Part shown: piece after piece, positions 1 through 64,000 of the stretch
Position numbering within the stretch: the first letter of the stretch is position 1
Layout of the letters: the number at the start of each line of letters is the position of its first letter
Assembly: GCA_029948255.1 (NCBI GenBank)
Contig: JALIZF010001320.1
Location: 176,133 to 240,132, forward strand
Length of the DNA stretch: 64,000 bases
Source of the DNA: Telmatactis stephensoni
Taxonomy: Eukaryota > Cnidaria > Anthozoa > Actiniaria > Isophelliidae
Direction: 5' to 3'
The notes under the pieces: generated by a model
What the model saw: the letters and a program-made list of their open reading frames with translations, nothing else
Databases searched by the model: none
What the model was told of the DNA's origin: nothing
Made by a program: the position numbers and the translations under genes

Positions 1-162
1 GAACACGCAGTTACTCAAAATACACCCGGAGCCTAGCCTCGTCTTTGTGCGTGATCACTCAACTAATATAGAATGCCAATCCTGCAGCTCCGTAGCATCC
101 AGAGCAACAAATCATTCCGGAGCATCCAAGGAGCAAAAGAAATGCAATGCTGGAAAATCTAC

Positions 163-176
163 GTTGCTAGGCAACC
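163..176. promoter_or_regulatory. X-box-like (RFX) palindrome
   Basis: GTTGCTAGGCAACC fits the imperfect inverted repeat bound by RFX factors (GTTGCY, short spacer, RGCAAC). RFX sites usually lie near the start of ciliary genes in animals. No start codon of a recognised gene is close by inside the window, so the target, if any, lies to the left or is not coding. Confidence 0.4.
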
Positions 177-707
177 GAGAAACTGTCCTGAGCATACAAA
201 ATATTTTGCTTACCATCATGCCGGTCATTCTTGGTTAAAGAATTTTATCAGTTATGAAGTCTTTCATATACTTGAGCAACTCGGCCAACGAATTCTACTC
301 GTTGAGATCGTGACGAGTGAGCTTTCGTTCGTGAAGCGGCCACCTGTGGATCTTAAGTCATTGTTTATGCAAAATTCGTTTTGATTTTCAGTACAATTCT
401 TAACCCCAAAATGACCTTTGATCATTTAGTCTAATTAATCGATCCAATTTTTTCGGTTTCAAGCTTTCAGTTATCAAGAATCAAGTCAGACAAGTGCTTT
501 CCAAAAAACTATTAAATAATACACACCATTCATCCGAATTAAGCTTAATTATTCTTTTGAAAATGCGTGCACACTTCAACATAATTCAATCATATTCAGT
601 AATGTAAAATACAGTGCAAGAGAATATGTCAGCCTTGTTTTTAATTCTTCTATTACATTTACTCGTACATTCAATGAAAGTAACAACTAAGTCCAATCTG
701 GAGGTTG

Positions 708-852
708 TAGAGTACAAACACTAAAAGTGTGCAATACTTTGCACTATTTAGTACTAAATAGCACTAATTAGACAATAGAAAACAAAAGAATTTGCATAAT
801 TTAGCACTATTTAGTACTATTTATGTTGCACACTTTTAGTGTTTGTACTCTA
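708..852. mobile_element. palindromic MITE, family A
   Basis: Terminal inverted repeats TAGAGTACAAACACTAAAAG and its complement enclose about 100 bp of AT-rich DNA full of 'tagcacta' words. The outer TA on both sides suggests a TA target duplication as in Tc1/mariner-type MITEs (inference). Further copies lie at 6817-6961, 34866-35023 and 57706-57855, and a partial one at 6023-6137. Confidence 0.75.
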
Positions 853-1064
853 TCATTGACACAGGAATGTGCGTGGGTGGGGGAGTACACTATTGGTCCC
901 CAAGAATAAGTTCTACATTTCAGCAGACATTGATTTTTAAAATGGGCTGACTTGACACTTTATTGAAGACATTTATTTTATGAGTTTACACAATTTAATG
1001 TAAACAACATTGACATTATTATATTCCTAGGTATGAACACAGACAAATAATAGAACATGACAAT

Positions 1065-1209
1065 TAGAGTGATTTTCATCGGACTATGAAATAGTTACTA
1101 AACTAACACACACTAGTAGTTAAGATCCCAATTCCATTGTTTCCTTTTGTTGAATTTTGACTGCACTAATAGCTAGTTAGTATTTCACAGTCCAATGAAA
1201 ATCACTCTA
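1065..1209. mobile_element. palindromic MITE, family B
   Basis: Inverted arms start TAGAGTGATTTTCATCGGAC and end with the complement (GTCCAATGAAAATCACTCTA). Same TAGAGYGAT terminus as the copies at 1219-1364, 15674-15818, 15921-16150 and 53670-53815, but the subterminal sequence differs between copies. Confidence 0.7.
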
Positions 1210-1218
1210 TTACCTATT

Positions 1219-1364
1219 TAGAGTGATTGCAAAAAACCTGTGAAACAAAACTAACAGATTAAGTGAATGACAGTTTAATAGACACGAAAGAAAACAAAGG
1301 AAATAAGGTCAACCAGTGTCTATTAGTCTACTAACTATTTCACGGGTTTTCTGCAATCACTCTA
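1219..1364. mobile_element. palindromic MITE, family B
   Basis: Inverted arms start TAGAGTGATTGCAAAAAACC and end with the imperfect complement GGGTTTTCTGCAATCACTCTA (one or two mismatches). It starts only nine bases after the preceding copy ends, so two members of one family are inserted side by side. Confidence 0.7.
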
Positions 1365-1560
1365 TTACAGCACTATTTACTATAGCTTTATTTTTATAGC
1401 TAAATCCTTCCCTCAGAAAGGAGAACTCTAATCTTAATCAAACTTAAGGGCATTAATCACATTAAAATCACCAACATTTAGAATGCACCATTCATTATTT
1501 TCTTTCTTTGCTTTTATCAAAAATTAATCATTACAGGTAGCTAACAAAATAAAATGAACA

Positions 1561-4500
1561 TTATTCCCAGTCTTTCTTGATATTAAAAGCCCATTCCCAC
1601 TCAAGATGAACTACTTTATCATCATCAAGAAACTTGCTTTTTGCAGTATAATGACCTCGAGAAATCATGCCCTTAGGAGCTTCATCTACTGGGGTTAGGT
1701 ATTGATGCGCTTCTGCTTTTGGTCCATAACTACCAACCATGAAGCTTTCTTTGTCAACTAGAAGTACAAGACAGGATAACTAATCAAAGAAACATTATCC
1801 ATCATTATAAACTAAACACAATTTTAAGTTTAAGTTTTATTTAAAGGGATACTCTGGTGCCTCCAACCACTTTTTGTCAAAAAATACTCTTTAGTCTTAA
1901 TAACACATTTTTCATGAAAATGAGTAAAAATCACGATTTTTTCTCTCTCAAAATGGAGATATTTAGGCGGGAAAACTTTCACTTCCGGTTGGAGAGCGCA
2001 AACCGGAAGTGACGTAGAAGTGAGAACTCGCTTGTAAGATATATATCGAATCATGAAGTGAAGGGTAGTAGCTTGCCTCTTTTTTGAGAAAAACTCACCA
2101 TGCCACATCGTTGTGTTGCGGGAGGCTGCTCCAATACCACCAAGGATGGTGTCAGCCTTCACAACTGGCCTTCAGACCCTAACTACGCAAGAATTTGGAC
2201 GGCAAAAGTGAGAAATACAAGGTCCGACTTTCAACCTTCGAAGTCAAGTAAACTATGTAGTTCTCACTTTAGCGAGGGTTCTTTCATTCCAAGAAGTATG
2301 CTGGCGAATTCTTTGGGACTAAAAGTGAAAAAAACTCTGAAAGAAGACGCAGTTCCCAGCATTTTTTCGTGTACGGCCGACTGGGAACCAACAGAAAAGA
2401 AAAGAAAGAGAGATCTTGACACCGGTCAACCTTCATCTTCACGTTCAGCATATAGAAAACGAGAAGCTGCTAGGGTAAGCAAATGATTGAATGATTGAAG
2501 TAAATAGGTAGAATATGAACAACAAAAAGAGTACCGACAAAAATTGCTTGCTTCTTTAAGATCATTGCTGATTCTGAAGTTAAAAACAGAGAAAGTGCTA
2601 ACACAGAGGATGCCGAGTGTTTTGTACCGCCTTGCAGTTCCCATCTAGTGGAAGCCACGACACAAGCCTCACTGCCGATTGAAAGCAAACATTTTTCCAT
2701 GCAATTTAAAACTAGAAGTACTTCCAAAGGTAAGTATTTCCTGAAATAGGTTGATAAGTCGTAAGTTTTACGAACAAACCAATCAGTCATAAATCAATTC
2801 TAGTTTCTTCTTGAAACTCTCCACTTGCGATATGGCAAAAACGCGCGAAAATGATCAGGTAATATAAAAAAAAAACCTTTAGATATCGCAAAGAAACTAC
2901 TAATTACTTGCTATTTTATAAATGAAGAAACTATGCACTGGTCAATCATTCACTTTGTTTTCGCGTTTTTTTAGGTACCCAAACAATTACTATTTCGCGA
3001 ACACACGATCAAGGAATTCAGTGCGAATTACTCAAGGATTCCAATGTTGAAAGTGAGGACGAAAAAGAGACCGAAGAGAACGTGGACGACGAAATCGATC
3101 GAGATTCAGAGAAAAACGATCCTACGTTTGTACCTGACGAAGATGTTGAGAGCAACGAACAATTTGAGGACATCGATGACTGTTTTTATGAGTAAGTCAA
3201 ATCAATCCATCAATTTATTCATGAAAGAACGAGTGCCGTGAATTAAAACGATATAGCGGACTTTACTTATGTGACTAACTTAAGGACGTTCGCGGGAAAA
3301 TGCCAAATAAATGAAAAATCGCTGCAATTTAGCATGTTGATAAATCATCATGAAACTCATCAAATAAGGCCAAAAAAGTTGGGAGTCACCGTTAAATTTC
3401 GTGAGCTACATCGCTGAGAAGTTGGCCAATTTTGCACTTTGCAGAGCCTTCTTCACGAAGCATAAAGTAAAGAGAACGAAAATTTGTTTTCCGTGAAAAA
3501 ATCACCGGACATAGTAAAAAAGGTACAAGAATGCTTCTCCAACTATCCATTTGTTTTAAAAACGTTATTTAGATGCCGTATCAAAAAAGCAAGTTATTTT
3601 TTTTAGGCAACAACAAGTAGTGGTCTCCAACAAAATTGTCGCATTCTTTCGAATTCGTGGATCAAAATTAGGCAGAAAATGTCGTTTTTCCATACGAAAA
3701 ATAAATGTCGATTTTCTGAAAAACTAACAGGATGTTGATATTTAGTAGCTCTTCAAAATGAGAAAATAAAAAATGGGGGTCACCGTTAATTTTGAAGAGA
3801 TATTCACCGTTAAAAACTGGATCCGTGATAACCGTGACAAGCCAAGTCCATCGCCATCTTGAAAACCGAGTGGAGACTGGGTTTCGTGGGTTCCTTTTTT
3901 GTCTTTTTCTTTCTTTTTTCTGCGCTTCTTCAACCCAAATAATTTTTTTCAGCCTTGAATTTCCATTATTTTAATTTTTCCTACAAACTTGAACAATTTT
4001 TTCTTCAAAAAAAGAAAAAAAAGAAATTATCGAAAAAAATATTGTTTTACGGCCGCCATCTTGGATTTAGTTGAGCGCGCGCTAGCCTGCGCAGTAGAAG
4101 TGCGCGTGAACAATGCCCGCGAACGTCCTTAACCTTTTTGCATTCTACGTGCAGAGAATCACCAACAGATATTCCTGTGGACAAGCAAAATCTTCTCATC
4201 GTAGCAGACAGTTGTCTTCTGAGTTTGTTTTGTTTTTGTCATTTATGCAATTCTGAATGTGAAAGGATTGTATCTAGAACTGGAACTCAAGTAACCGTAC
4301 TACAGCAATGTAAATCTTGCTCGTTTTCAAAAAAATGGGACTCTCAGCCAAAGATTGGCAACATACCACTCGGAAATATCATGATCTCATGTGGAATTTT
4401 GTTTGGTGGTGGCAGCCCATCGAAGGTCCTCAAAATACTGAGACACATGAATATCCTCACTATTGGGTATTCTACATTCATGGAACACCAGAAAAAATTC

Positions 4501-7500
4501 CTACATCGAGCTGTAGAGAAAACGTACCGTCAGCAACAGAAAATCCTTCTAGACAACATCAAGGCCGAAGGAAAGAACTTGATATTGGGAGGGGATGGCC
4601 GCTGTGATAGCCCTGGGCATTCTGCAAAATATGGCTGCTATTCTGTAATGGATGTCGAGCAAAACAAAATACTCGACTCTCAACTAGTGCAGGTATGGTT
4701 TGTGCTCCGACGTTTAGGAGTGCACGTACTTTTAAATGACCTTTAATTATAAAGTACTGAAACTGCGTGTTTTCATTAACTTTAATTCAGAATTAAAAAC
4801 TCGCGCCACCGTCTAAAATTCCCGCGTTTTTTTGGCGCATGTGCAAGTGTGAACAATTTTATGGCGAAAAATGGCTTCTCCCAATCCTGAAGAACTTCTT
4901 GGTTTCATTAGGAACGAAAGACTAAATTCTCTAGAAGATCTTAGACAAATACAACAAGAAGTTCTAAGCTTTTTATCAAGTGTTAATATACAACGAGCTA
5001 GTCAAGAACTGTTTTGGGAATTTTTACTTATTTTAAAAGCATACTTTGAATCTGAGAAAACAACTGCAAAACTTCTAAAAAAACTTGATTTCTTAGAGGA
5101 ACAACTTCAAAACATGCTCTAGATACGTAAGTAACAGTACTTGGACCGAGTTTCACAACAAACAAACAATAGAAAATTGGAATGGATTTAAAATTTTGGC
5201 AAAATATAAACATCCTTGAAACCTTTGGAATTATTAACTTTCTGGGTGTACAAGCTATTGTTATAGGCTGTATGATAATACCTCTGGCATTATTGTCAGT
5301 CTGGATCCATCCCTTAATACTTGTTTTTATTTCCTTTTAGTGTAATGAAGTAAAAAATTCAAATGCCATGGAGAAGGAAGGCTTAAAGAAATGTTTAACA
5401 TTTCTAACAGAAGAGGGTCTATCTATCAAGGCTCTCATATAACTGACAGACATACTCAAATAAGGAAGTACATGAGGGAGAGATGGCCTAGGATTAAGCA
5501 CAGACTTGATGCCTGGCATGTTGGCAAAGGTAAACCTGTCTATTTACTTTGGTTTTCTCGTTAACTCTTGGATGAGCAAGAGTAATATTCACTGAACAAA
5601 TAATATTGTTAACATTATTAATGTCATTTTTGCTGTTGCAGGTACAGGTAAAAAGATTGAAAAGCTTGCTAAGAGAAATGACTGCTCTGTACTTCTGGAA
5701 TGGAAAAAGAGTATTATAAATCACATGTTCTGGTGTGTATCAAGTACTTATGACAATGAAGAAGATCAACGTGAGGCCAAGTGGCTTTCATTAACCAATC
5801 ACTCAAGGGCGGATCCAGGGGGAGGGTCGCGGGGGTCAGGACCCCCCTGTGTTTATCAATGAATATGTCATGAATTTGCGACAGCAGTAACTTTTTTCTG
5901 TGAAAAGACTCACTTTTAACATTCACTGAAATATCACTAAGCAATGCCAACCCTCTACCCATTCAGTTGTAATGTCTGCTAAACTAATATCTATTTCACG
6001 GATTAAGTCACTGCCATCACTCTACTTTTCACAATTTAATATTAAATAGCACTAATTTAATGGAAAACAATAGAATTTGCATAATTTAGCACAATTTAGT
6101 GCTATTTATGTTGCACAATTTTAGTGTTTGTACTCTATCTTCAAGTACAAAGGCCCGAAAGTAATTACCATTTCAAACCATTCATTAGATATCTGTTTTG
6201 TTGCAGTGTTCCAACAAGCACAGAAATGTAGAGTGTACCATGGAGCCAAGTGAAGAATTATACATGTAGGATTTTAGACGTCCAGATGAAGATGACTGCA
6301 GCCTACATTTATTCATCAGCAAACCTAAATCCTTCAAACTCAAAATTGTCCTCAATTCCTGGTGGAGGAAAATGTGCCCGTATGCAGCACACAGCACAAG
6401 ATGGAAGCGGCACTCTGATCTCCTTTCCGAGAAAACCCCAACACCACCTGACAAGCTGCCTGTATGCTATATGCCGGTTCTTTTTGTGTTCTGGCCCATC
6501 ATATGGATTATTGTATTGTTGTTTATATTGATACCATGCAGTTTGAAGAACCCACTGGTTCAAACAAACTGCATGGAATGCTGGATTCTGGGTAATACAT
6601 GTTGGTGGTTCTGCCATTCCTTCAACTTCGACTACCTCATTGTTTTTTTCTACAATACAGTTGATTTCCTGACAACATATGCATTCCTCTAGTCTATCTA
6701 ACCTCTGACAGTTATCACACTGACACCTACATAAAGTGAAAACAAATAAATGAATAATAATGTATTCATGAGAAATATATTTTTACTTTTAAAAAGATAT
6801 TAAGTTCATTGGTTAATAGAATACAAACACTAAAATGGGGCAACACCACAAATAAAACTAAAAAGTGTTATTCTTGGTTAACTCTTTTATATTTTGCTTT
6901 AGTACTAACAGCTACAGCTGTTAGAAAGTAACGTTTTGCACACATTTAGTGTTTGCACTCCAACTGTCAGTAAGTGAAAAAATGCTGGTGTTATTCTTAG
7001 TTATAAATCCAAGTGGAAATTTGAATCGAAATAGAGTTTGACTAGTTTTAGCTTTTCATCTCATCGCTTGCCTCGTTCCTGCAATAAGCTTCAACAAGTA
7101 AAATACCTTCTCTTAGAATTGTAAGTACTCGTGCAAAGATAAAAAAAATGTCTCGTGTGTTCGACCCAAAATCCCCGTTTGTCACTACACTATTCAAAGA
7201 AAAGAAAACAAATTGAGAACAACTAAATAAAGCAATAACTTTAATCTATGCTTTATTCATATGGACTCTACCTTAAGTATTTTAGTTCTAGAATTAGTCG
7301 AAAGAGCAGTCAAGCCATTACATACCAGTTTGTATTTTGCAACCTATCGTTCATGTCTTCATCCTGAGAGGAAGAATTGCTCACGGAATCTGTTCCAGAG
7401 CTTGCCTGGCTATCGTACGGCTCAAACAAATATGGAAGAGTTCCATCGCAGTCTGAAAAAGACTCCGAGCGAGAAGAACTCGAAGAAATACTATCTCTAC

Positions 7501-10500
7501 TATCAGAATCCATGAAGAATCTCAATCAAACAAATGCAAAATGGCCGATTTCCATTCTCATTTCTACGTCACTGATGACGTTGCATTTTCAAACGCAGTT
7601 TACTTCCGGTTATGGAAAACCGCTCAAAAGCCGATACATTTTGCTGATTTTGCGCGATTTCTCTTTCGCGTCGGTATTTATTTCCTCACTTATCTAAACC
7701 TATAAGGTTAAAACAGGATTTTAAGCGAATGTAATCGGAGGCACCAGAGTATCCCTTTAAGGAATAAAAAACGGTTTCCCGTGTTTGATAGCCTGATCAA
7801 AACGCGTGTGATGCTGGTAGACCACAAGAGAGTGTAGTGGAAGCACAAGCCGTAGGTGCCTACGGCTACGCCTATGGCCTATGGCTTATGCTTCCACTAC
7901 GCTCTCTCGTGTTCTCCCAGCATCATGCATGTTTTGATCAGGCTATTAAACACAGGAAACCGTTTTTCATTTCTTTTATAAAAATAACTAACACGCAAAT
8001 AGACGAAAATAGGAAAAAGAAAACACCGGCGAAAGAAACAAATTGACATGAGCGTGTTTGATACTCTCATCAAACACGGGTTTTCAGCCAATCAGAGCGC
8101 GCGTTATATAAGAGTTATTTTATAAAACATGAATGCTGTTTTTGAGACATTATCAGAAAATAATGTTATCTCTGTGTAGATCAAAGTGTGTAGTTTAGCA
8201 CAGAAAACCTTTTCCAAAAGGTAAAAATGTAATAATTGCTTATAGTCATGTTTTGTATATTTAATAATTCCTGGGTTGACGTCATCTCATTTGCATTTTC
8301 TAATTTTGAATGCTTACAGTAATTTCTCTAAAGGGAAATGTGTGTATCAAGAAATATTTAACAAGGTATATTTTCCATTCACAAAGACATGATTTTATGA
8401 AGTTCCTGGCTAACTATTCTAAACTAATTTTTGCCGTGGCTGATTTCAACTCACCTCTAATGCCTTTTCGAAAAGTTACCTGATGATACTTTAGTCCAGA
8501 AACAATCTCTCTGTTAACCTGATGAAAGATGAATAGATCTTATTATAATTTTAATGTTTATCTATTACAATCCACTTGAAAGATGTATTTCTCACTCTTT
8601 GTAAAATTTTTAAAATAATTCAGCAAATGTCAAATCCATAAAATTCAAGGACTGTTTTCTACTTTTTAAGGACTTTTTTTTTGCAAAATTCAAGGACTTT
8701 TCAAGGAAAAATCAAATTCAATGATTTTTTCAAGGCAAATGCTAAAATTCAAGGACTTTTCAAGGTTGTATGAGCCATGTATGCAATAAAAACATCAGTA
8801 AAATCATAATCTTTTTTTTTTCAAACATCATTATATCAATTTCTTCTCACTAGTAGTCAGTGAACCTGTTTTTATTAATCGCCAAAGCAAATATAAGACT
8901 AGCATAAGTTTATTTTTAAAAAGGAGACTCTCTGCTTTTGATAAGCCTAACAGCTTCAAGAGGCTTCCTTACCATCTTTGTTATATAGATATTGTAAAAA
9001 AATCTTTTGTAACTATATATGCATAGCAAATAAATATTAAATAAATAAATCTGCTACAAGTCAATGAATTCAATGAACAATAAACAAAATACAATACTTA
9101 TACAAGAATCCTCACTTTGTTTGCCCTGTTCAATTCTTGCATATAAAATATAAATTCAATTAGCTACTATTTCAATGAGTACATTTTCTAGTATTGGGAA
9201 TTTTCATTAGGAATCGAGAGCTAAAGAGTGCACACCATACACCCATGAAGAAATTACTCAGTCACTATTTAGTGTGTGATGATAGTTATTGACAAACTGA
9301 GAATTCACTGACAGAGGCAGAAACAACACAAAGAAACACAAAGATAGCTAGATATGTTGCTATTGTTGTTTACATTAGCTATTCAGCTCCAGTAATATCC
9401 ACTAGTTTGTACAAAATAGTGCAAGCAGACGATACATGTTAAGTTTTGTTTCACGGATATATGGCATGCACTCTATGGTGAACTTCCGATCTCTTGGAAA
9501 TGTCCTTGCAGAATTTCTTCAATATAAAGTTGAATGTTTTTCCTAAACCAGTTCACAGTTATATCTTGCTCAATGTCAGCCTTGTCTGCACATTAGGCAT
9601 TCTTTGTAGTCTTGGTTAATTAACAGCCAGTGAAAAGATGAGAAATGCACACAAATCATCCAGGGAGGTGATAAATGAACTAAGTAGATACTAATTATTT
9701 AGATTTCCACTGTATTTTCTCAAAATTTTGAATATCTCACATAAAATCGAGTCCAATTAAGCAATAGATAACCTTGAAGTGGTCTATTCAAGGATCATTG
9801 CTTGCATCTTGGTCTCAAATAAGCTCATGCAAATTATTCCACTGTTGGTCTATGAGCTGAGAGAAACAATAAATTTCTTGTCATGGCTTGCTGAAATCCT
9901 TCTGTTTTCTCACTGTGTACCTGTCAAATCTAGCCAATCAGGTTCACTGTTCATGGAATAATGATAAAACAAGGACTAACAATGCTTAGGTAGCAAGCAT
10001 TCCCTTCCCTTCACCTCCCCTCTCCCTCCATCCCAAATCCCTAACTGTATCAAGCTACTATGTAGGTTTTGCAAAATATTTCAATGAGTAAAAAGTTTTG
10101 CACAAATGTTGTGTAAAAGACATTTTTTTCTCGAAAATTATGGAAAGTTTTCACAATTTTTGTGAACACATTCAAAGATAAAAGGTTATGTTGATGGTAA
10201 AGAGAGAACTCAAGATTAATGCTGTGCTCAGACTTGAATAATGACATTCAAAATCAAACCAGTACCACTGAACTTTCAAAAGATACTTTAATAATCTCGG
10301 CAGGGCATATGGAAAATAATTCGTATGAAAGCATTACTAACTGTTTTAAGCAATTCCTGAGCTGATTTCGGAGAAACTCTGACAGTAACTGAAGGCAATG
10401 CTCATTGTAGATTATGTACATTACACTACGAAACCGCTGCTTCTAGAAAGAATGGTTATGGCAGTTTAAAAATAGCTTGCAATTATTTACAATGCTTTGC

Positions 10501-11279
10501 CAAATTTTGGAAGTGTAACAGTATCAACTCTACTTTCACTTTAATTTGGAAATGTTTCGATTTGATCGCCCGTTCCAAAATCAATATCGTGTCCCAAAAC
10601 ATATAGTTCTTGAAAAAGCCCAGACCTACTAGACAATTCGGTCATGGCAGTTACCTTAAATGTGATCTTCAATCTGTATGACGCGCCTTCTTTTAGACTG
10701 AATGGAGATTCTTTTAACTTGTCAAGATCCCCTAGAGTGTTACAAAATAGACAAGAACAATCAAGGGGGTAAATAGATCAAACGAACATTTGTGCATAAC
10801 ACACTTCACGAGTGACTAAAGAACATAGAAAGTTTCAAAACACACAGATACAAACAAAATGAATTCAAGACGATGATATTCAGCATATGAGTTGGTAAGA
10901 GTAATATAAAATGAATAAAATATGCCGCTAAAAACCATGCCTTACCGGTCAAATCGATATCCACGTCAGGTCGGCCTTCAACAACCAAAGTCAATTTCTC
11001 CACCTTTACATTGGGCCCATCGTTGCTCCCTGACAAACAAATTCACAAATAAACAACTATTCTACAAATGCTTTACTAGTAAAATATATTAACCAAACCT
11101 TGCGCAGTGTCAGCACCAGCCAGTAACGTTTGCTTGTATCTCACCAAAGATTCATCATCAGCATCCAACTGTTGTATGGTGGCGAGGGATTTTTGAGCCG
11201 GCGCTACGTAACCAGGAGTTTCTTCTGGTTCATCGTCTTCTATTGGTGAAACGCTTGGAGCTTGCTCTGCCTCTGACAT
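1561..11279 (-). CDS. ARHGDIA: Rho GDP-dissociation inhibitor (RhoGDI)
   Basis: RhoGDI binds GDP-loaded, prenylated Rho/Rac/Cdc42, pulls them off membranes and keeps them soluble in the cytosol. Five coding exons in transcript order: 11099-11279, 10946-11029, 10655-10731, 8455-8518, 1561-1757; sizes 181, 84, 77, 64 and 197 nt give one 200-aa frame, close to the roughly 204 aa of vertebrate RhoGDI1. All junctions are GT-AG. The N-terminal arm is acidic; then come the regulatory segment around residues 40-60 and the immunoglobulin-like, prenyl-binding beta sandwich. Recognisable blocks are [15 protein letters not shown] (exon 3), [11 protein letters not shown] (exon 4), and [21 protein letters not shown] and [14 protein letters not shown] (exon 5). 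Intron 4 is 6.7 kb because a Kolobok transposon (1845-7756) sits in it. Which vertebrate paralogue it matches cannot be decided. Confidence 0.95.
3284..4128. mobile_element. non-autonomous TTAA element nested in the transposase intron
   Basis: The ends GGACGTTCGCGGG and CCCGCGAACGTCC are exact complements, and TTAA flanks both sides (3280-3283, 4129-4132). It lies entirely in the intron between transposase exons 3 and 4, so it does not break the frame. No protein of its own is visible. TTAA duplication is shared by Kolobok and piggyBac; the end GGACG does not match the CCCT end of piggyBac, so a Kolobok-mobilised MITE is the better guess. Confidence 0.7.
4871..5122 (+). CDS. small helical ORF inside the Kolobok transposase intron
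   Basis: An 83-aa frame starts at an ATG in good context (AAAAATGGC) and begins [18 protein letters not shown]. It is rich in L, E, Q and K and looks fully alpha-helical, possibly a short coiled coil. I do not recognise it. It lies in the intron between transposase exons 4 and 5 (4693-5340) on the same strand. It could be a third transposon gene, an alternative exon, or a chance frame. The GC-rich words just upstream (CGCGCC, CCCGCG) differ from the AT-rich surroundings. Confidence 0.35.
   Translation: MASPNPEELLGFIRNERLNSLEDLRQIQQEVLSFLSSVNIQRASQELFWEFLLILKAYFESEKTTAKLLKKLDFLEEQLQNML
5808..5870 (+). mobile_element. truncated end of a GGCGGATCC-type element
   Basis: The transposase reading breaks at about 5808, where GGGCGGATCCAGGGGGAGGG begins. 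The same terminus recurs at 55091 and 55235 as a proper inverted pair. No matching second end is visible here, so this is a fragment. Its insertion or a later deletion removed the C-terminal part of the THAP transposase. Confidence 0.45.
6023..6137. mobile_element. partial family A MITE
   Basis: The right arm TTTTAGTGTTTGTACTCTA is intact, while the left arm lacks its terminus. Directly to the left (about 5975-6024) lies a remnant of a family B right arm ending CATCACTCTA, so one MITE inserted into another. Confidence 0.6.
6309..7525 (-). CDS. P2X7-ballast-domain (zinc-coordinating Cys) protein of the Kolobok element
   Basis: Two exons, 7326-7525 and 6309-6726 (200 + 418 nt = 206 codons), give an uninterrupted 205-aa protein; the junction is GT-AG and restores a Trp codon. 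Residues 1-60 are Ser/Asp/Glu-rich with a YLFEPYDS motif. Then comes the cytoplasmic ballast domain of P2X7 receptors: [28 protein letters not shown], a helix, [25 protein letters not shown] and a final GF pair. In P2X7 this domain binds two zinc ions and a guanine nucleotide; there is no channel part here. It lies convergent to the THAP transposase inside the same terminal repeats, and its intron holds a MITE (6817-6961). The start could be Met 1 or Met 5 (7513). Its role for the transposon is unknown. Confidence 0.85.
6817..6961. mobile_element. family A MITE in the ballast-gene intron
   Basis: Arms TAGAATACAAACACTAAAA and TTTAGTGTTTGCACTCCA are diverged copies of the family A terminus. The insert lies wholly within intron 6727-7325 of the P2X7-ballast gene and so leaves its reading frame intact. 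Confidence 0.6.
7788..8112. mobile_element. inverted-repeat element, family D
   Basis: An inner inverted repeat runs from TTTGATAGCCTGATCAAAAC to its complement near 7935-7955, with 'gagagtgtagtggaagcacaagcc' arms around a small loop. A second block at 8050-8110 has a TTTGAT...ATCAAA hairpin and an AATCAGAGCGCGCG end. The same parts in reverse order are at 35945-36262, so this is a dispersed family. Superfamily unknown. Confidence 0.55.
8640..8775. repeat. iterated 'AAATTCAAGGACTTTTCAAGG' repeat
   Basis: Three or four degenerate copies of a roughly 21-base unit (AATTCAAGGACTTTTCAAGG) lie in RhoGDI intron 3, the intron between exons 3 and 4. Such CAAGGACTTTTCAAGG words are typical of short dispersed repeats in marine invertebrates (general impression, not a database result). 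No coding sequence seen. Confidence 0.5.
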
Positions 11280-12277
11280 AGTTTCAAAGCAACAAAGTCA
11301 AAGTTTTTAGATAGCAAGGAAATAAAGATTGCCTCAAACTGTTTAGCTCCAACAAAATGGAGTACCACCCCATGACGTCACAACACGAGGTTACTCGGCT
11401 GTACGATTAAGGGTGGAGTGAGTGGAGGGGCAATAAATCCTTTGGAGGGGTGACATCAACAGCAGCATCTTCAAAGGTAAGACGAGATATTCAGTACATA
11501 TTTTCCGACGAAAATATGATTTACTAACCAAAACCTTCAGTTCTTTCAAAGAACTTATTGTTCTTATTATTTTTTAAAGTATTATATCTTATTTTAATAT
11601 AAGTATATAAATATAATATAGTTAAGTAGTGTATAGTATAGATTAATAGCGTAGTAGTTTTTATTAGTGATATTATAATGTAATTTCTCCTGAAGGATTT
11701 ACCGTGGATAAATAAAGTTATCTATCTATCTATCTAGAAAGAAAAAAACAAAATGGTGGGGGGGTGGGTGAGGCCAGCCCCCTTTCCCCTGTCAAGATTG
11801 CGCTGCCCCTGCAGTCAGTCATGTAAATCTATGAACCAAAGGTACCTATTAAATACATAGGTATGAAAGAGAACTAAAAATAGTGCAATTTCACAGTTAT
11901 AATATTTGAATGCACTCTAAGAGTCATCAGGTTTTGAAGAGAACTTAGATAAGTATAGTTCAAATTTTTATCAGAAACAAAGCAACTTTTTCTGCCAACA
12001 ATGGACTCGTATAATCTGCTGCATAATTTAACATCCACACCCTGATTCTCCTTTACTAAAACCTTAACCATGTAATGAATGTAGAATCTATCTACCACCA
12101 CTGTAAAACCCTATATTTTCAATTGTCACTCAAACTGTAAGGACTACTGTAATAGTAGTAGTGATGTATTTATGATCACATGAATAATTAAATATTTCCT
12201 TTTTCAGAAATGGTTCTCTCTTCTGTGACTAACTTTTCAGGGTTTTTTTTTTTTGAACCATGAAAGAAAGTTTACTA
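11280..12277. other. intergenic region upstream of RhoGDI
   Basis: Contains the likely RhoGDI promoter just right of 11279. At 11700-11745 there is a 'ggataaataaagt' stretch followed by a short (TATC)n run, which resembles the 3' tail of a non-LTR retroelement or SINE. The frame at 11874-12101 shows no known motif. Confidence 0.4.
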
Positions 12278-12686
12278 AGGGACTGTACGTTTTTAATGAG
12301 GGGGGGTGGGCTGGAGTATTTCGGGGGAGGGTCATCGAAAAAAAAATCAACGTTTGTGAAGGGTCAAGCTATTCTTTTTCCTTGTGAGGGGGAGGGTCAC
12401 CTCTTTTATCTGATCATTTTAGAAACTATAGAAGTCGCAGGCTTTTCTCTTTAATTTGTACATATAAATATGACTGGTTTTGACAACTATCACTACTTAT
12501 AATATTGTTTTATTGTATATTTGTATATCACATTTTTGTATACATTTTTGGACTGTGTGTGAGTCACGTACTGCCACCATTTTGCTTGGCTTTTACGAAA
12601 GTGCCTTTTGTTCTGCGAGGAACCATCACTGATGGCAGGCACATGCAACTGTTAAACAATGGAATAAACTAGTGCCATCTTAAAAG

Positions 12687-12893
12687 TCAATGGATGTTCT
12701 GCCAAGAAATAGAATTGTCATTGGAAACTTTGGTTCGTTTTCTGCCGTACCGTGATACTCCAATTCCGCTAACCTCTGGACCACTCTCTTCATCACTAGA
12801 TGCTAGTTCTTTTGATGACTCCGAAGAACTTGAACCAACCACTCTGTTCACAAAATCTTCCTCAGATTCGTCACCAGAGGAATACTGAGCCAT
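12687..12893 (-). CDS. short acidic Ser-rich ORF of the TIR element
   Basis: Begins MAQYSSGDESEEDF and ends soon after SRYGRKRTKVS and ISWQNIH, 68 aa. The acidic run followed by a basic GRKR motif suggests the start of a nuclear protein. Unrecognised; probably a remnant of the element at 12278-13450 rather than a host gene. Confidence 0.3.
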   Translation of the reverse strand: MAQYSSGDESEEDFVNRVVGSSSSESSKELASSDEESGPEVSGIGVSRYGRKRTKVSNDNSISWQNIH

Positions 12894-13018
12894 CAGTATA
12901 TTCTAGTACGTCTGTCTCTTCATTCTCTTTCATTTCCATTTCTTTATATTGACGGCTGCCAATGTGTGCCGCCTTGATGACGTTAGCTTTCGCAGCCTTT
13001 TTTCCATTGAACGAAATC

Positions 13019-13210
13019 TTATGTTCCACTAAGATAAAGATTTAGTTCATTTACTTTTAAGGTTGATAGCTGGTTGGCATTGTACAGAGCCTGCCAGTCA
13101 ATGTCATTGTATTTTCTTTGTAAGCGCTCTTTCTTTTCGATTTGATTTTCTTCCTTTCGCTTTTTCTTGCGAATGTCAATTTCTGTGAGATGTTGAATGT
13201 AGTCACTCAC
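13019..13210 (-). CDS. short charged ORF of the TIR element (SAP-like end)
   Basis: 63 aa. A basic helix (RKKKRKEENQIEKKERLQRK) is followed by DIDWQALYN and KVNELNLYL, the pattern of a SAP-type DNA-binding helix pair. It stops right after that motif, so it looks truncated. Confidence 0.3.
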   Translation of the reverse strand: MSDYIQHLTEIDIRKKKRKEENQIEKKERLQRKYNDIDWQALYNANQLSTLKVNELNLYLSGT

Positions 13211-13257
13211 TAAGCTTTCTGGAACAATATATGTTCTAGAAAACTCCGAAATTTTCT

Positions 13258-13289
<32 letters not shown>

Positions 13290-13550
13290 GATTTGAGTTA
13301 CCCGTGGGGGAGGGTCATCAATTTTTTTCTGCTAATCAATGAAGGGCCATGGTATTTTTAGAAAAATATGGAGGGGGGTCATCACAATTTTGTTTTGATG
13401 GAGATGAAAAACTCCAGCCCACCCCCCCTCATTAAAAACGTACAGTCCCTAACTACTGAGTACTAGCTTAGTAATGAGCAAAAGAAAACAATGGGTTTAG
13501 AGTCTACTACTAATCATAATGCATTCTATTTTCAGTTCATGGGTTGAATA

Positions 13551-13785
13551 ATAATAATTTACTGGGCCAGCCCAGTTCATATAACAAGGCCTTAAGAGTG
13601 AGCTTAGGTTTAAATCATTCTACCTAAGCTCACTCTTAGGGCCTTGTTATATGAACCAGACTGGCCCAGTAAATTATTAAGGGGACTGACTTCTTTTGTT
13701 TCAAGGCCCCAAAGGAAAAGAAAACAAAAGAAGTCAGTCCTCTTAATAACTGGGCCACCCTGGTTCACATAATCAGGTCCTAAAA
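13551..13785. repeat. nested palindromes (MITE within MITE)
   Basis: An outer palindrome, 13551-13679, has arms 'atttactgggccag' with 'aacaaggcc' and their complements. A second hairpin, 13678-13746, has arms GGGGACTGACTTCTTTTGTT and its complement. Then 13747-13785 repeats the arm of the first element (ACTGGGCCA, GGTTCACATAA, CAGG). This order indicates one palindromic element inserted inside another copy. Confidence 0.65.
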
Positions 13786-13838
13786 GATCTGCTAAATGAC
13801 CAGCTAGTCCCTTTTGTTGTAATGCATGATTGCTTACT

Positions 13839-14105
13839 ACATAGCTGCCAACCCTCCCGGATAATCCGGGAGTCTCCAGATTTTGGGCCTCGTCTCCCGG
13901 TCTCCCGGATAAAGACCTAAATCTCCCGGATAATCGCTCGAATCCTAAAATTGCGGCCATTTTAACTGAAATATAGTCTATCTTTCTTGCAATATCGTCT
14001 TTCCAACCCCCCCACCCCCCCCCCCACTGAGCGTGAAAATCGACCCAATTCTAAGGAAAAAATGTTGATCTCCAGATACGAAAGCCTTGGGGGTTGGCAG
14101 CTATG
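13839..14105. mobile_element. MITE with ACATAGCTGCCAACC ends
   Basis: Ends ACATAGCTGCCAACCCTC and GGGGTTGGCAGCTATGT are inverted repeats. The interior near the left end carries iterated 'ctcccggat' words. No ORF of substance. Confidence 0.65.
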
Positions 14106-14109
14106 TTAC

Positions 14110-14449
14110 TAGTCCAGACCCAGACCTCTTCTTAACCTGTTCCACTTTGGAAAAAAAAAACAGAGTCCGGAAGAACTTGCATATGCATGTGTTAAATGAA
14201 CCAATCAGACACTGTAAGATTTTGGTGTGACCTGGTTACAAAACTATCGCTTAATATGGCTGCTGTTAATGAATGGTTAGATGAAAGTTTATCTGTACAA
14301 AATTGGCCTTGTAACCACTGAGCGAGGTCATGCCAAAACTTTATGATACATGTCTGATTCATTTATGTAACACATGCACATGAAGTTCTTGTGGACTCTG
14401 TTTTACTGAAATGGGTCAGGGTAAATTAAGAGGCCTGGGTCTGGACTAC
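14110..14449. mobile_element. MITE with TAGTCCAGACCCAGACC ends
   Basis: Arms of about 95 bp: TAGTCCAGACCCAGACCTCTT on the left and AAGAGGCCTGGGTCTGGACTA on the right, with shared inner blocks ('gagtccggaagaacttgca', 'catgtgttaaatga'). A TA duplication is likely. It starts four bases after the preceding MITE ends. Confidence 0.7.
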
Positions 14450-14753
14450 GTTGTTTTCAAGAGTCCATCCTCACCAGCTCTAATTGTGACCACTTTTTTG
14501 AATTCCAAACTAGAGGTGGTTGCTTTCAACAGCTATGACTGTAGTAACACTAAAAATGGCTGCAAAAGGGCCTAGAATGATTTTTTAAACCAGTGAAACA
14601 GAGGACTATTAAGTCAGAATTATGCTGTTTGGGAAAGAATAAATGAAAACAGTGGGATTATAAAATATTTTGAAATTGCAATCAGGATCCATAAAATTCA
14701 AAGTTTTTCAAAGTTTTGTCTCGTCTTTTCTTTCAATATTGTAGACGTTTTGG

Positions 14754-15480
14754 CCATTGACTCTGACCTTTATCCATCCTTGGGGACCCAGGGCAAAAGG
14801 GGAGGGAGAGGGAGAGGGGGGGGGGGAGGACCAGAGGGGGGAGGGGGAGGGCCGGGGATGGAAAGGAGAAGGGGAAAAGGACGCCCTGGGCTTTTGACTA
14901 CCCCAAACCATTTCCAACAGCAAAACTTAATCCTCTTTCTGATTGGCCTCATTATATCTTAATTATAATGAGGCAATCAGAAGCGTTTGTGCGGTTGAGC
15001 TCGATTCATCTAAAATTACAAGTAAACAAGTTGACCCCACACATTGCAACAGCTCTTGAACAAAGCGAGCGGACATGCGACACCTTTTAACAGGAATAGA
15101 AGCTGGTTGTATCGACAATTATTCAGAAACAAGATGTCTTTGTAGAGAGCTGCCCACAGGATTTGGGAAAAGTTTGACTTACAAATCTTGCATGGAATTT
15201 ACAATGCTTTGCCTGATGTCGGTGTGCAGAACTTGACACAAACATATTAAACTGTCACAGTATCCAAGCGATAATTGAGATGTGCCAGATATTTTTGTTA
15301 TATGATCTTGTTTACGTGGGAAATCCCTAAGAGGATTAAGTTTTGCCGTTGGAAATGGTTTGGGGTAGTCAAATGCCTAAAGCGTCCTTTTCCCCTTTTC
15401 CTTTCCTTCCCCCTCCCCCTCCCCCTCCGGTCCTTCCCCGCCCCTTTCGCCCTAGTTCCCCGAGGATGACCTTTATCAGT
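14754..15480. mobile_element. long-armed inverted-repeat element
   Basis: Arms at about 14761-14936 and 15329-15474 are complements, with a purine-rich (GGGGA)n tract on the left matching a pyrimidine-rich tract on the right and shared words such as CCAAACCATTTCCAACAG. The GGA/CCT runs create spurious low-complexity frames on both strands. No transposase seen. Confidence 0.55.
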
Positions 15481-15673
15481 AATTACAAAAGATTGCTTGT
15501 GCGAGAGTTCAAACTTATTTTAGTGCGCGCGTGCTTAGTGCATGAGGATTTTTTTAATGTTCTATAAATATCTGCAATTTGCAGATGGTCATTAACAATT
15601 AAAACAGAATCAGGGACAAAACTTTGAAAAACTTTAATGAAAAGTGGGACTAGAGTTTACTACTAACCTATAC

Positions 15674-15818
15674 TAGAGTGATGGCACTTAATCCAAGAAA
15701 CAAAATCTAATCGTCAATGTCTAATAGTCTAATTAAAACAAAAGAAAGCAATAGAAATAGTGTCTACTAATGTCTGTTAGACTAATATCTATTTTACAGA
15801 TTAAGTGCCATCACTCTA
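15674..15818. mobile_element. family B MITE
   Basis: Ends TAGAGTGATGGCACTTAATC and GATTAAGTGCCATCACTCTA are exact complements. Confidence 0.75.
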
Positions 15819-15920
15819 CTAACCTAAACCAGAATTTACTAGTAACCTTTACATGTACATGTAAATAATTGCCAACCTTTTCACAGGTTAATAAAATGAC
15901 TCACCTAGAAACATGGATCT

Positions 15921-16150
15921 TAGAGTGATTAAACTTTGAAACAAAATCTAATAACTAATAGGCTAATCAAAACAAAAGAAAAAATGGAAATGGTGTCTAC
16001 TATAATGTCTGTTAGCTAGGGTCCACTCACACGAGAGAGGGTGCCCCTATGTGATACTGTAGGAATAACTCTTTTGCTTGGGGAACGCTTTGTCATGTGA
16101 ACGGGCCCTTAGACTAATACATATTTCACAGGTTAAGTGCCATCGCTCTA
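15921..16150. mobile_element. family B MITE split by a smaller MITE
   Basis: Ends TAGAGTGATTAA and GTGCCATCGCTCTA belong to family B. At about 16018-16109 the arms are separated by an insert with its own inverted ends, AGGGTCCACTCACACGA and TCATGTGAACGGGCCCT, so the element is nested. Confidence 0.6.
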
Positions 16151-16787
16151 AGATCCATGCACGCATGGTGGAAACATGCAAATTATGAAAATGAAAGAGA
16201 GATGATAATATTTCTTTAAAACATTTTATTATTCTCAAACCACAGTACAACAGAGTCTTTAAATATAACAATAACTAGATATTGACAATAGCATTAAACA
16301 TGGACAACATCTGCTTTTATGCGCTTTATCAAGCCAACTAAAATGCTGGCAAGATAATAATAATCACGAATGCTTTTATTATTGTTTAAAAAACTAGTTT
16401 GCTAACCAGATACATGTAAATTGCTACCCCTTCTGGAGTTGGAAATTGAAGTCAGACTACCTGCAACAATAAGTGCTTATTGCACTGAATTAAGCCATGA
16501 TTGTCCACATTTAAAAAAACATTGCTCTCGTTTTAACACACAAAGGTTTAGAACCTTGTGAGATTTTGGTAAGAAAAGCTAATCCTTTAAAATTTTGTTA
16601 AGGGATTCCTATTGTACTGATTCATAATAGAAGTAGAAGAAGAAGCATTAAATAAAATGACTACAAAGGCTACCAGATTGAATTTCTATAATATTTGATA
16701 TAAACCACAGCTATAGTATTAATTCAGCAAGGGAATAGGAGAGGTATAAATAAAAGTGCTAACAGAGAGATTATTGGGTCAAGGTGT

Positions 16788-19700
16788 TTACAACTCATCC
16801 TTCTTGGCACCTTCTTCACTGGGTTTCTCTTCACCTTCCTCTGGTGTTTCACCTTCTTCTCCCTCTGGTGGGATCTCTTCCTCTCCTTCACCCTCAGGTT
16901 CTGGTTCCTCGCCCTCCTTGCCTGGCTCATTGCCTTCTTTGCCACCAGAGTTTAAGAATTTCTTGAAGTCATCTAGAGTTCTACCTCCATTATAGTCAAC
17001 AACCTGCAACAGGAGAACATAAAGATTAGCAATACATACATGTAAGACCTTCAACTATAAAAAATATTTTACTTGAATTTTGAAAACAAAGAAAATCTGT
17101 GAAAAAATGCGTCCCATCCACCCAAATAAATTGCCTTGTCTTGGGTCTCGCAAAGCCTTACATGGACCATTGGACACACTTTCATGTAATATACCCAAAA
17201 AGAAACTAGGGTGATTTTTGTAAACCCTTATAACAAATAGTTAACATGTAATAGTCGAAAACATAAACAAAGTTACAGTGATGGGTGATTAATGTCCTAA
17301 AATGTCTTTTCAATCAATCATTTAATCAAATTTCTAATACATTACATTTAATATGAACATATAAATCTAATGTATCATGGTAAGACTAAACAGAATTCTA
17401 TGATTCCCTAATATAATTTCACGGATTTATGAAAATTCAAATCCTATGTACATAGATTATACTCACATCTCCTTCCTTGGGGAAATATTTGATGGTTGGG
17501 AAGCTCTGGACCTTGACTCCCTCTACTTCATTAGCTGTAGAATCCATTTTAGCAATGACGATATCTTTACTGTCCTTGTATTCTTCACCAAGTTTGTCCC
17601 AGATAGGAGCAAGTTGTTTACAGTGACCACACCATGGGGCATCTGTTGACAATAAAACACTAGTTAGTCACTGACTTTAAGCTTTCTATGAAATAGAGCA
17701 GTTTTCACATGAGTGGGAAACTAACTGCGCCACATCGTAATCGTGTCAGTGCTCTAATGTCTATAAAAACATTTGAGATTCCTGCCATAATCATACCTCC
17801 TGCCGTAATCATACCAGGCAGTGACTGTGACGTTTTCACACTCATACAAAATCTGCTCTCTATATAGCAGTTATAGTATGGCTGTCAAAGGTCAGGTCTG
17901 TCTGTGCTGTGTAGTGTCTTAGAATTTTGATTGGTCAGTGTCAGAAGATGCATTATTAAAACACAGTGCAGAGATACTGCACTGCACAGCACAGCACAGA
18001 TATTTTTCAAATTCATACCAAAATGTTACTTATAATAGTTCACTTTTAATATTCTGGTTGAGTGATCATGCACAAAACAATTCAAGATGAGGCTCTGGGG
18101 AAACAAAAGAATATAGTAAGATTACTCCATTGTTTTCCTGGAGCCTTGTCTTGAATTGCTTTGTGCATGATCACTCAGCCAGAATATCAAAAGTGGGTTA
18201 TTGTGCAGCTTGTCATGCAACCTGCAGAGAATTGAAAATTGTATACTATTTTTGCAAGATGGTAATTTCTAAAATTTTTATCAAACTTACAGAATTCAAC
18301 AAGAACATCTTTAGTTTTGTCTCTTGCAACTTCATCAAAGTTCTTTCCAACAAGGACTTTGACAGGTTTAGCATTCCAGTCCTCAGGTACATCTTGGGTA
18401 AGGAGATGAGGCTGAAGTAAAACAAGTGATTCATCATTTAAATTGTAAAGCCATTACAAATTAATAACTACTAGATACAGTACAGTACATTACTGCTGAT
18501 TCTGACAAATTGCAAATGCACTTTTCTTTGAGTTCACATGTCCACATTTGAATTTCAATGTTAGCCTTGCTTCAAAGCAAGAGGGGTATCAGACCCCAAA
18601 CAAGGCAAATACAAAACAACAGCAATATTCCAGCACAAACAAGAGCAACTCTCTAAGAGATTATCATATATATTCCATTTGCATGATGCCATCATCTGAC
18701 TACATCTACTAGAATGCTTTAACCCTAAGACACAAAATTGTTTAGAAGACCATGTCTACTTTTTCATTTACACAATAACATCTACAATACATGAATGTAG
18801 CTTTATAGAATGATGTACCTTAAGTTTGCCATCCAAAAATCCTTGTACAAACTCAGAAATAACTTCAGTAGTGACCTCTGGTTTCTCTGGTTTATACTTA
18901 GTCATATCATCATCAGCAAGGTTAATCAGGCGGACAGTTGGGAGTTCTTTAGTTGTGATTCCAAAGAATTCCATAATTCTAAGGTTGTCTTCTACTTCAC
19001 CATTTACAAAAACAAAGAGAACTTTGCCTTTGAAGGATTTAGCAGCAGCAGAGAAAGCTTCGCTGTTGTCCTTGTAAGTTTCTGATTTCTTGTTAGCAAA
19101 GAGCAGGATATGGTGTTTGATCTCACCACCAAAGATCTTGGGAGCAGTCTATAACATAGATAATCCTGTCAGCTATCATCTACAGTAGTTTAAATACAAT
19201 CAAATCATAATATTTGAATGTGAAAGGATTATTGAAAAAGGTTAGAAACTTCTTCACCCTTTCGACCAAGTTGATATTGCAGTGGGATGCAAATCTTGAC
19301 CTACCTCATCACTGAATTCAGTTACAAGAGGAAGTTGATTGGCTTTGACGAACTTTTGGATTTCTTCAGCATCGTATTTACCATCATAATCATTACGTCC
19401 CTCATCAAACTATAACAATAAGAAGCAACTGATTAAAAAGACAAGAATTTCTGCTGGAAATTTGTAATTTGAACCAATGTTAGGAATGGTTAGTTTCAGA
19501 TATTCTCATAGTGGTTATTTATTATGTTTTGAAAAATAAAATTCCTTGACATGAACATGTACATTGAAAAAATAAAATTGACCAAAACAATTTTTTTGTG
19601 ATATTTGAGGTAAACATTGTTAGAAGGCTCATGGCAGTCTGAAATGCTGCATTATATATATCAAGTACAAATGAGAAATCCTTGTGTACCTTCTTAAACA

Positions 19701-22700
19701 AGACAATTTTATCTCCTTCTACTTTGTGTTCGGCTGCAATGGCACTGTCAGAAACAATTCCAAACTCAACATCATCGATTCCATCAGCAGCAGCAATGTA
19801 AGCCTTGGCAGCCTCTGACTCTTTATCAGCAAAGAAACCAACAACAGCTACTTCTTTGGTCAGGAATTTTGTGACAGCTTCAGCACTGTCCAAAGGTGTT
19901 GCTGGTGGGCCTGTCTTCTTCTTTAACCAGGCAACAATCTCTGACTCAGTACGACCACCTACAACAAATAAGTTTAGTGAAAATTATTGCACATGATCAA
20001 AGTCTTATATGTAAATTTTACCAACAAAAGACAAAAAACATCCAAAATTACAAGGTAATGTCTTTTCATAATTTCATAATTTTGTATTTTTTGTTATATA
20101 AAGTTACAGTAATAAGAGCAACATTTAGGAATTGTCACTCTGAATTTTTTAATAAATGTTTTCAATATTTTCAATGTTTCTGATAATCATCAGCACAACA
20201 TTTTTAGGTGGTTGTTGAATAAAACAAAGTATGAAAATGTCTTAATAATTTCATGAAATATACTTAATCACATCTAGCATATGATCTATGGAAACCCTGA
20301 AGGTGTTCAGTTTCATTGATTCCCTAACTCATGATATTTCATATGAGTGGCTTAATGGGTGTCAAAGTATACAAGTCTGTATTAATCTATATGCAAATAA
20401 TTACCATAGAAACCCTAAAAGTGACCAATTTCATTAAAATGATTACCAAACTAATAATCTATCACATACACGTAGGTGTCAATTGAAAGTATAAATCTTT
20501 TTGAGCTATAAAATGATTGTTCCTCATTTGACAGGTATATTTTGAGCCTCCTTAACTTCACTTACAAAATACTACTGATAGCAAATATTTCAAAGGCATT
20601 TGGTTTATAAAGAGGCTTAAAAAAGTGAAAATTATTAAGCTGATAAACCGAAAACACACGACTTTAGATGACAAGATATATATATATATATACATTCAAT
20701 ACTGCTAAGCAAGTTTAAATCAAACAAGAAGATGTACATCATAAATTTACCTCGTTAAATTAAAGGTTTTTAAATGTTTCTTTTAATGTTATAGTCATGT
20801 AGTTAAGAACAGGGCCCATAGGGCTTCTAATCAATAACAGTGTTAAAATGCTTGCAAAGCTGCCAAGAAAACTAGCCTGCATTTATTATGAGCATTACAA
20901 GGGGTTTTGTTTGGCTGTAACGCAAGCTAATTAAAACCAGAATGTACTGAAGCTGAGTTTGGGCTGCCTGTGTAATGCTTGGTAATTTGACTTAGCACTC
21001 AATTTAGTGTCTTGTTTTAAATGAAAAACCCAAGGAAAAATTATGAATGTCCTTTTGTTTGATCTTCTTATAATAACTGTTCAGCTGTATGAATATAGGA
21101 TTGACAGAATAAATAACCAGCAGGATACAGATGTAGGCTTTGTACACATACTAGCATTTTAGCATTTAGAAACCACTACAAAGACTTGACTGCTGTGCAT
21201 ATAAAACATTATCGTCACTGTTTAACATGCTAATTTAATGATATCTATTCCTTTTACAGACAAGTATTAAACATCTGATGTTCCAATCAAAAAAGTTAAA
21301 AATATAACATAAATATTTACAAATTTTCAAACAGGAAATTTTTCTCCAACGGACTGATTTAGATTGCATCAATTTTTCCAGATGAGTGCTCTTGGGAAAT
21401 ACATGTACATGTAAGGTTCTACATTCGAGGCGAACATTCTTCCCGTTAGTATCAGTCTTAATTAGGAGAATGAAATGGAAAACAGTTGGTGAGTTAATTC
21501 ACAATAAAACATGAACAAACCAGTTGAAAGAGTAAATTTATGCTAAAATATGCATCAAAAATGGAACAACCAATTAAAGGCCTACAAATCACGAAATGAC
21601 TCAACACTTGAGAACAATAAACAACATTTGAAATACTTAACAGCATGGATAAATGACTAACTTAACTTACTAATTTTTTTTCATATCTTTTCCATTGGGG
21701 AGTTACTATTTGTACAAAAAGTAGAAGTCAATTTTGTTTTGAAAAACCTAAATCATAACAAATCACAACTCGGAATTGTATGATTTTCACTATGGAAAAA
21801 AAGAGCAATCAACTATTACTAATGATAAATGTTGTACAAATTTGTAAGAGTCTACAAGACTATTTTTAATACTAATAGAATTTTTTCGGCACGGGTGACG
21901 TGTCCCAATTCAAGATTCTTGATTGTAGTCAAAAAGTAAGTTTCAAAGTTAAGTCAAAGAAATATATCTAAAGTATAGACAAAGACTCCGAATTTCTCAA
22001 TACTAAGAATGTTTTCGGAAGGTCGTGAAATTTCGTAGTGAAAACGGAATATGTAAACCAGCCATGAGTAGTGTTTATAAACTACAGCATTACCTTAACG
22101 TCAGTCAAGCAATCCCGACTCCAAAGGGATATTATAACGGACGTAAATCATATCCACAACTAATGGAGCAGTTTAATAAGGTAGTAATTATTATCATCAT
22201 TATTATTATTTTTGCTTTACAGTAAAGATAAAGGCTTCGCCATTGATGCATTTTCACAAAAATTGATCAATGTTTTATGAGGATAGTAGTTTGCAAAGCT
22301 GCACGTGCAAGACTTGAAGAGAAGAACAATGGCTAAATATTACATGTAAAAACTTATGATTACCTGTATATTCGCTAGCTTTTCCTTCTTTGAAGAATTT
22401 GATGGTAGGATAGCCTTGCACTCCGTGTTTTTCACCAAGTTTGGTTTCTGCTGTAGCATCGACTTTAGCAAGCTTGATAGCGGATTCTTCTTCTTTGAGT
22501 TTCCCAGCAGCTTTAGCGTATTCAGGAGCTAAAGCTTTGCAGTGTCCACACCATGGTGCATCTAAGATACAGTAATAACACGTCATGTACTGAACATGAA
22601 CACCTTTACTACAAAAAAACTAATATTCTCGCTGCCATACTTACAAAATTCGACTAAGATATGTTGGTGAGCACTCAGCGCCTCGTCAAAGTTCTTTTCA

Positions 22701-22789
22701 GTCAAGACTAAGACATTTTCTTCCTCTTTAATGTCTTCGCTGTAAGCTAGAGCTAAATAGGTTAAAACAAGAACAACTAAAGGCTTCAT
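16788..22789 (-). CDS. P4HB: protein disulfide isomerase (PDIA1/P4HB type)
   Basis: ER-lumen oxidoreductase that forms and rearranges disulfides; also the beta subunit of prolyl 4-hydroxylase in animals. Eight exons: 22645-22789, 22364-22561, 19690-19958, 19305-19409, 18819-19148, 18291-18411, 17467-17642, 16788-17003; 1560 nt, 519 aa, all GT-AG. A signal peptide ([17 protein letters not shown]) is followed by the a domain with [10 protein letters not shown], the b and b' domains, and the a' domain with [10 protein letters not shown]. The tail is acidic and ends KKDEL, the ER retrieval signal. Both catalytic CGHC motifs are complete, and each is cut by an intron just before the APWCGHC block. 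Human P4HB is 508 aa, so length fits. An ERSE-like site lies 110 bp upstream of the start. Confidence 0.97.
17694..17862. mobile_element. family C MITE in PDI intron 6
   Basis: Left end TAGAGCAGTTTTCACATGAG, right end complement to AGAGCAGATTTTGTATGAGT. A second copy with better arms lies at 51494-51630 in IFT70. Palindromic, no ORF, TA at both ends. Confidence 0.65.
18041..18196. mobile_element. palindromic MITE in PDI intron 6
   Basis: Arms CACTTTTAATATTCTGGTTG and GCCAGAATATCAAAAGTG, with long complementary interiors ('gagtgatcatgcacaaa'), form a hairpin of about 70-bp arms. The frame at 18130-18420 on the plus strand is a by-product. Confidence 0.65.
19959..22363. other. large PDI intron 2, nothing recognised
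   Basis: The 2.4-kb intron between PDI exons 2 and 3. It is AT-rich with a short (TA)n run near 20680-20693 and no coding or RNA feature that I can support. Confidence 0.5.
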
Positions 22790-22898
22790 TTTCCTGTGGT
22801 TTGAGCTAACAATTTCAAAGCAATGGCTTCTCTGTACTGGGAGCGACAAAAGAGGTCGATAAAGTGCAGTAGGGACCGGAAATCGACCAGCTTCCACT

Positions 22899-22917
22899 CG
22901 TGTTGAAATCTGATTGG
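22899..22917 (-). promoter_or_regulatory. ERSE-like element upstream of PDI
   Basis: Read on the minus strand: CCAAT, nine bases, ACACG. This differs by one base from the ER stress response element CCAAT-N9-CCACG bound by NF-Y plus ATF6. Two more CCAAT boxes lie within 100 bp (about 22918-22990). PDI is a classic unfolded-protein-response target, and the site is 110 bp upstream of the start codon. Confidence 0.45.
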
Positions 22918-23029
22918 TCCATCCAATCTTAGAGCCTGGGCCATTGATCACGGAAGTGGAACGTGAAGTTGTCGATTTTTGATTGGTTGCTTGATAATTC
23001 CGCTTTGGAGTAAAGACACGTAAGGGCAT

Positions 23030-23873
23030 TCTTCATATTTCTGTACAAAATTTGTTGTTCTTGGCAACATATGACCTCAATTGATTTTTGAAATTTTAGT
23101 TGTGCTTTTCACACCTTATAGATACCATTAATTTAGTAGAGAACTACACCTTACAATCACGTAATACGTTTTACAAAAAGAGTTCACTTGTGTGTAATTT
23201 TGCGTGATTCTGACAAAAATCCACTCGATAAAATCTCCAGTTCTAACGGATTGAATATTTTCACTTTTATTCCACTTTAAATTAATTTATTATTTTAAAG
23301 TTTTTTATTTTTTATAAAGTTTATTAAGCCTTTGCTTCCTAACGATTTTCATCCGCTTTGTTTAAAATATCTCTCATGGAGAGTTTTTAAAAAAATTTAG
23401 ACTAGCAAGTCGCAAGTTACCATGGTTACGTTGACTCGTTTGATTGGAGCCTAAAGGTCCTGCTCTAATTGTTAGGAAGGTACATTTCCAACATTCTTCC
23501 AGCTTATTTTAGTGAATGTGTTAGTCGTTTTAAATAACAAGTATAAGAACTGCCTTTTAGGAGTTACACACCCTCCCCCTCTCTCCCCCCGCAAGGTCTC
23601 GTAATAAATGGCAATTACTAGGAACAAAATTGAATGGAGGGGGGGGGGGGGTAAAAACTTATAGCGCGCGCTCTACACGCTATGATTGTATTGCAGTAGA
23701 TTAGAAGTAAGTTGGAAATTTCAATTTCAGTATCAAATTTACTGCAAGTTTTGGGCAAATTCCCAACGGTTAGAAATATGTTGGAAAATCCATTTACCAC
23801 CCATTTGAAATTTGATTTTGTAGGATTAGGATTAAAGTTAGGATTGTAATATTGTAAAGCGCCATGGATTATT
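23030..23873. other. intergenic, no gene seen
   Basis: Region left of the microsatellite and upstream of PDI. It holds a G-run (23638-23652) and the near-palindrome GTTACCATGGTTAC at about 23417. The minus-strand frame at 23618-23884 has no recognisable motif. Confidence 0.4.
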
Positions 23874-23878
23874 TCTTT

Positions 23879-23968
23879 ATTCATTCATTCATTCATTCAT
23901 TCATTCATTCATTCATTCATTCATTCATTCATTCATTCATTCATTCATTCATTCATTCATTCATTCAT

Positions 23969-24035
<67 letters not shown>
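23879..24035. repeat. tetranucleotide microsatellite (ATTC)n then (ATTT)n
   Basis: About 22 copies of ATTC switch directly into about 16 copies of ATTT, one substitution apart. The predicted frame through it (Ser-Phe-Ile-His repeats) is spurious. Confidence 0.95.
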
Positions 24036-24036
<1 letters not shown>

Positions 24037-24123
24037 ATATGTTGGGTACATACATACATACATATCTTTTTATTTCACTTCGGATTTAAGATAGCATACA
24101 ATAGATACTAGTATCTCCGAAGA

Positions 24124-24196
24124 AAAAAGAAAGAAGAAAGAAGAAAGAAGAAAGAAGAAAGAAGAAAGAAGAAAGAAGAAAGAAGAAAGAAGAGAG
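24124..24196. repeat. (AAGAAAG)n purine tract
   Basis: About ten copies of a 7-base purine unit, AAGAAAG, giving a pure A/G strand of about 70 bases. Confidence 0.9.
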
Positions 24197-24587
24197 GGTA
24201 ATTGCTGAAAATTAAATTTTCAGCATATTTCCGTCCAACTGTCAACGGTTATTCTTTCCCCCCCGGACATTTATCAGTTCAGACACCTTTTTTGTCGGCC
24301 ATTCATTTAAACTTTCTTGAGTGTCCTTATTCATTCAGACTTTCTTTATCATTCTTTCAACATTGACCAAAATTTCTTTCGACTCCTCCGATCGGTCACT
24401 CATTTATTCAGACTTTTTTCAAGCAGCCAATCATCCAAATTTTCTATTCTTCCCAGAGCTTTTCATCATTTATTTTGATTTTCTTTGCCAGTCTTTATTA
24501 CTGAATGAATTAATTAATTCGCTTGTTCCTTCATTTGTTCGTTCACCACAGTTTTACAGTTTTGCGCGAACTGGTTAAGGCACGGTA

Positions 24588-24966
24588 ATACGAGCAACAA
24601 AATCACTCAACTTGTCAACATCGTTGCGAAACGAGTTGAAGAGCGATGCTGCGCGTTTTTCCACCCGAAAACAAACTTGTCTTGCAACAAAATAGTTTGC
24701 TGTAAGTTGAGTGAATCCTGACTTCTGATTGGATCAATCACGAACACGAAGGAAGCCATTTCGCAGTTTGCTGCGAGACACGTCGAATACGCGCAACATC
24801 ATGAAATTGTGTTGCGAAAAGTCGAGCGACTGTTTACTTGCTGCAAGAGACTTTTTCAACTTGCAGCAAACTATTGATTTCGGGTATTGGAAAAACGCGC
24901 AGCATCGCTATTCAACTCGTTTCGCGACGATATGTTGCCAGACAAGTTGTCGAGTGATTTTGTACC
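24588..24966. mobile_element. inverted-repeat element, 380 bp
   Basis: Arms of roughly 75 bp: left ACGAGCAACAAAATCACTCA with 'gcgatgctgcgcgttttt', right the complement ending at about 24966. The interior has secondary repeats of 'ttgctgc' words. The frame at 24729-25040 shows no known domain. Confidence 0.6.
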
Positions 24967-27374
24967 TTTACAAGTTTGGATGCACAGTGCAACTACGTAC
25001 TGGTGCAGAAAAAGTTGCTGGCATTTGTTACACGTTATAGTTTCATCCAGAATGATATGTGATCACTAAACTGCTACAATCTGTGCCAATTTCAATTAAC
25101 ACATTTTCGAAAAAATGGTCAAAATTCTACATTTATGAATTGTGACTTTATCCCCCTCGCCGCCTAAGCAATGTTGTCCACTAGTCAGATTCCAGGGTGG
25201 GAGACGTTTCTCATCTCAGCATTGAAGGGAGAGGGGGAAATGACTGAAGTAAACAAACTTAGTTCAGTTGCCAGTGAGGACAAATTTAGCAAGATAGGCC
25301 ATTTTCTTGCACAAATGTGTCATTCCATTCCAAATGGCGCCGATTGTAGTCTGTGAAACCTGTGAACAGGCTAAAGGGAGGGGGGAGTGGAGGAGGAAGG
25401 TAAGGGACTTGGGGAGAGGAAAAGGGGAAGGAGAGGCTCTCCCTCCCCTTTGCTCCTCCCCAACTGCCCTTCCCTTTCTCCTTCCCTCCCCCCTCTAGCT
25501 CTTTAGCCTGTTCACAGGTTACTAAAAGCGCATTGCCTGCTTTTCATGTATTATACTGGAATACCCAAATGGTGTTGAACATTGTTTGTAGCATCATTTG
25601 GAGTCTGAGTACCTTAGAGATATTTTAGTACATAAATTATAGCCAAGGGCTCACGTGATCGGTTCGAAGATTACATGCAGTAAAGATCCAGATACAAAAA
25701 ATATATCATATTATTTTATTTTATTTTTCATTTATTTTGAGATTCTCCCTGAGAATGGTTGCGAAATACAAAAGCCGGGACGTCGTGAGGTCCCTCACAA
25801 GGTATTAAACGCCACAATTATTATAGAAAATGTAGACCCAACTACAAACTAAAAATACCATAGCTAGGATGCAATGAAAACTTGAATAAAGCTATATAAA
25901 CAGACTCAAAAAAATCTAGAATCTCCTGGAAACATATACTAAATATCTAACACATGACTGCAAGGACGCAACTTGGAGACATTTGGAAGAAATTTTGCCG
26001 CGCAAAGTAAAATAGTTGAAATTAGAATCACAAGCTGGCAAAATCTGGCTTTAGCTAACAAACATTTGGTCTTAGCCTTGTTCGCTTGTGTTTCAAGCAA
26101 CATCGCAGTACGATTGCCGCATTCGTAAAGAATAGCAAACTCCATACCTTTGTTCTTAATTTTTACCGTAAATTACCTGAGCGAGCACTAGCTGATCTCA
26201 TGTAAGTTATTGGGAGTTTCGAGAAACGGAAAACTACATTGTAACATATTAACTTATCTAATGACAGTACACTACACACACGATCAAATTTGTATAGCCA
26301 ATGTTTTTTCTATTATTTCAGACACTGGATACCTTTTCTAAGGTTTAAACAGCGTTTAAATGATCGATCCTTACTCTGTACTCTAAATTCCGGCTTCATC
26401 TGTCCAACGGAAAAAGTGCTTGAATATTTTTGAAAGCGTTCATATAAAAACAAGCAGATAGCCAATAAATATACGCAGCTGGTCAAAGAAACTTCGTTAT
26501 CGTTTACATATGACTAATGTATCGATAAATGCCCGGCACTTCTAAGAAGTATCCATCAACGTTCTCAATAATGATTCAAATAGTGTATAAGCATAGATTG
26601 CCTAATAGTACAATAAAATATATAGCATTGGGAGATGTTCTTAGGTCTTGGGATAGTGCCGGAATATCCTATATAGTCAACCAATAGGGTTTTATTTATG
26701 AAAAATTCGACATTCTACAACAATATATGTAGCTACCGGCTGTTTTCGATTTCCGTTGGCAAAACGACATTTTTTCCAAACTGGACGCAAACGTTTTCAA
26801 ATGCATATCAGTTTTGTTGATACAGAGAATGCGTCGCTGTACTAGAACCCGGCTAGCTCGACTCGGGAAAGTTGAGAAAAGCGTTTTAGCGACACGGAAG
26901 TAAAAGTGATCTCTAGCGACAGGGAGACAATGAATTTGCTGAAATAAAGCATTAAAATACTTATCGATAAGTGTCTATCATGGCAACAATAATAACAGTG
27001 TTAAAAGTTCCTAGCTTTTGGACCGTATCGTCTCAATAATTCCACGAGGACTTTAAACAGATGTTAATGTTACCATGTACCAAGCGGCCTTTTTTGGCTT
27101 AAAACTCTACCCAACACCTCCAGTGCTGTAATGATTTTTGTGACTGATCCAGTACACCTCTAAGCTAGGGACACTTCGATTATCGTATTACTAAACCGTG
27201 ACGGTGACTTTTCGATTTTTACTGGGAAAATCACTTGAAAGCTCAGAGAGACAATAGCTGTTTTCCCTAAGCTATAATTCTAAAATATTAATTTGGTTAG
27301 TTTCTTTGTCTCAATTAGTTTGAGAAGCTCTGAAATTGTATAGAACAAACAAAAGCTCAAACACTTCTCTTAGT
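24967..27374. other. intergenic, one small MITE only
   Basis: Apart from the MITE at 25358-25520 I see no gene. The minus frame 25939-26145 (68 aa) has a hydrophobic stretch but no recognisable family. The (TTTTA)n-like run at 25705-25740 is low complexity. Confidence 0.4.
25358..25520. mobile_element. MITE with AACCTGTGAACAGGCTAAAG ends
   Basis: Exact inverted ends AACCTGTGAACAGGCTAAAG and CTTTAGCCTGTTCACAGGTT. The interior is a purine run followed by its pyrimidine complement, so the whole unit is one hairpin. Confidence 0.75.
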
Positions 27375-27388
27375 GTTGCTAGGGTAAC
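27375..27388. promoter_or_regulatory. X-box (RFX-type) upstream of the G-gamma gene
   Basis: GTTGCTAGGGTAAC consists of half-sites GTTGCT and GGTAAC with a two-base spacer, matching the RFX consensus. It lies 270 bp upstream of the G-gamma start codon. Confidence 0.45.
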
Positions 27389-27657
27389 AAATATCGGGTC
27401 CACCTGCAATGATAATAAAAGATTCGCGTGGCGGTAGAATCGATTCCTATTGGTTGATGAACGAGCTCGATTGTTGAGTTTTTCTTAGGGGCATATCACT
27501 CTGTTCTCGAGCATCCAATAAGATTGCACTCATTTGGGAACTTCCATAGGTAATACGAAAAATCGAGCAACAACTGTAGATTGTCGCTTCTGCTCGGTCT
27601 CGTTAACCTCGTACACAAGGCCTTTGGATTTGCCGAACAAGGCTCAATTTTAGCACA

Positions 27658-29081
27658 ATGGATAAAGCTCAACTTCTAAAAACGGTCGAAAGTTTAAAAT
27701 TTCAGCTTCAAATTCAGCGTATGCCAGTCTCAAAGTGCTCAGCCGAGTGAGTATATATGTCGCTAAACCATGCCGTTGTTTTGAGCGAAACCTGAAAGGG
27801 ATCAATGATAGATCAACACTTTCTTAGTTTTTGCTCTAACATTGGCTAGATCGAAAAGTCTTTTAGTATTTATTGGTTCCATAGGATGGCAGTATTGTGG
27901 CTTTAGTGTTTTAACGCAAGCGAGTGTGCGATCTTTGAAAGCTTCTCGAATTAGAAGTAATTTTAATATGCTAATCGTAAGGGTTGGTTTGGTGTGTTCT
28001 TCAAAGCTTCACTTGAAAAGACAAGATGAAAAAGAGACAATGAATATATAAACCCCAAAAATGTCAGTTTGCCAAGATAAATGTCTTTTTTATAAATATC
28101 GAAGCATAATATTCTGTTTATGGAAAAACCATGCGGACGTACAGCCCTATGAAGCGGCATTGCAGTTAGGAATAATTTGTGTGTATATAATATATCGGTG
28201 CTAGCTCGGTGACAACTCTATTCCATAGATAACAGCGACAGGCCTTTACGCTGATAGCAAAAGGGCGAATACTATCTCACAAAGCTAAATATAAGCCGGC
28301 AAAAACCGATGTGTTTTTATAGAAGCGAGCAGTCAGTTCGAAGCCGAAATAAATTGGTCTTTCTATACAGCAAGTACATTAGCTTTTGTATTAAAGCTTT
28401 ACTTGACGGCTTTTCAAAACAATGTAATATCTAACTCAATGGAGCTCTTACGGGCATAACTTTATACAACCTTTTGTAGCATCAAATTTAGCATTATTAC
28501 TTTGAGTTATACTACAACGCTAAATATCTCTTTTTACGTTTTTCATTAAAATTCATTTGAAAGTTGCCGTATGTCTTGCCGATGACAAATTTCATTAAGC
28601 GAAATCGCGCGAAATTTAATGTTCCCGGTGCAGTGGCTAATCGAATTTCATTTTCAAAATTTAACATTTTCTAATTTTAGGGGAAACGCAACTTGCTGAA
28701 ACCAGATTTTTTCAAATCTTTAAAAGATTTACCATTATTTCCGGCTGAATCAATACCTTGACAGAAACTCGAACCGAAGGCAGCAAATGGCGGAAATAGC
28801 TTTAGAAATTTGAAGCTCGTTTGCAATAGAATGGAAAATACCACAATTGGATCAAAAACAATGCTGTTAAATTACTATCTGGAGATCGCCGGAAGCCAAT
28901 ATTTTCCACAAGGCTGTTATATCAAGTCGCTGGTTTCAGCATATATTAACTTGTTTCTTGGTTTTTGTTTTTCAGCTTAAAATGCTACTGCGACCAAAAC
29001 ATTAATTCCGACCCGTTGATAATGCCACCAGATAAAAAAGAAAACCCATGGGCTGAAAAATCCAAGTGTACTGTGCTATAG
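27658..29081 (+). CDS. GNG13: G protein gamma subunit, GNG13-like
   Basis: G-gamma pairs with G-beta, is prenylated, and anchors the heterotrimer at the plasma membrane under GPCRs. Two coding exons, 27658-27746 and 28976-29081 (89 + 106 nt), give 64 aa; both splice sites are GT-AG and the split codon becomes Asp. The protein starts MDKAQLLKTVESLKFQLQ, the helix that coils with G-beta, has SKCSADL, then NPWAEKSKCTVL. NPW near the end and CTVL as a CaaX box (Leu end, so geranylgeranyl) are family hallmarks. VESLK-x-QL and NPWxEKxKC match GNG13 better than other gammas (67 aa in human, from memory). It is shorter than most single-exon screens would call. An X-box lies 270 bp upstream. Confidence 0.88.
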
Positions 29082-31053
29082 CCAGCCATTCCAATGTAAC
29101 ATTATCTTTGTGGGAAAACGTAACATAACTTACTCCAAACCGTCCTGAAGCATAGAAACATTGACCTCAATTTGTTTACAACGATGGTACCGCACTACAG
29201 CCTTCAATGACCAGGAAACAGATGTTGTTCTTTGTCTCCGTGCACTCAATGTTTTAGGTAGACTTTTCAAGTAATCCAAAGGACTTGTACATGTACCACA
29301 CTGTTGTGAATAGTTTTATTGTGCCAAAAAAGGTTTGGCCAAGATTTCCTATCAGTTTGAATCGTTCTTGAGATATATATATATAATATATATATATAAT
29401 TGTTGTTTTGCAAATAGTGTAAATGTCAATGTCAACATTTTCCACATTTTTAAGTATTCAATTGCTTTCTTTTTAATTCTTAGTATTCTATATGTAAGCC
29501 AAATTCACAACGAAAAAATAAATAGACAAGCTTGAATTTCAAGGGAATAAAGTATTCACTAGATTCCAACCTACAACCAGTTTTTGATGGGTTGATCATG
29601 AAGTCAGGGGTATGGATTGTGTCACTGGTTTTTAGTTGCCGATAGGAAAAAACCAGCGACAAAATAATAGCCTTGCATTCTCAATGATCAATTGAGCTCA
29701 CAGCAAGCACAATATTGACAAATGTGACAGTTTTATTGATTGTAATTGCAAAGTTGATGTTGCAATAGTATATGACGAATGTTGAATTCAAATTGCACGT
29801 GATGACAATGGTAATCTGCATGCTATTATAGTCTATTTAGCACTTAGCCGCACCCTCAATGCGAAGTTCATCGCACATGCGTTGAGATGTATCCTCAGCA
29901 GAAGGAACCACATGTACGAATATTGTTTGGGTTTTGAAGAGCATAGCTTTGCCGAGGAACGAACGTGTTATAATTACTAGTCTAGATTCAAACTGCTTCT
30001 CAGAGTGAACATTTTCATCAGTTATAATGGTTTACTACGAAATGGTTAATACCAATGAGAAGTGGGAAATGCCGAAAAAATTGAAATTAAAATTGACATG
30101 GAAAAAACGCAAGACGAAAAACAACTCATTTTTGTCGCGCTGTGGAAAGCAGATATCCTTTCAAACAGATGTTGTGTAGACAGTAGCGCTTACATATTTC
30201 ACTGGTCAAGCGGCGGTTTTTACGAATAATTTTCTTCATATCACGACAAATTTTAAATCTGAAAAACAGTCACAAATCACTTAAATCTTTAGAGAGGAAG
30301 CCATATATGCAATGCAGCCAAATGGAAAGAGTGCCGTAATTTTTGTGCATATTTTTGTAAGGAGACGTTTGGGTTGATCATTGCTTGTTCTTCTATGTGG
30401 AGACCTACGCGGTTCTATATGACCTCGATCCCCTTTCGTTTCGACTCGCGCACTGCAGTTCCCCTATGAGAAAAAGAAATTATATAGCGGAGGGGTTAGA
30501 GGGTCACCATTCGCCTCGATGAGTATCACTTTTAGGTGGAAATGTTTACAAAATCAAGACGGCACGGTCTGTATACTGATAGACCTATTGTTGAAATGTC
30601 TCACCGTTTTCTAAACTGTACGTCATAAACACATTAACAATTAACTGCTGCAGGGAATTTTAAAGGTTTTTATTGAATAATTTGTTGAAATAGAAGTTGT
30701 GCATTACAATTATCATTTAATGGGAGATAAGAAGAGGGAAATTATTTTCATTTAAAACAAACAAATAGAAATGAGCTATGTCACTTTAGAAATATGGGGA
30801 AAAAGAATACCAGAAAAAATACTGCCAAATGTCTAAGTAACAAATAGAATATGTGTTTTAAGTTACAAATACAATATTCGTTTTATAAGAGCATATGAAT
30901 TTCAATATTATCTGCATTAAAAATTGAACTGTCTACTTGTATAAAGTATATTGTGCTCATTCTACACTTTAGTGGAATAGCCACAGGCAAATTTATATTA
31001 CTTTCTTTAATAAAAATTTGTTTTGTATCTAAATATTTCTAATTGTATCAAAT
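29082..31053. other. intergenic, no gene seen
   Basis: Between the G-gamma stop and the 3' end of the canopy-like gene. There is a (TA)n run around 29371-29399. A minus-strand open stretch (29839-30030) is discussed under findings. No transposon ends recognised. Confidence 0.4.
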
Positions 31054-34000
31054 TCAAAGTTCTGTTTTTTCATTTTTGCTTGTCTTCTCTTCTTCTTTTA
31101 AATTCTGATCTTCTTTAGGCTCTTCTTTACCATCTTCTTTTTTCTCACCCTCTTTACCATCTGCCTGAGGTATTTCATTGCCATTTTCATCATAGTTATC
31201 CAGCAGATTTTCCCCATCATCTGCTTCACCTTCTTCAGGTTCTTCACCCTCATCATCATCATCATAATCAGTAGCCCCTCCATCAGCTTGTTGCATGGCC
31301 ATTTGCTGTTTAATTTGTTCTGCTAGTCTAGCAGCTGAGTTAGGATCATTGATGTCAACATTTAGTCTGTTGATTCCATCATTAGCATTTTGTTGTTGTC
31401 CATTGACATTGACATTCATGTCCTCTTTCTCTTTCTTGGATCTGTCTACCCCTTCACAGGCCAGTGTAAGCTCATAGCAAATCTTTTTTTCTGGATCACT
31501 TTTCTTTGAGGCGAATATTTGCTCAATCTCTTCTTCATAATTTTCTAGAGAGAAAGTAATGCATTTTGTTAATACTTTGGAATCAAAGTCAAGCAGAGCC
31601 ATAAACCATTGAAATTTATCTACCAAAAGCACATAGGATGGCTGACAGCTTGGCAGCTGGTGATTCTGTTTCCACTAACTACTTGTACCTTAAACACAAA
31701 CTACTTTTGAGTAAAATTATTAATAAGCACTGCATCAAAAATCCTACAAAATTAATACGTGCCATGGTGCTTATGCCATTCAGGCCAGGGGCAGATCCAG
31801 GATTGTCTTCAGGAGGGGGTGCACCATAATATAAATTGAAAACTTCCAAGAGGAGATTTTGAAAAAATATTGAGAAAAACGGACTCAAAGTCATCTCAGG
31901 AGGGGGTGTGCACCCCCTGCACCCCTCCTCTAAATCCACCCCTGCAGGCACTCAATTTCCATTTTCTGGTTAAAATCCTCACCCAAATCAATTTGGGTGA
32001 GGATTTTAACTGGAACCCTTAGTGGCTGCAAATTGAGCCTATTTTGGCATTGGGATACTTCAAATTTGGAGTGTCAAACCGTAGAATTTCTAGAGAACAC
32101 TGATGGAAGTAATTGTTTGCAAAACAGCTATGATTGAGAATTATTCTTACCAATTAAATATTTGCATCCTTTGACAGTAGTTGGTGGTGAATAATCATAT
32201 GTTCTAAATGAGCTGGCTTTACAAACTCCTTCCATGGCTTCTATAACTCTAACATCCCAAGGATCAGATGACTTCTTTTCCAGTTTCTTGGATATTTCTG
32301 CAGGCATAAAAACCTTTTACATTAGCATGGTAGGAACATAGAATATCATAGAAATAAGAACTTGTTTGATTTTACTGTACTACAATCACATCCTGTTTTC
32401 CTCAACTTTAATGCTACTAATAAAGGCAGGGTTGAGGCCATACACTACTGTGATCTATTCTTTAATATAAACTTAAGCTTTCGTTGGTCACTGACATCAT
32501 CAGAAGTAAAGAAAAGAAAATGTATGCACATATATAAGCAACCATGGTGCAGCAGGACAAAGAGACCTAATTAATGAACAAAGGGATGATAAAGTGTGTG
32601 ACAAAGCAAACAAATCTAGAATAATAGTTCTCTAAGCTCTTCATACTTATTCTAGATTTGTTTGCTTTGTCACACACTTTATCATCCTTTTGTTCATGGT
32701 CACTAATTAGGTTGCTTTTTCCTGCTGCGCCGTGGCTGCTTATATATGTGCATACATTTTCTTTCTTTTACTTCTGATGATGTCGGTGACCAATGAAAGC
32801 TTAAGTTTATTAAAGAACAAATCACAGTTATAGTGTACAGCCTCAACCCTGCCTTTATTACTTCCAAATGCTACTGAAGGACAATTTCCTCATTTTAATG
32901 CTACTATCAGTAACTTCAATGAGCTTTTATCATGTAATTCCAAAAGTCACAGTACAGAAATTTTATATAATTACCATAGTTAGAAAGAGCACGTCAAAAT
33001 AATTTTTATTTTTATTAGTAAAACTGTGAAGTTTGAATGAAGTAACTTTCAAACTCATGAAGATATGAATTTTCTGAAATCGAAATTTTGTATTAAAACA
33101 TTTGCTGTTAGGCAAGAGATGCCTATATACCAGCAAAAGTTTTCTTACAAATTCACACTTTTCAAAAATTCATATTATCGCGAGTTTTGGATTTAATTCC
33201 TTCAAACTTCACTGTCTTGCTAATTTTTACGTGCTCTTTCCAGCTATGGTAATTCTTTTTGTTTTATGAATTTAAAAATACCAGATAAAAGCTCATTGCC
33301 AGAAGAAATGTTCAATCAAATGTCTGTTCAATTGCATATTTATTTCCAACTATTGTATTTTTAAAGGTAGACTGTTTTGTGAAATGACCCATGGTGGTTA
33401 GAACTTTCATGGATATAATCTCTTCTGGAGCAGAATTTTCACCCCACAAAATGCTCCATGACATTATAATTTATGGTTAGATGTATTGGAAGGCATGATG
33501 CAGGGGCAAATAGCTCAAAAATGGCCACTGCTCATTTAGCATTGATAATTTTTTCAACTTTAGACATAATAATCCCTAAAATAATAAATAAAGCATGTTT
33601 CACTTAGTAACTATGCAAAAATTTAGAAAGTTCCAATGAAAATCCACAGATATGAATTTAACAAATTGTGAAATAATATACAGAAAATGTATGGTTGGGG
33701 GTATTAATGCTATACCCAAAGACAAACATTTGTCTATAAAATTAGCAAATTTCAAAAATTTATATCTCTGCTGATCTTCATTGGAACTTTCTAAATTTTT
33801 GTACAGTTACTAAGTGAAACATACTCTTTAGCATTTCAGGGATCATTACGTCTTAGATTGGCAAAAAGCTTTCGGCCACCATTTTTGGGAAAGGTTTATT
33901 GTGTGTACTCTTTGGAGCACGCTTTTGGAGCAAAATGTACCAGTCTTTACAATTACATCTGTCCGATTATTTAAGTTTCAGACCTCTTTAGTTTCTGATT

Positions 34001-34371
34001 CAAGATTGCTAACATATATTAACCTCACCTTTAACAGTTGCGCTACAACACTCACAGTAAATTCCTGGAACATAGAAATTACATAAGAACCTTTATAACA
34101 CCTAAGCACAGCCACCTTCCCCTCACAATGCAATAAGTTTTACTTTCAAGTCAAGACCAAAACACAGTAAATATCATTTTGTAGGACTGATAAATAACAT
34201 AATATTCTGCTTATTTTAACTTTCGAATGTATATTAAGAAATTAATTCTGTGCATAATGTAGCTAGAAACTCACCTTGTTTCATCCCTGTAGGTCTAGCT
34301 CTCTCACAGGATGTCACAAGAACTTCCACAAAAAGGATAAATAGAACAGCAACTCTGGCCAACAGGTCCAT
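31054..34371 (-). CDS. canopy/saposin-like ER-lumen protein (DUF3456-type)
   Basis: Four coding exons: 34275-34371, 34029-34064 (a 36-nt microexon), 32151-32297, 31054-31544; 771 nt, 256 aa, all GT-AG and phase 1. A hydrophobic signal peptide (MDLLARVAVLFILFVEVLVT) is followed by a saposin-like Cys pattern: YCECCSATVKEI from the microexon, GVCKASSF, VKGCKYLIENYEEEIEQ and ICYELTLACEGV. These blocks resemble canopy proteins, ER chaperones for FGF receptor, Toll-like receptor and LRP clients (family knowledge). The C-terminal 130 residues are Gln/Asn then Asp/Glu/Lys-rich and end KTEL, a KDEL-like ER retrieval signal. An acceptor five bases upstream of the ATG implies a 5' UTR intron. Family assignment is moderate; the exon structure is firmer. 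Confidence 0.7.
31786..31948. mobile_element. GGCAGATCCAGG-type MITE in the canopy-like gene intron
   Basis: Left end CAGGGGCAGATCCAGGATT, right end AAATCCACCCCTGCAGG, with 'aggagggggtg' and 'cacccctcct' as complementary inner parts. Related to the GGCGGATCC family at 55091-55247. hAT-like by its end sequence (inference). Confidence 0.55.
32414..32862. mobile_element. 450-bp inverted repeat, probable Penelope-like terminal repeats head to head
   Basis: Two arms of about 215 bp are near-complements, from AATAAAGGCAGGGTTGAGGC to its counterpart at 32843-32862. Each arm contains TTCTGATGATGTC, GTGACCAA and GAAAGCTTAAG, that is CTGATGA, a short hairpin, then GAAA, as in hammerhead-type motifs of Penelope-like terminal repeats. 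Penelope elements are known to carry their repeats in inverted orientation. It lies in the intron between canopy-like exons 2 and 3. No reverse transcriptase remains. Confidence 0.45.
32971..33256. mobile_element. palindromic MITE, 286 bp
   Basis: Arms share ATTACCATAGTTAGAAAGAG / CTCTTTCCAGCTATGGTAAT and further complementary blocks around 'cacgt'. No ORF. Confidence 0.6.
33508..33886. mobile_element. palindromic MITE, about 380 bp
   Basis: Left arm contains 'aaaaatggccactg' and TTTAGAAAGTTCCAATGAA; right arm contains TTCATTGGAACTTTCTAAA and 'ggccaccattttt'. No ORF. Confidence 0.55.
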
Positions 34372-34865
34372 TTTAACTAGAATAGTGAAAACAAGTCAGA
34401 AACCAGCAATAAATATCTAATGGTAATTTCAGGACTAATATCATCATTAGCATCTTTTTTTGCTATTTAAATCAGAACAAAGACAGTTGCCTCAGCACAA
34501 CTCATGAAATTATTTTATGAAAAGACACCAGAACTTTAATGAATGACCAATAACCATTATATAACCAGCCTTGATTAAATGATCAGTTTGTAATTTACTA
34601 AAAAATTTCTAAGTAGGCAATAACTATAAATGATCCCCATATGTATGTTATTGGTTACTTCCACTTAACTGAGTTCTCTATATTATTCCTAGTTTTAAGG
34701 ATGTTCTATGATTAATGTATAGTAGTCTCCAGCTTTAGGGGGCAACAACTTTAAATACACAGTCATGTGATCATGACCTATTCTTAACAAAAAGGTTAAT
34801 ATGGAAATGTGAAAAAAAGTGGCAGATCAGACAAAAATTGATATCAGGAATAAGAAAAATTATAA

Positions 34866-35023
34866 TAGAGTACAAACACTAAAAGTGTGCAATATAAATA
34901 GTATTGAATACTCTGTGCTAAATCATACAAATTCTTTTGTTTTCTATTACAAGTTTAATTAGACAAGTGCTATTTAGTACTAAATATTGCAAAGTATTGC
35001 ACACTTTTAGTGTTTGTACTCTA
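34866..35023. mobile_element. family A MITE
   Basis: Ends TAGAGTACAAACACTAAAAG and its exact complement. The best preserved arms of the family in this window, together with 708-852. Confidence 0.75.
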
Positions 35024-35194
35024 TCAGGAATATCAGACAAAAATTGATATCAGGAATAAGAAAACACAAAATGTTTCCTATGATCTTTTTTTATGAAAAT
35101 TTGTACTGTATCTCAAAAACAGCTTACTGAACAAATAAAAGCTGGGGGTCACCAAGCTTGTTGCATCTTATTTCTCATCCACTTAAACCCTTAA

Positions 35195-35532
35195 AGGCCC
35201 ACTTGGATGAAAATCGATGAAAATTGGAAACTTTTTATTTCTATCTGAAGATGAATGTAGCTGAATAACTAGCTACCCTCTGCCCAAAAATCTGCATTTC
35301 AAACTTATTATCAATGAGAAATTTTGATATAGAGTCTAAGAGAACAATAGGGTTGAGTAAATGACGTCATTTACTCACAACTTAAATGCTAAAATACTTG
35401 ACAATTTCTGTGTGTCTCGTTTGAATGTAAAGAAAATGTTGCTTTTGGTGATTATTGGGAGTTGTACAGATGTAGGTTTTACTAAGTTTCAAGACATTTC
35501 AATTTTTGGCTTATTTTCATCCAAGTACCCCT
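35195..35532. mobile_element. Kolobok/T2-type MITE with TTAA duplication
   Basis: TTAA at 35191-35194 and 35533-35536 flanks inverted ends AGGCCCACTTGGATGAAAAT and ATTTTCATCCAAGTACCCCT. The TTAAAGG end matches that of the autonomous element at 1845-7756, so it could have been mobilised by such a transposase (inference). The plus frame 35361-35588 inside it is probably not a gene. Confidence 0.65.
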
Positions 35533-35944
35533 TTAATTTGCATACAACCCATAGTAAAAAAAGATATAATTCATATATACATGTATAAGTTGCTGTTAAT
35601 TCTTTTCCACCAGTTAATTTTTTAAGACTGTTTTAGTTCTGCAGTTTATGTCCTAGTTGTCAGAGACCTTAAGATTGATGTTTACGACAAACTGCTAATG
35701 ACAAATGGCAAAAATGACTTAGATTTTGACTTTATATTTTACTTTAATCCTAAATCAATCCAATGGGCAAATAAAGAACAAATCTCTTAATGACAGAAAA
35801 TACAAATATCTTCACTTAAGTGTACAAATGGCTGAGGACACACAACTAAAGGTTTCTGTTTCACGGTTGCCATTTGCAGTAAAAGTCAATCTTAATATAA
35901 GGTCTCTATTATACTGTAATCATTTAAAACCAACCCATACACAC

Positions 35945-36262
35945 AGCTTTGATAAATTATTGGGATAGTACGCGTGCTCTGATTGTCCAATAATCGTGTT
36001 TGATGAGAGCATCAAAAAGTCGCTCACATCACATTTTTTGAATTTTTCGTAAATTTGTGTGCTTGTTATTGTATAAAAGAAGTAAAAAACTGTTTTTCTG
36101 TGTTTGACAGCCTGATCAAAACACTTGTGGTGTTGGGAGAACACTTGAGAGCTGTGAAAACACTTACCTATGGCTCGTGTTTCCACTATGCTCTCATGTG
36201 TTCTCCTAATATCATGTGTGTTTTGATGAGGCTATCAAACACAGAAAACAGTTTTTTTATTT
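35945..36262. mobile_element. inverted-repeat element, family D
   Basis: Same parts as 7788-8112 in the opposite order: GCTCTGATTG and TTTGATGAGAGCATCAAA first, then TTTGACAGCCTGATCAAAAC with its inverted partner ending 'gctatcaaacacag'. Confidence 0.55.
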
Positions 36263-37171
36263 CTTAAATCTAGCAGTGTATTTACCCTTCAGAAAAATTC
36301 AAACTGGTGGAAAATTCTTCACTGCAACATATGCAGTACAAGACACATTTAATAATTTTTTTTGTCTATAGACAAATTGACAAGCAGATTGCTATAGGCT
36401 TCTCTTACAATAGCTGTCTAATGTCTATTAATATTGAATATTTTAAAATGATGCACATAGCTTCATTTTGCCATCTTTTTGACCATGGAGTATTCAATCA
36501 AATATAAAGCAATGCTCTTATCTTTGCCAACAATCTAGGACCTTGGTGAAGAGATTAATTACCATATAAAGTATATTTTATTGATGCCCAATCATAAAGC
36601 AACACTTGTTCCTTTAGCAGCATCTTATTGTTTGACCTACCTGTATTGTAAACGTTTTAAAAACTTATTGAACTTTATCAATAATTAATGGAATGTGACC
36701 TGAAACAAAAAGTTTTATAAAATTGGAATATAACTTGATTTAAAACACATATAACTTCCACAATACTATATTCTGGTAAATGTTAAAGTATACCTTACAT
36801 CAAATATTAGCATAATCAAAAACTGTAACTGAATAGCCTAAAACAGATGGCACTCTAGTACATGTAATATAATCAGCCAAAAATCTACAATTACTATACA
36901 CGTACACATTTATAGCTTTGCCTTTTTTTCTAGGCCCCGGGTGTAGATCATATAATTTTTTTAATACTTTAAGTTAAATTGGATGAGCTACCTCAACTAT
37001 GTTTTATGCGATAACGTTTTTAAAATGTTCCCACAAGGAAAGGTTACCGTATCGATAGCGTGTTCTAGCTAGACGCCGGCGCGAAAGGCGGAACGTGTCG
37101 CGAACCATTACTTAGGGTGAAGTAGTTTTAAGAAAAGTAAAGAAAAATAACAAGTTTGTAAAACTGAGCTT
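36263..37171. other. canopy-like 5' UTR intron region, nothing recognised
   Basis: AT-rich, no coding signal. If the donor read at 37173 is real, this is the left-hand part of a 2.8-kb 5' UTR intron of the canopy-like gene. Confidence 0.35.
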
Positions 37172-37489
37172 ACCTATAGGTACAAATAAAATAACCAACC
37201 ACTTGGGAAATTCGGTAGATCCACAACAAAAGGCTTACTACTTACAAACAATCGGCCTTTTATTCTCTTCTCTCGAAACTTGACAAGTCAGAAGTTACCA
37301 GGCGTTGCGTTACCTGTTAGAGGGAGAATGAGTCCTAGTCAATAACCGCTGTCTATTGTCTCTGCAGGCGCAGCATCCGGGATCTCAATGGATTTTTGAG
37401 AGGGAAACAAAATTTTGATAAAAGTTCGACAAAATGGTATGAAAAAGGTGATTTTCTGAACTTAATCAATTCCTAACTACTCAAGAAAT
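37172..37489. promoter_or_regulatory. candidate shared promoter between the canopy-like gene and IFT70
   Basis: On the minus strand CCTATAG|GTAAGC (donor at 37173) is a good 5' splice site that would pair with the acceptor at 34377, giving a noncoding first exon of the canopy-like gene. The IFT70 start codon is at 37490 on the other strand. The two genes would then start within about 300 bp of each other. A half-site GTTACC at about 37297 recalls an X-box but the second half is poor. Confidence 0.35.
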
Positions 37490-40400
37490 ATGGCAAGTAC
37501 AATTGTCAAGGAAGGAGAGTATACTGTAACGATTTATAGCTTGGTACGTAGGCTACAAGTACGATATTTGTATTGTTTACATCGGTTGCCTGGCAGTCTG
37601 GGTCTGACATTTTGTGAAGGCTAAAAAGTCTTGTGGATTTTTCTGAAGTGATCCAACGTGTATGGATAAAGTTCGAACTTCTCTCTATTTTTAAAATGTA
37701 TATAGTTATCTAGCAGAATTTCCGTGGTTTTTATCTTCGGAGTTAGAAGGACCAGTGTTGTTACATGCATGCCACCTCCAGAGGGGTGGAAGGGAAGTGA
37801 ATATATTTTGGAATAATAATTTTTGGGAGGTCACCATCATTCATTTTTATCTGTTTAACATACCATTGAAACTCCAGATTTTTAAGTTAAGCCCCAGGGG
37901 AGGGGGGTTGGGCATTCCCAGAGGGATTTGACATTTTTGTTGATGCCAAAGTCAAATTCCCCACCCCCAGGCATCTTATAATGCTACCAGTACATTTTTT
38001 GTTCTCTTGGTGAATTTAAGATTGGCAATCATGTCAAATTCCCCACCCAAGGGAGAGGAGTTTATGTCAAATCACCTGGGTATGCCCCCCTGGGGCTTAA
38101 AATTGATACGTGCATAAATGTACGGATTGGATCAATGATGGGAATGAAAAATGTTGCCAGTTGTGGAAAGGTGGCCATTGTACAGAGGTTTCAATATGGA
38201 GTAATATTGTATGGATTGGATCAATGGTGGAGGTAAAAAATGCTGGCTGTTGTGGAAAGGTGGTTAATTGTCAGTGGAAATTCGATTTCATCAATACTTT
38301 GAGTTTTTTATTTTGGCAATAATGGCAGTATTTTACAAAGGTTGATCAACCACAAGATTGAATTATTGATATATTGAAAATCACTCATGGTCACATGTAC
38401 TAGTACTTGATGCATGTAAAATGAGGTCAGCATGGACCATTGATGTTGACAATACTCAATAACTGACTTCTTAGATTAAAAGCCAGAAGTTCTATGAAGT
38501 AATACAGATTCTTAGTAATGAACTGGAAAACCACCCAAAGGTATGTGAACTTTGGTAACTACTATACATTGTAACTTTGGTAACTACTGTACATTGTAGC
38601 TTTGTTTTATGTAAATATTAGAATTTCATTAACTTTAGTACTGTGAGCCTTAGCGAGCAGCAACACTAATCTTGGTCTTGTGTTGGGCTTCCTGTTTCCA
38701 AAATTAGCTGCTGAATTTGAGATTTGAGGATTTCACTTTGTGGAGATGATAAATTGGGAGCCTGTCAGACTACATGTGTTCTGTTATTGGTCAGTGGACA
38801 ATGTTCACAAAGCACATCTGTGAAACAGTATGGTTACATCATGAGTTTTAACCCCAGGGGGAGAGTGGGGTGACTCCATTGTAAATAGGATCAGCTATGC
38901 TCGCCGGGAATTTGGAAGATGTGGAAGATATTGAATTTTACTGTTGGATGTGAATCTGCATCTACAGGTGCATTTTATTAAAAGCCCTGAATAATTTATT
39001 TGGGTTATTTTAATTTTTAGTCTCGAGCTGCGCTTTCTCTTTTGGGATACTGTTATTTTCAAGTTCAAAATTTTGAAGCTGCATCAGATTGGTAAGTCAT
39101 CATAATGGCCAGGTATCTATTCAATTTAAGGTCCTAATCAAACAAGAATGTAAGTCGATCAGCAAAAGTTTTGACTTGCACCTTGTGTGACTGCTGACTT
39201 GCATGGACTTGTGAGAAGTAATGCAAACTTGAATTGACTGACAATTAAGTGTGTAGTGGTGTTTGAGTATTTTGCATGTCAAAACTTGCATTGACTTGCA
39301 TCTTGTTCGATCAGGTTCTAATCTTTAGACATAACTCAGTGAACATCAAGTGTCAAAATATCGTCAATTTGATATCAGTGACTTATAATAACTCTTTGTA
39401 ATTTATAGTTATACTAATTATTGCATTTGATATGTTGTTTTGGTTATATGTAGCTATGGTCAATTAACTCAGATTCACCCTGAAGTTGATGAATATAAAC
39501 TGTACTATGCTCAGGTATAGTGCTCTCCATTTATTGTTTTCATTTATACATATATACAAGGCTGTACTAAACAAGTCATCAGACAAATACGTCATAAATA
39601 CATGTGAACCAAACACATTTCACCACATTGCAAGTTACAGTATTACCAATTTTTTGAAACTTTTAATTTTGTCAGGCCAGACTTGCATTTTTATTGTGAC
39701 AGCTCAAATTTGCCTCTTGCTTGACAACTGACCTGCTGATCTAACAAAAAACAAAAACACAACTTACAACAACAATAACAAACCCAAGGCAATCCATATA
39801 TTTAGATCTTACTGTGTGTGTTTTCTTTTCTTCAACAATTTAACCGCTGGGTATCCTGTCTGTTTAAAATTATTTTAGTAGCCTTATATCTTGATTTTAT
39901 ACAACTCATTCCTCCCTCCCCAAATTCCTTGCAGTGGCATTGTACATAACATGATCTTATTGTATACTTTGCTTACACATTTTACTGTATTGTTAATTTT
40001 AGTCCTTGTACAAAGCCTTTATGTATGCAGAAGCTATGAAAGCAACATTTCAAATAGAAAATCCTATCTATCAATCCAAGGTAATTCCATTAAGTGTATT
40101 GGTACTAGCCTTTATGACACACAGTCTGTGATAATGATTACCTGTGTTTTTAACTTTAATTGGATTCTGTATATTTCGATCTGATTAATTGGCCAATGGT
40201 CTGTGAGGTAGAACTTGTTTGATTAGTGTTGATTTGCATAGGCTTTAAACTATACAGTACCACCATACCTCATTGGGAGATCTGGAAAAATTGTAATTCC
40301 AAAGTGTATTCTTGGCCCTTCATGTAGATCTGAAGTTCACCACATTCTGCAATTCATTACAACTGTCTATAGGTTCTTAAACTTCAAGCTGCTATTAAAT

Positions 40401-43400
40401 ATGAGGAAGAAGACTTGCAAGGAGCAAAGGTACTTTACGTTATTGCTACATGTATAAACCTCTGATGTTTTTTTTGACTATTTCTATATTTTATAATAAA
40501 TCCAAGTGGATACCAACTACATGTATTTACCTGCTAAATGCTACTACATATCAAATTGCTGAAATATCTTTTAGGTTTTGCATTTTCTTTCAATGGTATT
40601 TGTCAAGTGTGACTGCATTACAGCGGTGTCTTCCTTGTAGAAAGGTGTTCGTTTTACATAGTTGCCCCACTAAGAGAGATTTAAACTGTTCTAGAGAGTT
40701 GTCCTAAACAACCATAATATTGTTTTCAGAGTATGGTGGAGCAGTGCTCAAATGAAGATCCAGACACTGAGGTCAATCTAGGGTGCTTGCTATTCAAGGT
40801 ACAATTAACTATTATCAATAAATATAATATTTTTCAGTCCATTCTGGCCTCCTTTAATTTATTGTTTGAAAAAGGAGGATATTGTAATGCAGCCTTAAGT
40901 GGGGTGGGGTGGGGTAATTGTTTAATATAGTTTTATATTTGTACAAATGCATATACATTGTACATGTAGCATGGATTCTTGGGCTCAAAGACTATTGCAG
41001 TAATTATTGAGAAAAGGTAGTGCTGAAGGGTCTGAGTCAACTACTCCTAAAAATACCTTTCTCTTTCTAATGGTACAATGTATTGCTGTATGCATGTTTA
41101 TTGTGGTTCAGAATATTATCTTTGGTTGGAAATTTTTTACCACCGTGTGCAAAACTATGCATCGTGCCAGACTAAAGTCTCGATTAGAATTTGGTCAATA
41201 GGTTACCAAAAATCCAGACAGAGGTGGAGTTTTCTATACAATGTCTATACACTTTGCTGGCTTCCTGGTAACCTATTGACCAAATCCCAATTGAGACTTT
41301 AGTCTGGCTGGATTCATAATTATGCACATGATGGTAAAGTGGTTTGATTTTCTGCTGGCATTGTGTTATATTCATTATCTTAATCTGGAGGTACAAAAAA
41401 ACAAAAATCAAACTGGTTTGATCCCAACCCAAATTTTTTCTAAGCCACAACATATATTTACTGCTGGTAGGCTGCTCTTATTGACCCCCTGTGTATTATT
41501 GGTATTATTAATAGTACTTACACCAGGGACATTTTCTTCCTTCAGGAAAAGCACTATCAAGAGGCATGTCAGAAATTCCAAATGGCAATGAATATCTTGG
41601 GATATCAACCAGGTAATGTTAAAGCACAATTACTATTTGTCTACTGGAGTATTGTAATTGAAACACCTTGGAGAAAAAGTATATCAGATATATTTTTTGT
41701 AATTCTATCATCCAATGGTATGTTGTTGTTGCATTGTAGATCTGTCTTATAGCATTGCCCTGTGTTACTACTACCTCAAACAATATGCGCCAGCACTCAA
41801 ACACATTGCTGATATCATAGAGAGAGGCATAAGAGAACACCCAGGTCAGTACATCATACAGAGATATATGTTGTTTGCAGTCATTGCTTGCTTGCTTTCT
41901 TAATGCTTATACACTTATTTCAAAAAACGTTGTCACCATTCAAAGCAACAAGCGTCAAGGCAAGCCCGAAATAAATGCTGGTTTGTGCTGCTAATAATCG
42001 ATAATGTATTCAAATCAGACTTGTTGTCAAAAAATTGAGTGTGGTATACTAACAAGGACTTGAAAATGCTCACATTTTGTAATTAGTTCACTAGAAACAT
42101 TAAGTCTGATTTGAAGACATTACAAACAAAACCAGCATTTATTACGCTCTTGGCTTGATGCATTGCTCTGAACTGCGACGATGTTTTTTGAAATAAGTGT
42201 ATATATTTATTATGTATTAAGGCTCATAATAATTTCGTAGATTTACACGTTCCATTCTTTGAAGAGCAATTTATGAAAACTGGACCAAAGGATAAAATTG
42301 AACCACATTAAATATTACAAAATTTGATCAGTAGGGCACCCTAATAAAACACTAATAAACAACAAATATTCTCCCAAAATTCTACATTTTAAGTTGATTA
42401 TTGAAGAGAAGTTTTGGTTTAAAAAGAAAAAAGAACAACAGGGCTGAGTAGAGGACATTATCATATTTCTATTAATTTTATTGATGTTTGATGTTCTTCA
42501 ACTTTAGAACTCAGTGTTGGCATGACAACGGAAGGTATTGAAGTCAGAAGTGTTGGAAATACAAAGGTAACTACAGTGTAAAACAATGTTGCCTTGTATT
42601 GATGTAGTGCAAAGGTTAAAAATAGCACTACACTGTATTTTGATTTGCGTATTTTCAAGTTATGTAAATGAATACAGAATAATGTTTACTTTAGAGACCA
42701 TGATGTTACTAGTGAATAATAATTTCACGTCTTTTTTTTCAGGTTTTGCACCAAACAGCACTCATAGAGGCTTTCAACCTAAAAGCTGCCATTGAATATC
42801 AACTGAAGAATTGTAAGTTTTTGATTTTAAAGAATGGACTGTAGAGTTAATTAAAAGTCATTGCAGTACTGTTAGGTGTTTGTTTATATTTAGCATTTTA
42901 TTGATAGATGAGTGTGTTTTTTATAGATGAAGCAGCTCAAGAAGCTTTAACAGACATGCCACCTAGATCAGAAGAGGTAATTACAGCTTGACGTAGTAGT
43001 TTTAATTTCTTTCTTGGTAGTGACTATTAAATCACAATCACTTTAATATTTGTTAAGGTAGCTGTCTTCTGTTGAAAAAATGAAAGAAAAATCATTCCAA
43101 CCACAATTTGCTGGACCAACATTTAATGCTGATTTCAAAACAATTAATGTCTCATTTTGACTTTTAATAATTAATATTTAGGAATTAGATCCAGTCACCT
43201 TACATAACCAAGCTTTAATGAACATGGAAACACAGCCAACACAGGTAGAAAGAAGACATGACTACATGTATTTCAAAGTTTATTTATAATCAAATTAGAT
43301 TTTGACCTTAAGTCTGTTTTTAGGGCTTTGAGAAACTCCAGTTTCTTCTACAGCAGAATCCTTTCCCACCAGGTAATTAAAAACTCCACAGTGTTTTTGG

Positions 43401-46400
43401 TGGATCAGAAAAAGAAGTACTGACAGTTTGTAAATGTAAACATTTTTGTTGTACATATATATTTTGAGTTGTACAGTTGAACTTCTTGTAAGCAGACAGC
43501 CTTAGGGCCACAGGTAATAGACCTTAAGTTTATCACAACTAGTGTGACATTATAAATTGTTTATCAGAAAAAGAGTTTACTGTCACATTTGTCATATCAA
43601 TTAACATTAGTAAAATTGCAAAGTTTTTGGGAGATTGCTCTTTTTAAATGAATTGCTTTGAAATTTTGGTAACAATTTCTTCTTGAACTATTATAAAAGT
43701 CCCTATGATGCAATTTGTTATTTTTGAAAATCATTTCTTACTAGATACATGTAGAATAGTAAAAAGTAATTTCAAAATGCAAATGAGATGACATCAAAGG
43801 AGTCATTTGCTCTATCTCCATGGGATATTTAATTTGCAACACATTCTCTTCAATTCAGTATCAAATTTGCTTGACTAAACTGCATATTTTATCTAATATG
43901 CAAATTATTTACAAATGGGAAAACTCCAGTATTTTGGATAGATTCATTTTTGTATAATAAATGTTGCCTCTTTTGACGTTCTCAAATTAGTATAAGTCAG
44001 AACACTTTAAAATGCTTATAACTCAGAAATAGAAAGTCCACATGTGGTAATATTAAAATGTCTTAGTTATCACTGTCTTGATAAATAAGGGATGTCTGTA
44101 ACAAAAACAAAAAGGGTGAGGTGGGCTTTAAAACTTTGAGCATTTTTAAGAAGAAATGTACAGTGTATGGGCATCACATGCCTGGCAAGCCTTGTTACCA
44201 TGCTAAACACATGTAAAACATGTATTTCTTTACAAAAATTCCACAAAAATTATTTTAGCTTCAAAAATCCATCAGGGATGGCAAGGGCAATCTTTACAAA
44301 ACTCTGCAATTTTACTAATATCGATGTGACAAATTTGATTGTAAATTCATTTTCCAATAAATCAAATATTTTATGATGTTGTGCTAGCGTGATAAGGGTC
44401 TATGGTATCCACTTACAAGAGGGTTAAAATGTAGAGTTTGTTAGGAGAAGGAACTGATGGTTGTAAGGTGTCTGCCTAAGGGAGATCTATGTCCATTAGT
44501 GGAGTTTCAACTGTAATTGAAAAAGCTTTCTCAAATCTGTAGATTTAGAAAACATAATGCTTTAAGTTTGTGTTTTGTTATAGAAACATTTGGAAATTTA
44601 CTGCTTCTGTATGCAAAATACCAGGTAAGTTGTAATTTATGGCTTTGTATATGTCTTTGAATTATTCACTTGTTATTTTTGTTCTTTTGCTATACACAAG
44701 AATTGTACACAGTAAATTTGATGGTGTTATGATTACAGCAGAATACTATCAAGTGTTTTGACTCTACATAATTAGTGTCATCAATTCTATAATTTATGAT
44801 TATAAATGCACATTTCTTCCCAAGTATTGAGACACATGTAAGTAGTGTAACTATGTGCATTTAGATAGAGCTCAGTCTGTATTCTAAGAGAGTTAAATCA
44901 CAAATACTGGTTTCACTAGTGATGTTAAAGCATAAGCAACAACAGACTCAGTAAGCTCATCATTAGCATTGCTTGTCTTTTCTCAGTCACACCTAGATGT
45001 ATGTGATAAATACTATTCTGAGGATGTACACTGTGTTGCTTATGCTTATGTTACCAGGTTTTACACTTGAATAGAAACTCCCTCTAAATTTTGTCAAGTC
45101 AATATATTGCTTCCCTGTATTTATGTCAAATATTGATCCACTTTTTATCTTTATCATAATTATAGTATTATGACTTGGCAGCTGATGTTCTTGCTGAAAA
45201 TGCTCAACTAACATATAAATATTTACAACCAGTAAGTAATTATAGCTACCATAAACATGCCTGGACAGGATTGAACTTGGGTTTTAACTCAAGACAACTA
45301 AAATTCAACTATGGTAAATGCATGAAATCTAAACGTTTTGTAATAATTACAATCATTCTCAAGCAAGTACAAGACTGTATTGTGTTTTGCTAATGGAGAT
45401 CCCACTTCACATGATCAAAGCAAATTATTGTCCAACTAATTGATGGTCAGGGAAGAAACAATGATAGTAGTACTAACAATTAACAGGCATATCAGCAAAA
45501 CTGCAAATTAAACTGCTTTTCATATACCTTTGTCATAAACCGGCAATGATACATCAAACACTGTAAATAATATATCAGTGCCATCACTGTTTCAACGAAA
45601 ACCTTGTCAAGTTACAGAAACGTTTTTGGGAGATATTCACGAAAATGTCAGATGTTTTGCTGATCAAAATATCACCTCTCCCAAAGTACAAGGCGTTATA
45701 TCTCAAAATCGTATTCACTGAATTTTGGTCACATTTGATATTTTGTTCTTTGGCCCCAAAAGAGCGTGTTTACAAAATATTGAGCTTAAATACGGATAGA
45801 TGTCCTTATAACGAAAGAAATAAAAAGGTTTTTCTGCTCTGTCAGTACAATATATACCTGTCTAATAAAGCGAATCTTCAAATTTCTGCAGTGAATAGAT
45901 GGATTCTATGTATGTACAATCATTGTCATAATTGTTGGCATGATTGACTTTCTGAGGTGCATGCTGTGAATCTTACTGAAGACAAGTCTTCTTATATGCC
46001 CCTTTGCAATATTGCTGTGAAAACTTCAGGGCCCGGTTGTTTGAAAGACAATTAGCGTTAACCCAGGATTAACTCTAAAGAAAATCATTCAAGACATTTT
46101 AACCCAGGATTAGCGTTAATCACCCTTCAAACAACCGGGCCCTGAACCTAAAACCCCATGAGGTATGGGGAAAACAACCACTCTAAATTTCACATCACAC
46201 TGTCCAATAAATAACAGCAAAGATTGTAGTTCAGCACATACATTGGTTAGAGTTTAACATGTATACTATATTTTTATTTCAGTATATGTATGATTTTCTT
46301 GATGCAACCATAACACAGCAGACTTCACCAGAAGAAGTAAGCACACAGTGTTTATTGTGGACATGGCATATTTTAACTGTGAATTAAAGAATAACATTTT

Positions 46401-49400
46401 ATTTGGCAGGCCTATAGGAAATTTGATGATATGGCTACAAAACAAACAGAGACTTTAAGAAAGTTGACAAAACAGGTGTGTACAGTAAATGAGTGATTTA
46501 CAGCGAAAATCATTGCATCGCAATCTCCAACGTCGGTAAGATTTTGGTATTTTCTGATCCATCCATCATTCTTGGGGGCAGAGCTTTCACAAACCCTTTC
46601 AGTGATTGGTTGATTTGAACAAAGCTCTGCCCCCAAACTGATTGACGGCTCAGAAAAACAAGATTTGTAATTTGCTGGTTGAGATGCAACGATTTTGGCT
46701 GTAACCTACAATGCATTATAAATTACCTTCAGAGATCTTGAGACTGTTGGTAGAACACAGTGTCAATCCTTTCATTGATCTTTGTCAATGTTTTTTTTTC
46801 AGTAAGGGTGTTATTAATACTCTGGAATAATAATAGGGTGCTTAAGCAAGCAACGTTTTTTTCAACATGGATGTTGTCGTGTATGTTTTTGATCGTGCAT
46901 GTGCTGTCATAGATGAGATTCCCATTTTCGCTAGAATGTCAGTTGAGACTTTCTCACATTCTAGATTTCATCTATGACAGCATGTGCATGGAAAAATTGT
47001 ATATTGTGTGATGTCTGTGTTGACAAAACATCTTGTGCTTAAGCTCCTTATTATGCTTTTACAACCCCTTCCTGAAGATTGCTCAAACATGCTGTCATAT
47101 CTTGATCAATGCAAGTGGTTGTATTATTTTTCTTACAAGGTTCAAGAAGCCAGACAAAATCATGATGATGAAGCAGTCAAAAAGGCAGTCAATGAGTATG
47201 ATGAGGCACTAGAGAGGTACATGTAGGCTTACAATGTATGTAGGACATGCTGTAAAGTGTTCTCTGTCTGTTTTGGGTTTATTGGACTGCCATTTGAGTC
47301 AGCGACTTGAAATAAAGTGCTTTTATTACCGTTACCATTACAAAATAGAGGTGTGGGAGGGGGTATGGGAATCAGAGTTCCTTGAGATTGTCCTTAAATT
47401 AGATATATTCTGTGTGAATTTTGGGTAGCAAGAAGAGCCAAAGAAATGAAAAGTAAGAAGTATGACAGATGAATGGGCCACTTGCACTAATAGGTCACGT
47501 AATCCTATCTCCCCTAAATCAAGCAGCACCATTAAAATTAACACCAGAAATAGAAAAAGCACCTTGATATTAGTAAAAGTGCAAAGCTTCAGCTCATAAG
47601 ATGTAATGCAGGAGAAATGACAGTAAATTTAAGATTGGATGTTTTCCTAAGATTCATTTGGAAAAATGCATTGCATCCAGCATGGATGGCAAGCTCATAC
47701 CATCCTGAATGCATTTTTCCAAACACATCTTAAGAAAATACATACCGGTAATCTTAAATTTGCTGTCATTTTTTTCTGAAACTTTGCATTTCTATTATCA
47801 AGGTACTGTTTCTATTTCTGGTGTTCATTTTGTTCATTGCTGCTTGATTTAGGGTCACATGACCTGTTAGTGCAAATGGCCTATTTATTCAAATCAGGAA
47901 TTGCTAACTACTTCAGTCATCCATGTTATCCTTTTAGCACAACTTTAAATGAAGGTTGTCCTTAGTGACTGTAAAGACTGGCTGCAATTCTCCAGAATAT
48001 TTTTTTTGGGCCTCTAAAAGAGCCTCCAGTACTTGTAACATTTTTCTTATTACAGCTTGTCTGAGTGATTCATACTGTTGACTAAAATAGTTTTCAATTG
48101 ATGTCATTATTCTGTGATTTAATCTTGTCATCCATTCATCAGGTACATTCCAGTCTTGATGGCCCAAGCTAAGATTTACTGGGATTTAGAAAACTATGGA
48201 CAAGTTGAAAAGGTATCTATGGCAGCACAATATGGACTTTGCTAAATAAATTTAATTTTATGTAAATGCTTGATTTCTTTTTAGATTTTCAGAAAATCAG
48301 TAGAGTTTTGTAATGAACATGAAGTGTGGAAGCTAAATGTAGCACATGTGCTGTTTATGCAGGTATGGTCACAGTTGGCATGCCAGTATTTAGTTATAAT
48401 TCGAGGTCTTCTAAACCCACAACAAACATTTAATATTTTCTTTTTAATCGAAACTAGGAAAACAAGTATAAAGAAGCTATAGGATTTTATGAACCTATTG
48501 TAAAAAAGCATTATGATAATGTAAGTAATGGCTTTCAGTCTTGTGAGAATGTTAAAACTGGGTGAAGTGTCATGTCAAAATATAGTCTAAATTCATAGAC
48601 TATGAATTTAGATTATATTTTGATATATAATGGTTGTTGCTTATAAACTCTTGATTGTTTGTTTGTAGATACTCAGTGTCAGTGCTATTGTTTTGGCTAA
48701 TCTATGTGTCTCCTATATCCTGACAAGTGCTAATGAAGAGGTATGTTAGACAGAGTGCAATAATCTTTATTTGTGTTTTTTCTTTAAACTAACAGTTAAT
48801 TCATGCGTTGCTTTCTACAATGTAATTCAGCTTGTGTTTCAATTTTTTTTCAGGCTGAGGAAATTATGAGGAAAATTGAAAAAGAGGAGGTATACTGCTT
48901 GCATCATTTGACAAATTTCGTCTTGTGTGACCTGGACAAAGAGTGAATTTTTGTTGCCTAGTTGCATGCAATGAGATGTTTTTGGTGGCTGTGACAATGT
49001 TAATTTTATTGTAACATGCTGTCAAGTCCTTTGTTTGGAAAGAGCATCTTTTTGGTGACAAGATCAAATCTGCATTTAATAATGCAAAGTTATATAGTCA
49101 TCAGCATACAGTATCTTTGTTCTTGATTAAATTTATGATGCACATTGCTGCATTCTACTCCTGGAGTTGTTGCATACATTGCAGTGTGTAAAAGTTGCAG
49201 GGGTAAGCATAGTACAATTTTGCTATTACAGGCAAGGTTACAGGCAAGGTTGCTGCATCTGAACTTAATTTCCACACTACATGCTCAATGCATAGTGGCA
49301 TTTACCACCATCATTTGCATAGTTACATTCCTCACCAGACCAAACTATTCACTGGGAATTGGTTGACTTATAGGCTACTGTGAAGCCAACAATGTGTTCA

Positions 49401-52400
49401 GAAAGCAATGGTGAAAACTCTGACTGCCTCTGTCTGAAAGTTTACTAGCTAGAGTTTTGGTAGCCTACTGACCAATTCCCAGTTGAGAGTTTAATCTGGC
49501 AGGGCCCTTAATTATGCAAACATTGGTAAGTTTTTTTTTTCATTGTAATCCACAGGAACAAGTTGCCTATGATGATCCTGACAAAAAGATATTTCACTTG
49601 TGTATAGTCAACCTTGTCCTTGGGTAATAATATTCAGCAAAATGTCCTCTTAACCAGCAATTCCCTTGTACTAAGGCCAGCTTTTTCCATCCATGTAGTC
49701 ACACACCACAATTATATGAATATCTGTAAGCAAGGGTGGCTGAGTGGTTAAAAGCATCAGTCTGTCACCTCTGTGGTCCTGGGGTTGATTCCCAGAGGGG
49801 GCATCATGTTTGTTTATTCTATCCTTTGCTTATGGTTGTTCTCCATGTCCTCTGGTTTTCCTCCCTCAGTAAAAACAAACTGGTGAGCTGAGAGTATGTC
49901 TGAATATAATTAGAATGTAGTACTAGTGTGTGTGAGAGTACAGCGTCCCCCAGTTAGTGTGCAAGTTCTAGAAAACATTGGAGACTTCAATGAACAGTAC
50001 TGTTTTCTATTTCAGTCTTTTTTTTTACCAATACCATCCATGCTTACCCTATCCTCAGCATACCATACTACCTTAGTAACAACTATGGTCATTGCATACA
50101 TGCATGGAACATAAATGTTTTCATTGATTTCTGTGCCATGGACATGGTCACTAAATGCTGTTGTGGTGACCCTGCCTTCATAGGAAGGAGAAGCAAACTA
50201 AACTAAACTAAACTAAACTAAACTAAACTAAACTAAACTAAACTAAACTAAACTAAACTAAACTAAACTAAACTAAACTAAACTAAACTAAACTAAACTA
50301 AACTAAACTAAACTAAACTAAACTAAACTAAACTAAACTAAACTAAACTAAACTAAACTAAACTAAACTAAACTAAACTAAACTAAACTAAACTAAACTA
50401 AACTAAACTAAACTAAACTAAACTAAAATAAACTAAACTAAACTAAACTTAACTAAACTAAACTAAACCAAACTAAACTAAACTAAACTAAACTAAACTA
50501 AACTAAACTAAACTAAACTAAACTAAACTAAACTAAACTAAACTAAACTAAACTAAACTAAACTAAACTAAACTAAACTAAACTAAACTAAACTAAACTA
50601 AACTAAACTAAACTAAACTAAACTAAACTAAACTAAACTAAACTAAACTAAACTAAACTAAACTAAACTAAACTAAACTAAACTAAACTAAACTAAACTA
50701 AACTAAACTAAACTAAACTAAACTAAACTAAACTAAACTAAACTAAACTAAACTACCATGCATTTTTATTGTCATAAGTTTGACCATTACATTGTGTATA
50801 TGTCATTTTTGTTACATTAGGACACTGTACAGTGCCAAAGGAAACTATGAGTTTGGCATATCAAGAATAATGAAGAGTTTGGAACCTTATAATAAAAAGG
50901 TACATTTATGTCAATAACCAGCAAGTCACAGTGTAATGTTCTCTAAAAATTTCAAAGTTTAGCAGCTTCAAATTTGAAGCAGTCATTGACACTTGCTAAG
51001 TGAATGCTTGAATAAGTGTTAATTCCTTATTAAGCCTGGTCCATGTACCAGCAACACAACTAGCATAAGTGTAACATGGGCCAGTGCTTAAGATGCCTAG
51101 TAAGTAGTCTGCAAAAATGCTGTCACCAATGGTTGTGGGGGACAATGTCCTGCAAGCAAACTCTGTAGTGACAGTATACAAGTTATATAAGTTACAGTAT
51201 GTTGCTGCAGTATAACTTATCAGTATGTTATAAATTAAGTTACAGTTATGTATAACTTATCTCTTTACAGCTTGGAACTGATACTTGGTTTTACACTAAA
51301 AGATGTTTCCTGTCACTCATTGAAAACATGGTATGTCACATCACATCATGTAGCATTTGATACTTATTGGTTGAATATTTAAAGGTGTTATTTTTCCCTT
51401 CAAGGCCAAGCACATGATAATGCTACGTGACAGTGTGATTCAGGAAATTATACAGTTCTTAGAACATTGTGAAAGTAGGTGTTGTCATGTAACTAGAGCA
51501 GATTTTGTATGAGTGTGAAACGGATGGCACCGTGCCATGACTGTCAGTGCCGTGTTGTCTGTAAAAACATTTGAAATTTCTGTTGTGATTATGTGGTGCC
51601 ATTTTCACAATCATACAAAATCTACTCTATGATATTATAGCAGGCTGATAAAATAGCTGCCCCATTCTCATTCATTCTGCATTGAGTTATCAAGGAGTTA
51701 TCTGGACAACAGGGCTGGAAATTCCCTACTGATGACCTGCATTGATTAAGCCGAGGTGGTGAATAACAACATAAGTAATGATAGATAACCTTTGACAGAT
51801 TTTTCCTAGTCTTTGTGGCATACTCTGCATGTTTTTATAAATTTCTTATCCAATCAGAATCACTATCCAAATCTGGGTAGCAATATATCATCAGTATGGA
51901 CTTATCAGCTGTGTTGTTATCTTGGTGCCACATTAAGAGTGAGTTGAGGATTTGTTTCCTTAGCCTACTCTTATAGCTGATTGAATAATTGATATCCCTC
52001 ATCCCTCAAATGCAATAATAGTCCATGCAGTTTCCATTTGCTAGAGTCTGCTGAGCTTCTTCATAAAAGGTGCATTTGTTCAGGGTTAGCCTTCTTTTCA
52101 AGAAAGACTCATGGGATGAAAATCAATAAATTTTCTATGTTGTTCTTAGTCAAATTATTTTGCTTCTCTTGCTGGTATTTTTGAATTTTCTTCCTTGACT
52201 CTAGGCTAACCCTAGATGCCAGTGCATCTGTTCTTTAATTTTAACTGCTGCCTGGTTGGCTCAGTTGGTTGAGTGTTGGTTTCTTGTGTGGAAGGTCAGG
52301 GGTGGCTTCCTGCCATATTATTATTTTCAGTGTCTTTAAATAATTGTGGAGAAGGTGCGCTGATTTTGGATTACAAAATGTTTGTCAATCACCTGTCAAT

Positions 52401-52747
52401 CACATTGTGCTTTCTCACTTCAAGTTGGATTCCTAGAACACTACAGGGCCCACAGTAATTGGCTTTCGAAGCTGTTGTGGTGTCCCTGCCTTCATTGAAG
52501 GAATAAGCTTGTAAATAAATTAAAACAGCAATACGAACAAACTTGAAAAAGCACTCATAAATGGGGGGAAGAAAAGGTGTCCACTTTTTTTCTAATGTTT
52601 TCTAACATATTCTTCTTTGTAGTGTATGGAAAGAATGTCCCTGCTCTTATTGAACAACCACTGGAAGAAGAACACATACACCCTGGCAAAAACACTGTAA
52701 CTTATGAAGCAAGACTGCTAAAGAGTTTGTTTCTAAGGCTTATTTAA
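37490..52747 (+). CDS. TTC30A: intraflagellar transport protein IFT70 (TTC30)
   Basis: IFT70 is a TPR protein of the IFT-B core that carries tubulin and membrane cargo into cilia; in vertebrates it is needed for tubulin polyglutamylation. I read 29 exons, all GT-AG, 1944 nt, 647 aa (human TTC30 is about 665). Exon starts: 37490, 38475, 39021, 39454, 40003, 40373, 40730, 41546, 41740, 42508, 42743, 42927, 43182, 43324, 44584, 45166, 46283, 46410, 47140, 48143, 48285, 48458, 48669, 48854, 49556, 50821, 51271, 51405, 52623. Diagnostic blocks: SLLGYCYFQ, LKLQAAIKYEE, NPFPPETFGNLLLLYAKY, LMAQAKIYWDLENYGQVEK, VAHVLFMQENKYKEAIGFY, IVNLVLG and SLEPYNKKLGTDTWFYTKR. The middle around residues 400-430 is a coiled coil (VQEARQNHDDEAVKKAV). 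Human TTC30A/B are intronless retrocopies, so this many-intron form is ancestral-like. Many introns hold MITEs, and intron 25 holds the (AACTA)n array. Confidence 0.97.
37886..38101. mobile_element. MITE in IFT70 intron 1
   Basis: Ends TTAAGCCCCAGGGGAGGGGG and CCCCCCTGGGGCTTAA are inverted, with GGGATTTGAC and GTCAAATC inside as the next complementary blocks. Confidence 0.6.
38124..38275. repeat. tandem duplication, unit about 90 bp
   Basis: GATTGGATCAATG followed by 'gttgtggaaaggtgg' occurs at 38124-38173 and again at 38214-38263 with about 85 percent identity by eye. It lies in IFT70 intron 1. Confidence 0.6.
39132..39322. mobile_element. palindromic MITE in IFT70 intron 3
   Basis: Left arm GGTCCTAATCAAACAAGAAT and 'caaaagttttgac'; right arm 'gtcaaaacttgc' and ATCTTGTTCGATCAGGTTCT. 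No ORF. Confidence 0.55.
41136..41338. mobile_element. palindromic MITE, family E, IFT70 intron 7
   Basis: Arms contain GCCAGACTAAAGTCTCGAT with 'tttggtcaataggttacc' and their complements. A second member is at 49302-49530. Confidence 0.6.
41908..42206. mobile_element. palindromic MITE, IFT70 intron 9
   Basis: Ends TATACACTTATTTCAAAAAA and TTTTTTGAAATAAGTGTATA are exact complements, and inner blocks such as CAAATCAGACTT / AAGTCTGATTTG also pair. 299 bp, no ORF. Confidence 0.75.
43373..44583. other. IFT70 intron 14, nothing recognised
   Basis: A 1.2-kb AT-rich intron without clear transposon ends or coding potential. Confidence 0.5.
46029..46143. mobile_element. MITE with CAGGGCCCGGTTGTTTGAA ends, IFT70 intron 16
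   Basis: Inverted ends CAGGGCCCGGTTGTTTGAA and TTCAAACAACCGGGCCCTG, with repeated AACCCAGGATTA words inside. 115 bp, no ORF. Confidence 0.8.
46500..46706. mobile_element. palindromic MITE, IFT70 intron 18
   Basis: Left arm CAGCGAAAATCATTGCATCG and TTGGGGGCAGAGCTTT; right arm AAAGCTCTGCCCCCAA and 'gatgcaacgattttggctg'. The minus frames at 46412-46716 are by-products. Confidence 0.6.
46894..46990. repeat. short inverted repeat, IFT70 intron 18
   Basis: CATGTGCTGTCATAGATGA and TCATCTATGACAGCATGTGC are complements around a loop containing the pair 'ctagaatgtcag' / 'cacattctag'. Confidence 0.7.
47478..47888. mobile_element. palindromic MITE, IFT70 intron 19
   Basis: Arms of nearly 200 bp: left 'gggccacttgcactaataggtcacgt', AAATTTAAGATTGG; right the complements, ending 'gtgcaaatggcct'. 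No ORF. Confidence 0.65.
48574..48623. repeat. short palindrome, IFT70 intron 22
   Basis: Complementary arms around AATTCATAGACTATGAATT, about 50 bp in total. AT-rich hairpin, no known function. Confidence 0.6.
49302..49530. mobile_element. palindromic MITE, family E, IFT70 intron 24
   Basis: Arms with CACTGGGAATTGGTTGACTTATAGG and GCCTACTGACCAATTCCCAG relate it to 41136-41338. Its right end lies only 25 bp before the exon 25 acceptor, so it sits close to the branch point region. Confidence 0.6.
49731..50195 (+). mobile_element. tRNA-derived SINE in IFT70 intron 25
   Basis: The head carries a pol III A box, TGGCTGAGTGG (49738-49748), and a B box, GGGGTTGATTCCC, spaced as in a tRNA. The tail has 'gctgttgtggtgaccctgccttcat' and 'gaaggag', shared with the copy at 52245-52535. 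It runs directly into the (AACTA)n array, which takes the place of the SINE's simple 3' tail. Confidence 0.7.
50196..50755. repeat. (AACTA)n pentanucleotide array, about 112 copies
   Basis: 560 bp of AACTA with only three single-base variants clustered at about 50428, 50450 and 50469. It forms the 3' tail of a SINE and fills the middle of IFT70 intron 25. It is not a CRISPR array and not the TTAGGG telomere repeat. Confidence 0.97.
51494..51630. mobile_element. family C MITE, IFT70 intron 28
   Basis: Ends TAGAGCAGATTTTGTATGAG and the near-complement CATACAAAATCTACTCTA. Second copy at 17694-17862. Confidence 0.7.
52245..52535 (+). mobile_element. tRNA-derived SINE, IFT70 intron 28
   Basis: A box TGGCTCAGTTGG at 52257-52268; the B box region is degenerate. 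The 3' part 'gaagctgttgtggtgtccctgccttcat' then 'gaaggaataagc' matches the SINE at 49731-50195. Its tail is AAATAAATTAAAA instead of (AACTA)n. Confidence 0.65.
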
Positions 52748-53512
52748 CTGCTGTTTGTGTTGCTGTATCTACATTACACAGAGTGATAATTTCTGAAATA
52801 TTTAATGTATAGAATATACAAAATCTGATTGTTTTGCAATACTACATGTATCAGGGGATTGTCAACCAACAGTTCACTTTCAATCCACCAACAATATATA
52901 GCTAAGCCAAATTACATATAATGTTATGTGCAGTGTACCCTGGGTATTGTACCTGTGAGCTTTGGCTAGCATTACATTCTATTAATAATGATCTTAGCAA
53001 AATATGAGCTTTTCTCACCCCTTGCATGACATTCTATATTTTATTTGACAAGAAACAAAAATATAATATTTGAAAAGACCATACCAAAGTTAGCAAAACG
53101 TGAAATGTTGAGGTAGTTTTGATCTAGGGGGGTTTGGGGGAATCTGATCGTAAACGGACGGGGATGCTTGTCGTACCTTTTAGGGGTCAAAATCTCCAAT
53201 CTGGTCCCTATTAGGACTTTAAGGGTGTCAGACTTAAGTGGACTACCAGAGACATAGCTGGTACCTTTTAGGAACTGTTTTGGGTAAATAAACTACCTAA
53301 AATAAGCATGAAAGGGATGATTTCAATGATCTGAATTGAATCTTCAAAGCACATCGATAACAAAGTGTTTCATTACTTTAATTCTTTATAATTGGTACCT
53401 TTTAGGGGTAGAAATGAATTGTTGTCACACCCACTCAGGTACCTTTTAGGGGTCATTTTCAAAATTTCCGATGAGCATCCCCGTCCTCTTATATATAGGA
53501 GTCCCCCCCTGG

Positions 53513-53669
53513 GGTTTTGATGAAAAATGCCAAAGTTATGGGTGGTCGAAGTTGGTGCTTTTTCTATAGAAACGTTCAGTAGAAGGCAACATGCTGCCCT
53601 CCAACGAATGTTTCTATACAAAAAGCACCAACTTCAGCCACCCATAACTTTGACACTATTCATCAAAAC
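53513..53669. mobile_element. hairpin element within the stack
   Basis: Arms GGTTTTGATGAAAAATGCCAAAGTTATGGGTGG and CCACCCATAACTTTGACACTATTCATCAAAAC pair, as do the inner blocks 'gaagttggtgctttttctatagaaa'. Confidence 0.65.
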
Positions 53670-53815
53670 TAGAGCGATAGCACTAAAACCGTGAAACAAG
53701 TACTAACTAAAAAGTACAAATAGTACTAATGAAACAATAGAATACAAAGGGTTTTGCTACTATTTGTCTCTATTTAGTTACTAAGTTATTTCACGGTTTA
53801 AGTGCTATCGCTCTA
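53670..53815. mobile_element. family B MITE within the stack
   Basis: Ends TAGAGCGATAGCACTAAAAC and the near-complement TTTAAGTGCTATCGCTCTA. Confidence 0.7.
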
Positions 53816-53960
53816 CCTCAAAATTGCAATTTTTGTTAACTTTGGTGTGCTCTTTTCAAATATTATATTTTCGTTGCTGTTAATAGAGAAAAAATTTGAA
53901 ATGTCATGCAAGGGGTGAGAAAAGCTATGCAAGGGGTGGGAAAAGCTCATTGCTTGCCAA

Positions 53961-55090
53961 ACCTCTGAAACACTTTGTCAGTTGACTGATGTAGCCACTC
54001 CAGTAGAAAAGTCATTTACAGTACTTGGAATCCCCATTTCCTGAATACTCAGTTAAATTCTCAAACTTCCCCTTGGGTTTAATTGTTTTAGTACTATTAG
54101 TTTAATGCCTCCAATTTCTCAAGCCAACCAATTTCTCAAACCAATTTTTGTTCTCCTTGGAGGTTTGAGAAATTGGGATTCTATACTGTATATCATTGGA
54201 CTACCTACCACTGTCGATTTTTATTTCAAAGAATGTTTTAAATATATTACCTGGTACCTACTTTTGGTTTAATATTATGATCTGATGATAGAGTTGTTCC
54301 AGGCAAAGAAATATGATAACTCCTACTTTTGATTGTAGAGTGGAACTATCAATAACAGTGGGGCTTTGTTAATGAACTTCATATTAGGTGACATTTGTGA
54401 TGGCACCCTGTAACTTAGAGCACAAGGCAGAAATACAATTGAACTTCAAATGTATGGTTGAAGCTGCATCAATCAAATGGATTCAAAGTCCAGTGAGAAC
54501 AGGAAAATCCTGAACAGTGTTGCAGAGATTTGGCCAGTGATTCTTACAAGATAATTATTAACAAAACAAAATGTGAGCCGAAACTATGGCACCCAGGGTA
54601 CCAGGGGTGTAAAATTGTATATAATACTATCATGTAGACAATCAATTAAAGAAGTGATGTTCACAGCAGTTACCTATTATGAGTGACAATGATAGACCAA
54701 TTCCATATATAGTAGTTTTCACTCCTTTGCTTGGGTAATTAAAATCAATTTTCTCAGACCAGGTGAAGATTGAACAGAGAGAGGACTTCTCACAAAGTCA
54801 GTCCCCCAAGCGGCAGATCCAAGGGGGGCCCTGGGGGCTGGTGCCCTCCCCTTCCCTACTTTTAATCATTTCTCTCTCTCTCTCTCTTTGTTGTTGTTGG
54901 TTTTTATCATAATTGTTAATTGAATTTATGCACATTAGCTCAAATTTCACACTCTGCTCGTGCAAAAGAATAATCATGATATGTTGTTTTTGCCCCTCAG
55001 AATTTTATGGCTTGCTAAACTTTAGAAGGGGGTTTGAGGACGCCCCCACCAATGTGTTTTGTAAAAAGGTCTACTGCTGTCTACAATGTT
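53961..55090. other. intergenic, no gene seen
   Basis: Downstream of IFT70. A weak inverted pair (GGAATCCCCATTTC at 54028 and GAAATTGGGATTC at 54170) and a GGCAGATCCAAGG fragment at 54812 suggest old MITEs. No coding sequence recognised. Confidence 0.4.
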
Positions 55091-55247
55091 CAGTGGTGGA
55101 TCCAGGGGTTTCAAAGGGGTCCACGGAATCCTCCTTGAAGGTTTTAAGCCATTTTTTTTGTCAAACATCAACCAAACAACAGAGTATTATACGCAGCTGG
55201 GTTTAAGAAACGGAACCTCTTGGAAAAATCCTGGATCCGCCACTGAT
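55091..55247. mobile_element. MITE with CAGTGGTGGATCCAGG ends
   Basis: Left CAGTGGTGGATCCAGG, right CCTGGATCCGCCACTG, one mismatch. Same end family as the fragments at 5808, 31786 and 54812. hAT-like by its CAG-N-GGCG end (inference). No ORF. Confidence 0.7.
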
Positions 55248-55571
55248 GTTGTGAATGGCTTAAAAAGGGTGCAAAGTATAATATGAGAGAAAGGGGAAAG
55301 AAAGGACAGGAAAGAGAAAAGGTAGTTCACCCTTTTCTGCTCCCCACAGAGGGCCTAGAGTGTTTATGACAATACACTGGTTTAGACAAATCCCCATAAA
55401 GGCCTTATACAAATCTTACCTTATTGAGCAGCCCATCTCTGTCAAAGTATGGGAGTAGCCCCCTCGATCCTTAAGTTGGACTCCATAGTAATTAATCTCA
55501 TATCAGTTCTTTCACTTTTTTAAAATAGATGAAGGACAATTTTTTGAGAATGACAGCCTGAGTATCAGCCG

Positions 55572-55911
55572 GGGGGGACTCCATTGTAAAGGGATCGGTT
55601 ATACTTGTGGGAAATTTTAAAGAATACCCCGGCCTAAAAGATACCGAAAGTCTTTGGCTGGAGGATTTTTAACCTCTAAGAGATACCAGCAATAACAAGC
55701 TAATCAACATTATTATGATGAACATAAAATTGAAAGGTCGAGAGTTGAGAACAAGATATTGAGAGATGGGCTCATTTGATACCCTAAGAGAGACCAGGAA
55801 ATGCTAAAACTCTGAACTTCAATTTTTAGCACCCTAAAAGATACCGATTCATTGATTTTACCCCTAACAGATACGACGAACATACCGATCCTTTTACAGT
55901 GGAGTCCCCCT
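55572..55911. mobile_element. MITE with GGGGGACTCCATTGTAAAGG ends
   Basis: Left GGGGGACTCCATTGTAAAGG, right CCTTTTACAGTGGAGTCCCCC. The interior repeats 'agataccg' words. A related left end, GGGGTGACTCCATTGTAAAT, occurs at about 38866 in IFT70 intron 2. Confidence 0.7.
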
Positions 55912-56149
55912 GGGAGTATCATTCTCTGTCAAAATGGGAAAGGAATGGAGGAAAAGAGAAAAAGAGAAGGGAACGGCCCTCCTTTTGCTTCTCTCTCTCT
56001 CACTTTCTCTCCCCCTAGCCATCCCCCAAGGGCCTGACAGGCTAGAATGTAAACATAAAATAGAATAGATCCTACCACTTTCCTAGCTTCCTACGCAAAC
56101 ACTTTTATGTTCCGATCTCCAGTTTTCCGTTCCCCCAAAAAACTTTATC

Positions 56150-56339
56150 AAATATCACCACAGGAGGCCCAAACGTTACGACAAATATGACGCATGCGCA
56201 GACAAACTAGTCGCGCCATGCCACTTGTCTGTGCAGCTAGCAGTGGCGGGCAAGTTAATGTTGTGAATCGATGGTGAACCTCATTCATGCCTTAGTTTTG
56301 GCTGTTGTATGATGTCACATATTGTGTAAGCAAGGTAAG
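56150..56339 (+). promoter_or_regulatory. possible promoter and noncoding first exon
   Basis: A locally CG-rich patch with GACGCATGCGCAGAC (NRF1-like) is followed by a good donor, TAAGCAAG|GTAAGTG, at about 56333. No downstream exon is recognised in the window. Low confidence. Confidence 0.2.
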
Positions 56340-56935
56340 TGAATACTTTGTAGTGTTAAAGTACTGTTTTCAGTGATAGAGTCATATAATTAAATAAACA
56401 TAAACATAAACAAATACGGTTCTACAAGTACTTTTGGAAATTCGGTCGGTGATGAGAAACCGTCTCGAGCATCGAGGAAAAAATCGCACAATTTAATTGT
56501 TTAGCATTTTAAACTTACCGTTAAAATGATCTGTTTTTGTATTTGTTCTTACGAGCTACCACCGTCGAAAAACGAAAATTTGAAATTCGAATATTCTTTC
56601 GTTTGACTCGATCGATCTCGCGAACCGTCTTTCTTTCACGCTTGGTGCCTCAAAACCTATTCTCGGGCAGGCGATACACTAGAAACTCTTGACCCTGAAT
56701 ATTGCAAACAGTGTGAAATTGCTGTGAAGGTTTCCTTCGGCGCCATGAACTTGAGGAGATTGTACTTTTAGCCGGTCGTTTCTCCCTCTGGTCAAGGGGA
56801 GTTACTAAAACGAGTATCGAGTAATGCACTAGTCAATGTAAACCCCCGCACTCCCCTGGCCTGGGGCAAGTACAAAACCTGGACCCCCGTATCTGGACCC
56901 CCAAATGGACCCCAATCTGGACCCCCTTTAAAAAT

Positions 56936-56950
56936 TTGAAAATAAATGAA

Positions 56951-57029
<79 letters not shown>

Positions 57030-57112
57030 ATGAATGAATGAATGAATGAATGAATAAACAAACGAACAAACAAACAAATAAATGAATGAATGAATAAATA
57101 AATAAATGAATA
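56936..57112. repeat. (AATA)n / (AATG)n microsatellite
   Basis: About 23 copies of AAAT, then AATG and AAAC variants. The minus-strand Ile/Phe/Tyr/Leu-rich frames through it are spurious. Confidence 0.95.
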
Positions 57113-58047
57113 TCAAACCAAACAGGAAAAAAAATAATATCATAATAAATATAATATAACGGTTATATTATTTGACCTGAACTTGACCTTTACAGTCTGA
57201 TTGTTAACACATTTTGCTAATATTGTACCTTAATATTTTTCAGTAATGAAGGTAAAATTTATATCTGATTTTTGCATGTTGATTCTTTTTTCACCTATCT
57301 CTTGATTAATGTCAAGTCATAAATGTGAATCCCATTCTAATTTCTAGTGTTTCAAAATACCAAATGCAGCTATTCTCGAAAACGTTGTCCATATAAAAAA
57401 TCCAGTTTGTCATTTCCAAATACAGTATCACGTTTCCTATTAAATATATATTCATTGTTTTAGTGCCAATTTATCCAGGTTGCTCCAGATTATTCATAGC
57501 TGTGAAGCTGTGAATTCCACGTGTACAAACCAAATTTTGTAAAATGAATATGTCTTGAAACATGTGATATTTGTAATCGTCAAACTGTCTTTTTATCTGG
57601 ACAAGTTAATGAATATTTTCCACTTCCAAAAGAGACCTGAAAAAATCATCTTTCATTGTACAAATTGTACATTTTTTGTTTAATTTCTACAACTTTAGTT
57701 GTCAGTAGACTACAAACACAAAAAGTTTACAACATAAATAGCACTAAATTGTGCTAAATTATTCCAGCAAAATCCAATTGTTTTCTATGGTTTAATTAGT
57801 GCTATTTAGTACTTAATTGTGAATAGTATTGCACACTTTTAATGTTTGTACTCTATATCGAATTATTTATGATAACCAAAATAAAAATGGGATTAGCAAA
57901 TGCAACCATAATAGTGCACTTGAGATACAATAACAGACGCATCTAGATACTTTTGTTTGCATTGAAATGACAAGGTTGTATTATTTTTCGATCACCCTTA
58001 TCATTTTAGTCTTTGATTTAAGAAAGTCTTTATATTGTCTGTCAAAT
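57113..58047. other. intergenic with one family A MITE
   Basis: AT-rich; a family A MITE occupies 57706-57855. Otherwise nothing recognised. Confidence 0.45.
57706..57855. mobile_element. family A MITE
   Basis: Diverged ends TAGACTACAAACACAAAAAG and CACTTTTAATGTTTGTACTCTA. Confidence 0.65.
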
Positions 58048-58658
58048 TTAATGTCTTATACATATTCGAAGGTCGTCTGCATGGAAGTGTGGATTTTGTT
58101 GTAACAAACACTCTTTGTTGACGTGGTAATGTTTGTTGTCATGTTTGCTAATCCACGTATTGGCCCTTTCTAAATAGAAGTAATCTTTTTCCCTTGTGTC
58201 GAATGCACAACAAGGTGTCTTTATCAGGATGAAATCTTTCACTTGGTGGGCCGTCTTTAATTTTGCCCCTACACCCTGCACACACCTTGATGTTACCCCG
58301 AACTTCAATTAACTCAAATTCTGTATTGATAGTTTGGAGTATGCGCTGCTTTAGGCGGCTTATCTTTTGAAACACGTGCAAATTTTACACGAAAACCTTC
58401 TTCGTTCACTGTTTTGGCTGTGTAGGTAAAGGATGAAATGTCTGGCACAGTGTTTTTAAGAACTTCACTAAGTGTTGGTCTCTCAGTAGGAATTTCATCT
58501 GCCTCCTTCTTCTTTCTTTTCCTAGATTCACCAGGTTTCTTGCCTGCATTTCTATTGACATTTGCTGTTGCTGCAGCTGTTAGGTTTGGGGCATCTTTTT
58601 TTTCCAGGTACTTTTCAATGCTTTCTTTTTTTTGAAAATATAAACCAGTGAGCAGCAC
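58048..58658 (-). pseudogene. degenerate Cys/His-rich transposon-associated domain
   Basis: Three overlapping minus frames (58314-58658, 58148-58381, 58048-58308) read as one decayed protein with two frameshifts, near 58330 and near 58190. The N-terminal part is Lys-rich (RKRKKKEADE). The C-terminal part has VCAGCRGKIKDGPP, DTLLCIRHK, then KHYHVNKECLLQQNPHF, a CxxC...H...C pattern suggesting a zinc-binding domain. I have seen this arrangement in invertebrate transposon-linked proteins but cannot name the family. It ends where the Penelope-like element begins. Confidence 0.4.
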
Positions 58659-58696
58659 GGAAACAGGTAAATTGTAAACTTAAAAACTTTTTATTA

Positions 58697-58732
58697 CCTA
58701 CGCGTTTCGACTGTATACGCAGTCTTCATCAG
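58697..58732 (-). ncRNA. hammerhead-ribozyme-like motif of the Penelope-like element
   Basis: Minus-strand order: CTGATGA, one extra A, GACTG, a 6-base loop, CAGTC, GAAA, then the self-complementary ACGCGT. CTGATGA plus GAAA closed by a 5-bp stem II is the hammerhead core, and minimal hammerheads with a tiny stem III occur in Penelope-like terminal repeats (family knowledge). The extra A after CTGATGA departs from the strict consensus, so activity is uncertain. It lies about 170 bp downstream of the reverse transcriptase stop. Confidence 0.5.
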
Positions 58733-58904
58733 GGAATGTTTACAATGTGTAGAAAGTCACTGTATATATAATGTTTTACAATAGAAATTTTATCTACCGG
58801 AAACAGATATACGTAACTAATAAATGAGGAATGTTTGTACATAAATAAGGTTTGGGTTGGGGTCGTGAGTTTAACGCTAAACTCACGGACCCCAAAAATA
58901 TACT

Positions 58905-59600
58905 TTAACATAGTTTTGCGAGGTTAGTGGTAGATTTGTAACAAACCACACAATTAAGATCTGGCATTATACTGTGGATAACACGCTTAATGCGAGCGTG
59001 ACTACAGTTGAAAGTAGTCTTGAAAACGATTGGTTTATTAACGCTAACTTTGCGTTTGTCACTATTTATACGTTTGAGCCATTTAGACCGATACAAGTAT
59101 CTGATCTCTCTGAATAAAGGCAGAAGAAAACTGTAAGGGTAACCACGAACTCTAAGTCTTTTCCAGAAGTTATCCCTAATATCCTTAAAGGAGGTAAAAG
59201 TGGAGCTATTTCTAACGTACCGCATAAGCTCTCCTTTAATAAATGCCTTCTTATTACTAGTAGGATGGAATGACTCAAAAGGTATATATAGATATTTGTT
59301 AAGAGGCTTCTGGTAAGTAGAAACCAATAGTTTACGCTGAGTGTTATCTTTGTAAATAAGCATATCTAAAAATGAAATACTAGTCTCGCTTATGTCAAAA
59401 AAGAGTTTGATTCGATCATTGGCAGAATTAAGCTTGTTTAAGAATTGCAATAAGTAGTCCCTTGAGCCAGTCCAGATGAAAAAAATATCATCTATGAACC
59501 GCTTATAGACCATAAGATACTCCGAATGTTGCAAGACTATGTCCTTCTCAAGATAGAACATGAACGCATTAGCGGCGGTAACCGCAAAAGGAGTACCCAT
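58905..59600 (-). pseudogene. Penelope-like reverse transcriptase, C-terminal half
   Basis: Starts at AMGTPFAVTAANAFM, the block after the 'QxxGxAMGTP' signature of Penelope-like reverse transcriptases. It continues with YKRFIDDIFFIW, the FIDD catalytic motif, and thumb-region blocks (ISFLDMLIY, RGYPYSFL). It stops after about 231 codons without a GIY-YIG endonuclease domain, so it is an endonuclease-lacking type or truncated. The first half of the enzyme lies beyond the MULE at 63625-64000. Confidence 0.8.
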
Positions 59601-60427
59601 TGCAATCCCAAAGAATTACAGTCATCTCGCCCCTCGTCATCTCACCCCCACCATCTCGCCCCCATTCTTCTGTTTGATGTTCAACAGCTACGAACAGATT
59701 GTGATAGTTAACGATCCCAAAAATTATTTAAGACGACATATCCAGAAGACTGTTGGTTGACAAATCAATTCCTTTATCAATTTTCGCATGAAATTACGTC
59801 CGTGAAAGGCATCAACTGATCGCCGTTAATATCTCAAATCGATTCGTTCTAGTTATCATTTTGGCATGAAATTAAGTCCGAGAAAGGCCTCAACTGATCG
59901 CTAATGGTAAGTGTTTTATTTAGATTAACCACTTAAGAAGTTTCTAGGAGTGAATTTTACTTTTGACGAAGCGGTTACAATTGTTTGTCATTATGGACAT
60001 TACGAACGTACGCTATGTTTACAAGCAAAGAAGCGGACACCTTTTAGATGATTAAGTTTGCTTTTTAAACTGTCCTTTACAATAATCTAAAACTTGAAAA
60101 CCTGTTGTTGCCAAATCAAGTAATTACTCAACGGAAAAACCACCAAAACCAGTAGAACTCCAAACCGACCAGAAAGACGCCAAAGTTTTGTGTTACGATA
60201 CCAATGAGACAATTAGTCATGTGACTGAAAGACTTGACAACTAAAAACTGCTCAACTAGTATAAAACCAGAATTCTGGGTCCCTTCTTTACTCAGCACGA
60301 GTATTTGTATTTCGCTATTAATTTTTATTCAAACTTGATTATTCAGTTTTTCAAGCATTTGACCATTGAACTTTTTGACTCATTTGGGTGGCTCCTAAAG
60401 GAGCCGTTTTTGTGTGAGTTTATAGTT

Positions 60428-62192
60428 TTACTCAGCACGAGGGCCATACAGCTTAGAAACGGCCTCAGGAGCTGCTTGGATGTTTTGTCCCCTGATTAGT
60501 ATCTCTCCCAGAGATCGAAGATCTTTGACTGGAGCTGGCGGGGTACTTTCGTCGCTGGATTCTTTCGGAGTTTCTCCTGCATGTACTAGACGAATTTGAA
60601 GAGAAACCAATTTTGCCTCCTGGCTCGAGCAGCTGAATTAACAGGTAGAAGGGAAAGCTGAGTTTTCCCTCCGGCGCGTCGATTGAGTGCATTGTGCCAG
60701 CCTTCAATGTCGTTGTTGGTTCTGACTGCTTCTTTGTAAACTGACCAGTTGGATGGACGCCAGACGGTTGACTCGATCCAGTTGTTCTTCGAAGTAGTTG
60801 ACCAATTCTTGTAGCAGTGGGGTTGTGGCTCTGGTCTGGAGGTCTCTGAAGTTGTTTGGAATGCGGTTCTGCCGGTAGAAAATGGGAGGGCCCATCAGCT
60901 TTTGGATAAAGTTGTACATTCGCTCGTCGTCCTGATACTGTACTTGCAGACCGAGTTCCTGGACCTTCCACCACACAGCCTGTGTAAAGTGAAACACGCA
61001 CCCTCTCATCGACGCTTGGGGGAACACCTCGCGGCAGGACTTCCATGTGGCTTTCTTGTAGTCCAGCGACAATGGTCTTCACAGCAGGTGGATCTGGCAG
61101 GGCGTTGGATATGGCTCGAAGAAACTTTTTTGTAGTCGAGGGCTTTCCGGCCGAGACATTAGAACGAATACCCATGGGTACTTGTTTGGCACAATCACCG
61201 TGTTTGACCGAAGATGTGATCGTAAACAGTTGATGTGAATGGATGGCGGCAGAGCTTGAAAGTACCGTCGATGTACCACGTTGACGCTTTACGGAGATGG
61301 TGGAGCTGCTCACTGGTGGCAAACACGATGTGGCGTCTATCTTTCACACGGATGTCATCACGGAGGAAAGTCTGGCGGGAGGTGGCTGTGTCTAGTTGGA
61401 AGTCGAGGCCGGTTTGGGTCTTTAGGCCAGAGTTTCTGTCTGAGGCGATTGGCAGATCTGGCAATGTTGTCAACAGAGGCAAGTTGTCAATCGGTTGGCT
61501 AGTAATCTCTTCTGATAGAACCTGTGAATTGTAAAAAAGATAAATTAATAAATTGAAAAACAATGAGAAACTTTTTTTTCCCTTTCACTCTCCATGCACA
61601 CATGATTGCTGAGTTGTTGACTGTATTTACCTCTTGCACTATAGCTGGAGCTGGGCGGAACAAGTTGCTGACTGCTTGCTCCTTCACTCGAGCACACACC
61701 TTGGCTGAAACCACTGACCCGACTGCTGGTTGATGGCTGTGGTTGTTTTTGGCGACGAATACTTCCCCTGGCTTTCTGGCAAACCTGTGGCTGGACAGCG
61801 GTTGTCTTCACGTCTGATGGTACACTGCCAGTCTACGGTGCTCCCGTGACGCCGTTTTACATTGTAGCTATAGCCGAGACTATCGAACAACTTTTCCCCG
61901 CGGAATATGGTAGATGCACTGACCGACCTCGTACGTAACTTCGGCAGGTTCCGACAGAAGCTGAGGACTGTTCTTCGATCGGAAGGGAGTCTTCGAGGGA
62001 GGCTTCCAGAGGCATGACGTTGGAACTGGCTGGCTCATCGACAAGGGACTGGTCTTCACTGGTGGTATCCATGGGTTTGGGTGGGAATCCGCAGGTTTGA
62101 TGCTGCCACTGCTCTTGTCCATCAGCTGCCCAGCCAATGAACAATGCGTCTTCGTGGACAAGTTGGTTGCAGACAATGCAAATATCGGCCAT
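60428..62192 (-). pseudogene. FLYWCH-finger MULE transposase, frameshifted
   Basis: Reads in transcript order: MADICIVCNQ with WQHQTC (Cys/His N-terminus); a FLYWCH-type finger (FDSLGYSYNVKRRHGSTVDW, then NRCPA and NHSHQPAVG, the last pair in another frame); an intron from about 61630 to 61521; then LRDDIRVKDRRHIVFAT and STWYIDGTFKL, the first catalytic Asp of MULEs. Next VPMVFVL, a DYKKA block with the second Asp, RGCVFHFTQAVW (the CxFH motif), and RTNND-EGWH near the C-terminus, which ends SKLYGPRAE. At least four frame changes are needed (around 61700, 61280, 61080, 60720 and 60600), so it is dead, unless some are sequencing errors. Confidence 0.75.
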
Positions 62193-62579
62193 GATCGTAG
62201 ATGAAATAATTTCGTAAATAGTTTCGTAATTCGTTGTAATACTCAAGTAATGATAACGGACATAATTGACAATCCTTTTTATAAGTTTGCTTTGAAAACA
62301 AAAGGATCGAAATGTATCTCATTATCATATTAACCCTCCAATCACATTACACCTGTTGATTTCACAACAGGATTGTATACGTAATTAACATATTATTTTA
62401 ACCAATCAGATACTCATGGAAACTTAGGAGAAAAACATACAAGCAAGGTTGAACCAGCAAGGATTCATGACCAACTTGTTTCAATAAATAATGTTTTTTC
62501 CAATTAAGGGAAATTTGATAGCCGATTTCGGTGGCTTAAATGCATGACTTTTTGAAAGGGCGGCCGAAAGGCGGTCATA

Positions 62580-63150
62580 ACAACCAACAACAAACACTGC
62601 ACCGCCAGGATGTTTTGCCGTTTCTTTTGAAGAATCGTCTGATTTACACTGCCCGATTTACACAGATAATATTGAATACTTTAAACAGATACTTCGTGAT
62701 AGATAACAACTAAGAATTCAAAATGGCCAATTTCGAAAGGGACAAAACGAATAAGCTAGCTAAATAACCCGGACTCCATGCTAAAGAAATTTAGCGGCAT
62801 AATCAGTGTCATAGGCAACAATCAACAACAAACACAGATTTTTTTGACGTGTTTCATAAAGAATTATCTGAATTACACAAATCAAATGAATACCTGCAAA
62901 TAAATATTTGTTATAGATAGAAACTACAAGAGGAACATTTCCAAATGGACACCGTAATGATAAAATCATTCTATGATAGGAATTGCAAGACAATTAGCAT
63001 AATTTTTGAGTCATGATTATAAAAGCATTGACCGAAGTCACTGACAAACATACTTGTTTGACTTGTTCTTCAAAAGAATCGTCTGAATTATAATTACAAA
63101 TCAAAATGAAAACTTTTAAATTACATGTAATGTTGAACTATGAGTTAAGC
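62580..63150. repeat. three degenerate direct repeats in the MULE
   Basis: A block with 'gaagaatcgtctgatttacac' at about 62630 recurs at about 62858 ('aaagaattatctgaattacac') and 63075 ('aaaagaatcgtctgaattata'), each followed by 'caaat...gaata' type words. Period about 220 bp. They lie between the transposase start and the right end, where transposase-binding repeats are common in MULEs (inference). Confidence 0.55.
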
Positions 63151-63615
63151 TTTACTAATAATAAGAATCAAACATACAAACGTACAAACTGGAGCCAATA
63201 GCCCACGAAAATATGTCGGCCGAGTCAGCATTGAGATCGAAATACTACAAGCTGTTTACCATGTGAGTTTTGATTTAACTCCTCCAAATTGCTTTTCAAG
63301 TGCTTGATGAGTTGTAGGATCATGAGCTACTAAACATCGAAGTGAATTATTGAGTGAAGACATTCTTGTTGTTGAAGTTCGATCGTTTAATAAACTCGCG
63401 ATCGGGGACGTTGTTGTTGTTGAAGTTCGATCGTTCAAATTTTGTGCTTTCTTGTCTTTTTGTTACGTAAATTGGCACCGTTAAACAAACAGACATGGCA
63501 ATAGATGGGGGTAAGATGGATACTTGGACATGGCAATATATGGGGGCGAGATGGCAATAGATTGGGGGCGAGATGGTGGGGGCGAGATGACGAGGGGGCG
63601 AGATGACTGGATACC

Positions 63616-64000
63616 ATCCCAAAGCTTTGGTGGAAAATATCAGAGCTAAATTCTGATTTCAAAAAGTTGTTTTCGAAAACTAGCCTGGCGAGCTGGATCA
63701 AAATCGGAGCTTCGGGCGCTCGAGCCTCTCGAAGGAGGTGATCCATAGGATTCTTATGGATCTTAGGTAAAATATAAAATTTAGCTGGGTTTACACAATG
63801 ATCACTGTTACGCAAGAAACGTTTTGCATTTTGAGAAATAAACTGTTTGTAGATGTTCATAAGCCTCTTGCGTGAGTGAATATACCTTTTGACGGCTAGT
63901 ATTCCAATCGTCAACAGTAACACGAGAATATGAAGACTCATCATGCAAGTGTCGCAGTGTCTCTTGTTTAACCCAGTCCGTAGGACTAGTGTAGGGCCAA
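63616..64000 (-). pseudogene. Penelope-like reverse transcriptase, N-terminal part, defective
   Basis: Minus-strand frame 63625-63900 has KFYILPKIHKNP, the N-terminal Penelope signature, and then jumps to LARLVFENNFL and IFHQSFG, next to the MULE insertion point. The palm segment between them, including the first catalytic Asp, is missing. The part right of about 63870 (DDWNTSRQKVYSLTQE) is in another frame. The element continues beyond the right edge. Confidence 0.7.

Follow-up and report, generated by a model that had tools for sequence, protein, structure and literature searches.

The window (the whole stretch of anthozoan DNA analysed, 64,000 nt) contains what is very probably, at roughly 0.88, a decayed copy of a two-gene Kolobok transposon of the Kol0 type, in which the second gene, KolX, would have an accessory role. 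The Kol0 assignment rests on the TTAA target sites, the 5'-RR/YY-3' termini, and a KolX protein with the ballast fold of the P2X7 receptor. A first-pass annotation had proposed that a relative of the P2X7 ballast is carried here by a THAP/Kolobok element, perhaps as its second protein. Pfam matches to both P2RX7_C and THAP bear out the first point, and the second is probable.

The link between ballast and transposon has been in print since 2022 (Kojima and Bao, 2022; PMC9587614). According to that paper, the second protein encoded by Kol0 Kolobok elements, KolX, has a ballast fold and matches residues 476–595 of human P2X7; the P2X7 ballast derives from it, and Nanor is likely a domesticated KolX. 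Kol0-bearing animals include cnidarians, and a few piggyBac families encode a protein like the KolX C-terminus with most of its cysteines missing (PMC9587614, where Kapitonov and Jurka, 2007, are cited for Kolobok). The suggestion that the gene bears on the origin of the vertebrate P2X7 ballast is thus supported and already published, and the locus is one more instance of a described system, not a discovery. Its KolX, like the published ones, accompanies a DDE transposase as the second protein in an element that inserts at TTAA, and resembles the P2X7 ballast with its cysteines. No essential difference was seen, apart from the loss of the transposase end and the nested inserts in the window copy. 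The locus illustrates, in a coral-type setting, the published view that the tail of P2X7 derives from a transposon protein, and it provides a fold comparison and a checked KolX gene structure, in which the intron immediately ahead of the cysteine domain is apparently common to relatives. A literature search on KolX, as far as the sources were accessible, returned no work on its role; any role it has for the transposon would bear on that of the P2X7 ballast.

Table 1. Features of the Kolobok copy, in order along the window.
Feature	Position	Strand	Basis or remark
Left target site duplication, TTAA	1841..1844
Left terminal inverted repeat, 20 bp	1845..1864	+	starts AG (5'-RR)
Subterminal inverted motif, left copy, 19 nt	2008..2026		TGACGT; 18/19 identical to 7555-7573
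Transposase, first exon, THAP domain	2100..2477 (about)	+	Pfam THAP, E 8.9e-14; extent by tblastn
Transposase, probable acidic exon	2975..3191	+	putative limits at AG/GT; start of P0122 likewise acidic; no Pfam match
Nested insert	3280..4132		17-nt perfect inverted ends (TTAA included), beginning TTAAGGACGTTCGCGGG
Transposase, exon with presumed first catalytic D	4155..4692 (4156-4692 by tblastn)	+	tblastn with P0122, 71%; Pfam Mutator-like transposase, E 1.6e-07
Transposase, exon with presumed second D (TDRH) and DxxH (DAWH)	5341..5529 (5344-5531 by tblastn)	+	frameshift at ~5439; Pfam MULE below cut-off
Transposase, last surviving exon	5641..5802	+	extent by tblastn
KolX exon 2	6309..6726	-	ballast-type cysteine domain; stop 6309-6311
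KolX intron (predicted)	6727..7325	-	GT-AG, 599 nt; junction backed by relatives
KolX exon 1	7326..7513	-	acidic/serine-rich N-terminus, PYLFEP motif; relatives
Subterminal inverted motif, right copy	7555..7573		TGACGT
Right terminal inverted repeat, 20 bp	7737..7756	-	ends CT (YY-3')
Right target site duplication, TTAA	7757..7760

The terminal repeats are identical over all 20 bp, with TTAA outside each, and the AG...CT termini follow the 5'-RR and YY-3' rule given for Kolobok (Kojima and Bao, 2022; PMC9587614), the TTAA duplication being present as well. KolX lies within these exact repeats, on the minus strand and convergent to the plus-strand transposase, as first described. The paired subterminal motifs are 164–202 bp inward of the ends, with AACCGGAAGT close by at both. 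At either end the motif precedes the start codon of the gene there, so promoter or binding elements may serve both genes; motif and AACCGGAAGT may be promoter or transposase sites common to both.

Seven relatives, selected from the 120 listed, served as tblastn queries to map the transposase exons. Among the five plus-strand pieces, one matches THAP and one a Mutator-like transposase, one falls below the cut-off for MULE, and two have no Pfam match. The stretches with the presumed first D, the presumed second D, and DAWH, which would correspond to the C/DxxH that lies between the second D and the E in Kolobok transposases, align with relatives. Beyond 5805 none of the seven tested relatives has a significant tblastn match: P0122 continues for another 194 residues, including the presumed catalytic E414, with no significant match to them in the window. 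An EAFH or ESFHS string surrounds the presumed catalytic E in 47 of the 120 listed transposase relatives. The transposase had been called broken, which agrees with the frame change at about 5439 and with the end of all seven sets of matches by 5805. The window copy should be unable to move itself; at best it could still supply KolX protein, and otherwise it is a relic. Within a transposase intron there is also an 83-aa ORF (4871–5119), for which no relatives were found and for which a Pfam PARP14 KH domain falls below the cut-off.

KolX had been described as a two-exon minus-strand gene of 618 nt and 205 aa. The exons and the intron at 6727–7325 stand; the size does not, since the 618 nt took in four codons that precede the first in-frame ATG. 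Counted from that ATG, at 7513, the coding sequence is 606 nt including the stop, or 201 aa. Of three KolX relatives aligned by tblastn, the coral proteins P0001 and P0002 break exactly at the junction, their match stopping with residue 66 at 7325 and resuming with residue 67 at 6725; the alignment of the third, P0007, overruns the junction by 45 nt into the intron. Under the pattern used, a CxC...C...CC motif is found in 55 of the 120 listed KolX-like proteins and is absent in 65. In 16 of the 55 this motif is preceded by W, which is what the spliced window protein has; in 29 it is preceded by R, which an unspliced reading of AG|G would give, and in the remaining 10 by some other residue. That the acceptor is common to KolX relatives is the simplest reading of these counts and no proof. 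Outside the KolX gene, the window has no tblastn match to any of the 120 listed KolX relatives.

The ballast identity of the 201-aa product rests on several comparisons. Pfam P2RX7_C (PF20478) matches at 62.2 bits against a gathering cut-off of 23.5 (E 7.9e-17), which confirms the proposed membership of the P2X7 C-terminal family, and all four protein motifs quoted in the first-pass annotation are present. P2RX7_C is the only Pfam match returned, with no P2X channel domain; unlike the P2X7 receptor, KolX is a separate small protein without a channel, as are the stand-alone ballast proteins zebrafish Nanor and other ZCD proteins (PTHR36981; Rump et al., 2020). In the PDB, single-sequence phmmer matches P2X7 weakly (best E 0.0019), and a KolX family profile finds P2X7 as its sole PDB match. 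By Foldseek, the fold of KolX matches the P2X7 ballast far above the remaining rows, at weak E-values (best 0.0079, none below 0.001).

Compared by eye with the P2X7 consensus, KolX has the WCxCx2C of the first cysteine cluster without the preceding P, and the LPSC x4 IRx2FP of the third with A in place of C/S. Both CC and CIT of the second cluster are present, but spaced far wider than in the P2X7 consensus, the stretch between them being longer than in the P2X7 ballast; the putative zinc ligands thus depart at this cluster from the published P2X7 spacing. The P2X7 ballast binds two zinc ions and GDP. Of the five residues of the rat P2X7 GDP site, alignments read by eye suggest that equivalents of R546, H547, and R578 are kept and those of R574 and K583 are not. 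This neither proves nor excludes nucleotide binding by KolX.

At an E-value threshold of 0.001, 342 KolX-like and 377 transposase-like proteins pass, 120 of each being listed. Among the matches listed, Montipora corals supply the closest named KolX relatives, the top one sharing 74% identity across 92% of the query; other named matches are from Acropora, Porites, Exaiptasia, and Xenia. The two best transposase matches are likewise from Montipora. Eight of the 120 listed KolX clusters bear Montipora names, so KolX is multicopy there. In EukProt, a KolX (gene11048-19899, P0082) and a THAP transposase (gene11047-19898, P0222) are consecutive gene models by number, and the Montipora capricornis KolX P0001 and transposase P0122 are on contigs of equal size (50,184,710). 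Linkage of the two genes in other genomes is at most suggested by these gene names and one shared contig size.

The unbroken KolX frame raised the question of a host role. At least 90% conservation among the 36 other KolX rows is found in 57 columns; exon 2 spans 55 of these and departs from none, the other rows departing from 0 to 7 of the 57. The transposase exons that survive are near consensus as well, departing from 1 of 53 conserved columns, with 0 to 12 departures in 120 others. If the lesion rate is taken from the transposase coding sequence, as one lesion in ~1,480 nt or two in ~2,070 nt (both lengths are estimates), 606 nt would escape damage with a probability of 0.66 or 0.56, respectively. 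A lesion-free KolX is therefore to be expected and gives no evidence for a host role, and the idea that the gene is kept for one is not upheld.

Domestication by the host, with selection keeping this KolX copy while the transposase decays, would account for the intact frame and for its agreement with consensus at all of the conserved columns spanned by exon 2, and it has a published precedent in the proposal for Nanor (PMC9587614). It is nevertheless improbable: the terminal repeats are intact, the transposase exons have stayed near consensus too, the frame is no more intact than chance allows, and MITE-like repeats have come to lie in the KolX intron and at the end of the element. Slightly less probable again is an accidental placement, in which a Kolobok captured or landed around an ordinary nanor-like host gene. 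Ballast (ZCD) domains have been found from sponges to fish (Rump et al., 2020; PMC7016195), and the main text of that account of ballast proteins across animals has no word starting with "transpos". Against this, Kol0 elements are reported to carry KolX as their second gene (PMC9587614), in EukProt a KolX gene model is numbered consecutively with that of a THAP transposase, and the gene is multicopy in Montipora. That the ballast likeness arises by chance or from a misread frame might be argued from the weak phmmer result, but is ruled out by the Pfam match, the close Montipora relative, the family profile search of the PDB, and the fold match.

In an intact two-gene Kol0 element, the transposase would use its THAP domain to bind the terminal repeats and would cut and paste at TTAA, with KolX acting in trans as an accessory factor in assembly or regulation. 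The KolX protein would probably be folded around zinc and contact either the transposase or the DNA ends. By analogy, KolX might supply in trans a guanine-nucleotide step that is built into the P element transposase. The latter, also THAP-headed, requires GTP to pair and position the ends (PMC7776569), and a GDP/GTP site without known function is present in the P2X7 ballast (PMC9859053). This is a long shot; if true, KolX would sense GTP/GDP as a subunit of the transposition machinery, and the P2X7 nucleotide site would be a relic of this.

Several other repeats are present in and around the element. The insert at 3280–4132 is probably a TTAA-targeting nonautonomous element, and looks to be sitting in a transposase intron. 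Two MITEs had been noted close to or inside the KolX intron, and two MITE-like inverted repeats were found: one with arms 75% complementary (6819–6960) is within the intron, and a long palindromic one with 98-nt arms (86%; 7759–7975) abuts the right TTAA. Sequence related to the latter recurs at about 36044–36268. A further MITE family has copies at 708–856, 6023–6139, 34862–35026, and 57706–57856 that are 82–89% alike; the first has 27-nt inverted ends, and the family's ends resemble one end of the 6819–6960 repeat. A probable Rho GDP-dissociation inhibitor has minus-strand exons at 10541–11297, and of its three pieces one exceeds the Pfam cut-off; this is likely a host gene beside the transposon.
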